DNA of 50,617 nt. It comes from Candidatus Woesearchaeota archaeon. GTDB taxonomy: Archaea > Nanobdellota > Nanobdellia > Woesearchaeales > WJKR01. The stretch covers positions 1 to 50,617 of the forward strand of contig JAFGNA010000021.1 of assembly GCA_016927245.1 (NCBI GenBank), in the 5' to 3' direction. Numbering within the stretch: the first letter of the stretch is position 1; the number at the start of each line of letters is the position of its first letter. Shown one piece after another: positions 1 through 50,617 of the stretch. The notes below the pieces were generated by a model. The model made no database searches. It was not told the origin of the DNA and worked only from the letters and a program-made list of their open reading frames with translations. A program made the position numbers and the translations under genes.

Positions 1-2
1 AG

Positions 3-269
3 CCTGACTTCATCGCCATGGAGCCCCCTGAGCTCATCGGGGGAGAAGTGTCCGTGAGCGAGGCGCGACCAGGGCTCATTGGGGAGACGGTCGCGGCGGT
101 GCGCGCCGTGGCGGACGTGCCCGTCCTCGTCGGTGCCGGCGTCAAGGACGGGGAGGACGTGCGCAAGGCCTGCTCGTTGGGGGCTGAGGGTGTGCTCGTC
201 GCGAGCGGCGTGACCAAGGCAGGGGACAAGGAATCGGTCATCGCGGGGCTCGCGGACGGGTTCGACTAG
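3..269 (+). CDS. tpiA: Triosephosphate isomerase (archaeal type), C-terminal fragment; 5' end outside window
   Basis: Frame is open from base 3 (PDFIAMEPPELIGGEVSVSEARPG...VLVGAGVKDGEDV...GAEGVLVASGVTKA), the archaeal TIM C-terminus. Confidence 0.9.
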   Translation, partial: PDFIAMEPPELIGGEVSVSEARPGLIGETVAAVRAVADVPVLVGAGVKDGEDVRKACSLGAEGVLVASGVTKAGDKESVIAGLADGFD

Positions 270-288
270 AACAGAAAGAAGCTTTGTT

Positions 289-915
289 TCAGCGGACCGT
301 GATGAACAATCGTTGCTTCGTACCGGTGTAGAGGTCAGGCGTTGCTCCCTTGCAAACTTCTGGCGAGTCAATATTATTATTATCATCATTATCATCATTA
401 TAACAGATATAGACATCGTATAGGTACTGCCCTGCTGGGAGGTCCCGCGGCGTGTCGTAGAGGAGGTAGATGAACTCGTACGCGCCCGACGCTAAAAGCT
501 TCGTATCGCCCGTGCTGTAGCTGTGGAAGAGGAACAGGCTAGGGTTATCACTTAACTCCAAGCCCTTATCATCCCGCCAGGTCGAGAACCGGCTCTCTGC
601 AGGGCTGTCTTGGACGTACTTGGTGACGACGAGGAACTGTTTCTGTTCGTCCTCCTTGTTCACGAAGCCCAAGGTGAAAAACGCTGATTTGCCAGGAGTC
701 ACGGTCTTGTGCGGGTCGAGCACGGCGACGCGCTTGCCGTCAGCGAAGTGCAACCGCTTCAGCTCATCCTGATACTCCTTGTCCACCTCATCGTTTATAT
801 CATTGGTCTGGTCGACGAGCCTGACCGTGATGATGACGCCCATGCTGATGAGGATGGTGCCGAGGATGAGCACGACGACCGTGTTGATGGCGAGCTCCAT
901 GCCCTTCCTGCTCAT
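289..915 (-). CDS. Type IV pilin/archaellin-like secreted protein
   Basis: N-terminus MSRKGMELAINTVVVLILGTILISMGVIITVRL: short basic leader then a hydrophobic helix; overlaps the upstream gene by 4 bp. Confidence 0.7.
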   Translation of the reverse strand: MSRKGMELAINTVVVLILGTILISMGVIITVRLVDQTNDINDEVDKEYQDELKRLHFADGKRVAVLDPHKTVTPGKSAFFTLGFVNKEDEQKQFLVVTKYVQDSPAESRFSTWRDDKGLELSDNPSLFLFHSYSTGDTKLLASGAYEFIYLLYDTPRDLPAGQYLYDVYICYNDDNDDNNNIDSPEVCKGATPDLYTGTKQRLFITVR

Positions 916-1715
916 GGGAGCACCACCTGGTCCGGGTCGATGAAGGGGAGGGAGGCCTGGGCGGTCTCGAGCGAGTCCCGCACCAAGGAGAAGCCGCTGA
1001 CGCCGAGGCCTTGGTAGGAATAATCTATCTTGACATTGAAGAACCGTTCCTCCTCGAGCTCGGCCATGGTCGGAACGAGCGAGACCTCCACGACGGCCTC
1101 GTCCGTCACGTTAAGGAAGATCACGTCGAGCGGTCGCTCGCCGATGAGCTCGTTCCGCGACAACACTTGGAGGTTGGTGATCCTGACCGGTCCCTGCGCG
1201 CGCGACTCGTCCATATCGACTAGCTTGACGCGCACCTCGCAGGAGCCCTTGCCGAGCACGAACGGCTGCGACACGCTCGTCACGACCTCGAAGCGAACAA
1301 CGCCGGGGTGCTCTGAGAGGAGCTGCTTGGACTGCACCTTGGCGGGCGGCACGCCCACGACGCACGAGCCCCCGTCGCAATAATACTCGGCGCGCTCCGC
1401 GGCGACGGTGCGGTCCTCTCGCCGCGGGTCGGGGAGCAAGACCTTGCCCGAGCACGAGCCGTCATCAGTGGCGGCGAACGAGCAATCAGCGTTGCAGGTG
1501 CACGCGTTCTCCCCCGCTTCCTCCTCGCAAGCGCCGTTGCCGCAACAAGGAGACTCGGTCAAGAATTGGCACTTGCCGCTGTCCAAGCAGCGGGCCGCGG
1601 TGCACGCGCCAGGCGCGACGCAGTCAGCATCGGTGCGGCACTCCTTGGCGCACCCGACGAGCGAGAACGCTAGGCTGAGCAGTACGGCGAGCAACAAGGA
1701 TGACCAGCGCCTCAT
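912..1715 (-). CDS. Cys-rich predicted lipoprotein
   Basis: Signal peptide with lipobox-like LVGC, then many Cys including CGNGACEEEAGENACTCNADC. Confidence 0.7.
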   Translation of the reverse strand: MRRWSSLLLAVLLSLAFSLVGCAKECRTDADCVAPGACTAARCLDSGKCQFLTESPCCGNGACEEEAGENACTCNADCSFAATDDGSCSGKVLLPDPRREDRTVAAERAEYYCDGGSCVVGVPPAKVQSKQLLSEHPGVVRFEVVTSVSQPFVLGKGSCEVRVKLVDMDESRAQGPVRITNLQVLSRNELIGERPLDVIFLNVTDEAVVEVSLVPTMAELEEERFFNVKIDYSYQGLGVSGFSLVRDSLETAQASLPFIDPDQVVLP

Positions 1716-1722
1716 GATGCCC

Positions 1723-1965
1723 TCACTTCATGAAGTTGTACTCTCGGAGCAGCAGCCACGTGAACAGGAGCATGATGATCACGCCCGCGAACAGGATGAG
1801 CAGGTTCTCCCACACACCCTCCCATATGGTGACGAGGCGGTAGAACCCGAACCCCATGATGAGCACGCCTATCCAGAGGAACTTGTCCAGGACGAGCTTG
1901 AGGATGTCGAACTCCTCTTCCCGCGTCAAGTGCTTCTTCATCTTCTTCTCTGCCATGACTATCAC
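1723..1965 (-). CDS. Small membrane protein (80 aa, two hydrophobic segments)
   Basis: ORF with hydrophobic segments, overlaps upstream pilin-like gene by 4 bp (coupled). Confidence 0.65.
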   Translation of the reverse strand: MIVMAEKKMKKHLTREEEFDILKLVLDKFLWIGVLIMGFGFYRLVTIWEGVWENLLILFAGVIIMLLFTWLLLREYNFMK

Positions 1966-2624
1966 CCCGTGACCTCGATGATGAACTGCTCGGACAGGCT
2001 CGGCAACTCAACGGTTGGTTGGGCTGCTTCCGCGATGAACATCTCCAGCGTGCAGACGTAAGAGCCGGTCATAACGTTACCCAGCATCGGATCGTCACCA
2101 TCGAACGCTTTTGCAATATCATCTTGTTTTTCTTCAGGGTTAGAAATCCAAGAATCAATATTCTTACCTGGTATCTGCGTCCCGTAGGGCGAGGCGATGA
2201 CGATGAACCCCGTCCCCTGGCCGGCTTCCACAGCATGGGTGGGAGAGGCCAAGAGGAAGAAAGTCGTCAAGCCATTCTTATCGATACACGCGATGTACTC
2301 CTTGTTATCATTGCTCGCGGGACCGGCGCGCACAGCAGCGTTCGCCTTGTTGTAGAACCCGACTTCGAACTGCTTGCTCTTCCCCGCGCGGACCGACACC
2401 GTCGACTCCACCGTCAAGGGATCGTCGAAGCTCGCAGGGTTGTCAATCTTCGTGTCATCGACGATGCTGCCCAGGTTCCTCGTGGCCTTGTCGAACATGC
2501 TCCTGATGAACGTCAAGCCGATACCGAGGACGACCATGGCCATGACGAGGACGACGATGGCATTGATGGAGAGCTGCAGGCTCGCGCTCCTATCTTTCCG
2601 CAAGCGTTGATCAAAGATTCCCAT
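1962..2624 (-). CDS. Type IV pilin/archaellin-like secreted protein
   Basis: Internal start MGIFDQRLRKDRSASLQLSINAIVVLVMAMVVLGIGLTFI resembles a pilin N-terminus. Confidence 0.65.
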   Translation of the reverse strand: MGIFDQRLRKDRSASLQLSINAIVVLVMAMVVLGIGLTFIRSMFDKATRNLGSIVDDTKIDNPASFDDPLTVESTVSVRAGKSKQFEVGFYNKANAAVRAGPASNDNKEYIACIDKNGLTTFFLLASPTHAVEAGQGTGFIVIASPYGTQIPGKNIDSWISNPEEKQDDIAKAFDGDDPMLGNVMTGSYVCTLEMFIAEAAQPTVELPSLSEQFIIEVTG

Positions 2625-2766
2625 TGTGTGCTCACACCTCTTCTTTGCATTATTTTGATTTGCAATATTTGACAAAACTCTACTCCTCACTACACCCCGT
2701 CATATTTAAAGGTTTCTATGCTCTGAGAACGCGAAGCTTAAATACGCGTCATGATTCAACGCCTAC

Positions 2767-3366
2767 ATGGAGCCCTACCGGCAGACCACGCCGCACACCT
2801 GCGCCGCCTCCTCGCTCCTCATGGCGCTACACCACCACGACCCGGATACGCCGCTGACGAGAGAGCAAGAGTTCGCCATCTGGCACGCCTCGGCAAACCT
2901 GCCCGTCAGGGCTTCCTCCATCTACGGGCTCGCGTGCGTGGCCAAGCGGCGAGGGCTCAACCCCAGGATAGTCCTTGAGGAGAAGGAGTACGACTACCCC
3001 GACTACCAAGCGAGAGGCTACACCAAGCGGGACATCGACGAAGCGAAGTTCAGCTCGCGCATGCACCACCGAGAGGCGCGGGAGCTCGGCATCCCCGTCG
3101 AGCAGCGAGAGGTCACCATCGACGAGGTGCGCAAGACCCTCGCACAAGGCAAGGTCGTGCTCCTCCGCGTCAACGCGGGCGTGCTGCGCGGCACGAAGAG
3201 CACGTCAAAGTACGTCGTGGCGTACCAGGACGAGGATGAGGACACGTTCACCGTCATCGACCCCAAGCACGGCTCCTTCGAGGTCGACGACCGCAAGCTC
3301 GAAGAGGCCATGGCCACCTTGCAGGCGGAGAAGAAGCGCGACGTGCGCATGCTCGTATTCGACTAA
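2767..3366 (+). CDS. Peptidase C39-like (papain-fold) domain protein
   Basis: N-terminal YRQTTPHTCAASSLLMAL and C-terminal KYVVAYQDEDEDTFTVIDP resemble C39-type motifs; AT-rich TATA-like sequence just upstream. Confidence 0.6.
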   Translation: MEPYRQTTPHTCAASSLLMALHHHDPDTPLTREQEFAIWHASANLPVRASSIYGLACVAKRRGLNPRIVLEEKEYDYPDYQARGYTKRDIDEAKFSSRMHHREARELGIPVEQREVTIDEVRKTLAQGKVVLLRVNAGVLRGTKSTSKYVVAYQDEDEDTFTVIDPKHGSFEVDDRKLEEAMATLQAEKKRDVRMLVFD

Positions 3367-4598
3367 CGCCTCGCGGCGTAGTAGTCCTCGATGAGCAACG
3401 CGTCCAGCCCCGCATAATCCTTGACGAGGTACAGCGTCCCCCTGCCCACCTCGACGACTCGCCGAGACAACGACTCTCCCCGCCCGTCAAGCGAGAGGCC
3501 GACCACGCTGATGGTCACCCGTGACTGCGCCGCCCTGCTCGCCGCTTCGAGCACCCGGCTCTCAGGGTCTTCGCCAACGGTCTGCACGCCATCCGTCAAG
3601 AGCACGAGGTGCTTGACCTCCCTGGCGTTGCCGAAGAGCTGCACGGCCCGATCAATGGTGGCGGCGATGTCAGTCCTGGTGGAGGCGCGGGCCTCCACCA
3701 CCGTCCTCACGAGAGCGAGGAAGTCCGTGCACGGCGCCTGCTCGCGCTGCACCTCCCTGCCGAACACGATGATGCCGACCTTGTCGCGCTTCCTCGTCGC
3801 CTTGAACGAGAGCGCGATGCCTGCGCGCTTCGCCGCCGCGAGCTTGTCCCCCTTCATGCTCCCGCTCGCGTCGATCGCGTAGATGATGCTCGCCCGCTGC
3901 TTGTCCTCCCGCTCATAAGCGACGAGGTCGTCCTTTGAGAGCGAGCGGTGGCCTCGCCGCAACGCCTTCTTGATCGTGGCCTTGAGCGCGACGTCCGCGT
4001 AGCGCTCCCCCCTGAACGGCTTGTACCCGGCCTTCTCACCAGCTGATGAGCGCGCCGTGCTCGCGCGCTCTCCCAGCACGCCCTTGCGGTTCATGCGCTC
4101 GAGCTCGTCGGCCACCATGGTGACGCTGGCCAGGGTGAGGCCGAGCTCGGTGAGGGATCCTTCCTTGTCGATGAGTCCTCGCGACTCGAGGTTGCTGACT
4201 CCTTGCTCGAGCCGGTCCTTGAGCTCCCGGCGGAACTCGGGGACGCGCACGTTCCGCTCCACGTACCCTGGCTCGTAGCCGCTCAGCACGCGGATGAGTC
4301 GCTCGCCGTAGAGCCGCTCCGCCTGGCGGTAGTCCTTGACGAGCTGCTCGAACAGGGAGTCAGGGGTGAATGATCGCAAGCCGTGGTTGATGCTGTCGGC
4401 GAGGAGCAATCCCTGGTCCACGGTGTCCTTGTCGTTCTCCAGGACTGAGCGCATCAGCTTGTCATACTCCTTTGAGTGGGCGAGCTTGCCGTGCAGCTCC
4501 TCGCCTTTTGAGAGTTCTTTCACCTTGGCTGGCTTCGGCGAAGGCCCGGCGTCGAGGTCTTTCTTGCGAGGGGGATTCCTGCTACCGGCCACCACCAA
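3363..4598 (-). CDS. VWA domain protein (partner of MoxR ATPase)
   Basis: MIDAS motif IYAIDASGSMKGDK and LLTDG; start overlaps the end of the MoxR gene. Confidence 0.85.
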   Translation of the reverse strand: MVVAGSRNPPRKKDLDAGPSPKPAKVKELSKGEELHGKLAHSKEYDKLMRSVLENDKDTVDQGLLLADSINHGLRSFTPDSLFEQLVKDYRQAERLYGERLIRVLSGYEPGYVERNVRVPEFRRELKDRLEQGVSNLESRGLIDKEGSLTELGLTLASVTMVADELERMNRKGVLGERASTARSSAGEKAGYKPFRGERYADVALKATIKKALRRGHRSLSKDDLVAYEREDKQRASIIYAIDASGSMKGDKLAAAKRAGIALSFKATRKRDKVGIIVFGREVQREQAPCTDFLALVRTVVEARASTRTDIAATIDRAVQLFGNAREVKHLVLLTDGVQTVGEDPESRVLEAASRAAQSRVTISVVGLSLDGRGESLSRRVVEVGRGTLYLVKDYAGLDALLIEDYYAARR

Positions 4599-5502
4599 TT
4601 GCTTTGAGGCGGTCCTGCAGCAATTCCTCGTACGCGTGCCGGGCGTGCTGCTCGGGCGTGGTGAGGAACTGCGCGCTGGGCTTGAGGCGGATGCGGTGCG
4701 CGATGACGGAGTCCACGGCGGGGCCGAGGTCCTCTACCTGCACGACGCTCCTCCCGGAGAGGTAGGCGTTGCTCTGCGCCCGCTCGTACAAGCCGATGGT
4801 GGCGCGCACGCTGGGGAGCTTCTCGAGCTGGTCGTCCTCTCGCAAGGAGCGCACGTAGGTGACGATGAGCTGCTTGAGGTCTTCGGGCACGGTGACGAGT
4901 CGTTGCGCCTTGGATTCGACGATGTCCTCCTCGACGCGCTGGGATTCGGGGTAGCCCATGGCGACGAGGTCGAAGCGGTCGAGGAACACGTCACTCAAAG
5001 GCTCGGTGCTGTTGTCCTCGGGGTTCATGGTGCCGATGAGGATGAAGTCCGCTTCGAAGTCTACGTCGTAGCTGCCGATGGTGACCTTGTGCTCCTCTAA
5101 CGCTTGGAGGAGGGCGTTTTGGAGCTTCTCGGAGCAGCGGTTGACCTCGTCGAAGAACAGGATGCCGCCGTCAGCCTTGAATATCTTTCCGGGCGTGAAC
5201 GCTTCTGGGGAGAGCGGGCCGTGCTCGAGCGCCTTGACGGGGTCGATGTCGCCGATGAGGTCCTCGGCGGTGAGGTCAGGGCTGCCCTGCACGCGGACGA
5301 ACCGTTGCTTGCCCTCTCGTTCTGGCAGGTAGGAGGCGAGGTTCTTCACCAAGGTGGTCTTGCCGATGCCCGGGGGACCGATGAGGATGACGTGCCGTCC
5401 CATGAGCAATGCTGACTTGAGCTGCTGCTTGGCAGGCTCCTGCCCGAGGATGTCGTCGAGGCTTGCTTTGAGGAGGACTGCTTTGAGTCGTTCTCGGTCC
5501 AT
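4582..5502 (-). CDS. MoxR-family AAA+ ATPase
   Basis: Walker A GPPGIGKTTLVKNLA, Walker B ILFFDEVNRC, GTMNPED sensor motif. Confidence 0.9.
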   Translation of the reverse strand: MDRERLKAVLLKASLDDILGQEPAKQQLKSALLMGRHVILIGPPGIGKTTLVKNLASYLPEREGKQRFVRVQGSPDLTAEDLIGDIDPVKALEHGPLSPEAFTPGKIFKADGGILFFDEVNRCSEKLQNALLQALEEHKVTIGSYDVDFEADFILIGTMNPEDNSTEPLSDVFLDRFDLVAMGYPESQRVEEDIVESKAQRLVTVPEDLKQLIVTYVRSLREDDQLEKLPSVRATIGLYERAQSNAYLSGRSVVQVEDLGPAVDSVIAHRIRLKPSAQFLTTPEQHARHAYEELLQDRLKAIGGGR

Positions 5503-5536
5503 GGAGAAGGGAATAATCGGTCGTCGTTTATATTGG

Positions 5537-6091
5537 TTATGGTAGGAAGAGGAGGGCCGCGCCGGTGGCGAGGGGTATGAGGAGGTTGTCGTCCAGCCAC
5601 CACGGCTTTTGCGCGGTCTCGGCGAGCATGGCCACGCCGCTCGCGACGAGGGCTGGCTGCCAGGACAGGAAGAGGTTGGCGGCGAGGAAGCCGGCGAGGA
5701 AACCAGCCGCGGTGCCGATGAGGGTCTTGTCCTTGTTCCACCACAACCTTTGCTTGCCCGCGTAGTGGCCGATGAGCGTGGCGGCGCCGTCAGCGTAGAC
5801 GAGCACGGCGATGGCGGCCGAGGCGATGATGCGGGGGAAGAGGAGGGTGCTGAGGAGCGAGCCGGCGACGAGGGTGAGGGCTCCCCATCCCGGGATGATG
5901 GCGTGCTCTCGGTCGAAGTGCTCGATGAGGCTGGCGAGGCCGCCGAACGCGGTGTACGCGTACAGCACGGCCACGGCGCAGAGGATGAGGAGTGCGAGGA
6001 GGTCGTGCCAGCATAGCAGGCCGGTGGCTTGGCCTATGAGGATGAGGGTGCCGAGGATGACGTGGGCTCCTTGCCGTTCGAGCTCTTTCAT
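5537..6091 (-). CDS. Polytopic membrane protein, possibly phosphatidate cytidylyltransferase/dolichol kinase-like
   Basis: Start MKELERQGAHVILG overlaps the upstream gene by 4 bp; repeated hydrophobic helices, DGAATLIGHYAGKQR segment. Confidence 0.65.
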   Translation of the reverse strand: MKELERQGAHVILGTLILIGQATGLLCWHDLLALLILCAVAVLYAYTAFGGLASLIEHFDREHAIIPGWGALTLVAGSLLSTLLFPRIIASAAIAVLVYADGAATLIGHYAGKQRLWWNKDKTLIGTAAGFLAGFLAANLFLSWQPALVASGVAMLAETAQKPWWLDDNLLIPLATGAALLFLP

Positions 6092-6564
6092 GGTGCGGTG
6101 ATCACCCAGGTGAAGAGGTTGCTGCCGGTGATGGTGATGATCGTGATGAGGGCCGCGGCGATGAGCACGCCTATTATCGTTGATAGGTAGAAGTGCTTGC
6201 GGGTGATGCCGAGGAGCTCTGCGCCGAGGGCGGCGGTGTAGACGCCGCTGCCCGGGAGGGGGATGCTGATGAACGCGGCGACGCCGAGCTCGCCCCATCG
6301 CTCCACTTTCTTCTTGATGCGCCGCTGGGCGCGGAGGATGACGCGGGTGAAGAACCGGTCGAACCACTGCAGATGCCTGCACGCCTTGATGAGGACGCCG
6401 ACGAGCTCGTACAGGAGGAATCCGAGGAGGATGTTCGTGATGACGGCGAGGAGGACGACGAGGAATAGTGGGGCGTCCGTGGCGAGGAGGCCGTACGGGA
6501 TGCTCGCGCGGAGCTCGAGCGTGGGGATGAGGGTGAGGAGTACGATAAGGAGGGCCGCGTTCAT
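6088..6564 (-). CDS. Small multidrug export protein family (COG2426-like) membrane protein
   Basis: ELRASIPYGL and PLPGSGVYTAALGAELLGI motifs. Confidence 0.75.
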   Translation of the reverse strand: MNAALLIVLLTLIPTLELRASIPYGLLATDAPLFLVVLLAVITNILLGFLLYELVGVLIKACRHLQWFDRFFTRVILRAQRRIKKKVERWGELGVAAFISIPLPGSGVYTAALGAELLGITRKHFYLSTIIGVLIAAALITIITITGSNLFTWVITAP

Positions 6565-6698
6565 GGGGTGATTGGTAGAGCAACCCTCCTTTATATAATG
6601 ATGGGGCTTGGTGAGAGAAACGAAACATTTAAATAAGGCCAGGAACAGGGGTGGGTGAGAGAATACTCATTAGATGTTGAGTGAGAGGTGAAGCTACC

Positions 6699-7196
6699 AT
6701 GAACAGAAGAGGCCAAGCAGCACTTGAGTTCCTGACGACCTATGGCTGGGCGTTCCTCGTCATCCTCGTGATGATAGGAGCGCTCGCTTATTTCGGCGTC
6801 CTCAACCCGGAGAGGTTCCTGCCTGACCGGTGCCAGTTCCAGACGGGGTGGACGTGCGAGCGGTACGTGCTGAACGAAGCAGGTAACGAAGCCGTTTTCG
6901 AGATTAGGAATGACGGCCAGGACACGGTCAACCTTGCTGATCTCCAGTACCGCGACGACTCAGGAACCTGGGTAAGTTGTACTAATCCTACCATTGATGG
7001 TGATACCATTAACGACGATATCTTCGTGAAGGGCACGACCGCGCAGTTCATATGCCCGATAGGGGCTGGTAAGACACTCGTCGGCGGGGAGAAGACGAAA
7101 GTCGAGCTGCGCTTCAGATACAACCTCGGCTCAACGCAGAGTGCCGCTTTCCAGACGTGGGCTGGCGGCGAGATATACGCCGAGGTCAACGAGTAA
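6699..7196 (+). CDS. Class III signal peptide pilin-like protein
   Basis: MNRRGQAALEFLTTYGWAFLVILVMIGALAYFGVLNPERFLPDRC. Confidence 0.85.
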   Translation: MNRRGQAALEFLTTYGWAFLVILVMIGALAYFGVLNPERFLPDRCQFQTGWTCERYVLNEAGNEAVFEIRNDGQDTVNLADLQYRDDSGTWVSCTNPTIDGDTINDDIFVKGTTAQFICPIGAGKTLVGGEKTKVELRFRYNLGSTQSAAFQTWAGGEIYAEVNE

Positions 7197-7244
7197 GCAA
7201 AAAAATAATCTTTTTTTGTTTTTCTCTTCACCATGAGATTTAGA

Positions 7245-7709
7245 ATGGCAACTAGACGCGCGCAGGCAGCTTTGGAGTTCCTCACCACGTACGGGTGGAT
7301 GATCTTCATGGTATTGGCGGCGGGCGGCGCCTTGGCGTACTTCGGCGTGTTCGACTTCGAAAAGAGCCTGCCAGACCAATGCGCCTTCGGCTTCGACTTC
7401 TCGTGTAGCCGCCACGTGTTGCTCAGCGACGGCACGGTGCGCGTCGAGCTGGCCAACAAGGTCGGCGAGCCCGTAGAGATGGTTTCCTTCATCTGCACCT
7501 ATCAGCACGGCGTTTCGAGCAGCATGGACGTCTCCTCGCTCGGTACCTGGGACGTAGGCGAGGACATCACCCTGACCTGCCCCGGCACGACAATGCTACC
7601 CCCTAATGAACGCGCAGAGGTCTCAGTGCTCCTGCAGTACCGCAAGGTAAGCGGAGGCTTCATCAAAGGCGTGCAGGGCAGCGTGACCGGCACCGTCGTC
7701 GAGGCCTAA
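7245..7709 (+). CDS. Class III signal peptide pilin-like protein
   Basis: MATRRAQAALEFLTTYGWMIFMVLAAGGALAYFGVFDFEKSLPDQC; tandem paralogue of preceding gene. Confidence 0.85.
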   Translation: MATRRAQAALEFLTTYGWMIFMVLAAGGALAYFGVFDFEKSLPDQCAFGFDFSCSRHVLLSDGTVRVELANKVGEPVEMVSFICTYQHGVSSSMDVSSLGTWDVGEDITLTCPGTTMLPPNERAEVSVLLQYRKVSGGFIKGVQGSVTGTVVEA

Positions 7710-7746
7710 ACATTTAAATAGCAAGGAATGACCCTTTGTTCTCATC

Positions 7747-10700
7747 ATGGGAAGCCTGAGCGTCAAAGAACGAGAAGCGGCGATGCGCGAGCGGTGGCGC
7801 GGCCAAGCGTTGCTAGACCAGCTGCGCGCCAAGCGCAAAGGCGCGAAGAAGTACTTCCTCCTCGACGGCCCGCCGTACGCGAATTACGTGCCGCACGTCG
7901 GCCACATCCGGAACACGGTGTACAAGGACCTCTACGTGCGCTGGAACTTCATGAAAGGCAAGGACGTCCTGTTCCAACCAGGGTTCGACACGCACGGGCT
8001 GCCCATCGAGAACATGGTGGAGAAGCGGCTCGGCCTCAAGAGCAAGAAGGACATCCAGAAGCTCGGCATCCAATCATTCATGCGGACGTGCAAGGAATCA
8101 GCGGCGCTGAACAAGGACCTCTGGATGGAGACGTACGACCTGCTCGGCAGCTGGTACGCGTGGAAGGAGCCGTACCTCACGTACGAGAACAGCTACATCG
8201 AATCGGTGTGGTGGGGGTTCAAGCAGCTCTGGGACAAAGGCATGGCGTACGAGGGCAAGCGGCCCGTGTTCTGGTGCCCGCAGTGCGAGACCGCCCTCGC
8301 CGGGTACGAAGCTACGGACAGCTACAAGAACGTCACCGACCCTGCCATCTACGTCAAGTTCAAACTCACAGGAGAAGAAGCGTCCCTGCTCGTGTACACG
8401 ACCACTCCTTGGACCTTGCCAGCGAACTGCGCGGTCATGGTAGCGCCGAAGGAAGACTACGTCAGGGCGAGGACGAAGGAGCACGGAGACCTCATCCTCG
8501 CCAAGGAACGATTACCATTGCTACGCGAGCTCGGCATAGACCATGAGATAATCGAGACGTTCAAGGGGAAGAAGCTCGAGGGCAAGCGGTACGAGCCGTT
8601 GCTCGACGTCCCCGTCCAGCAATCACTCAAGGAGGACGAGCACGCCCTCCGCGTCTACGCGTCAAGGCCCATCCTCAAGGAACGAGTCGGGAGCAAGGTC
8701 GCGGCGAAGAAAGGGCTCACCGGCGGTGACGTGTACGAGGACTTCGTCACGGTCACCGAAGGCACCGGGCTCGTGCACTGCGCCCCGGGCCACGGCAAGA
8801 CGGACAACGAGATGGGCAAGCATTACGGCCTCCCTTCAGTCTCGCCGCTGGACGACCAGTGCCGGTTCACCGACGAAGCGGGAAAGTTCGCCGGGAGGTT
8901 CGTCAAGGAAGCAGACCACGACATCGCCGAGGAACTCCACCAGAACGGCAGGCTGCTGCACTACGGCACCGTCGAGCACGCCTACCCGTTGTGCTGGCGG
9001 TGCAAGTCACCCCTCATCTTCCGGCTGAGCGACCAATGGTTCCTCAAGACCGACTCCATCAAGGAATCCATGCTCGAGGCGAACGACAAGGTGGAGTGGC
9101 AGCCGGGGTTCGCGCGGGAGCGGTTCGCCGCGTGGGTCGCGAACGCTGATGACTGGAACTTCTCCCGACAACGGTACTGGGGCGTGCCCATACCGGTCTG
9201 GAAAGGGAAGAGCGGAAGAACGCTGGCCATCGGCAGCCTCGAAGAGCTCAAGCGGCTCGCCACGACCGCGCTGCCTGACGGCTTCGACCTGCACGCCGCC
9301 AACGAGGTCATCCTCAAGCACCCAGAGACAGGGGAATCCATGAAGCGCATCAACGACATCTTCGACGTCTGGTTCGACAGCGGGAGCGCGCCGTACGCCT
9401 CGCTCGGCTACCCGTTCAAGAACAAGGAAGTCTTCGAGGAACACTACCCCGTCGACCGCGTCAACGAGTCGCAAGACCAGATCAGGGGGTGGTTCTACAG
9501 CCTCATGTTCTGCAACATCGGCGTGTTCGGCAAGGCGCCGTACAAGACCATCAGCATGCCCGGGTGGGTGCTCGACGACAAAGGGGAGAAGATGTCCAAG
9601 TCGGCCGGCAACTTCATACCCGCCAAGGAGACACTGGAAGAGCTGGGAGCGGACGCGGTCCGCTTCTATTACTGCTGGGACGTCAGCCCTGGCAGCACGC
9701 AAAAGTTCAACAAGGAGACTGTCAAGACGGACGTGCGCCGATTCCTCACCATTTGGCGCAACCTGGTCAGGCTCGTGAGAGAGAACGGGGCGACGTTCAC
9801 CGGGAAAGAGGAACCCCGCTCGTTGGAAGACCATTGGTTGCGGTCGCGGCTGCACACCACCATCAAGGAGGTGCGCGAGGGCGTCGAGTCGTTCGATATC
9901 AACCTCGCAGGACGGGCACTACACCGATTCATCGTCGACGACTTGTCACGGACGTACGTGCAGCTCGTGCGCGAGCGCATGGAACGGGAAGACCTCCCCG
10001 CGCAGCTCATCAGCGCGTCATTATGGGATGCCGCCAAGCTCAGCGCGGCCATCACGCCCTTCCAATCAGAACAAGCATACCTCGACCTCAAAGGATTATA
10101 CGATGGTGAGAGCGAGGAGTCCGTGCACCTCGAACTGCTCCCCGTGCCTGACGCCGCGCTCATCAACGAGGAGCTCGAGGAGCGGATGCGCGCCGCGGGG
10201 GACGTCATCGCCGGCATCCTCGCCGCGAGGGACAAGATGGGCGTCGGGGTGCGCTGGCCACTGCAAGCAGCGGTGGTGGACGTCGACGACGAGGCCGCAA
10301 CGGCGGTGAAGGAGATGAGAACCCTCATCCAGCGGCAGGCCAACGTGAAATTGTTGCGGGCGGAGCGGTTCGTCGTCAAGCATGACGCAACGCCAGACTA
10401 CCAAGCATTGGGGAAGGCGTATGGCGAGCGGACCGGGGACGCGATCACCGCGTTCCAGCAGCACAAGGAATCCGTCATCGAGGGGGTGACCGGGCCTGTG
10501 GGGAAAGCGGCCGTCGGCGGCTTCACGTTCCTGCCCGAGCACGTCAACCTGGAGAAGCTCGTCCCGGACACCCACGTCGCTGGGGAGTGCAAGCACGGCA
10601 CGGTGTACGTGCAGAAGGCTGTGCCGCGATCGCTCGAGCTCGAAGGGTATGCGCGCGAGGCGACTCGGCGGTTGCAGCAGCTGCGCAAGGAGGCGGGGCT

Positions 10701-10899
10701 GCAGAAGCAGGACCGGATAGCGGCAGTGGTGGTCATCGGCATCGCTGATGAACTGCAGCCCTTCAGGGAGGACGTCGCCGCCAAGGTCGGCGCGGACGAG
10801 CTGACCATCGCTTCCTCGTTCAGCGGCGAGCTGGAGCACTCATCGGAGACTAAGGTCAAAGGCGAAACGTTGCGCGTGCTGCTCGAGAAGCGCGCCTGA
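7747..10899 (+). CDS. ileS: Isoleucyl-tRNA synthetase
   Basis: PPYANYVPHVGHIRN, DTHGLPIE, KMSKSAGN motifs; 1050 aa. Confidence 0.97.
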   Translation: MGSLSVKEREAAMRERWRGQALLDQLRAKRKGAKKYFLLDGPPYANYVPHVGHIRNTVYKDLYVRWNFMKGKDVLFQPGFDTHGLPIENMVEKRLGLKSKKDIQKLGIQSFMRTCKESAALNKDLWMETYDLLGSWYAWKEPYLTYENSYIESVWWGFKQLWDKGMAYEGKRPVFWCPQCETALAGYEATDSYKNVTDPAIYVKFKLTGEEASLLVYTTTPWTLPANCAVMVAPKEDYVRARTKEHGDLILAKERLPLLRELGIDHEIIETFKGKKLEGKRYEPLLDVPVQQSLKEDEHALRVYASRPILKERVGSKVAAKKGLTGGDVYEDFVTVTEGTGLVHCAPGHGKTDNEMGKHYGLPSVSPLDDQCRFTDEAGKFAGRFVKEADHDIAEELHQNGRLLHYGTVEHAYPLCWRCKSPLIFRLSDQWFLKTDSIKESMLEANDKVEWQPGFARERFAAWVANADDWNFSRQRYWGVPIPVWKGKSGRTLAIGSLEELKRLATTALPDGFDLHAANEVILKHPETGESMKRINDIFDVWFDSGSAPYASLGYPFKNKEVFEEHYPVDRVNESQDQIRGWFYSLMFCNIGVFGKAPYKTISMPGWVLDDKGEKMSKSAGNFIPAKETLEELGADAVRFYYCWDVSPGSTQKFNKETVKTDVRRFLTIWRNLVRLVRENGATFTGKEEPRSLEDHWLRSRLHTTIKEVREGVESFDINLAGRALHRFIVDDLSRTYVQLVRERMEREDLPAQLISASLWDAAKLSAAITPFQSEQAYLDLKGLYDGESEESVHLELLPVPDAALINEELEERMRAAGDVIAGILAARDKMGVGVRWPLQAAVVDVDDEAATAVKEMRTLIQRQANVKLLRAERFVVKHDATPDYQALGKAYGERTGDAITAFQQHKESVIEGVTGPVGKAAVGGFTFLPEHVNLEKLVPDTHVAGECKHGTVYVQKAVPRSLELEGYAREATRRLQQLRKEAGLQKQDRIAAVVVIGIADELQPFREDVAAKVGADELTIASSFSGELEHSSETKVKGETLRVLLEKRA

Positions 10900-10929
10900 A
10901 AACAGAAACTTTTATAAGCCTCTTCGGTC

Positions 10930-11421
10930 GTGTGGGTGCGCATGGGGGTACCAAGGAGGATTTCTCGCGACACGCCGCTCGCCGAGCTCACGCTGCGCAA
11001 ATACGAGAAGCCCTCGTTGAAGGGGCGCGAGCTCGTGCGCAAGCTCTGCCTCTCCGTCGGGCTGTTGCAACCAGGAGATTCCAGGGACGTCGTCGTGGAC
11101 GTGTTCCTGGTCTTGCTGGAGAGCAGGGAGGAGTTGACGAGCGTCGAGGTGGAGCAGAAAGTGGTGGAGTCGCGCGAGAAGGAAGGGTTGCCGTTGCTCG
11201 GCATCGCGCCCTCGAACATCAGGCGGCAACTCCTCAGGCTCAGGGACTTGTTCTTCGTGGAGAAGGTCGCGAACACGTATCGCATCGCGGAGCATGAGAC
11301 CTTGTCGGCGTTGTTCAAGGAGAAGGTCGAATCATTCTTGCTAGGCGCCACGGTGAGGCGCGTGAAGGAGTATCTCGAAGCGGTGGACAAGGAGTTCCCG
11401 GCGAAACGACAAGTTCTTTAA
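10930..11421 (+). CDS. Winged-helix-type conserved archaeal protein
   Basis: 163 aa ORF, helical HTH-like sequence APSNIRRQLLRLRDLFFVEKVANTYRI. Confidence 0.55.
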   Translation: MWVRMGVPRRISRDTPLAELTLRKYEKPSLKGRELVRKLCLSVGLLQPGDSRDVVVDVFLVLLESREELTSVEVEQKVVESREKEGLPLLGIAPSNIRRQLLRLRDLFFVEKVANTYRIAEHETLSALFKEKVESFLLGATVRRVKEYLEAVDKEFPAKRQVL

Positions 11422-11447
11422 AGGGTGCGTGTTCATGCGTTCCTGTT

Positions 11448-11996
11448 ATGGTGTATGAACCACAAGAGGATTCGTTCTTGCTGCGGCGATGCCTGCCCTC
11501 ATCGTTCAAGGGAAAGAAGGTGTTGGAAATGGGGTGCGGCTCTGGCATCATCAGCGTGGAGGCTGCGCGGAGGGGTGGCGAGGTCGTCGCCGTGGACATC
11601 GATCCCGAGGCGGTGCTGGCCACGAGGAAGGCGGCGCTCGACGCTCGCGTCACCGTCGTGGCGTGCGAGGGAGACCTGTACGAGCCGTTAAATGATGAGT
11701 CGTTCGACTACATCATCTGCAACCCTCCTTACTTGCCGTCCGAGCCAGGGGATCCTGACCTTTCGCTGGACGGCGGCAAGGAAGGATGGGAGTTCATCGA
11801 CCGATTGTTGGCGGGGGCGAAGGAGCACTTGACGCTTGATGGCAGGGTGCTCTTGGTGTTCTCATCCCATACCTTGCCTGACAGGGTCGCCGATATCATC
11901 AAGAGGAACCGGTTCTCATCGAAGCTTCTCGGGAAGAGGGAGGTCGGCTTCTTCGAGGAATTGTTCGTCGTGGAGCTGGTGCCTGATGGATGTTGA
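11448..11996 (+). CDS. HemK/PrmC-like SAM-dependent methyltransferase (archaeal Mtq2 type)
   Basis: VLEMGCGSGIISVEAA and IICNPPYLPSEPGDPDLSLDGG. Confidence 0.85.
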   Translation: MVYEPQEDSFLLRRCLPSSFKGKKVLEMGCGSGIISVEAARRGGEVVAVDIDPEAVLATRKAALDARVTVVACEGDLYEPLNDESFDYIICNPPYLPSEPGDPDLSLDGGKEGWEFIDRLLAGAKEHLTLDGRVLLVFSSHTLPDRVADIIKRNRFSSKLLGKREVGFFEELFVVELVPDGC

Positions 11997-12588
11997 GCGG
12001 GAGGAATACTTGGCGAGGGGGAAGCGGGGGATCGCCTACACGGGCTTCCTTGACGGCAGGAAGGTCTTGGTGAAGGAGCATAACCCTGCCGCGGAGGTGA
12101 ACACCATCCGCAACGAGGCTTTGATGCTGCGAGAGCTGAACGAGCGCGGCGTCGGGCCGCGGTTCATCGCGTATGAGGGCGGTCGGCTGGTGCGCGAGTT
12201 CGTCGACGGGGAGAGGATCGAGGACTTCCTCGAGCACGCGACCATCGCCGAGGCGAAGGCGGTCGTCAGGCAGGTCCTCGAGCAGTGCCGGGCGATGGAC
12301 TTGCTCGGCGTCAACAAGTTGGAGATGACGCGCCCGTACAAGCACATACTCGTACGGAGGGTGAAGAGTGGTGTCGAGGCGGTGATGATCGATTTCGAGC
12401 GGTGCAAGCGCACGGAGAAGCCGAAGAACGTGACGCAGGCCTGCCAGTACATCGCCCGGTTGCAGCCATTGCTCTCAGTCGCAGGGGTCGACGTGGACGC
12501 CGAGAGGGTGAAGGGGTTAGGAGCACGGTACAAGCGGCAGGGCTATGATGAGAAGGCGTTCAAGGAGCTAAAGGGATTGTTCAGGTGA
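11986..12588 (+). CDS. RIO-like/COG2112 predicted Ser/Thr protein kinase
   Basis: Internal start MDVEREEYLARGKRGIAYTGFLDGRKVLVKEHN; VMIDFERCKRTEKPKNVTQ. Confidence 0.75.
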   Translation: MDVEREEYLARGKRGIAYTGFLDGRKVLVKEHNPAAEVNTIRNEALMLRELNERGVGPRFIAYEGGRLVREFVDGERIEDFLEHATIAEAKAVVRQVLEQCRAMDLLGVNKLEMTRPYKHILVRRVKSGVEAVMIDFERCKRTEKPKNVTQACQYIARLQPLLSVAGVDVDAERVKGLGARYKRQGYDEKAFKELKGLFR

Positions 12589-12857
12589 TAACCGTGGATT
12601 TGAAGACTATGCAGGAGAAGCAGAGGGAGCAGGCGGCCCGCAAGGACCGCCTGCCAAAGGATATGGCTGAGGTAGTGCTGCACTTGGTCGAGGAGGTCGG
12701 CGAGGTGTGCGAGGCTATCCGTGAGGGGCAGCCGCGCGAGTACTTCGAGGCCGAGGTCGCCGACGTCCTGTGGCAGCTGAACAAGCTGTGCTGGATGAAC
12801 GGTTTTGACTTGGAGCGGGCGTTCTTGGCCAAGCTGGAGAAGAAAGAGCGGGGATAG
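12585..12857 (+). CDS. MazG-like nucleotide pyrophosphohydrolase
   Basis: HLVEEVGEVCEAIREG...EVADVLWQLNKLCW (EExxE...ExxD). Confidence 0.8.
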   Translation: MITVDLKTMQEKQREQAARKDRLPKDMAEVVLHLVEEVGEVCEAIREGQPREYFEAEVADVLWQLNKLCWMNGFDLERAFLAKLEKKERG

Positions 12858-12952
12858 GCAGGTCTGGGTTGTTCGCCGAGCGCGTGCACAAGCAGCCACG
12901 CAGGGCGCTTCGCGGCTGGGAGCCCAAGGAACGAGGGGTGTTGTTCGGGCAA

Positions 12953-13396
12953 TCACTCGCTTCTTTTCTTCGCTGACTGCGCAGCGATGAAGCATATCAT
13001 GCCGACAATGAGCGGGATGAGGAGGAGGGGGACGGTGACGTTCAGAACCCAGTCGGGGACCGCTCCGCTCTCACTGGCGAACCACGCGCCGAGAACCACC
13101 AGGAGGAGGAACGCGAACGCCAGCGACGACACGGAGGCGATGACCGCGGCCTCGCCGGTCTCTTTCTCCTTCTGCCCGAACAGTAGCTCTATGAGCCATG
13201 GCAGGATGACCAGCGGGAAGAGCAGGACGCGGAGGGCTTGGTTCTTCATCCTCGTCTCCTTCCTCACGAGCCCGACGACGCCGCTGATGACGAGGTCGAG
13301 TATGAGCAGCAGGAGAACGGTCACGAAAACCCGTTCGTCCATCACGTCAATCGTGAACGGTCCCAGTAGCCTCTCGAGCATGCGCCCCTTCATCAA
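12953..13396 (-). CDS. Polytopic membrane protein of unknown function
   Basis: 147 aa, several hydrophobic helices. Confidence 0.6.
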   Translation of the reverse strand: MMKGRMLERLLGPFTIDVMDERVFVTVLLLLILDLVISGVVGLVRKETRMKNQALRVLLFPLVILPWLIELLFGQKEKETGEAAVIASVSSLAFAFLLLVVLGAWFASESGAVPDWVLNVTVPLLLIPLIVGMICFIAAQSAKKRSE

Positions 13397-13436
13397 ACCC
13401 CTGGTTTTTAATAGTTACGCTTTCTTCCCTGAGCAC

Positions 13437-13760
13437 ATGCCGTCGCTGTTCGCTGAGCAGGTCTACGCTGAGCTCAGAAAGGTTCCTTGGGGCAGGGTGA
13501 CGACGTACAAGGAGCTTGCGAGAGCGGTCGGCACGAAGGCGTATAGGTCCATCGGTCAGGTCATGCGCGCCAACCCTTTCGCTCCTGAGGTGCCTTGCCA
13601 TCGCGTCGTTGCGAGCGACGGTAGTATCGGCGGCTTTGGCGGTGAGTGGCGACGAGGGAAGAAGATTGACGACAAGGTCTCCTTGTTAGCAAAGGAAGGC
13701 GTGGTCGTCAATGATGGCAGGGTAGTCGATTTCGAGAGGGTCCTGTTTCGTTTCCGGTGA
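13437..13760 (+). CDS. ogt: Methylated-DNA--cysteine methyltransferase, C-terminal-domain-only form
   Basis: Internal start MPSLFAEQVYAELRKVPWGRVTTYKELA; PCHRVV active site, GSIGGFGG. Confidence 0.88.
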   Translation: MPSLFAEQVYAELRKVPWGRVTTYKELARAVGTKAYRSIGQVMRANPFAPEVPCHRVVASDGSIGGFGGEWRRGKKIDDKVSLLAKEGVVVNDGRVVDFERVLFRFR

Positions 13761-13762
13761 TT

Positions 13763-14257
13763 CTAGTTCTTGATTTTCTGCATGATGATACCGATGCATT
13801 CGTCAATGCCGTGCTTGCTCGTGTCGATGACCGTCTCGTAGGGTTGTGCTTCGCCGTATTCCTCGTGGTATGCGCGCATCTGCTCTTCGCCTATCGTCTT
13901 GGCGCTCCGTTCGAGGTCTCTTCGTATGGCTACCTCCACCGGACAGGTGAGCCTGAAGCTGTGGACCTCGTAGCCGTGCTCCTTGAAGTAGTCTTGCCCG
14001 AAGCGGTTGTAGAGACTTTTTGGGTTGATTTCTTCGGTGATGACGTCCTTTTCTTCCTTGATGAGCTCTCCGATGAGGAAGTAGGCCGCTTGTTTGCTCA
14101 GCCGCTTGGCAAGCTCCTTGCCGGCAGGCTTGAGCCCTCGTTTGATGTACGGCCTGTCGACGTAGGCGTAATCGGGGAGTTTCTCTCGCAGGATGGTGGA
14201 GAGCGTCGACTTGCCTACCCCTGGCGGACCGTGGAGGTTGATGATGGTTCCCATCAT
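13763..14257 (-). CDS. P-loop nucleotide kinase-like protein
   Basis: Walker A NLHGPPGVGKSTLSTILRE; overlaps TFB stop by 4 bp. Confidence 0.7.
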   Translation of the reverse strand: MMGTIINLHGPPGVGKSTLSTILREKLPDYAYVDRPYIKRGLKPAGKELAKRLSKQAAYFLIGELIKEEKDVITEEINPKSLYNRFGQDYFKEHGYEVHSFRLTCPVEVAIRRDLERSAKTIGEEQMRAYHEEYGEAQPYETVIDTSKHGIDECIGIIMQKIKN

Positions 14258-15174
14258 TTCTTCTTCTTCGTCTTCTTGATCTCCTTCTCGAGGTCGAGCT
14301 TGTCGAGGAGCTCCTTGTACCGGTTGCGGATGGTGACCTCGGTCACGCCCGCGACGTCAGCCACTTCTCGCTGGGTGCGCTTCTCGCCGTTGATCAGTGC
14401 TGCCACGTAGAGCGCGGCGGATGCTATCCCGGTAGGGCCGCGACCAGAGGTGAGCTCGACGTGCTGCGCCTTCTCGATGATCTCGACGCTCTTGCTCTGC
14501 GTCTCCGCAGACAATTTCAACGCCGAGGCGAACCGGGCGATGTAATCAGCGGGGTTGGAAGGCAGTATCTTGATGCCAAGTTCGCGCGTGATGAACCTGT
14601 AGGTGCGGCCGATTTCCTTCTTCTCTATCGAGGACGCCTCTGAGAGCTCGTCCAGCGTCCTGGGCACGTCGTGCCGCCTGCAAGCGGCGTACAAAGCGCC
14701 TGCCACGACGCTTTCCATGCTCCTCCCCCTGACGAGCCCTTTCTGCACGGCCAACGTGTAGATCCTCGATGCCTCTTCCTCCACCGAGGAGGGCAAGCGC
14801 AAATACGAGCTGACTCTTTTCAGTTCGGCCAAGGCCAGCTTGAGGTTGCGCTCGATCGCGGTCGAGATGCGTTGCTGCCATTTCCTGAGCCTGAAGAACT
14901 TGTTCTTGTTCTTGCCGTCCAGCCGGTAGAAGTCTGATTTCGTGCCGACGTCGGTGCCGAGCCCTTGGTCGAACTGGGTGTAGCTCATGGGCGCCCCTGT
15001 TCGTCGCTTTCGTTCAGCGGCGTCCGAGTCGAACTCGCGCCATTCCTGGTCGAAGTCGACCATCTTCTCTTCCACGACGAGGCCGCAGTCCTTGCAGATG
15101 ATCTCTCCTTTCTCCTTGTTCCAGAGGAGGTTGAGCGAGCCGCATTCAGGGCATTTCTTGACGAAGCCGGTCAT
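14254..15174 (-). CDS. tfb: Transcription initiation factor TFB
   Basis: N-terminal zinc ribbon CPECGS...CKDCGLV and two cyclin-like repeats (SSVEEEASRIYTLAVQKGLVRGRS; GRGPTGIASAALYVAA). Confidence 0.95.
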   Translation of the reverse strand: MTGFVKKCPECGSLNLLWNKEKGEIICKDCGLVVEEKMVDFDQEWREFDSDAAERKRRTGAPMSYTQFDQGLGTDVGTKSDFYRLDGKNKNKFFRLRKWQQRISTAIERNLKLALAELKRVSSYLRLPSSVEEEASRIYTLAVQKGLVRGRSMESVVAGALYAACRRHDVPRTLDELSEASSIEKKEIGRTYRFITRELGIKILPSNPADYIARFASALKLSAETQSKSVEIIEKAQHVELTSGRGPTGIASAALYVAALINGEKRTQREVADVAGVTEVTIRNRYKELLDKLDLEKEIKKTKKKK

Positions 15175-15364
15175 GTATCATAACCCCCAACTATCACTAT
15201 CCATCCGAGTGACGACAATAAACTTATAAATACAGGTAAGAATTCCTATTTAAAACTTTCGTTTTCTTGCTTTCCTCTATTTATTGTTTCCGCAAGCCAT
15301 ATAAAGAAGCGTGGGTGAGGGGGAGAAGAAAATATTTTTATACTCCGGGAGCGCAAGGACCCGC

Positions 15365-15841
15365 ATGGCGGGGAAGAAGACGACGAAGAAAGCAGCAAGG
15401 AAGCACGAGGAGGACATCGAGATGAAGAAAGCCAAGAACGCACAGACCTGGTCCATCGACCTCATCGTCGGCGTCATCATATTCATGCTGATCATCGCCG
15501 TGTTCTACGCGTTCCTCACGTCGAAGAACGAGCCGAAGCTCAAAGACGTCCAGGACGACAACCAGGCAGCGTCGGCGAAAGTCACCAATGTTGACGTCGG
15601 CTCGCTCGGCATCGTGAACAACGGCCGCATCAACATGAGCAAGTACGACGAGCTCTGCAAGGAACCATATGAAGAAGTCAAAGCGATGCTCGGCATCGAG
15701 AGCGACTTTTGCATCTACCTCGAGGACCAGTACGGGAACATCATTCCCTGCACCGACGGCGACGGTCACAAGCGGGCCGGCATCGGCAACGGCCAAGACA
15801 TCAATGTCAGCGAAGACTACTCCTGCGGAGACATCATCTAG
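15365..15841 (+). CDS. Pilin-like single-pass secreted protein with lysine-rich N-terminus
   Basis: Start MAGKKTTKKAARKHEEDIEMKKAKNAQTWSIDLIVGVIIFMLIIAVFYAFL. Confidence 0.65.
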   Translation: MAGKKTTKKAARKHEEDIEMKKAKNAQTWSIDLIVGVIIFMLIIAVFYAFLTSKNEPKLKDVQDDNQAASAKVTNVDVGSLGIVNNGRINMSKYDELCKEPYEEVKAMLGIESDFCIYLEDQYGNIIPCTDGDGHKRAGIGNGQDINVSEDYSCGDII

Positions 15842-15850
15842 GCAAGCACC

Positions 15851-16330
15851 ATGGCAGCGGCGCAGACGTTCATCGCGGGGTTCGCCGGGGCGGCGGGACT
15901 CGCCATCGGCGTGCTGGTGAGCAGCGCTGCACGCGAGGAGCTCGCGGACGGCAAGCGATGGTTCCAGCTCTTCAGGAACATCCTCTTCCTGTTCTGCGTG
16001 GGGCTCTTCCTCTACCAGTACGGCATCACCATCCTCCTCGTCGGCCTCGTCTTCGGCACCCTGGTCATGCGGCACTTCCACCGTGAGAAGGCCGGCGCCA
16101 TCGTCTTGCTCACCTTCATCATGCTCATCCTCACCGTCGGCGTGCCGCTGTTCAAGGCCATCGCGGGCGTGTTCCTCCTTATCGGCATGCTCGAAGGAGG
16201 CGTCTGGGCGGCGGAGCATGAGAAGGTCTTGCGGCGGGGCGTGTTCCGCAAGAAGACGTGGCGCGCGCTCCTGGCGGACGAGCCGTTCTTCTTCCTTCTG
16301 CCCTTCTCTGGCGTCGTGTTCCTGGTGTGA
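15851..16330 (+). CDS. Membrane protein of unknown function
   Basis: 159 aa, multiple hydrophobic helices. Confidence 0.6.
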   Translation: MAAAQTFIAGFAGAAGLAIGVLVSSAAREELADGKRWFQLFRNILFLFCVGLFLYQYGITILLVGLVFGTLVMRHFHREKAGAIVLLTFIMLILTVGVPLFKAIAGVFLLIGMLEGGVWAAEHEKVLRRGVFRKKTWRALLADEPFFFLLPFSGVVFLV

Positions 16331-16399
16331 ACCGTGCTGACGGCGCGGTGCGAGGACGGCAAAACATTCTTAAAGGCGACCGTGCTCTTCTCGTCACAG

Positions 16400-16507
16400 G
16401 TCCCCGTGGTGTAGCCTGGTCGACGGAACAATATCCTTGTCCCGCCGAGGCACATAGCATTGTGGCTTGCGGAGCCATAGACCCGGGTTCGAATCCCGGC
16501 GGGGACA
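16400..16507 (+). tRNA. tRNA-Arg(GCG) with about 33-nt insertion in the D-loop (probable intron)
   Basis: Acceptor GTCCCCG/CGGGGAC, D-stem GTGT/GCAT, anticodon arm GTGGC-TTGCGGA-GCCAT, T-arm CCGGG-TTCGAAT-CCCGG; total 108 nt, D-loop 44 nt. Confidence 0.85.
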
Positions 16508-16682
16508 GGCCGCATGGCATGTTGGGAAAAAAAACCGCAATGTTTAAATAGAACCCTTGGAATATAGATTGATTGTTGGGGTAACGTAACATATAGTAAT
16601 CCATATATATATGAAAAAATAACGTATACAAACGATAAATGCTTAAATCGTATCGGGACAAGAGCACGAACAAGGGGTTGTG

Positions 16683-16955
16683 ATGGCGAAGAACAAGAAG
16701 ATCTTCAACACGTTTTTCCGCGAGAAACCAGCAATGATGCTCATCACCCTCCTCAACAAGAACAACGACATCTACGCGTCATCACTCGCCAAGATCGTCG
16801 ACTGCACCTACAGCCACGTCGTCAAGATACTCCAAGAGATGCAAAAAGCAGACCTCATCACGTTCGAGAAGCAAGGACGGCTGAAAGTCCTGACGCTGAC
16901 CAAGAAAGGACAAGAAACAGCACAGCACATCGACGCCATCAGGAACACCCTCTAA
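16683..16955 (+). CDS. Small winged-helix transcriptional regulator
   Basis: MAKNKKIFNTFFREKPAMMLITLLNKNNDIYASSLAKIVDCTYSHVVKILQEMQKADLITFEKQGRLKVLTLTKKG. Confidence 0.8.
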   Translation: MAKNKKIFNTFFREKPAMMLITLLNKNNDIYASSLAKIVDCTYSHVVKILQEMQKADLITFEKQGRLKVLTLTKKGQETAQHIDAIRNTL

Positions 16956-16960
16956 AAGAC

Positions 16961-17134
16961 TCACTCATCGACGTCACGGTCCTCGATGTCACGGCAACCA
17001 AAGCAAGGAACGGCGAGGTAGCCATCAACCGACTTCTTCGGATCAAAACAGCACCCCTTCAGATTAAAGAAACACACCCTGCTCCTCTCAGGCTGCGACT
17101 CCTGCGGCGAGAACAACGAGAACACCTTCACCAT
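16961..17134 (-). CDS. Small Cys-rich protein, uncertain
   Basis: MVKVFSLFSPQESQPERSRVCFFNLKGCCFDPKKSVDGYLAVPCFGCRDIEDRDVDE; paired Cys suggest metal binding. Confidence 0.4.
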   Translation of the reverse strand: MVKVFSLFSPQESQPERSRVCFFNLKGCCFDPKKSVDGYLAVPCFGCRDIEDRDVDE

Positions 17135-17179
17135 ACAGCAAGAACGGAAAGAAGAGAGGTTAATAAGCATTGCGATTGC

Positions 17180-18277
17180 TCACATGAACCGCTTAATCTC
17201 AAGCCTGCCCTTCGCGGAGACGATACGCACCGTATCATCCTCCTTCAGCGACAGCGTCTTCGAGACCACCTCAGGCAGCAACACGCGCGCCCCCCGGAAA
17301 TCCAGCTGCGTGATGAGCTCATGCTCCTTCCCATGAGAGCCGTTGCCATTGCCCGCGTTGAGCCCGGCCATGAGCTTCTTAGCCTCGGCATCCTTCCGCT
17401 CAGCAAGCATCGCCTTCGTGCAGTCATACAAATACTTCGCAATCCTATCAGCGACATCCACACCAGTCGCGGCAGTGATGCCCTGCAACCCAGGACTGAT
17501 ATTCAACTCGATAATCAAAGGACCAGTCACGCCCTCAAGGACATCAACGCCGCAAATCTCGGCGCCGATGGCCTGCGCCGCCTGCACCGCAATCTTCTTC
17601 ATGTACTCGTCAGGGACGAACGGCTCGCCAAAACCGCCCGCATGGATGTTCGCGCGCTTGTCAGAACCCTTGCTCTTGCGCTTCATCGCAGCGACGACCT
17701 TGTCGCCGACGACCATGAGCCGCACGTCGCACGAGCCGGTCTCAACATACTCCTGGACGAGGAAAGGCTGCTTCAACGCGTCAAGCGCGTCAAGGATGGT
17801 CGAGGCGCTCGCGAAGCTATCAGCGAACATGACACCCTTGCCCTGAGTCCCCTGAGGGAACTTCATGATGATAGGATAATTCATCTTCGCCAAGACATCC
17901 TTGGCCGCGTCGATAGTAGCGGAGAGATAGGTGCGCGGCATGGGCAAGTTCTTCTTCTGCAAGACCAGCTGGGTGAGGAGCTTGTCATGCGCCAAGGTGT
18001 ACGCGTTCGGCTTGATAGGAAGGAACACGCGGTCGTCAGTAGAGAACAGGTCTGCGAGCGCGCGCAACAACTGGGCATACCTGAAAGAGCCCTTGATAAA
18101 CACGCAATCATACCGCCCGACAGGCCTCCCCCCATGCAACACCTCGGCCTTCTTGCCAGAGAAGTTTATGTCGATGTGCTTGATGTAGAGGTGGTCTACC
18201 TCGTCGAAGTAGTTCCGCAACGCCTCTATGGTCCATTGCGAACTCTTGCTCCTGCCGGAAATGACCGCTGCTCTCAT
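17180..18277 (-). CDS. rimK: RimK-family ATP-grasp ligase with C-terminal AbrB-like extension
   Basis: ATP-grasp motifs NYPIIMKFPQGTQGKGVMFADS and VDVLEGVTGPLIIELNISPGLQGI; tail GARVLLPEVVSKTLSLKEDDTVRIVSAKGRLEI. Confidence 0.88.
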   Translation of the reverse strand: MRAAVISGRSKSSQWTIEALRNYFDEVDHLYIKHIDINFSGKKAEVLHGGRPVGRYDCVFIKGSFRYAQLLRALADLFSTDDRVFLPIKPNAYTLAHDKLLTQLVLQKKNLPMPRTYLSATIDAAKDVLAKMNYPIIMKFPQGTQGKGVMFADSFASASTILDALDALKQPFLVQEYVETGSCDVRLMVVGDKVVAAMKRKSKGSDKRANIHAGGFGEPFVPDEYMKKIAVQAAQAIGAEICGVDVLEGVTGPLIIELNISPGLQGITAATGVDVADRIAKYLYDCTKAMLAERKDAEAKKLMAGLNAGNGNGSHGKEHELITQLDFRGARVLLPEVVSKTLSLKEDDTVRIVSAKGRLEIKRFM

Positions 18278-18286
18278 GCTGCATAT

Positions 18287-18637
18287 TCACCTGTTCGGAT
18301 CGATGAGGAATCCCTTCTTGAGGATGTTCTGGCCGATGAGCACCTTATACTTCATGTGCTCGCGGTCCGCGAGCGTGAACTTCGCCGTAATCACAGTGCC
18401 CCGTATCCTAATAGGGGCCTCGATGATGGGGCGGAGCTTGTTGCCATGGGCGCTCTTCACCAGCTTCGACTCGATGACTGGTCCGAGCTTGAGCCTACTC
18501 GCCAACTGGTAGTCGACGCTGCTCTTCGTCGCGCCCGTGTCGACGCGAGCCTGCAACCGCTCCGAGAGGCCGCCGCTCCCGACCTCGACCTCCTCTATCA
18601 TGCCGATGATGACACGGTCCTCGATAGGAGGAGTCAT
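18287..18637 (-). CDS. RimK-associated aspartyl-protease-fold protein (COG4067/RimB type)
   Basis: ARVDTGATKSSVDY motif, adjacent to rimK. Confidence 0.85.
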   Translation of the reverse strand: MTPPIEDRVIIGMIEEVEVGSGGLSERLQARVDTGATKSSVDYQLASRLKLGPVIESKLVKSAHGNKLRPIIEAPIRIRGTVITAKFTLADREHMKYKVLIGQNILKKGFLIDPNR

Positions 18638-20115
18638 CTGCCATCCTCCTGCGGCTTCATGGTCGGGAAAAGGATGACATCCCTGATGGAAGCGTTGTCG
18701 GTGAGAAGCATGACGAGGCGGTCGACCCCGATGCCCACGCCGCTCGTGGGCGGCATGCCGTACTCAATGGCCGCCACGAAGTCGTCGTCCATGGGGTGCG
18801 TCTCGTCCTCGCCGGCTCGTCCTCGCTCGACCTGCTCCTCAAGGAGCCGTCGCTGGACGACCGGGTCGTTGAGCTCTGAGTACGCGTTGCCGAGCTCCCA
18901 GCCGTTGATGTAGAGCTCGAACCGCTCGACGAACCGCTCATCACCTGACCGATGCGGCTTGGCGAGGGGCGTGCTCTCCACCGGGTAGTCCATGACGAAG
19001 GTGGGCTGGACTAACTTGTCCTCGCACGAGGCCTCGAACACAGCCATGACGAGCATGCCCCAACTGCTCGCGTCATACGCGATGCCGTGCTTGTCGCAGT
19101 AATCAAGGAGGTCCTCACGTGACGAGGCCTTGACGTCAATCCCCGCGTGGCGCTTGACGGCGTCAGCGACCGAGAGGCGCCTCCACGGCGGCGAGAGGTC
19201 TATCTTCGTCCCTTGGAATGCTATATTGGTCGTGCCGAGCACGTCCTTGGCGGCCGTGCTAATGACTTCCTCCACGAGTGCCATGCCATCGTTGTAGTCA
19301 GCGTAGGCCTGGTACCATTCCACCTGGGTGAACTCAGGGTTGTGCGTGCGGTCGATGCCTTCGTTGCGGAAGTCCTTGACGAACTCGTACACGCGCTCAT
19401 AGCCGCCCACCAATAATCGTTTGAGGTAGAGCTCGTTGCTGATGCGGAGGTAGAGCTGCACGTCCAGGGCGTGGTGATGCGTCGTGAAGGGGCGCGCGTT
19501 GGCGCCGCCGTAAATCGGCTGGAGCGTAGGAGTCTCTACTTCGAGGAAGCCGTGCTTCTCCAGCGTTCGTTTCATGCTCTGGATAATCTTGCTGCGCTTG
19601 ATGAAGGTTTCCCGCACCTCAGGGTTGACGATGAGGTCGACGTAGCGCTGGCGGTAGCGGAGCTCGGTGTCCTTGAGGCCGTGGTGCTTCTCAGGCAAGG
19701 GGCGGAGGGACTTGCACAGGAGCACTACCTTCTTCGCGTGGACCGTGACCTCCCCTGTCCTCGTCGAGAACACCGTGCCTTCCGCGCCGATGATGTCGCC
19801 GAGGTCGAGCTTCTTGAACCGCCCGTACCCCTCCTCGCCGAGGGCGTCCCTCGTGACGTAGAGCTGCTGCGTGCCGGTCTGGTCCTGGATGGTGCAGAAC
19901 GAGGCCTTGCCCATGATGCGCATGGTCATGATGCGGCCGGCGATGCTGGCGACGTCCTTCGTGGCCTCTTCCGGCTTGAGGCCTTTGTAGGTTTCTTTGA
20001 TGGCCGCCGCGTCGTGCTTCTTCTGGAACCGGTAAGGATAGGGATTGATGCCTTCTTGTATGAGAGCGGCTCGCTTCTTGCGCCGTTCCTGGATGAGCCG
20101 GTTGTCGTCCTCCAT
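18634..20115 (-). CDS. lysS: Lysyl-tRNA synthetase, class II
   Basis: YRQRYVDLI, FLEVETPTLQPIYGGANARPF, YLRISNELYLKRLLVGGYERVYE, GVGIGVDRLVMLLT. Confidence 0.96.
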   Translation of the reverse strand: MEDDNRLIQERRKKRAALIQEGINPYPYRFQKKHDAAAIKETYKGLKPEEATKDVASIAGRIMTMRIMGKASFCTIQDQTGTQQLYVTRDALGEEGYGRFKKLDLGDIIGAEGTVFSTRTGEVTVHAKKVVLLCKSLRPLPEKHHGLKDTELRYRQRYVDLIVNPEVRETFIKRSKIIQSMKRTLEKHGFLEVETPTLQPIYGGANARPFTTHHHALDVQLYLRISNELYLKRLLVGGYERVYEFVKDFRNEGIDRTHNPEFTQVEWYQAYADYNDGMALVEEVISTAAKDVLGTTNIAFQGTKIDLSPPWRRLSVADAVKRHAGIDVKASSREDLLDYCDKHGIAYDASSWGMLVMAVFEASCEDKLVQPTFVMDYPVESTPLAKPHRSGDERFVERFELYINGWELGNAYSELNDPVVQRRLLEEQVERGRAGEDETHPMDDDFVAAIEYGMPPTSGVGIGVDRLVMLLTDNASIRDVILFPTMKPQEDGR

Positions 20116-20170
20116 AGGAGTAGTGGAGGGCGCGTCCCTTATAAATTTACCTATCGCTCCCCGTCGAGAA

Positions 20171-20548
20171 CTAATACATGGGGAGCTCGCCCGTGACCGC
20201 GTCCACGGCCGCTTCCTGCGCTGGCCCGATGGCGACGCAGGTCTTGGTGCCCGGAGCGACGACGGTCTTGCCGGCGTCGGTGATGAGGGAGGAGACGAGC
20301 CCTTTCCTCTTCGCTTCTCGTTGGTGGCGCAGCAACGATTCCTCGTCAGCGACTTTCAAGACTATCTTCTTCATGCCTTGCGCGTGCCACTCGTCCACGA
20401 CGTCGTCGTTGCTTCGGAGCACCGCTTCCACCGATGCGTGCGCGGCTTGCGCGGCCGCCTTCCCTCGGGGCAGCTTGAGGTCTTCCCTGATGAGGATGAC
20501 TTGTTTGAGGTCGTGGGCGATGCGCGGTTTCTTGGTGAGGAATCCCAT
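20171..20548 (-). CDS. pth2: Peptidyl-tRNA hydrolase Pth2
   Basis: KQVILIREDLKLPRGKAAAQAAHAS...APGTKTCVAIGPAQEAAVDAVTGELPMY. Confidence 0.93.
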   Translation of the reverse strand: MGFLTKKPRIAHDLKQVILIREDLKLPRGKAAAQAAHASVEAVLRSNDDVVDEWHAQGMKKIVLKVADEESLLRHQREAKRKGLVSSLITDAGKTVVAPGTKTCVAIGPAQEAAVDAVTGELPMY

Positions 20549-20551
20549 GGT

Positions 20552-20962
20552 TCATCGTTGGTAGCTGCAGGCGCAGTCGACGCGCCACTGCCAGGTGTCC
20601 TTGCCTTCGGCGTTCCTGCCTACGTTGACGATCGGCTCCGCTTGCTTGATGAAGCAGAGGTAGGTCGAGGCGTTGTAGCGTTCCTCGAAGGCGTCGTTGC
20701 ACTCGGTGTCTTTGATGAGCGGCTTGATGGGCTTGTACGTGAAGTAGACTTCCTTGACGTAGGGGCCTGGGGAGAAGCAGGTGTCGAACGGGCAGTTGAC
20801 GCTCACGTCTTCGCCCGTCTCGATGTCGTTGGCGTCATTGATGAGGTCATCGCATATCTCCGCGCAGTCTTCCATGGCAGGTTGCGTCCCGTCGCAGGCT
20901 GTTATGAGGATGAGCGGGATGGCGAGTAGGAAGAGGTGTTCGCGGCGCATACGATTGCTCAT
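20552..20962 (-). CDS. Cys-rich predicted lipoprotein
   Basis: Signal peptide with LITAC lipobox, multiple Cys. Confidence 0.65.
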   Translation of the reverse strand: MSNRMRREHLFLLAIPLILITACDGTQPAMEDCAEICDDLINDANDIETGEDVSVNCPFDTCFSPGPYVKEVYFTYKPIKPLIKDTECNDAFEERYNASTYLCFIKQAEPIVNVGRNAEGKDTWQWRVDCACSYQR

Positions 20963-20989
20963 AGCAACACACCTTTATAACTGTTTGCC

Positions 20990-21949
20990 TTAGTCCATGA
21001 TGGTGGTGATCTCGTCGATGCGGTAGAACAGGTTCTTGACGCCGTCCACGGCTTTGGCTACGATGATGGTGCGCTCGTGTCGTTGCTGGTAGTGGTCGAT
21101 GGTGGTGACGATGTCCTTTCGCTTGTCGGCGAGGAGGTGGAGCGCGTTGAGGTCTCGTCGGTAGTGGGCTTTCATGATGGCTTCGTAGTGGTTCGCGATG
21201 AGGCTGATGATGTCTGCTAGGCCTTCTGCCTGTCCTTCTTCCAGGTCGGTGATGAGCCGTGACAACCGTTTGAGGATGTCGCCGAGCTTTTCCATGATCT
21301 GTGCGATGTCCCAGTTGCCGAGGAGGTCTCCTTCCTGCTCGTAGCGTTTGCGGATGCGCGGGTGTTCGAGTGCGTGCCTGATGGCGCGCATGACGAGGAA
21401 GCTGAGCCTGTTCACGTCGGTGTCTCGTTCCGCGAGGTTCTTGGTGATGTTGATGTCGCCGAATTTTTTCGGCTCGCGTACCTGTGAGATGATGTCGAGT
21501 GTCATGGATCGTATGATGCTGTCCAGCTTGCGGATGAGGTTGCTGATGTTGATGTCGTCCATGTTGAGGTAGCACTTGGCTTGTATGCGCGTGGCTGATT
21601 CCTCGATGATCTCGAGTGCCATGAGTTGGTGGATCATCACTCGTATCTCCTTGTTCTTGGTGGGCATCTCCTTTCCGGTGAGGGTGAGGAGGTCGCAGTC
21701 GTTGAGGTAGGCGTTGAATATTTTTCGCTTGATGACTCTTGGCGAGTCGTCGTCGATGGCGAAGGTGTACTCTCGTTCCTGTCGTTCCTTTCCTTCTTGG
21801 TGTCCTGGTTCGATGATGAGGTCGTGGTCTTGGATGTCCATCCTGACCGTGTCGCCGGGCGAGAGTTGGTTCCTGACGGTCCAGCTCTTGGGCAGGCTGA
21901 CGATGAGCGAGTTACTGCCGAACTTGATGATTTTCCGGTATTCTGTCAT
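20990..21949 (-). CDS. PhoU-family regulator with N-terminal SpoVT/AbrB domain
   Basis: MTEYRKIIKFGSNSLIVSLPKSWTVRNQLSPGDTVRMDIQDHDLIIEP followed by helical PhoU-like region. Confidence 0.82.
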   Translation of the reverse strand: MTEYRKIIKFGSNSLIVSLPKSWTVRNQLSPGDTVRMDIQDHDLIIEPGHQEGKERQEREYTFAIDDDSPRVIKRKIFNAYLNDCDLLTLTGKEMPTKNKEIRVMIHQLMALEIIEESATRIQAKCYLNMDDINISNLIRKLDSIIRSMTLDIISQVREPKKFGDINITKNLAERDTDVNRLSFLVMRAIRHALEHPRIRKRYEQEGDLLGNWDIAQIMEKLGDILKRLSRLITDLEEGQAEGLADIISLIANHYEAIMKAHYRRDLNALHLLADKRKDIVTTIDHYQQRHERTIIVAKAVDGVKNLFYRIDEITTIMD

Positions 21950-21981
21950 TGACGCACCCCCTGGCACGGAAAACATTCTGC

Positions 21982-22043
21982 ACACATATATATTTGATAT
22001 ATGGTAAATATAGTATAGGGAAAAAGCATATATTTATATGTGT
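21982..22043. promoter_or_regulatory. Divergent promoter region bounded by an inverted repeat ACACATATA...TATATGTGT
   Basis: Left arm ACACATATATAT (21982-21993), right arm ATATTTATATGTGT (22030-22043); AT-rich between divergent genes. Confidence 0.55.
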
Positions 22044-22073
22044 TTCCTAAAAGGACAAGAGGGGGAAACACCA

Positions 22074-22193
22074 ATGCTCTATGCGACCAACACAGGACGT
22101 ATCCTCTCAGAAGAGGATATCAACCTGCTCACGCCACAGGAAATAGAGCGCGAAGGCATCCACGTCATCGGCGACTGGGACGAATGGTCTTGA
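22074..22193 (+). CDS. Small protein, 39 aa
   Basis: MLYATNTGRILSEEDINLLTPQEIEREGIHVIGDWDEWS; preceded by purine-rich aagaggggg and an upstream AT-rich box. Confidence 0.55.
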   Translation: MLYATNTGRILSEEDINLLTPQEIEREGIHVIGDWDEWS

Positions 22194-22330
22194 ACCTGTC
22201 GTGAGCAAGGAGCTTCTTTTTATAAAGGCATTCAGGTAGAGAGCAAAAGATTTAAATACGCTCGCTGTTTCTGCAAGCCAAGGATTTCTCGACGAGAAAC
22301 AACACGAAAACACCATCAAGGAGCTTATAA

Positions 22331-24690
<2,360 letters not shown>

Positions 24691-24783
24691 TCTCGTCCCC
24701 AAGCCAAGAAGGTTTATAAATCTTCTGCCGGGGCAAGCCAACCACACTATTTATAAGTGACCGTGTCCTTCTCGACAGCCACC

Positions 24784-26145
24784 ATGGTCCTGGACAAGCT
24801 CGGCAGCAGCCTGAAGAGCACGCTCCAAAAAATCACGAGGGCGCTGTTCGTGGACGAGAAGCTCATCAACGAGCTAGCAAAGGACATCCAACGATCATTA
24901 CTGCAAGCGGACGTCTCCGTCAAGCTCGTGTTCGAAGTCACCAAGCGCATCAAGGAACGGGCGTTGCAGGAGAAGGAAGCAAAAGGCCTGGACAAGAAAG
25001 AGCAGCTCATCACCATCGTCTACGAAGAGCTCACCAAGTTCATCGGCGGCGATGAAGAACCATTCAGCATCCCGAAGAAGAAGCCGTTCACCATCATGCT
25101 CGTCGGCCTGTTCGGCAACGGCAAGACCACCACGGCCGGCAAATTAGCGAACTATTACAAGAAGCGCGGCTCGAAAGTGGCCGTCATCCAAACAGACACG
25201 TGGCGGCCCGCGGCGCACGAGCAGCTGCAGACGCTGGCGAAGCAAGCGAGCGTGGACTTCTACGGCAAGGAAGATGAGAAGGACCCTGTGAAGATATACG
25301 ACGAGCACAAGCAATCATTGCACGGGTACGACCTCGTCATCGTCGACACCGCGGGCAGGGACGCACTCTCACAAGACCTCGTCAAGGAGCTCGAACGCAT
25401 CAGCAAAGCGGTGCGAGCAGATGAGCGCTGGCTCGTCATGGCAGCGGACGTCGGCCAAGCCGCGCAGCAACAAGCGCAGCAGTTCCACGACACGGCAGAA
25501 GTCACAGGCGTCATCATCTCCAAACTGGACGGCACGGCAAAAGGAGGAGGCGCGCTCAGCGCGTGCGCCGTCACCGGCGCGCCCGTCAGGTTCATCGGCG
25601 TCGGCGAGAAGATGGACGAGTTCGAGCTGTTCAGCCCGAAAGGATTCGTAGGACGATTACTGGGCATGGGCGACCTCGAAGCATTGCTGGACAAGGCGCA
25701 AGCCGCCATCTCAGAAGAGGAAGCGCAAGACCTCGGCCGCAAATTCCTCAAAGGAGAGTTCAACCTCATCGACCTGTACGAGCAGATGCAAGCCATGAAG
25801 AAGATGGGACCCCTGAACAAGATAGTAGAGATGGTCCCAGGGTTCAGCCAGCTCAAGATGCCCAAGGAGGCATTGAAAGTGCAAGAAGGAAAGCTCGAGC
25901 TCTGGAGAGTCCTCATGGACAGCATGACCAAAGAGGAATTGGAAGACCCCGACACCATCCGCGGCAGCAGGCTCGAACGCATCAGCAAGGGAAGCGGCAT
26001 CCCCGCCTCTGAGCTGAGAGGCCTGCTCAAGCAGTACAAGCAGTCGAAGAAGCTGATGAAGATGATGAAAGGAGGATCGGAGAAGGACATGCAGAAGCTC
26101 ATGCAGCGCATGGGCGGCAAAGGCATGAGCGGGATGAAGTTCTGA
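24784..26145 (+). CDS. srp54: Signal recognition particle protein SRP54
   Basis: MVLDKLGSSLKSTLQKI; GLFGNGKTTTAGKLANYYKKRG; DTAGRDALSQDLVKEL; M-domain Met-rich C-terminus. Confidence 0.96.
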   Translation: MVLDKLGSSLKSTLQKITRALFVDEKLINELAKDIQRSLLQADVSVKLVFEVTKRIKERALQEKEAKGLDKKEQLITIVYEELTKFIGGDEEPFSIPKKKPFTIMLVGLFGNGKTTTAGKLANYYKKRGSKVAVIQTDTWRPAAHEQLQTLAKQASVDFYGKEDEKDPVKIYDEHKQSLHGYDLVIVDTAGRDALSQDLVKELERISKAVRADERWLVMAADVGQAAQQQAQQFHDTAEVTGVIISKLDGTAKGGGALSACAVTGAPVRFIGVGEKMDEFELFSPKGFVGRLLGMGDLEALLDKAQAAISEEEAQDLGRKFLKGEFNLIDLYEQMQAMKKMGPLNKIVEMVPGFSQLKMPKEALKVQEGKLELWRVLMDSMTKEELEDPDTIRGSRLERISKGSGIPASELRGLLKQYKQSKKLMKMMKGGSEKDMQKLMQRMGGKGMSGMKF

Positions 26146-26585
26146 TGCAAGCAGAAACACACCTCGAAGGGTTCTTCTCCAGAAACAAGCCGCTCCGCGT
26201 CCTCATCGAGGGTTGCTTCCAGCCGGGAAGGGAGAACATCAACCTGGACGTCGGCGAGTACGTCATCCCCGAGACCACGACGAGCATCCAGCTGGGAATC
26301 ACCGGCTACGACCTCGACCTCGTCGCGCGACTAGACGGCCAAGAATCCATGGAGTTCCTCTCGCAGGCAAGAGAAGGACTGCTCCTCGACTACAACAACC
26401 TCACCAGGATCAGGCGGCCGAGATGCCTGCTCGCCGACGACGGGCGGCTGTACTACGACCGCCGGCTCCTCCGCGAGAGGCCGGCACCCGCCGCATCGTT
26501 CGTCAGGTTCCTCCACGAGCAGCACCGGGAAGGACGAGGATTCCATGACCTCTACGAGCTCGTCAAACGGCAACGAGGGATCTAG
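26145..26585 (+). CDS. Conserved-type hypothetical protein, 146 aa
   Basis: ATG overlaps SRP54 stop (tgATG); predicted to be translationally coupled. Confidence 0.55.
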   Translation: MQAETHLEGFFSRNKPLRVLIEGCFQPGRENINLDVGEYVIPETTTSIQLGITGYDLDLVARLDGQESMEFLSQAREGLLLDYNNLTRIRRPRCLLADDGRLYYDRRLLRERPAPAASFVRFLHEQHREGRGFHDLYELVKRQRGI

Positions 26586-26692
26586 CCCGGGGACGAGAAT
26601 CCTGGCAACCACGCCCGTCGCCAACGAAGCCGCGGCCACGAAAGGAACAAGAAGAACAACATTTTTAAAAAAAAGGCCTTCCGAAACAAAGC

Positions 26693-26947
26693 ATGCGCGT
26701 CCCCAAGAAGAAGGTGTACGGCCAATCCAAGACTGAACGCTGCCCCTTGTGCGGCGACCGGGCGCTCATCAAGAACCCGCAAGGCATCCCTGTCTGCAAC
26801 GACCACAAAGACTTCATCATCGAGCTGGTATGCAGCTGCGGCGGACCATTGGAACCGAAGCAAGGGAAATGGGGCGTCTTCTTCGTCTGCGAACGCTGCG
26901 GCCCGATCTCATGGAGCAAGGCCATGGCCATGAACGACCTCGGCTAA
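26693..26947 (+). CDS. Small zinc-ribbon protein
   Basis: CPLCGDRALI, CNDH, CSCGG, CERCG. Confidence 0.7.
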   Translation: MRVPKKKVYGQSKTERCPLCGDRALIKNPQGIPVCNDHKDFIIELVCSCGGPLEPKQGKWGVFFVCERCGPISWSKAMAMNDLG

Positions 26948-27012
26948 AGAGAAATATTTATATAATCCTTGTGCAGGAAAGGCAAAGGGAGTATCGATTT
27001 CGAGGTGGTTTC

Positions 27013-27921
27013 ATGAAGGGAGAAGGCAACACGAGAAAAGCGGAGATGGGCATCGGGACCCTCATCATCTTCATCGCATTGCTGCTCGTCGCGGCGGTAG
27101 CGGCCGGGGTCCTCATCCAGACTGCCGGCAGCTTGCAGGAACGGGCGCTGACGACGGGCGACCAGGCGAAAGGACAGATCAGCACGAACGTCAAGGTCGT
27201 CGAGGTCAGCGGCAGTAACGGCCAGGACGGAGACCTCGAGGAGTTCGAGCAGATCGTCAAGCTCAGCCCGGGCAGCAGTGACATCAAGCTCGAGCAGGTC
27301 TTGCTCACCATGAACACCTATGACCGGACAGCGACGCTCACCTATAGGGGCACGGACGGGACGTACGAGAACGACTACACCAACGGGTTCTACACCCTAG
27401 GCCTCGAGGTGTTGGGGAACATCACCACCACCCCCGCTAACCTCTCAGAGGACTACGACCTCGACGGCATCGCAGACCAGGTCTCCATCGACGGCAACGG
27501 CAACCTACTCTTCGAGTTCAGCGGCGGGGAGAACTACACCCTGACCGAGGAGAACTGCACGGGCGCTGAGCACGACGTCACCACCTCGGTCGTGGCGGTG
27601 AGCAACTACATCGAGGCCATCATCCTCGAGGGGACGTGCGGCGGCGACGAAGCCAACACGCAGAACATCACCATCACCGTGACGCCCGTCGACCTCGGCG
27701 TCGGCCACTTCACCGTGGAGTACCTCCAAAGAGGCACCAACCCCGTGGACGGCAACCTCCAGATAGGGGACGTCATCAAGCTGTACTACGAGGCGCCTCG
27801 GGAAGTAGGAGAGGATGAAGAGGTCAGGCTGAACTTCATCCCGAAGATAGGCACGCCCACACTGACCCAGTTCATCACCCCTGAAGTGATCAGCACGGAG
27901 CGCGTGTACCTCTACCCCTGA
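27013..27921 (+). CDS. Archaellin (flagellin)-like protein
   Basis: MKGEGNTRKAEMGIGTLIIFIALLLVAAVAAGVLIQTAGSLQERA; several N-x-S/T sequons. Confidence 0.88.
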   Translation: MKGEGNTRKAEMGIGTLIIFIALLLVAAVAAGVLIQTAGSLQERALTTGDQAKGQISTNVKVVEVSGSNGQDGDLEEFEQIVKLSPGSSDIKLEQVLLTMNTYDRTATLTYRGTDGTYENDYTNGFYTLGLEVLGNITTTPANLSEDYDLDGIADQVSIDGNGNLLFEFSGGENYTLTEENCTGAEHDVTTSVVAVSNYIEAIILEGTCGGDEANTQNITITVTPVDLGVGHFTVEYLQRGTNPVDGNLQIGDVIKLYYEAPREVGEDEEVRLNFIPKIGTPTLTQFITPEVISTERVYLYP

Positions 27922-27982
27922 ACACCATTATTTTTTTCCTCCCCCATGATTTATAAATAGGGGTTTCTTTCCCAACAACAGC

Positions 27983-30100
27983 ATGTGCGGCATCCTCGGA
28001 CTCTGGAACACTAGCGGCAAAGACGTCAGGGCGGCGATGAGCCTCCTCCAAGCCAGGGGTAACGACGGCGCAGGGTGGACCGACGGAGAGGAAGTGCAGC
28101 ACGCACAGGAAGCCAGCAAGCTCACGCTCACCACGACCGGGATGGGCCACACCCTCCACGCCATCGTCGACCACCAACCGCAACCCATCAAGAAGGAAGG
28201 GGTGCTGGTCGCGAACTGCGAAATCTACAACTGGCGAGCCCTCGCCGAGAAGCACCACGTCAAGGCGGAGAACGACGCCGCCCTGCTGTGCGCCCTCCTC
28301 GACAAGATAGAACTCGTGAAGGAAAGCGTCCACGCGCTGCTCGAAGAGCTCGACGGCGTCTACGCCTTCGCGTACCGGCGCGAAGGCCGTTCAGTCATCG
28401 CCCGAGACCTCCTCGGCGTCAAGCCGCTGTGGTACACGCACCAAGACGGCTTCTCGTACGCCTCTGAGCGGAAAGCGCTCCTCGCGCTCGGCCACCACGA
28501 CGTCAACGAGCTCGACCCACGCACCATCCTGCACTACGATGAGGAGAAGAACCGGCTGCGACGATGGCGACGACCGTTCTACGACGTCACCGTCACGGAA
28601 GACGACGAGGCGTCCCTCGCGACGAGGACGAAAGCGCTCCTTGTCGAGGCGATACGGAAACGCGTCCCGGACCGGAACATACAGGCAGGCATCCTCTTCT
28701 CAGGGGGCATCGACAGCACCATCATCGCGAAGACGTGCAAGGACCTCGGAGTCAAGGCGACGTGCTACACCGCCGTCGCTGAGAACCCGCGCGGCAAGGA
28801 GCCCCACGACCTCGTCACGGCCAAGGAGGTAGCGGCCAAGCACCGCTTCAAGCACGAGGTGGTACGCGTCGACGAAAGCAACATCCCCCAACTCGCCGAG
28901 GAGACAGCGAATCTCATCGAGGAGGCGCACGCAGTCAAGGTGGCCGTGGGCATGCCCTTCCTCGCGGCCGCGAAACAAGCGCGGAAGGATGGGTGCAAGG
29001 TCTTGTTCAGCGGCCTGGGAGCGGAGGAGCTATACGCGGGTTACCAACGGCACAAGCACGCGCAGGACGTGAACGACGAGTGCTACGCCGGCCTGCTCTG
29101 GCTGTACGAACGAGACCTGTACCGTGACGACGTCATCACCATGCGCAACGGCCTCGAGCTCCGCCTCCCCTTCCTCGACAAGGAGTTGACGAAACAAGCC
29201 CTTACCATACCCGGGTCGTTGAAGCTCAAGGACGGCAAGGAGAAATACTTGCTCAGGAAAGCGGCGCTGCTCCTCGGCATCGACGAGCAAGACGCGTTCC
29301 GACCAAAGAAGGCAGCGCAGTACGGGAGCGGGTTCGACCGGGCGCTAGAAAGAGTCGCCCGAAGCAAGGGAGAGAGCCGGTCGCAGTACCTGCGCGCAGC
29401 GCTCCCGAACGCGAACAGGAAGCTCGGCATCTTGTGCTCCGGTGGCAAGGACTCCTGGTACGCCGCGTACGTCACGAAACGGCTGAACTACGACCTGGCC
29501 TGCGTCATGACCATGAGGAGCGAGAACCAAGACAGCTACCTGTTCCACACGCCAGCGGTGGAGCTCGTGAAACTGCAGGCACGGGCTGCGGAGCTGCCCT
29601 ACCTCGAGCAATCCACAAAAGGCGAGAAGGAAGAAGAGCTGGAAGACCTCAAGGCACTCTTACAGAAGGCGAAGGAAGAGCACCAGGTAGAAGGCGTCGT
29701 GACCGGCGCGCTGCGCAGCCAGTACCAGCGGAGCAGGTTCGAGCAGGCATGCGACGAGCTCGGCCTCAAGGCGTACGCGCCGCTCTGGCACCTCGAGCAG
29801 GAGTCGGAATTGCGGGAGTTGCTCCGTGAGGGTTTTGTCGTCACGATGAGCTCTATCGCCGGCGAGGGGTTGTCCGAGGAGTGGCTCGGAAGAGCTATCG
29901 GTGAGAAAGAAGTAGAGGTGCTTGTCAGGCTCCGCGATAAGATAGGCTTCAACGTGGCTGGCGAAGGGGGAGAATACGAATCATTAGTATTGGACTGCCC
30001 GTTATTCAAAAAAAGGCTGATGATCCAGGCCAAGAGGGAGATGGAGAACAGCATCACCGGCAGAATCACGGTGACGAAGGCGTTCCTGGCGGAGAAATGA
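27983..30100 (+). CDS. Fusion: asparagine synthetase (glutamine-hydrolysing type) + Dph6-like diphthine-ammonia ligase
   Basis: N-terminal MCGILGLWN Ntn amidotransferase, FSGGIDSTIIA PP-loop; from about 29417 LGILCSGGKDSWYAAY...GALRSQYQRSRFEQACDELGLKAYAPLW...GEGGEYESLVLDCPLF. Confidence 0.92.
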   Translation: MCGILGLWNTSGKDVRAAMSLLQARGNDGAGWTDGEEVQHAQEASKLTLTTTGMGHTLHAIVDHQPQPIKKEGVLVANCEIYNWRALAEKHHVKAENDAALLCALLDKIELVKESVHALLEELDGVYAFAYRREGRSVIARDLLGVKPLWYTHQDGFSYASERKALLALGHHDVNELDPRTILHYDEEKNRLRRWRRPFYDVTVTEDDEASLATRTKALLVEAIRKRVPDRNIQAGILFSGGIDSTIIAKTCKDLGVKATCYTAVAENPRGKEPHDLVTAKEVAAKHRFKHEVVRVDESNIPQLAEETANLIEEAHAVKVAVGMPFLAAAKQARKDGCKVLFSGLGAEELYAGYQRHKHAQDVNDECYAGLLWLYERDLYRDDVITMRNGLELRLPFLDKELTKQALTIPGSLKLKDGKEKYLLRKAALLLGIDEQDAFRPKKAAQYGSGFDRALERVARSKGESRSQYLRAALPNANRKLGILCSGGKDSWYAAYVTKRLNYDLACVMTMRSENQDSYLFHTPAVELVKLQARAAELPYLEQSTKGEKEEELEDLKALLQKAKEEHQVEGVVTGALRSQYQRSRFEQACDELGLKAYAPLWHLEQESELRELLREGFVVTMSSIAGEGLSEEWLGRAIGEKEVEVLVRLRDKIGFNVAGEGGEYESLVLDCPLFKKRLMIQAKREMENSITGRITVTKAFLAEK

Positions 30101-30275
30101 ATGTATCGCAAAAAAGTATAGTTCAATTAAGTCATATGACTTTAATGAGATGGCAATTATGAAAATATGCTCAACAGCCAGAAACAGCATCCACGAAATA
30201 ACCAATACGTTAAAATTCCTCCAATGTCATTTTTTTGCCAACAATTTGAAGGAGCTTTAGACCTAGCGAGTATGA

Positions 30276-30368
30276 AGCCTCCGCCGAGATTTGAACTCGG
30301 GACCTGCTGCTTACGAGGCAGCCGCTGATGCCGCACGGAGAGCGCTCTGGCCGCTGAGCTACGGAGGC
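30276..30368 (-). tRNA. tRNA-Thr(CGT) with about 20-nt insertion between D-stem and anticodon stem (probable non-canonical intron about 30323-30342)
   Basis: GCCTCCG/CGGAGGC acceptor, D-arm GCTC-AGCGGCCA-GAGC, anticodon arm GCTGC-CTCGTAA-GCAGC, T-arm CCGAG-TTCAAAT-CTCGG; 73 nt after removing 20 nt. Confidence 0.88.
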
Positions 30369-30396
30369 GTCTCTTGCAAGAACAAGAACCCCTTTT

Positions 30397-30555
30397 TTAA
30401 AGCTTTTCCTTGAGCTCCGCTGCTGAGTAGCGCCGCTGGCAAGCCTGGCACACCAAGTGCTGCTTCCCTTTCCGGTCACGCACCCACGTCCCCAACGGCT
30501 TCTGCAGGAAGGTCAGCCCGACTTTCTCCTTGCACAATGAGCATCGCTGCGCCAT
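30397..30555 (-). CDS. Small zinc-ribbon protein, 52 aa
   Basis: MAQRCSLCKEKVGLTFLQKPLGTWVRDRKGKQHLVCQACQRRYSAAELKEKL; two CxxC knuckles; below ORF-track cutoff. Confidence 0.65.
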   Translation of the reverse strand: MAQRCSLCKEKVGLTFLQKPLGTWVRDRKGKQHLVCQACQRRYSAAELKEKL

Positions 30556-30559
30556 ATCA

Positions 30560-30916
30560 TCACTTCCTCAAACCCTTGTGGATCTCGTTGAGTTGCTGGT
30601 ACAGCTCCTTGACGTCCTTGTACACCTGCTCGACGTCCCAGTTCGCCTTGCCCAGGGCGCGCTCGTTGCCGATGACGACCTTGAGCTTGTTCGCCATGCC
30701 CTCGAGCAACTCGAGGTGGTGGTAGCAGTTGCGAGGGTCCTTGTACGCGCCTTCGCGGATGTTCTGCTGGATGGCGTCGAGCGAGCGCCGCTCGTGCGGC
30801 TCGAGCTCGTAGTCGATGAACTCGCGGTCCACCCAGTCATTGTTGGACCACTCCTCAGGGTCAGGGCTGTACGGCACGGCGCAGGGGAAGCGAGATTTTC
30901 TTAAGAGCCTTTGCAT
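30560..30916 (-). CDS. Hypothetical helical protein, 118 aa
   Basis: Acidic/helical ORF in same strand as flanking genes. Confidence 0.55.
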   Translation of the reverse strand: MQRLLRKSRFPCAVPYSPDPEEWSNNDWVDREFIDYELEPHERRSLDAIQQNIREGAYKDPRNCYHHLELLEGMANKLKVVIGNERALGKANWDVEQVYKDVKELYQQLNEIHKGLRK

Positions 30917-30917
30917 T

Positions 30918-31523
30918 TCATATATAAATATGGGTGGTGAATGAGAGCACGCACGCCGCTACGAGGAGGGCCGCGTAAGCCTTCTTGTCCCAGGCAAGCA
31001 CGGCGCTCCCGTCAAACCCAGGGAGCGGGAGAAGGTTGAACAAGGCGAGGAACGCGTTGACCCACGCGCCGAGGCCGCCGACAACAGGGAAGAGGAACAG
31101 GAAGGGGAGGAAGAGCAGGGCTAACACCAGGTTCGCCGAGGGGCCCGCGGCGGCGATGCGGCCTCGCTGCTCCCTCGTCGTCTGTCCCTTGAACCACACC
31201 GCGCCGGGAGCGGCGAAGACGAAGCCGAGGAAACTCATCGCCACAGCGAGGAAGAGCATGCCCTTGTTGGCCCTGAAGCCCGCCTCGCACCCGTAGCTGA
31301 GGGCCACGGCCTTGTGCGCGAGCTCGTGCACGAGGAATCCTACGCCGACGGTCAGGGCGGCGAGGAACAGCGTGACGAGAAAGCCCCTGGTGAATGACAG
31401 GCCGCCGGCGAACACGACAGCGAACGCCAGCGAGATGAGCCCCCACGCCAAGCAGAGGTCCTTGGTCTCCCTGCGCGAGAACGAGACGACAGTCTTCCGA
31501 AAGGCCATGGCATGAGAGGGCAC
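30918..31523 (-). CDS. Site-2 protease-like peptidase M50 family membrane protein
   Basis: VHELAHKAVALSYG zinc motif, LFNLLPLPGFDGSAVL. Confidence 0.85.
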   Translation of the reverse strand: MPSHAMAFRKTVVSFSRRETKDLCLAWGLISLAFAVVFAGGLSFTRGFLVTLFLAALTVGVGFLVHELAHKAVALSYGCEAGFRANKGMLFLAVAMSFLGFVFAAPGAVWFKGQTTREQRGRIAAAGPSANLVLALLFLPFLFLFPVVGGLGAWVNAFLALFNLLPLPGFDGSAVLAWDKKAYAALLVAACVLSFTTHIYI

Positions 31524-31569
31524 CCATAAGCCGTTTATATGCGTGGCGGCTCATCGTGACCATTAGGGA

Positions 31570-32115
31570 ATGGTGAACAACAAGAAAAATTTTTTAAACC
31601 CGACCCCTTTCCTGGTCGCCATGAGGACGTCAAGATCGCTCCCGCTCACCCTGGTCGCGCAGCTCCTCTTCCTCGGGCTCGTCCTCACCACCACGGGACC
31701 AGCGAAGATGGCGGTGTTCGCGCTGTTCTGGCTCACCACGATAGCGACCCTGTTCGTGCTGGTCAACCGCGAATGGTGGCGTGAAACATCATGGATAGCG
31801 TTCGGCGCGCTCTGCGCCTCCCTCATCGTCGGCGTCCTGCTCTCCACGCACGCGCTGGAAGACCCTGTCGGCGTCGGGGTGAGCGTGATGGGACTGCTCC
31901 TCGTCGCCGCGGCGCTGAGCGTGCTGCCGACGAGGAGGAAGAGGCGCACGAAGCCCCAACGAGGCCTCCCTGACATCTTCTACAGCATCCCAGGCAGCGA
32001 GAAGTACCACCGCAAAGGCTGCCGCATGCTCACGGACAGGGATGACCTCGAGGGCTACGCCTCCGAGGCAGAGGCGCGCAGGGCGGGGAAGACCCCTTGC
32101 CGGCTGTGCCACTAG
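31570..32115 (+). CDS. Membrane protein with C-terminal Ada-type metal-binding-like domain
   Basis: Hydrophobic N-terminal segments then FYSIPGSEKYHRKGCRMLTDRDDLEGYASEAEARRAGKTPCRLCH. Confidence 0.65.
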   Translation: MVNNKKNFLNPTPFLVAMRTSRSLPLTLVAQLLFLGLVLTTTGPAKMAVFALFWLTTIATLFVLVNREWWRETSWIAFGALCASLIVGVLLSTHALEDPVGVGVSVMGLLLVAAALSVLPTRRKRRTKPQRGLPDIFYSIPGSEKYHRKGCRMLTDRDDLEGYASEAEARRAGKTPCRLCH

Positions 32116-32843
32116 AAGAATCCTTGGAGGCCGCTCTGCCCCTTGTTATGCCGCTCCAAGCGCTTAGGAGGCTGCACCGCGACGTGCCGGAACCCCCACT
32201 GCTCAAGCATGGCCAGGGCGTTCGCCGAGATGGCAGGAGAGGCCATGACGCCCTTCACCCCCCGCACGCCCTTGAGCTCCTCGATCTTCTCGACGTAGCG
32301 TCGCAGCTGCGTCACGCACGCCAAGGAGGCGGTGTAGCGCTTGCACTCCACCACGACAAGGTTGCCCGCGCCGTCATGGCCGAACACGTCGATGAACCCG
32401 AACTTGGTGTGCTCCTCGCGCGACAAGGGGATGAAGTCAGGGCTGATGAGCTCGGGGTTATCCTTGATCATGTCGCTCATGTCCCTCTCGTTCCCCTGCA
32501 AGACTTGTTTCTGGCCGTCCTCAAGCTTCCCGGCCATGGCGTCGTACACCCTGAACAAGCGGACGTCGAGGAAGTCCTTGCCGCTCCTCGCCCGCAGGAC
32601 CAACCCGTCCTCCGCTTCCAGCCGCAACTCCGCCCCGGGCTTGAGGTAGTTGACCGGGTTGCCGTTGACGGGCTGGTGCACCAAGAGGCTCTGGTCCTCC
32701 TTGATGATGATGAGCCGATCCCCCCGCGGCAAGTAAGCCTCAGCGCGGCCAGAGTAGCGTATCTCACAGTTACAGAAGAACACGAACACCTGGTGCGACG
32801 CCAGCGCGCGATCGAACAGCTCCCGGAAATCATGTTTCTCCAT
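32112..32843 (-). CDS. nucS: Endonuclease NucS/EndoMS with C-terminal PIP box
   Basis: GFIDVFGHDGAGNLVVVECKRYTASLACVTQLRRYV; C-terminal QSGLQGFF. Confidence 0.9.
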   Translation of the reverse strand: MEKHDFRELFDRALASHQVFVFFCNCEIRYSGRAEAYLPRGDRLIIIKEDQSLLVHQPVNGNPVNYLKPGAELRLEAEDGLVLRARSGKDFLDVRLFRVYDAMAGKLEDGQKQVLQGNERDMSDMIKDNPELISPDFIPLSREEHTKFGFIDVFGHDGAGNLVVVECKRYTASLACVTQLRRYVEKIEELKGVRGVKGVMASPAISANALAMLEQWGFRHVAVQPPKRLERHNKGQSGLQGFF

Positions 32844-32960
32844 TGCCAGCACCGCCAATGGTGAACCGGCGCTCATTTAAAAAAGTGTGTTCTTGCGAGC
32901 ACCAGAACATTTATAAACCGAGTGTTGTTCTCACCACTCCCGGCACCACGGCAAGCAATC

Positions 32961-33072
32961 GGGGCTGTGGGGTAACTTGGCTATCCTTTTCGGTTTGGGA
33001 CCCCTTCACGAGCCCCGAAGCCACGAAGGGGCAAAAAGCCGAATGATCCCGGTTCAAATCCGGGCAGCCCCA
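32961..33072 (+). tRNA. tRNA-Pro(TGG) with 38-nt canonical intron at 33000-33037
   Basis: GGGGCTG/CAGCCCC, TTCGG-TTTGGG|intron|G-CCGAA; BHB with central helix TTTG/CAAA and 3-nt bulges GGA and AAG; CCCCTTC/GAAGGGG inner helix. Confidence 0.93.
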
Positions 33073-33097
33073 TCCCGGCACGCGAGGAGACGCACCA

Positions 33098-33349
33098 ATG
33101 GCAGGCAAGAAGACCAAGCACGGATCCACCAAGCGGTTCGGCCCGCGATACGGAAGGACATTGAAGAACAAGATCGGGAAGATCGAGCAACAGCAGAAGC
33201 GGCCGCAACGATGCCCGCAATGCCGCTACCAGCAAGTCAGCCGCGAGAGCAAAGGCATCTGGACGTGCAAGAAATGCGGTGCGAAGTTCACGAGCAAGGC
33301 GTACAGCGTGGCCAAGATGCCATCGCTCAAGCCAGAGACAAAAGAGTGA
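33098..33349 (+). CDS. rpl37ae: Ribosomal protein L37Ae
   Basis: GSTKRFGPRYGRTLKNKI, CPQC...CKKCGAKFTSKAY. Confidence 0.93.
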   Translation: MAGKKTKHGSTKRFGPRYGRTLKNKIGKIEQQQKRPQRCPQCRYQQVSRESKGIWTCKKCGAKFTSKAYSVAKMPSLKPETKE

Positions 33350-33354
33350 TACCC

Positions 33355-33492
33355 ATGGTCGAGTACAAGTGCTTCAGCTGCGGCAAGACCATCGCCGACA
33401 CACACATCAGGAAGAAGATCAGGTGCGTGTACTGCGGCTCCAAGATCATCTTCAAGCCGCGCACCACCATCACGCACGTCAAGGCACGATGA
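33355..33492 (+). CDS. rpoP: DNA-directed RNA polymerase subunit P (Rpo12)
   Basis: MVEYKCFSCGKTIADTHIRKKIRCVYCGSKIIFKPR. Confidence 0.92.
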   Translation: MVEYKCFSCGKTIADTHIRKKIRCVYCGSKIIFKPRTTITHVKAR

Positions 33493-33719
33493 TAGCCGCG
33501 ACCATCACCATCAACGACGAGGAAGACCACCTCCGACCCTTGTTCGCGGCGGAGGAACAACGGCTGCTCAACGGCCGCGCCTCCTACGAGGTCACCCGCC
33601 GAGGAAGCGACACGACCATCACCGCGAAGGCCGAGGACGCCACGGCGCTGCGGGCGCTGCTGAACAGCGCGTGCAAGGCCTTGATCGTGTACGAGAAGAC
33701 GAAGAGGACGACACGATGA
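33489..33719 (+). CDS. pcc1: KEOPS complex subunit Pcc1
   Basis: 76 aa, Pcc1-like alpha/beta pattern, located in the L37Ae-RpoP-Pcc1-prefoldin neighbourhood. Confidence 0.75.
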   Translation: MIAATITINDEEDHLRPLFAAEEQRLLNGRASYEVTRRGSDTTITAKAEDATALRALLNSACKALIVYEKTKRTTR

Positions 33720-34036
33720 GCCACGAGGAAGCAACGCAGAGACTCCTGCAACTCGAGCAAGGGCTCGAACAACTCTCCCTGCAGAAGAAGCAGTTCCGAA
33801 CGCAACTCGCAGAAGCAGAAGCAGCCCTCACAGCCACCGAGCAAGCAAGAGAAGCTTATCGCATCATCGGCAACCTCATGATCAAGCAGCCAGCGGCGAC
33901 GATCAAGAAAGAGCTCGACGAGAAACAAGAAACCCTGCGGGTGCGCATCGCGACCATCGAGAAGCAAGAGGGCAAGCTCCGAACGCAGCTCAAGGAAGCG
34001 CAGGAAACAGCGATGCAGCAAAAGAAAAAGAAGTGA
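33716..34036 (+). CDS. pfdB: Prefoldin beta subunit
   Basis: MSHEEATQRLLQLEQGLEQLSLQKKQFRTQLAEAEAAL...YRIIGNLMIKQ coiled coil. Confidence 0.85.
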   Translation: MSHEEATQRLLQLEQGLEQLSLQKKQFRTQLAEAEAALTATEQAREAYRIIGNLMIKQPAATIKKELDEKQETLRVRIATIEKQEGKLRTQLKEAQETAMQQKKKK

Positions 34037-34042
34037 TGACCT

Positions 34043-34294
34043 ATGGACCAGCGCGTAGAAGAGATAATCGCATTGCTCAAGGAACTCCAGGAAGACAACA
34101 CCGTCCCCCGCAACGTCAAGCTCAAGCTCCAACACATGCAAGCATCGCTCGAGGACGAGGGCGGCGAGATATCCCTCAAAGTGAACAAGATACTCAGCGA
34201 CGTCGAGGACATCGCCAACGACATCAACCTGCCCATGTTCATCAGGACGCAGATATGGAACCTGACAAGCATGCTCGAAGGCATCAACGCCTGA
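34043..34294 (+). CDS. UPF0147 family protein
   Basis: ELQEDNTVPRNVKLKLQHMQ...SDVEDIANDINLPMFIRTQIWNLTSMLE. Confidence 0.88.
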   Translation: MDQRVEEIIALLKELQEDNTVPRNVKLKLQHMQASLEDEGGEISLKVNKILSDVEDIANDINLPMFIRTQIWNLTSMLEGINA

Positions 34295-34903
34295 CTAGCG
34301 CTTCCTCAGCCGATTCTCCACGACGTACTCCTCCTTCAAGAACAGCCTGTTCGGGAGGAACAAGCGATCACCACCATCGACGACGGTCGTCGAGGTCAAC
34401 GACACCCGCTCCACGCGCCCATCAACACCCTTGATGCGCACCCGCACCCCCGGCACGACGCGCCCACGATACCGGAGCACCACCCCCGCTACGAGGTTAG
34501 GGAAGAAATCCTTGATTGAGAGAAGGAACGAGACGACGAGGATGAGCGCGAACAACGACAAGAGAGCCAACGCCGCCACCCTGAGCGCGTCGAGACGGCC
34601 AAGAACAAGGATGAGCGTCACCGCGTACACCACGAAGCTCACCAGCAACCCCAGCTTCTGCTCGAGCGACACGCGGTAATGCGTGACGCGGCGCATGTGC
34701 TTGTCGAAGCCGACGCCGCGCAGCACGCGACGAACGACGAGGCCGAGGAGCCTGCCCACGACGAAGCCGCCGAGGAGGATGAGCAACGACTCCAGCGAGG
34801 CGATGACGAAGGGGTGCTCCTCCAGCGAGGAGAGGAAGGAGAGCACGAGTATCACGGCGAGCCACCACCCGCCGCGACCGGCTCGTACAAGACCACGAAG
34901 CAA
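34295..34903 (-). CDS. MscS-like small-conductance mechanosensitive channel family protein
   Basis: NLVAGVVLRYRGRVVPGVRVRIKGVDGRVERVSLTSTTVVDGGDRLFLPNRLF. Confidence 0.78.
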   Translation of the reverse strand: MLRGLVRAGRGGWWLAVILVLSFLSSLEEHPFVIASLESLLILLGGFVVGRLLGLVVRRVLRGVGFDKHMRRVTHYRVSLEQKLGLLVSFVVYAVTLILVLGRLDALRVAALALLSLFALILVVSFLLSIKDFFPNLVAGVVLRYRGRVVPGVRVRIKGVDGRVERVSLTSTTVVDGGDRLFLPNRLFLKEEYVVENRLRKR

Positions 34904-36882
34904 TCATGATAATCCTCCACCGTCGTGAACCGGGAGAAACGCTCCTTGAGGTCATCGATGCTCAGACGAGCAGGACGCTTCTCCTGATAGGCGAGCTGCT
35001 CGTACTCGATGGACGCGTACGTCGCCGCCTTGCTCAGCCTAGTGAACACGAACCCCTCATCCACGCGGAGAGCGTCGCCATCACGGAAGACGTAGCCCTG
35101 TTCCAGCAACGGTCGCAACTCATCATCGATAGCGACCGAGCCGCCGACCGCGGCGGCCAACGACTGCACCGTTGACGCCTTGCCAGAGAACACGCTCTGG
35201 AGCAACGACAACTCGCGAGGCGAGAGCTTATGCAGCTCGGGGAGCCGCTTGGTCTCGAAGGACTCCTTGTCCGTCACAATGGCGCCGTGCTCACGCTCGA
35301 CCAACAAATGGTATCGTTGCTCTCCCTCACGGCAACGCAACTGGTAGGCAGGGATGAGGACCGTGTCGACACGGGAGAGGGGCTGCTCGCTCATCACCTC
35401 AAGGTCGCGCGGCGTCACGCTCGGCTTGATGAGAGGGAGGAGCTCCTGCGACTGGAAGGAAGAAGCCTGCTCGAGCAAGCCGTCATCGGCGACGGGCGCG
35501 TCGCCCTTGAGCATGTCGACAGCGTGGCCGCCGTGCGCAGTCCTCCTCGGCCTGACAACGACGAACAAAGGAACATCGGTAGCGCCGGTGATGAGCGCGG
35601 TGCCGACGGGCAGGTTCTGTATCTCCTGCTCCGCCTCCGCCGTGATGCCCTCGACGGACTGGCCGATGGCGCGGAGGTCATTCGGGTTGGTGACCTTGAG
35701 GATAACCTGGGTGCTGCACTGGCTCAGCACGGACTTGTCCACCCTCGCGGGCCGCTGGCTGACCACGCACAAGCCGAGGCCGAACTTGCGCCCCTCAGAA
35801 GCGATGTCCCGGAGCACCTTCGAGGCCTTGGTCTCGCCGAAGCTGCGCTCAGGGCAATAATTATGAGCCTCTTCGATGACGAGGAAGAACGGGCTGACCT
35901 TGTTCTGCTTTCGGAGGAGGAACAAGTCCTTGCACAACTTGTAGATGATGATCTCCTGGACGTCAGGACTGACTCCCTTGAGATTGATCACCGTTGCCTG
36001 GCCTGGCTTAACGAGCTCGTTGTACGGGGTGGGCGCGGCGGAGAAGAAAGGAAGGGAGCGGAGGTAGTCGACCGTGCTGATGATATTGTACTTGGCAGGA
36101 CTCTCCTCGGCCTCGAGCTCGTACAGCAACGAGTCGAACGTGACGTCATCAAGGTTCTTCAACGCCGCGTACAGCACGGCCTGCTGGTTGGCGGAGAGCT
36201 TGCCGGGGAGGAGGTGCGCGAGCTCGGCAGCGGAGAGGCGGGTGGAGATGCGCAACGGCCTGACCCCTGGTACGAAACGGTCGTCGCCGTACTCGGCCAC
36301 GGGATAAGCCTTAGGCTCGACACCATAGGCGGCCATGCGCTCTCGGTCAGCCTCGTCAGGGTTGGGCTCGGCCAATCGGCCGTACTCGCCATGCGGGTCG
36401 ACGATGACGAGGGGGACTCCTCGCTCGGCGATCTCCTCGAGGAGGACGCCGACGGTGTAGCTCTTGCCCGCGCCGCTCTTCGCGAGCACGGCGACGTGCT
36501 TGGTCATCATGGCATTGAGGTCGAGGGCGACGGGAAGGGTCCTGCCGTCGAGGTGTCCGAGCACGGCGTGAGGGGAACGACCATCACTGGCGGAGGGGAG
36601 CGCGATGACCCTCGCGACGAAGTCGTCCTCCGCGCGGAAAACCTCGCTACCAGGCTCGAACGGTATCCTTGGCCGCTTTACCCGTTCCTGTTCCTTGTAC
36701 CCGATGACCTGGCAGGCAGCCATGGTCTTGCCTTCAGTCTTGGTGACCTCGATGATCTGGCACAGCACGAAATCATACACGGGGTGGTAGACCTGGACGT
36801 ACTCGAAGTTCTTCGGCTCTTCCTTCGCGACGAAGGAGAACTTGCTCGTCGTGATCCGGCCGTCGATGGTGCCGAGGAGCAT
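34852..36882 (-). CDS. herA: HerA-like DNA translocase/ATPase
   Basis: VLAKSGAGKSYTVGVLLEEI Walker A, PFFLVIEEAHNYCPE Walker B, SQCSTQVILKVTNPND. Confidence 0.9.
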   Translation of the reverse strand: MLLGTIDGRITTSKFSFVAKEEPKNFEYVQVYHPVYDFVLCQIIEVTKTEGKTMAACQVIGYKEQERVKRPRIPFEPGSEVFRAEDDFVARVIALPSASDGRSPHAVLGHLDGRTLPVALDLNAMMTKHVAVLAKSGAGKSYTVGVLLEEIAERGVPLVIVDPHGEYGRLAEPNPDEADRERMAAYGVEPKAYPVAEYGDDRFVPGVRPLRISTRLSAAELAHLLPGKLSANQQAVLYAALKNLDDVTFDSLLYELEAEESPAKYNIISTVDYLRSLPFFSAAPTPYNELVKPGQATVINLKGVSPDVQEIIIYKLCKDLFLLRKQNKVSPFFLVIEEAHNYCPERSFGETKASKVLRDIASEGRKFGLGLCVVSQRPARVDKSVLSQCSTQVILKVTNPNDLRAIGQSVEGITAEAEQEIQNLPVGTALITGATDVPLFVVVRPRRTAHGGHAVDMLKGDAPVADDGLLEQASSFQSQELLPLIKPSVTPRDLEVMSEQPLSRVDTVLIPAYQLRCREGEQRYHLLVEREHGAIVTDKESFETKRLPELHKLSPRELSLLQSVFSGKASTVQSLAAAVGGSVAIDDELRPLLEQGYVFRDGDALRVDEGFVFTRLSKAATYASIEYEQLAYQEKRPARLSIDDLKERFSRFTTVEDYHDCFVVLYEPVAAGGGSP

Positions 36883-36905
36883 TGCCTGGCAGAAGCGACC
36901 CTTGT

Positions 36906-37085
36906 TTAAAAGCTTTCTCTTCTCCTTGAGAGGTGCAGCGCCGCGAGGGTTCCGGAAGACTTATAAACCATCTTTCTCAGGAGGACCATGCTATCGCTGA
37001 CCAACACCACGTGATGCCTGATGACCGATACGAAGAAGGACGTGAGGAAGATGGCGATGACGAGCAGGATGATGACGGTCAGCAT
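36906..37085 (-). CDS. Possible small single-pass membrane protein, 59 aa
   Basis: MLTVIILLVIAIFLTSFFVSVIRHHVVLVSDSMVLLRKMVYKSSG; below ORF-track cutoff; TTTAAA box at about 37142. Confidence 0.35.
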   Translation of the reverse strand: MLTVIILLVIAIFLTSFFVSVIRHHVVLVSDSMVLLRKMVYKSSGTLAALHLSRRRESF

Positions 37086-37142
37086 CGGGTATCAGGGCTC
37101 AAGCAAGGTTTCGTTCCCAGGGCATCCCAGCCCCGCAAGCAT

Positions 37143-37808
37143 TTAAATAGTTTTCTGTGTTTCTCGTAAGGAGCGTATCGCGATCCCTAGGTCTTCCGAG
37201 GCGTAGATGGCGTTGCCCGCGACGATGATGGAGGCGCCGGCCTCCCTGGCCAGGGCGGCGGTCTCAGGGTTCATGCCGCCGTCCATCTCGATGGGCAGTT
37301 CTGGGAATCGCTGCTTGATGATGATGACCTTGGTGAGGGTGTCAGGGAGGAACTCCTGGCCTGCCTTGCCGGGATGGACGCTGAGCACCAATGCGTAGTC
37401 CGCCAGGGAGAGGTAGGGGAGTATCTTCTCCGCTGGCGTCTCAGGATTGAGCACGATGCCAGCCTTGACCCCCGCTCTCCTGAGACGGGAGAGGAGCCTT
37501 TCCGGTTCCTTCGCCGCCTCGACGTGGAATGCGAGCATGGACGCGCCCGCGCTGACAAACTCCTCGAGGCGGTCGTCAGGGTCCTGTATCATGATGTGAA
37601 TGTCCAGAGGCAGCCCCGTGGCGATGGCTTTGATGGCGGCGGGGTCGTTCCACCTCGTAGTCTCCGGCACGAACGTTCCGTCCATGACGTCGACGTGGAG
37701 GAGGTCTGCGCCTGCCGCTTCCGCCGCGCTGGCCGCTGCTTGCACTTCTTCCTGGGTGGCGTGCGGGGCTGCGAGGATGGACGCGGAGACGAGGAGGTCT
37801 TTGGCCAT
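37143..37808 (-). CDS. rpe: Ribulose-phosphate 3-epimerase
   Basis: LLHVDVMDGTFVPETTRW, DIHIMIQDPDDRLEEF, SVHPGKAGQEF, EMDGGMNPETA. Confidence 0.92.
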   Translation of the reverse strand: MAKDLLVSASILAAPHATQEEVQAAASAAEAAGADLLHVDVMDGTFVPETTRWNDPAAIKAIATGLPLDIHIMIQDPDDRLEEFVSAGASMLAFHVEAAKEPERLLSRLRRAGVKAGIVLNPETPAEKILPYLSLADYALVLSVHPGKAGQEFLPDTLTKVIIIKQRFPELPIEMDGGMNPETAALAREAGASIIVAGNAIYASEDLGIAIRSLRETQKTI

Positions 37809-37887
37809 GGTCCTTCCTTGACAAGAGGTGCTTATATAGGTTGCTGTTCGGAAAAGCATTTAAAGAGTCGTTGCTGCAAGTAATGGT

Positions 37888-38334
37888 ATGAAGGTGTTCC
37901 TTGGTTGCGACCATGAGGGCTACTCGTTGAAGGAGAAGGTGAAGCGCCTCGAGGGGTTCGTCGACCGCTCATCATTGTTGGTGCCGGGCGATGATTACCC
38001 TGACGTCGCCGCCGCCGTGGCGAAGGAGGTCGCGGAGAAGCGGGCGAAGGGCGTCCTCATCTGCGGCTCTGGCATCGGGATGTGCATCGCTGCTAACAAG
38101 GTCGCGGGCGTGCGGGCAGCGGTGTGTCGTGACGTGAGAGAGGCGGTGCTGGCGCGGGAGCACAACGACGCGAACGTGCTCTGCCTGGCCGGGCGGGTGA
38201 CGAGCAGCGACGCTGCCGAGCGCATCATCGACGCGTTCCTAGGCACGAGGTTCCTGGGCGGGCGGCACAAGCGCAGGGTGGAGAAGATCCGCGCGTTGGA
38301 GCGGTTACCTATCACTCGCGTAACGCTCTCATGA
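37888..38334 (+). CDS. rpiB: Ribose-5-phosphate isomerase B
   Basis: FLGCDHEGYSLKEKV, GVLICGSGIGMCIAANKVAGVRAAVC, EHNDANVLCLAGR. Confidence 0.93.
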   Translation: MKVFLGCDHEGYSLKEKVKRLEGFVDRSSLLVPGDDYPDVAAAVAKEVAEKRAKGVLICGSGIGMCIAANKVAGVRAAVCRDVREAVLAREHNDANVLCLAGRVTSSDAAERIIDAFLGTRFLGGRHKRRVEKIRALERLPITRVTLS

Positions 38335-39307
38335 CGGCACTCGAGATGCCCTGCGCGTCCAGCCCGTGTTTCTTGTAGAGTTGTCCCGGCGTTCCTGATT
38401 CGCCGAACCGGTCGTTGACGCCAAGCCTGATGAGGGGGGCGGCCCTCCTTTCCCTTGCGAGGAGTTCTGCCGCCGCGCTGCCGAGCCCGCCGATGACGTC
38501 GTGGTCTTCGAGGGTGATGACGAGCTCGTGCTTGCCTGCTCGTTCGAGGGCGGCGGCGTCGAGCGGCTTGATCGTGTGCGCGTGCAGGACGCTCGCTGAT
38601 TTCTTGTGCTTCGCCCAGAGCCGTTTCGCCGCTTCGAGGGCGGGGAATGCCATGCTGCCCGTGGTGATGATACAGACGTCGTCCCCTTCGAGGAGCCAGC
38701 TGCCTTTGCCGATGAGGGCTGGTCTCTTGATGAGCTGCGGCGTCTTCTCCCTGGCGAGGCGCAGGTAGGCGGGCTTGCCTTTCTTGATGGCTGCTCGTAT
38801 GAGGAATGCCGCTTCGTTCCCGTCGCCCGGGCTCAGGATGGTCATCCCTGGCAGGCTTCTCATCAGGGCCACGTCTTCCAGTGCTTGGTGCGTGGCGCCG
38901 TCCTCGCCGGTGGCGAGGCCTGCGTGGCTGCCGACGATGATGACTGGTAGCCGGGAGTAGGCTATCTGCGTCCTGATGAAGTCCCAGTTCCTCCCGGGGC
39001 TGAACACGGCGAAGCTCGCCATGACGGGCTTGAGGCCTTCTGATGCCATGCCTGCGGCGATGCCTGCTAATGATTGCTCGGCGACGCCGACGTCGACGAA
39101 CCGCTTCGGGTATCGCTCCGCGAACGCTGAGAGGCCGGTTGATCCTTTGAGGTCTGCGGTCAAGGCGTAGACTCGTTCGTCCTGTTTCGCCGCCGCGACG
39201 ATGCCTCGTCCAAACCCTTGCCTGGTGGCCTCTCTCTGCAATGATTCCTTACCAGTCAGCCACCACTTCTTCGCGGCGTCGGTGAGGTTGCGCGGCCGCG
39301 GCTTCAT
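38312..39307 (-). CDS. tktB: Transketolase, C-terminal subunit
   Basis: RFVDVGVAEQSLAGIAAGMASEGLKPVMASFAVF, GLATGEDGATHQALEDVALMRSLPGM. Confidence 0.94.
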   Translation of the reverse strand: MKPRPRNLTDAAKKWWLTGKESLQREATRQGFGRGIVAAAKQDERVYALTADLKGSTGLSAFAERYPKRFVDVGVAEQSLAGIAAGMASEGLKPVMASFAVFSPGRNWDFIRTQIAYSRLPVIIVGSHAGLATGEDGATHQALEDVALMRSLPGMTILSPGDGNEAAFLIRAAIKKGKPAYLRLAREKTPQLIKRPALIGKGSWLLEGDDVCIITTGSMAFPALEAAKRLWAKHKKSASVLHAHTIKPLDAAALERAGKHELVITLEDHDVIGGLGSAAAELLARERRAAPLIRLGVNDRFGESGTPGQLYKKHGLDAQGISSAVMRALRE

Positions 39308-40188
39308 CGGAGCACCCCTTTGCTGCGCAGCAGTCTCTTGAGGTGCTTGGCGCGCTGCTTGCGGTCGAGCTCTCTCAGGGCTTGGGCGAGTTCCTCGTCA
39401 TCAAGGGCTTTGCCGTGCCATAACGGGTTGTTTTCCATGAACGTGACGCCCTTGCCGATCGTGGTGTGCGCGATGATGCAGAACGGCTTGTCGTCCTGCT
39501 GGTAGGTGAAGTAGGTGAGCGCGTCTTCGATGAGGCGGTGGTTGTGGCCGTCTATCTCGACCGTCTTCCAGCCGAACGCCTTGTACTTCCGCTTGAGGTC
39601 CTTGAGGTCTAGTACGTCAGTGGTGCGGCCGCTTATCTGTATGTCGTTGCGGTCGATGATGACGCACAGGTTTCCTAGGTTGTGGTGCGCCGCTTCCTGC
39701 GCCGCTTCCCACACCGCTCCTTCGTCGTGCTCCCCGTCGCTGGCGAGGCAGTACGTCTTCCATTTCTTCTTCTGCAGCTTGGCCGCCATCGCCTTGCCGA
39801 CGGCGAACGCGTAGCCTTGGCCGAGGGGGCCGCTGCTGTTCTCTATCCCTGGGAGTGAGCCGAGCTCGGGGTGTCCTTGCAGGGGGCTGCCGAGCTTGCG
39901 CAAGGTGGACAATCGTTTCTTGGGGAAGTAGCCTTGGTCTGCGAGGACTGCGTAGAGGGCTGGGCAGACGTGGCCCGCGCTGAGCACGAACCGGTCTCTC
40001 CTTGGCCAGGCAGGCCTTTCCGGGTCGTGCTTCAGGATTCTTTCGTAGAGGACGAGGAGGAGGTCTATGCTGGAGAGGGAGCCGCCTGGATGTCCTGAGC
40101 CGGCGGCGTGCACCATGCGGAGGATGTCCTTCCTGAGCTCGTACGCCTTCTCTTTGAGGGAGTCTTTCTGCTTAGCGGTGCGTGCCAT
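39304..40188 (-). CDS. tktA: Transketolase, N-terminal subunit
   Basis: AGSGHPGGSLSSIDLLLVLYE, GPLGQGYAFAVGKAMAAKL, YCLASDGEHDEGAVWEA. Confidence 0.94.
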   Translation of the reverse strand: MARTAKQKDSLKEKAYELRKDILRMVHAAGSGHPGGSLSSIDLLLVLYERILKHDPERPAWPRRDRFVLSAGHVCPALYAVLADQGYFPKKRLSTLRKLGSPLQGHPELGSLPGIENSSGPLGQGYAFAVGKAMAAKLQKKKWKTYCLASDGEHDEGAVWEAAQEAAHHNLGNLCVIIDRNDIQISGRTTDVLDLKDLKRKYKAFGWKTVEIDGHNHRLIEDALTYFTYQQDDKPFCIIAHTTIGKGVTFMENNPLWHGKALDDEELAQALRELDRKQRAKHLKRLLRSKGVLR

Positions 40189-41437
40189 AGCGTGCCTGCC
40201 TGCCGAGGTGCTCCTCGATGCGGAGGAGCTGGTTGTACTTCGCCGTCCGTTCGCCTCTTGCGGGGGCGCCGAGCTTGATCTGGCCGCAGCCCAGGCCGAC
40301 GGCGAGGTCGGCGATGAACGGGTCTTCGGTCTCTCCTGAGCGGTGGCTGACCATGACGCGCCAGCCTGCTTTCCTTGCCATGCTCGCCGCTCGCAGGGCT
40401 TCGGTGAGGGTGCCTACCTGGTTGGCCTTGAGGAGGAGGGCGTTGCACCAGTGCTCGTCGATGGCGTAGCGGATGCGTCCCGGGTTCGTGACGGTGAGGT
40501 CGTCTCCCACGACTTGGAAGTCTTTCTTGCGCTTGGCCGCCTTGGTGAACGCTTGCCAGGACTCGGTGTCGTCCTGGTCGAACGGGTCTTCGAGGCTGAT
40601 GAGGGGGTAGCTCGTGATGAGGCTGCGGTAATAGGTGGCGAGCTGGGTGGGCTTGAGCCGCTTGGCCGTGTAGGTCTTGCCGTTGGGGTGGTAGAGCTCG
40701 CTCGCCGCGGCGTCCATGGCTAGTTGCAGCTTGCCGTCGTGCCCTGCGTGCTTGATGGCGCGCTGCAGGAGGCCTAATGCTTCCTCTGCCGTGCCTATTG
40801 GTGGGGCGAACCCTCCTTCGTCGCCGAGGTGGGCGGCTTGGGCGCCGTAGCGCTCCTGGATGAGGAGTTTGAGCTCGTGGTACGTCTCCGCGACCATCTG
40901 CGCTGCTTGGGCGAAGGTCTTGGCCTTCGTAGGGACTATCATGAACTCTTGGAACTCGAGCTTGCCAGCGGCGTGCATGCCCCCGTTGATGACGTTCGCG
41001 TACGGGACGGGGAGTGATGGTTTGGTGCCTGCGAGTTCGGCGATGCGCTGGAAGAATGGCTGGTCTTTCGCCGCGGCTGATGCGCGGGCGACGGCGAGGC
41101 TGACCCCCAGTAATGCGTTCGCCCCTAGTTTATGCTTGTCCTTGGTGCCGTCGAGGTGGAGGAGCTCGCCATCAATGTGGGCTTGGTCGTGGGCGTCCTT
41201 GCCGAGGAGGGCTTTCCTGATGGCGGTGTTGACGTTGCGCACGGCCTTGGTGACGGCCTTGCCGTGGTACGCCTTGGTGTGGTCGCGCAATTCGTGGGCT
41301 TCGTGCTTGCCCGTGCTCGCGCCGGAGGGCACCATGGCCGAGCCGACGGCTGTTTCCGTGGTGACATCGACTTCTAAGGTAGGGTTGCCCCTGCTGTCCA
41401 GGACTTGTCGTGCCTTGATGTCGAGAATGCGTTCCAA
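40172..41437 (-). CDS. eno: Enolase
   Basis: DSRGNPTLEVDV, GASTGKHEAHELRD, VSHRSGETEDPFIADLAVG. Confidence 0.97.
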   Translation of the reverse strand: MERILDIKARQVLDSRGNPTLEVDVTTETAVGSAMVPSGASTGKHEAHELRDHTKAYHGKAVTKAVRNVNTAIRKALLGKDAHDQAHIDGELLHLDGTKDKHKLGANALLGVSLAVARASAAAKDQPFFQRIAELAGTKPSLPVPYANVINGGMHAAGKLEFQEFMIVPTKAKTFAQAAQMVAETYHELKLLIQERYGAQAAHLGDEGGFAPPIGTAEEALGLLQRAIKHAGHDGKLQLAMDAAASELYHPNGKTYTAKRLKPTQLATYYRSLITSYPLISLEDPFDQDDTESWQAFTKAAKRKKDFQVVGDDLTVTNPGRIRYAIDEHWCNALLLKANQVGTLTEALRAASMARKAGWRVMVSHRSGETEDPFIADLAVGLGCGQIKLGAPARGERTAKYNQLLRIEEHLGRQARYGTHR

Positions 41438-41474
41438 TGAGTCACCCCTCTCTAGGTGGCAAAGGGACTAGTCG

Positions 41475-41489
41475 TATTTAAATGTTGCG
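41475..41489 (-). promoter_or_regulatory. Putative BRE/TATA promoter for enolase operon (CGCAACATTTAAATA)
   Basis: Minus-strand sequence identical to that upstream of the 41526-42041 pilin gene. Confidence 0.6.
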
Positions 41490-41490
41490 A

Positions 41491-41518
41491 GAAGAAAGAA
41501 AAAAGAAAAAAGAAAGGA
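41491..41518 (-). terminator. U-rich terminator downstream of pilin-like gene
   Basis: Minus strand reads CTTTCTTTTTTCTTTTTTCTTTCTTCTC shortly after the stop at 41526. Confidence 0.5.
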
Positions 41519-41525
41519 AGTCTAT

Positions 41526-42041
41526 TTACGCCAGGATTTCGGCGTCGACCGCGCCGCTGTGGGGGCGAACCTGACCGGTGCTCGGCGTGATGTAGGCGAA
41601 GGTAAGGTCGCTCTTGAACTTGTCGCCAGCGGTCTTGCCACCGAAGTTCGTACAGGTAAAGGTGAGCAAGAATGACTCGCCGTTAGGGATGGTGTGCCCA
41701 GAGGTGCCCAACGTGATGTCCGTTCCGTTGGTGAACTCAGCAGTCAAGCCCATGCCGGCCGTGGGGCAGTCGCCATTAGCGCTCACGTTGCCAGCGGCAT
41801 CTGCTATCCTGATGCTCTCTCCTTTGTTGTTCCTGAAGGGAATCTCGATTGAGTAACCCGTCTCGTACACGATGGCGTTGTCGATGCTGGGGATCGGCGC
41901 TTTGAACACCGTCCTTTCTGGCAGGAGCTTGCCAGGGCTGAGCACGCCGAAGTACGCGAGTGCGCCGATGGCTGCCAGGACGACCAGGATGGCCCATCCG
42001 TAGGTCATCAGGAACTCCATTGCTGCTTGTCCTTTTCTCAT
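41526..42041 (-). CDS. Class III signal peptide pilin-like protein
   Basis: MRKGQAAMEFLMTYGWAILVVLAAIGALAYFGVLSPGKLLPERT. Confidence 0.88.
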   Translation of the reverse strand: MRKGQAAMEFLMTYGWAILVVLAAIGALAYFGVLSPGKLLPERTVFKAPIPSIDNAIVYETGYSIEIPFRNNKGESIRIADAAGNVSANGDCPTAGMGLTAEFTNGTDITLGTSGHTIPNGESFLLTFTCTNFGGKTAGDKFKSDLTFAYITPSTGQVRPHSGAVDAEILA

Positions 42042-42111
42042 TATTTCACCTCGTTGTTTTCCGGAAAACCGTTATTTCCAGTATTGGTTGCGTTGTCTTT
42101 GTGCGCACTCC

Positions 42112-42126
42112 TATTTAAATGTTGCG
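42112..42126 (-). promoter_or_regulatory. Putative BRE/TATA promoter for pilin-like gene (CGCAACATTTAAATA)
   Basis: Minus-strand 15-mer identical to the one upstream of eno. Confidence 0.6.
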
Positions 42127-42175
42127 GTTTTTTGTATACTGGTATCCTTTTAATTATGTTATTATGGGGGAGTGG

Positions 42176-43465
42176 TTAGAGCTCTAAGAGCCCGCCCAAC
42201 AAGAACCCGAGCACCCACGTCGCCAAGAAATACAACGCCAGCGTCGCCAATACGAACATCGGGATGTACTTCGCCCCCTCCTTGACATTCCCCTTCCTGA
42301 TGATGCTGATGATGAACGAAGAAAACAACGACGTCACGAACAACGTCGCCACGGAGAAAATACGGAAATCCTTGAGCGTGATGGAATCACCCGACAAGCT
42401 AATGCTGAACATGCCCGTGCTGGCGCCACTCCCCGCCCCCTCAGCCGCCATCAAGCCCATGATCTTCTGGATGATGATAAGCAATTGCCCAGCGAGGCCG
42501 AACAAGACAGGAGCGGCCACGACGGTCGCGAAGCCGATGAAGATGGCATACGTCATCACGTTAGCAGCCATCTCCTTCTTCAGAATCCTGGTCTCCTGGA
42601 TGTTCAGCGCGATCTTGTTCAGCAGCTCAGCCATCTCCCCACCAGACTCCATACCCTCCAGCAAGAGGTTGATGCTCCGCTTCAGCACCACGGAATCATA
42701 CTTCGCCGTGAACTTGGCCAACGCGTCCCTCAAGTCCTCGCCCGACACCGTGGACTTCGCCACGTCCTCTATCTCCTTAGCCAATATCCCGAACCGCGGA
42801 CGAACAGCGAACCACAACGCGCGGTCCACCGGCATGCCAGCACTGATGTTCGCGCTCGCCAACTGCAAGAAATCAGGCAACACCTCCTCGATCTCCAAGG
42901 TACGCTTGAAAATCTTGATATCCAAGAAGATGTACAACAACACCCACGCCAAGACGAACAAACCGGCAAAAATGCCGGTCCAGAGGCCGGTAAGGAAGAC
43001 GATGGAATCCTTGACGCCCGGCTTGCCCATCGAGGCGATGATCAACGCCCCGCCCGAGAGGACGAGACAAGCCACGATGATGATGCGGAAGATGTTCTTC
43101 GACACCACAGACTCATCAGCCTCCTCGAACCCCGCCTTGTCCAAGTACTTGCGAAGGAGCTGGCGGTTGCGGAGCTTGCGACGCTGCTGCTTCTGCTGCC
43201 GCTGCCGCCGCAGCACGAGCTGCTTGTCAGAGAGCTGCTCAAGCCGCTTCAGCTTCCTCTTCGCCTCGGCATCGACCCGTCGGCGCTGCTCATCAAGCCT
43301 CTGAGAAGCGGCCGACAACCCAGAAGGACGAGGCCTGGAGAACAACCCCCGCAAGCCCTTCCGCCTCCCAGAAACAGGCGCAGCACCCTCTCGCTTCGCA
43401 AGCGCTCCCTGCCGCTCCGGCCGCCGCCGGCCCTTCTCCTTCCGCTGCTCCACAGTCTTCTTCAT
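42176..43465 (-). CDS. Type II/IV secretion platform protein (TadC/GspF/FlaJ-like)
   Basis: Multiple TM; VLPDFLQLASANISAGMPVDRALWFAVRPRFG, LLLEGMESGGEMAELLNKIA; charged N-terminus. Confidence 0.82.
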   Translation of the reverse strand: MKKTVEQRKEKGRRRPERQGALAKREGAAPVSGRRKGLRGLFSRPRPSGLSAASQRLDEQRRRVDAEAKRKLKRLEQLSDKQLVLRRQRQQKQQRRKLRNRQLLRKYLDKAGFEEADESVVSKNIFRIIIVACLVLSGGALIIASMGKPGVKDSIVFLTGLWTGIFAGLFVLAWVLLYIFLDIKIFKRTLEIEEVLPDFLQLASANISAGMPVDRALWFAVRPRFGILAKEIEDVAKSTVSGEDLRDALAKFTAKYDSVVLKRSINLLLEGMESGGEMAELLNKIALNIQETRILKKEMAANVMTYAIFIGFATVVAAPVLFGLAGQLLIIIQKIMGLMAAEGAGSGASTGMFSISLSGDSITLKDFRIFSVATLFVTSLFSSFIISIIRKGNVKEGAKYIPMFVLATLALYFLATWVLGFLLGGLLEL

Positions 43466-44259
43466 AGTTCCATAGGGGGACGGATAGTCTTGATGATAGA
43501 GAGGAACATGAACTGCACGAACGCCACCATGCCCGTGATGATGAGAAGGACGCCGAGCGAGAGGTGCAGCCCGATGAACGTGGCGAGGATGACCAGCATG
43601 GTCACGCCCAAGGAAGGGATAATGATAGCCGCCATCATGTAGAACATGGCGAGCGGGTTAAGCTTCCGGCCGTACTCCTTCACCTCAATCTGCTGCTCGC
43701 GCACGATCTGGTCTATCACGACGTTCAACGACCGGGTGACGTCGCTGCCCGTCTTCATGCTGTTGAGGAGCTGCCAGAGCATCTTGCGGAAGTTCGGCGA
43801 GGGCGTGAGCAAGATGGTCTCATTGATGGCATCCTCCATCCCCGTGCCGAGGTCGACCTTCTCCACGACCTCCGCGAAGTACGGGCCGATGATCTCATAG
43901 TTCTTGGCGAGGTTCTTGAACGTGGTGTACATAGGAACGCCGCTCTCCAGCTCGATGATGAGGAACCTCCCCGCGAAGATGATCTCCTGGTTGATACCGT
44001 TGTTCACCCGTTGAATCTTCATGTCGACGTAGTTCAGGAAGTAAGTGAACACCATGGGGAAGACGAGCGGGAGGGCGAGGAAGACGAGCAATGACTGCAC
44101 GAAGAAGAACGCGACGAACAACAAGCCGAACGAGAGGTAGAGGGAGGTGAAGAAGATGCGCTTGATGTACTCCTCCTCGTTCTCGTACAGCCGCGCCTGG
44201 CGGAGCTTGAGCCCGAGGTCGGGTATGCGCCTGGCGATCTTCCTGTACAGGATGGTCAT
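43462..44259 (-). CDS. Type II/IV secretion platform protein (TadB/GspF-like)
   Basis: ELESGVPMYTTFKNLAKNYEIIGPYFAEVVEKVDLGTGMEDAINETI; internal start MTILYRKIARRIPD. Confidence 0.8.
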   Translation of the reverse strand: MTILYRKIARRIPDLGLKLRQARLYENEEEYIKRIFFTSLYLSFGLLFVAFFFVQSLLVFLALPLVFPMVFTYFLNYVDMKIQRVNNGINQEIIFAGRFLIIELESGVPMYTTFKNLAKNYEIIGPYFAEVVEKVDLGTGMEDAINETILLTPSPNFRKMLWQLLNSMKTGSDVTRSLNVVIDQIVREQQIEVKEYGRKLNPLAMFYMMAAIIIPSLGVTMLVILATFIGLHLSLGVLLIITGMVAFVQFMFLSIIKTIRPPMEL

Positions 44260-44275
44260 AAGAGGTCCTTCCGTC

Positions 44276-45979
44276 TTAGTTGGTGAGCTGCTTGCCGGAC
44301 TTGACATGCTGGAGCAAGAGCTCCTTGTTCGTGTAGTACTCGGCGATGACGCGGCCGACGCCGTCCACGGAGGTGATGTCGAGCTTTTCCAAGTAGTCCA
44401 GGATAGCCATCTTCTCGTGGAGGTCCTCCTGGATGTCGTGATCGGTCATGCCGGTGTAGAGCTTGAGGTTGGCGTAGAGCTGCCGGGACTTGTTCTTCTT
44501 CACCAATCGGTCCAGCTTGTTGTCGTACTGCATGAGCACGTTCGGCTCGCTACCAGGCAGTATCTCGGCTATCTGGAACGTCCTCCTCGTACCCGTCCGG
44601 CGGTTGCGGAACTGGACGATGATGAGGCTGATGGCAGGGAGCATGATCTTCGGCACGTTGATGGGCGGATTGGTCAAGCGCTCGACCGTCTCCGCGGCGT
44701 TGTTCGCGTGGAACGTGGCGTAGACTGAGTGGCCGGTGTGGATGGCCTCGAACAAGGTCTCCGCCTCCCGCTGACGCCTGACCTCGCCGACGAGGATGCG
44801 GTCCGGTCGCATACGCAACGAGTTGACGAGGAGGTCTCCCATGCTGACCTCTCCCTTACCCTCAGCGTTGGGCAAGCGAGTGTTCATGGGCACCCAGTGC
44901 AGGAAGCTCGGCAGCCTGATCTCGCGCGTGTCCTCTATGCTGATGATACGCTGGTTCGGCGGGAAGAAGTTCGCCAAGACGTTCAGCGCCGACGTCTTGC
45001 CGGAGGCGGTGCCGCCGGCGATGATGGCGCTCATCTCGTACTGCATGGCGAGCCAGATGAGGGCTGCTGCTTCCACGCTGATGGTCTTGCTCCTGATGAA
45101 CTTGGTGATGGTCCACGGGTCCCGCGAGAACTTGCGGATGGTGATGGTGTTGCCCGCCGTGCTGATAGGGCTGATGGTCGCGTTGACGCGGTCACCCTCG
45201 TTGAGGTGCGCGTCGAGCAATGGCTCGAGCACCGTGATCTGGCGTCCGACCTTGCGACCGATGATGGCGGCGTAGTGCTTGGTCTGGTCCTCGTCTCGCA
45301 TCGTGATGTTCGTCTTCAGCCAGCCGTGCTTCTTCTGGTACACCCAGATGGGCTGGTCGGCCTGGTTCACCACTATCTCCTCGAGCAAGGCGTCGTTCAT
45401 GAGGATCTCGATGCTTCCCAGTCCTAACGCCTTGGCGATGAGGTAGGTCTTGAGGAACCCTTTCGTGCTGTCATTGGCGTCGGGGAAGTACTTGTCGATG
45501 AGCAGGACGATGTACTCCTTGAACTTGTCCTCCACGACAGTCGCCTTCTTGATGTCCGCGAGGTCCACCAATCCCAAGGAGACCCGCTTGATGAGCTCCT
45601 GCCTGATCTTCTCGAGGATGTACTCAGTGGTGCGGCTGATATTGCTGATCTCGACGTTGTAGATGGGGACGAACTCTCCCGTGACACGCTGCACCGTGAT
45701 GGTGATGGGAATATCGCCGCTCTTGAACTCATACCTGTCAATCACCACAGCCTTCTTCTCAGGCGCCTGCGCGCGAGCCTGTTTCTTGGCGGGCTTCCCC
45801 GCAGCGGTTTTCATAGCGCGCTTCTTACCAGCATGACGGACAGGCCTCTTGGCAGGCGCCTTGGCGACGGAGTGGCGTGATGAGCGGTGCTTGGGCTTCC
45901 CAGCACGATTCTTACCGGCACGACGGACAGGCCTCTTGGCCGTCGAGCGGTGCTCATGAGAATGTTTTTTCGTCGCCAC
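44276..45979 (-). CDS. Type IV pilus/secretion ATPase (PilB/VirB11/TadA-like) with basic N-terminal tail
   Basis: GGTASGKTSALNVLANFFPPNQRIISIEDTREIRLPSFLHWVPM, GEVRRQREAETLFEAIHTGHSVYATFHANNA; GTG start after TATA at about 46025. Confidence 0.9.
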   Translation of the reverse strand: MATKKHSHEHRSTAKRPVRRAGKNRAGKPKHRSSRHSVAKAPAKRPVRHAGKKRAMKTAAGKPAKKQARAQAPEKKAVVIDRYEFKSGDIPITITVQRVTGEFVPIYNVEISNISRTTEYILEKIRQELIKRVSLGLVDLADIKKATVVEDKFKEYIVLLIDKYFPDANDSTKGFLKTYLIAKALGLGSIEILMNDALLEEIVVNQADQPIWVYQKKHGWLKTNITMRDEDQTKHYAAIIGRKVGRQITVLEPLLDAHLNEGDRVNATISPISTAGNTITIRKFSRDPWTITKFIRSKTISVEAAALIWLAMQYEMSAIIAGGTASGKTSALNVLANFFPPNQRIISIEDTREIRLPSFLHWVPMNTRLPNAEGKGEVSMGDLLVNSLRMRPDRILVGEVRRQREAETLFEAIHTGHSVYATFHANNAAETVERLTNPPINVPKIMLPAISLIIVQFRNRRTGTRRTFQIAEILPGSEPNVLMQYDNKLDRLVKKNKSRQLYANLKLYTGMTDHDIQEDLHEKMAILDYLEKLDITSVDGVGRVIAEYYTNKELLLQHVKSGKQLTN

Positions 45980-46068
45980 TGGCTCCTCACCCCTTCTCCT
46001 CAAGCCCCACAAGGCAACTCCCCCTTTATAAAACTTTTGTTCTTCCCCGTCTGAGAAAAAAAAAACCG

Positions 46069-47217
46069 TCACTTATGGACGAGGGAGGTGAGCTTCCTGA
46101 TCTCCTCCCTGAGCGAGCTGCGGTGCGACTCCACCTTCTTGTACTCTGCCTCCAGCTCCGCGACGTGCTTCTTCACCGTCGCGTTCTTGCTGATAGCATT
46201 GAACGCCCGCGCCTTCTTCATGAGGCCTTCGTACTCCTGCTTGAGCTGCGACTTCTTCTTCTCGATGCTCCCCAAGAGCTTCTCCGCCTGCGCTTTCTTA
46301 TCGAAGAACTTCTTGAGGTCCTTGTACACCGCCTTCTTCTGCCCCTTGTACGAGTCGAGATCAGCCTTCTTCTGCTTGAGCTGCTCCAAGATCTTCTCCT
46401 GCAGGTTGAAAATCTTATTGCTGTGCTCCTCGCTCAGCTTGATCAACGGCAGGATGGCCTGGTGCTTCTTGTTCTTCATGCGGTGCTCGATCTGGTCGAC
46501 GTAGGACTCGAGCTTGGCGAGGTTATTATCAGACACCTCGATGTCCTTCTGCTCCTTCTTGATGGTGTCCCTCAGATCGTCGATGAACTCGTTCATGTCC
46601 TTGATACGCTGCAACAAGAGGGCCTCCTGGCCCTCCAAGTCCTTGATGACATGCTTGTCCTTCTTCACCCTGAGTCGTTCCTGCTCGACCTGGGCCATCA
46701 TCTCCCGGTAGCGACGCTCCTCCGCCTTGATGCCCTGATGAGACTCCTCCATCAACTTCCCGTACTCCGACTTCTGCTTCTCGATGTCCTTGTCGATGTT
46801 GTTCTTCAAGTTCTCATAGTACTCGAGCTCCTTGAAATCCTTCTTGACGGCCTCTATCTCGCCGCCGATGCTCTTCTTGAGGTCGGCGAACTCCTCCTTC
46901 ATCTTCTCGAAGCCGATCGTGTCCTTCTCAAGGCTCTGCAGCGTGGTCTCGACCTTGCGCACGAACGACTCCTTCTTGCTCGTGTACTCCTTGGTCTTCT
47001 TCTCAACCTCTGACTTGCTCAGCTTCCGCTCCACCAACCAGACCTTTGAGAGGGTGTACTCCACGCTGATGAGGCCGTCCTCCTCAAGGAAATCAGCCCA
47101 TTCCTGGACCAAGACCTTGCTGACACCGAGCTGCTTGGCAGCTTCATCGAGGGAGACCCGCTTCTTCTGCTCGATGAGGGAGACGAGCTTGTCCACACCA
47201 GTCTCGATGTCTCTCAT
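46069..47217 (-). CDS. Winged-helix + long coiled-coil protein
   Basis: N-terminal SLDEAAKQLGVSKVLVQEWADFLEEDGLISVEYTLSKVWL wHTH, then Lys/Glu-rich coiled coil. Confidence 0.75.
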   Translation of the reverse strand: MRDIETGVDKLVSLIEQKKRVSLDEAAKQLGVSKVLVQEWADFLEEDGLISVEYTLSKVWLVERKLSKSEVEKKTKEYTSKKESFVRKVETTLQSLEKDTIGFEKMKEEFADLKKSIGGEIEAVKKDFKELEYYENLKNNIDKDIEKQKSEYGKLMEESHQGIKAEERRYREMMAQVEQERLRVKKDKHVIKDLEGQEALLLQRIKDMNEFIDDLRDTIKKEQKDIEVSDNNLAKLESYVDQIEHRMKNKKHQAILPLIKLSEEHSNKIFNLQEKILEQLKQKKADLDSYKGQKKAVYKDLKKFFDKKAQAEKLLGSIEKKKSQLKQEYEGLMKKARAFNAISKNATVKKHVAELEAEYKKVESHRSSLREEIRKLTSLVHK

Positions 47218-47241
47218 AAGCCTGGCAAGAGGCTCCAGGGT

Positions 47242-47652
47242 TTAAATATCTTTCGGGCGCTTGACGACGAGAAGGTCGCCCACGCGCACCTCACCAGCAG
47301 CGCCTGCGGGGAGCTCGACAAAGGCGTCAGCGAGCGCTCTGGCCGTGGTGAACGTGAACGGCCTGAGCCTTCGCCGCACATCAACGACGAGGAACCCTTC
47401 CCGGAGACGCTCGCAGAACAAGACATCGATGGGGAAGAACACGAAGAGCATGTGCAGGGAGAGGCGTTCCTTGCGGGCCATGAGGAAGAGGAGCGCCTCG
47501 CCGCGACCGAGCTTCCGGAACATCAGGCCCATCGCTCGTTGCGGCACCGTGGTCGCGCCGAAGAGCCGGACGGCGAGCGCCGTGCCCGTACGGGCACTGA
47601 CGAGCGACAACCACGTCGGGACCCTGAACCTGAGCGCGCGCAACGACACCAT
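47242..47652 (-). CDS. DUF192 family protein
   Basis: RAMGLMFRK, LLFLMARKERLSLHMLFVFFPIDVLFC. Confidence 0.75.
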   Translation of the reverse strand: MVSLRALRFRVPTWLSLVSARTGTALAVRLFGATTVPQRAMGLMFRKLGRGEALLFLMARKERLSLHMLFVFFPIDVLFCERLREGFLVVDVRRRLRPFTFTTARALADAFVELPAGAAGEVRVGDLLVVKRPKDI

Positions 47653-47693
47653 AACAATGCAGGAAGAGGCGCGCTCCTATAAAAAACGCGCGG

Positions 47694-48680
47694 TCACGAG
47701 CAAGGAGAGGAGGATAAGGCGTCGAGCTCGTAATCATCCATGCTCTGGTTGCCCAGCCGGAACCAGTCAGGCACATAGACCATGTTCTGTATCTGGCAGC
47801 GATCACCGGAGCCGTCAGGACTAGCGGAGAAGTACACGTGGTCCACGACGCTCCTGTCAGTCTTGACCACGATGCCCTGGTCTGAGAGCGCGGGAAGGTA
47901 GACGAGGCTCTCGATGCCGTCAGGCGAGGGGGAGAGGTCATTGGTGAACCGTTGGAGGAAGCTCGGAGCCTCGTCGGACTCACGGTAGTATGACCCCTCG
48001 ACGAATTCCTGAAGCACGGCCGTGTCATTGGTCGACTCGTCCACGTAGCCGGTGGGCGGCGAGGTGAAGTTGATGATCGTGTTCGGCACGCGGCCCGCGG
48101 TGTTGACCGTGTACAAGGGGTCTTTGAGGTCATAGATGGGCACCACGGTCATGAACGTCCGGTTGTACGCCCACCACGCGAGGCCGAGGTTGTCCGAGAG
48201 GAGGAACTCGCCGTCGAACGAGATGGAGATGTGCCAGGGGGACACCTGCTCCAAGGTGACGTTGGTGACGTCGATGGCGAGTGAGAGTCCTATCCTGTCC
48301 GCGAGCTCGCCCACTCGTGAGAGGTAATCCTCGAAGCTGGAGTCGTCCAGCACGGCGAGGCTGGTACCATTGATAGTGCCGTTGATGAACGCGTGCCTGA
48401 ACGCCTCTTCCATGGACTCCTGGTCGTGGAAGAAGACGCCTCGCTGGGAGAGGTATTCCTCGAGCCCTATCATCGCCCTGAAGCCTGAGATGAACGCCGC
48501 CCGGTGGAGGTCCTCGTGCAGGTCCTCCGCGAAGTCGTTCATGGTGTGCACGCGGATGGCGACGACCTCCTGTCGGTCGTGATACTTGTACGCGTTGAAC
48601 GTGAAGAAGACGGCGCTGAACAGCACGAGGAAGATGACAGCCATGAAGAGGTAGAGCATGCCACTCCTGTTCGAGGTCAT
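47694..48680 (-). CDS. Pilin/TadE-like single-pass secreted protein of pilus operon
   Basis: MTSNRSGMLYLFMAVIFLVLFSAVFFTFNAYKY; overlaps VWA gene stop by 4 bp. Confidence 0.6.
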   Translation of the reverse strand: MTSNRSGMLYLFMAVIFLVLFSAVFFTFNAYKYHDRQEVVAIRVHTMNDFAEDLHEDLHRAAFISGFRAMIGLEEYLSQRGVFFHDQESMEEAFRHAFINGTINGTSLAVLDDSSFEDYLSRVGELADRIGLSLAIDVTNVTLEQVSPWHISISFDGEFLLSDNLGLAWWAYNRTFMTVVPIYDLKDPLYTVNTAGRVPNTIINFTSPPTGYVDESTNDTAVLQEFVEGSYYRESDEAPSFLQRFTNDLSPSPDGIESLVYLPALSDQGIVVKTDRSVVDHVYFSASPDGSGDRCQIQNMVYVPDWFRLGNQSMDDYELDALSSSPCS

Positions 48681-50617
48681 TGCCACAGTTCCACCTCCAC
48701 GATGGCCGGTCCCCAAAGGTAGGGCACGTCGCTGACGAGCGTGACGATGATCTCGAGGTCCTCAGCGGCGAGGTTGACGAACACCCGGCCGTCACCGTCG
48801 AAGTCGAGCTGGGAGAGCAGGCCGAAGACTGCGATGTCATACGCTTCCTGCTCGTCATAGACGTAGGAGGCGTTGGTGTACCGGCAAGTCCTGGTCCCTG
48901 AGTAAGAGGAGGGAACGCTGAACGTGAGGAAGCTGCCGTCTTCGAACTCCACCGTCCACTCGCAACCATCATCCTTCTCGACCACGGTGGACCTCGTCGT
49001 GGAGGAGTTGATGAAGCCTGTGTAGATGAGGCTGTTGTTGAAAGAGCAATTGGTGGTGTTGGAGCTGTCATCACCGGTGTACACCGAGATGAGGTGCTCC
49101 CCAGGAGTGAGGTGCTCGACAGGGATGTACACGCTGAACGGGTCGCCGAAGGCGGAGTAGTTCTCCCCGTACACTGAGAGGTTGAACACAGTGGTATCGT
49201 CTACCTTGACGAGCGACGTCCAGTGCTCCCCTGAGTAAGAGACCACTTTTGCGTCTGAGACGCGAAGCCCTTGCGGGACGGTGATGTTTGCTTCGCAGGC
49301 GCCGAACTGCGGCGTCTGGAACACGAGCTCTATCTCATTGGGGTGCGGTTGGTGGTACGTGGACGAGTGATTGATGATGATGCACGAGTCGTTGTACAGG
49401 ATTGATTGCTGGACGTCACCGCCGCTAGAGAACACGAGTGATTGCGACCTCCTCGTCGCTTCGAGGATGCTGAGCGCGACGTCCTGGTAGAAGGTGACGA
49501 GCTCGCCGACGTCGTCGCTCTTATAGAACAGGCCGTTGCCGCACGCCGCGATGCGCGAGAGCACCTCCTCATCAGCCTCGTCGCTGAACCCGACCGCGTG
49601 AACGACCACTGCGTAGTCCTCGGCGGCGTCGCACGCCGCTTGGATGGCGTCATCCCCTGGCTCATCAGCCTCGCCGTCATAATCGAGATCATCAGTCCAT
49701 CCCTGTTCGAGGCATTCCCTGTTCGCGACGCCGTCGCTCATCACGAACATGACCTTGTCACGGTCGCTGGAGAGCCCGTACAGCTCGAGGTCCATGCGCG
49801 CCGACTGCGCGGCGTTCGTGAGCTCCACCGCGAGGAGGTTTGTGCCGACGACAAAGCGCTCCTGGTCGATGATGTGCCCCCTGACATCCCAGTACTCGCC
49901 GACGTGGCGACCCTTGTCCTCGAGGATGATCTCGCCGTTGAGGTAGACCAGCGCGTTGTCATCGGCGAGGAGGTTCATCGCGCCCCGCTTGACGTCGTCG
50001 AGGCTAGCGACGGAGAACTCCTTGCGGAAATAGTAGTGGTCCGTGACGTTCCTCGCGACGAGGAGGATGTTGTCGAACAGGAAGTAGCCCCATTCATTCG
50101 AAGCACTCCGCTCGAGCTTGCCGCCCAGCTCGAGGTAGTACGTCCCAGGACCCTCTATCCACGGCGAGAGGTCCTGGCTGAAGAAGCCATCGGGGATGTC
50201 CATGTTAGGGTTGTCCTCGGCGGCTATCTCTGGGTAGGTGTCAGCTCCTTGGTGATCGCCGTCCAGCTCCTGTCCGAGCCAGTGAGCCCCTGAGTAGGGA
50301 GAAGTCCACCGGCCCTTCACCCAGACCTGGTCTGCGTTCTCGAAATAGTTCTGGTAGTCGTCCCAGGCGTAGTCGAAGTACAGCACGGCTGAGCCGTTGC
50401 TGGATATCATGTCGTACTGCTGCTCAGTGATGGTGACCTGGACGCCGTACGCGCCGGACACGTCGCCGCTGCCCGTGCTCGGCGTTTCTATGCGCAACTG
50501 ATTGTTCCACACTCCTGAGAAGGCGACGCTGCCGGCGAAGTCGAACGTGCCCGAAGACCAGTCCCAACCGTCATCGCCGGCGCCGAGGCCGTACGTGTTC
50601 GCCGTGCTGTTCAGCCC
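48677..50617 (-). CDS. Large VWA-domain surface protein (partial, runs off right edge)
   Basis: DKVMFVMSDGVANREC and CDAAEDYAVVVHAVGFSDEADEEVLSRIAACGNGLFYKSDDVGELVTFY; frame remains open to 50617 (GLNSTANTYGLGAGDDGWDW...), so the listed GTG start is unlikely. Confidence 0.8.
   Translation of the reverse strand, partial: GLNSTANTYGLGAGDDGWDWSSGTFDFAGSVAFSGVWNNQLRIETPSTGSGDVSGAYGVQVTITEQQYDMISSNGSAVLYFDYAWDDYQNYFENADQVWVKGRWTSPYSGAHWLGQELDGDHQGADTYPEIAAEDNPNMDIPDGFFSQDLSPWIEGPGTYYLELGGKLERSASNEWGYFLFDNILLVARNVTDHYYFRKEFSVASLDDVKRGAMNLLADDNALVYLNGEIILEDKGRHVGEYWDVRGHIIDQERFVVGTNLLAVELTNAAQSARMDLELYGLSSDRDKVMFVMSDGVANRECLEQGWTDDLDYDGEADEPGDDAIQAACDAAEDYAVVVHAVGFSDEADEEVLSRIAACGNGLFYKSDDVGELVTFYQDVALSILEATRRSQSLVFSSGGDVQQSILYNDSCIIINHSSTYHQPHPNEIELVFQTPQFGACEANITVPQGLRVSDAKVVSYSGEHWTSLVKVDDTTVFNLSVYGENYSAFGDPFSVYIPVEHLTPGEHLISVYTGDDSSNTTNCSFNNSLIYTGFINSSTTRSTVVEKDDGCEWTVEFEDGSFLTFSVPSSYSGTRTCRYTNASYVYDEQEAYDIAVFGLLSQLDFDGDGRVFVNLAAEDLEIIVTLVSDVPYLWGPAIVEVELWQ

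Follow-up and report, generated by a model that had tools for sequence, protein, structure and literature searches.

Fusions of an AsnB-type domain to DUF71 were described by de Crecy-Lagard et al. in 2012 (PMC3541065) from Methanohalophilus mahii, Methanosalsum zhilinae and Nanosalinarum and it was proposed that ammonia from the glutaminase serves both Dph6 and the AsnB-like domain. L. Aravind, in the reviews printed with that paper, asked about the function of the AsnB-like domain and about which of the PP-loops uses the ammonia. No treatment of the AsnB-Dph6 fusion later than that paper was found in the literature searched. A first-pass annotation of the DNA analysed here, from a Candidatus Woesearchaeota archaeon, knew of no characterised enzyme with such an architecture, which holds for the biochemistry, but both the architecture and the ammonia proposal had been published in 2012. 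The gene is read here, with a probability of roughly 0.55, as encoding a putative glutamine-fed diphthamide synthetase with a diverged ATP-binding partner domain, PP1, that would have become dedicated to working with Dph6.

The window, i.e. the whole stretch of 50,617 nucleotides that was analysed, carries the gene at 27983..30100 on the + strand. Translation gave an open reading frame from the ATG at 27983 to the stop at 30100 with 705 codons and zero internal stops, encoding three complete domains in one frame: a class-II glutaminase (GAT), the AsnB-type PP-loop domain PP1 and Dph6. The single 705-aa ORF of the first-pass annotation was confirmed, and every motif quoted there was located in the translation: MCGILG at residues 1-6, FSGGIDST at 239-246, CSGGKDSW at 485-492, SQYQRSRFEQACDELGL at 579-595 and GEGGEYESLVLD at 660-671. 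Pfam placed GATase_7 at residues 63-168 (E 1e-16), Asn_synthase at 217-360 and over one further stretch (E 5.8e-43) and Diphthami_syn_2 at 482-700 (E 2.3e-58). An AlphaFold2 model of the fusion, made from 64 aligned sequences, was a single compact body (mean pLDDT 93.1, pTM 0.90), and in Foldseek searches its front part matched AsnB/ASNS and its rear matched PF0828/PH1257. An archaellin-type gene (PF01917; window 26749-27921) lies immediately upstream on the same strand, and a complete DNA gyrase B gene (22331-24247) adjoins SRP54 (24757-26145), the host being archaeal. Neighbours conserved around the fusion gene were mostly housekeeping genes and no diphthamide link was found among them.

A scan of GTDB genomes recovered the same layout in 80 further archaeal loci at 38-71% identity, all full-length with GAT, PP1 and Dph6 in one frame. 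The hosts were chiefly Woesearchaeota and other Nanoarchaeota MAGs, along with Methanosarcinaceae (several Methanolobus), Diapherotrites, Nanohaloarchaea and one Altiarchaeota MAG; the closest named relatives of the window genome were Woesearchaeota MAGs. The recurrence of the three-domain ORF in 80 independent relatives rules out a frame error, a chance joining or an assembly artefact. A caveat that applies to all of the genome counts is that they are constrained by the incompleteness of MAGs and by relatedness among genomes. Two loci that may belong to the same genome (L012:16-3150 and L227:16-3150) had a 1045-aa frame in which a DRG/Rbg-like GTPase, recognised by eye, continued into GAT-PP1-Dph6, the N-terminal Cys of the GAT being absent. 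Another genome (G042; C5, C50, C54) had, besides a triple fusion, a Dph6 and a PP1 that are each encoded separately, reflecting either redundancy or a mixed bin.

The Dph6 domain occupies residues 480-705 (29420..30097, + strand). The fusion scored 249.2 bits against the Dph6_archaeal model TIGR03679 (NCBIfam), over the cut-off of 197.3, and Foldseek matched the domain to PF0828 (3rk1) with a TM of 0.94 over the target, with PH1257 also close. The second PP-loop, SGGKDS (residues 486-491; 29438..29455, +), is conserved in the relatives and EGGEYE (residues 661-666; 29963..29980, +) is conserved in 86 triple fusions; EGG(D/E)xE has been named as a Dph6 motif (PMC3585130). The Dph6 assignment made at first pass is thus upheld by the score, by both motifs and by the PF0828 match, and the Dph6 reading is well supported, with amidation predicted from family membership and the complete motifs. 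A search of the window genome, 1.11 Mb in size and with a listed completeness of 100%, found no Dph6 other than the fusion protein. The pathway check set beforehand (dph2, dph5 and the diphthamide His of EF2) found all three: Dph5 is present, the diphthamide loop of EF2 is LHEDAIHRGPAQ with the diphthamide His, and Dph2 is divided between two ORFs that are not linked (C13:43774-44376 and C17:31352-31597). Dph2 was split in nearly all of the relatives examined, as has been reported for Woesearchaeota (PMC6349945, citing Narrowe 2018).

The GAT (residues 1-203; 27983..28591, +; Pfam GATase_7/GATase_6) has features both typical and atypical of a class-II (Ntn) amidotransferase. Cys2, the nucleophile (27986-27988, +), was present in 80/81 relatives, and Asn78, Glu80 and Asp98 are also conserved among the fusions. 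Leu58-His59 (28154..28159, +), invariant among the fusions, stand in the place of Arg50 of E. coli AsnB (Met counted), which binds the glutamine carboxylate. Canonical AsnBs carry Arg at this position, whereas the fusions have Leu58, and the Gly of the NGE motif, which with Asn78 would make up the oxyanion pair of a class-II amidotransferase, is replaced by Cys79; both replacements are essentially invariant in the fusions, while AsnBs from related genomes retain the Arg and the Gly. The glutaminase site is, on this residue pattern, itself unusual, and glutamine may therefore not be the substrate of the GAT. The suggestion made at first pass, that the fused glutaminase supplies ammonia, gains from the conserved Cys2 and its companions and loses from Leu58 and Cys79. 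It also gains from a parallel in genome G031 (L173:1619-3415), in which Dph6 carries an in-frame class-I glutaminase at its C-terminus (PF00117; GICAGMQ, FHPE). No earlier description of such a fusion was found in the literature searched, and this one case in one genome, a glutaminase of unrelated fold joined to Dph6, would be convergent support for glutamine feeding.

PP1 (residues 206-474; 28598..29404, +; Pfam Asn_synthase), a diverged AsnB-type PP-loop ATP pyrophosphatase, is a family separate from asparagine synthetase, with which it still shares its fold and ATP-binding loop. Its PP-loop, SGGIDS (residues 240-245; 28700..28717, +), is found unchanged in 85/85 triple fusions and throughout the GAT-less PP1 proteins. 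The family signature AAQYGS (residues 444-449; 29312..29329, +), which follows a conserved Lys442, is kept in all groups of PP1 and is missing from AsnB. In a tree made by a quick method, with many weak forks, PP1 fell on the opposite side of a branch with support 99 from the 5 AsnB rows included. When 61 genomes of the order were searched with Pfam, AsnB-like ORFs of ~300 aa turned up in genomes without the fusion; in these stand-alone PP1 ORFs AAQYGS is invariant, and a profile for PP1 gave GAT-less ORFs of this length 186-320 bits vs 68-146 bits for true AsnBs. Four residues, Lys319, Tyr380, Glu392 and Arg394, hardly vary among proteins that have a GAT and are missing from many GAT-less PP1 proteins; communication between PP1 and the GAT would be expected to leave such a pattern. 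SGGxDS, Arg356, Arg381, Asp382, Lys414, Lys421, Arg425, Lys442 and AAQYGS, on the other hand, are retained in all or nearly all members, GAT-less ones included, and thus the PP1 site is independent of the glutaminase.

It was observed, as a new result, that PP1 is tied to Dph6 even where there is no glutaminase at all. The 61 genomes of the order comprised 30 with the triple fusion (four of them, G019, G022, G034 and G035, inferred because contig ends truncate the genes), 4 with GAT-PP1 and a separate Dph6, 20 with PP1 alone and a separate Dph6, 4 with Dph6 without PP1 and 3 with neither. In a sample of 377 genomes of the phylum, PP1 was fused to Dph6 without a GAT in 13 genomes (L188-L198, L220, L223; frames of 477-532 aa around Dph6, no GAT within the stretch retrieved). 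Where PP1 and dph6 were unfused and both could be placed, 10/30 pairs lay within about 1 kb, six of the 10 directly adjacent in the same direction, two divergent and two with a gap. The binomial for this proximity assumed a chance of 4 in 1000, and the excess is large whatever reasonable chance figure is assumed. Dph6 occurred without a clear PP1 in 121/377 genomes and PP1 without a detected Dph6 in at least 6 of the same sample, so neither strictly requires the other. Strict phylogenetic coupling of the two was considered and set aside: the raw association (p about 1e-5) is not relied on, being inflated by fused genes, scoring as PP1-negative seven unlisted Dph6-negative genomes and ignoring relatedness. 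In the tree, PP1 alone and PP1-Dph6, the two forms that have no GAT, made up one group of 45 with support 88, one stand-alone PP1 call outside it (L109) having a degenerate GAT that went unscored, and about 12 changes of architecture are needed on the PP1 tree. On the simplest reading of this history, the three domains would have been fused early, one branch would afterwards have lost its GAT, and PP1 and Dph6 would repeatedly have come apart or joined again. In genome G031 a PP1 was also found in frame with the DNA-binding domain of an O6-methylguanine methyltransferase (PF01035; L172:2331-3608).

The association of PP1 with Dph6 is itself established by comparative genomics; the function proposed for the fusion extends it to a mechanism. 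The gene would be the organism's only diphthamide synthetase. Judged by its family and motifs, the Dph6 domain would use ATP to activate the carboxylate of diphthine on EF2 for amidation, the N-terminal glutaminase would release the ammonia for this step within the same polypeptide, and PP1 would probably dock the glutaminase, relay the ammonia and bind or use ATP in the same process. A bolder reading, tentative and with the odds somewhat against it, is that PP1 is an unrecognised second ATP-using component of diphthamide synthesis in DPANN and Methanosarcinaceae, either an AsnB-derived enzyme or an ammonia relay. If true, PP1 would act with Dph6 whether fused or in trans and the glutaminase would be optional.

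The alternative that survives best, though unlikely, is that PP1 is an independent ATP-dependent ligase using the GAT on another translation-related substrate, with Dph6 fused to it for co-regulation and drawing on free ammonium. Such a ligase would explain why the whole ATP site and AAQYGS are retained when PP1 is separate from Dph6 and why the residues co-conserved with the GAT sit in PP1, and it would fit the few genomes with PP1 that have no detected Dph6 as well as the commonness of Dph6 without a fused glutaminase. It does not account for the repeated fusion and co-location of PP1 with dph6 specifically, nor for the independent Dph6-class-I glutaminase fusion.

Less probable again is the reading of 2012, that GAT and PP1 form a working, diverged asparagine synthetase joined to Dph6, with one glutaminase feeding both PP-loops. 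The resemblance of the PP1 fold to AsnB speaks for it, as do the Ntn Cys2 and SGGxDS PP-loop that the fusion shares with AsnB and the retention of the catalytic Lys position (Lys442). So does the distribution of other enzymes: a search of the window genome found no AsnB-type protein besides the fusion and no GatB over the cut-off, only a GatE-like match (C16:27416-27955), and in two Methanolobus and Nanohaloarchaea SG9 the fusion was the only strong AsnB-type protein besides short PP-loop matches. However, the fusion scored 224.1 bits against the AsnB model TIGR01536 (NCBIfam), below the cut-off of 267.1. Where the SGEGSDE loop of E. coli has its acidic residue (Glu349 of AsnB), 77/81 fusions had Leu or Ser (Leu345 in the window protein), whereas the acidic position of SG(E/D)G(S/G/A)DE was Asp or Glu in 20/23 AsnBs; true AsnBs of related genomes retain it. 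In AsnB this residue is important to the synthetase reaction. Two alignments disagreed on the place of the counterpart of E. coli AsnB Arg325 (Arg326 with Met), and no weight is put on it. The AAQYGS site persists in GAT-less PP1, and the fusion and true AsnBs coexist in some genomes. A role in supplying asparagine in place of tRNA-dependent GatCAB was rejected, the fusion being no commoner where GatB is missing (GatB present in 19/30 fused vs 15/31 unfused genomes, p 0.31). With a score below the cut-off, hallmark residues lost, a clade of its own and GAT-less members partnering Dph6, the first-pass naming of the middle domain as asparagine synthetase is not supported and PP1 is probably not an asparagine synthetase. 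A last alternative, in which PP1 would be an ATP-bound pseudo-enzyme with a structural or regulatory role, doing no more than bridge glutaminase and Dph6, would suit the loss of the AsnB-specific acidic residue and would give PP1 a purely scaffolding role in the GAT-less fusions, but is highly improbable given the invariance or near invariance, even in GAT-less stand-alone PP1, of the PP-loop, Arg381, Asp382, Lys414, Lys421, Arg425, Lys442 and AAQYGS, which exceeds the needs of a scaffold.

The name 'asparagine synthase' given to members of the PP1 family in DPANN genomes is probably an error, with consequences for the amino-acid auxotrophies predicted for these organisms. The PP1-Dph6 fusions, the adjacent PP1 and dph6 genes and the Dph6-class-I glutaminase make the question of the AsnB-like domain testable with small soluble proteins.

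Comparison with known systems places the fusion among several partial parallels. Its C-terminal domain matches the archaeal Dph6 proteins PF0828 and PH1257 (PDB 3rk1, 2d13) in fold and motifs, although these are stand-alone proteins of about 230 aa. With asparagine synthetase B (E. coli 1ct9, human ASNS 6gq3) it shares the GAT and PP-loop fold, Cys2, SGGxDS and the Lys of the catalytic region, but the fusion family is without the acidic residue of SGEG and the glutamine-carboxylate Arg, has AAQYGS instead and includes GAT-less members. Beta-lactam and carbapenam synthetases (1mbz, 1q19) are relatives of the AsnB fold that acquired another amide-forming reaction; they are, however, enzymes of secondary metabolism unconnected to Dph6. 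In yeast Dph6 (YLR143W), as in the fusion, a Dph6 domain is joined to domains thought relevant to ammonia supply, but these are C-terminal RidA-type domains in place of GAT and PP1. The closest parallel is provided by the AsnB-DUF71 fusions (PMC3541065), which have the same domain order and for which the same feeding of Dph6 by the glutaminase was proposed, so that as proteins they differ from the window fusion only in lineage; the middle domain, treated there as AsnB, is here shown to form a family of its own that also occurs without the GAT.
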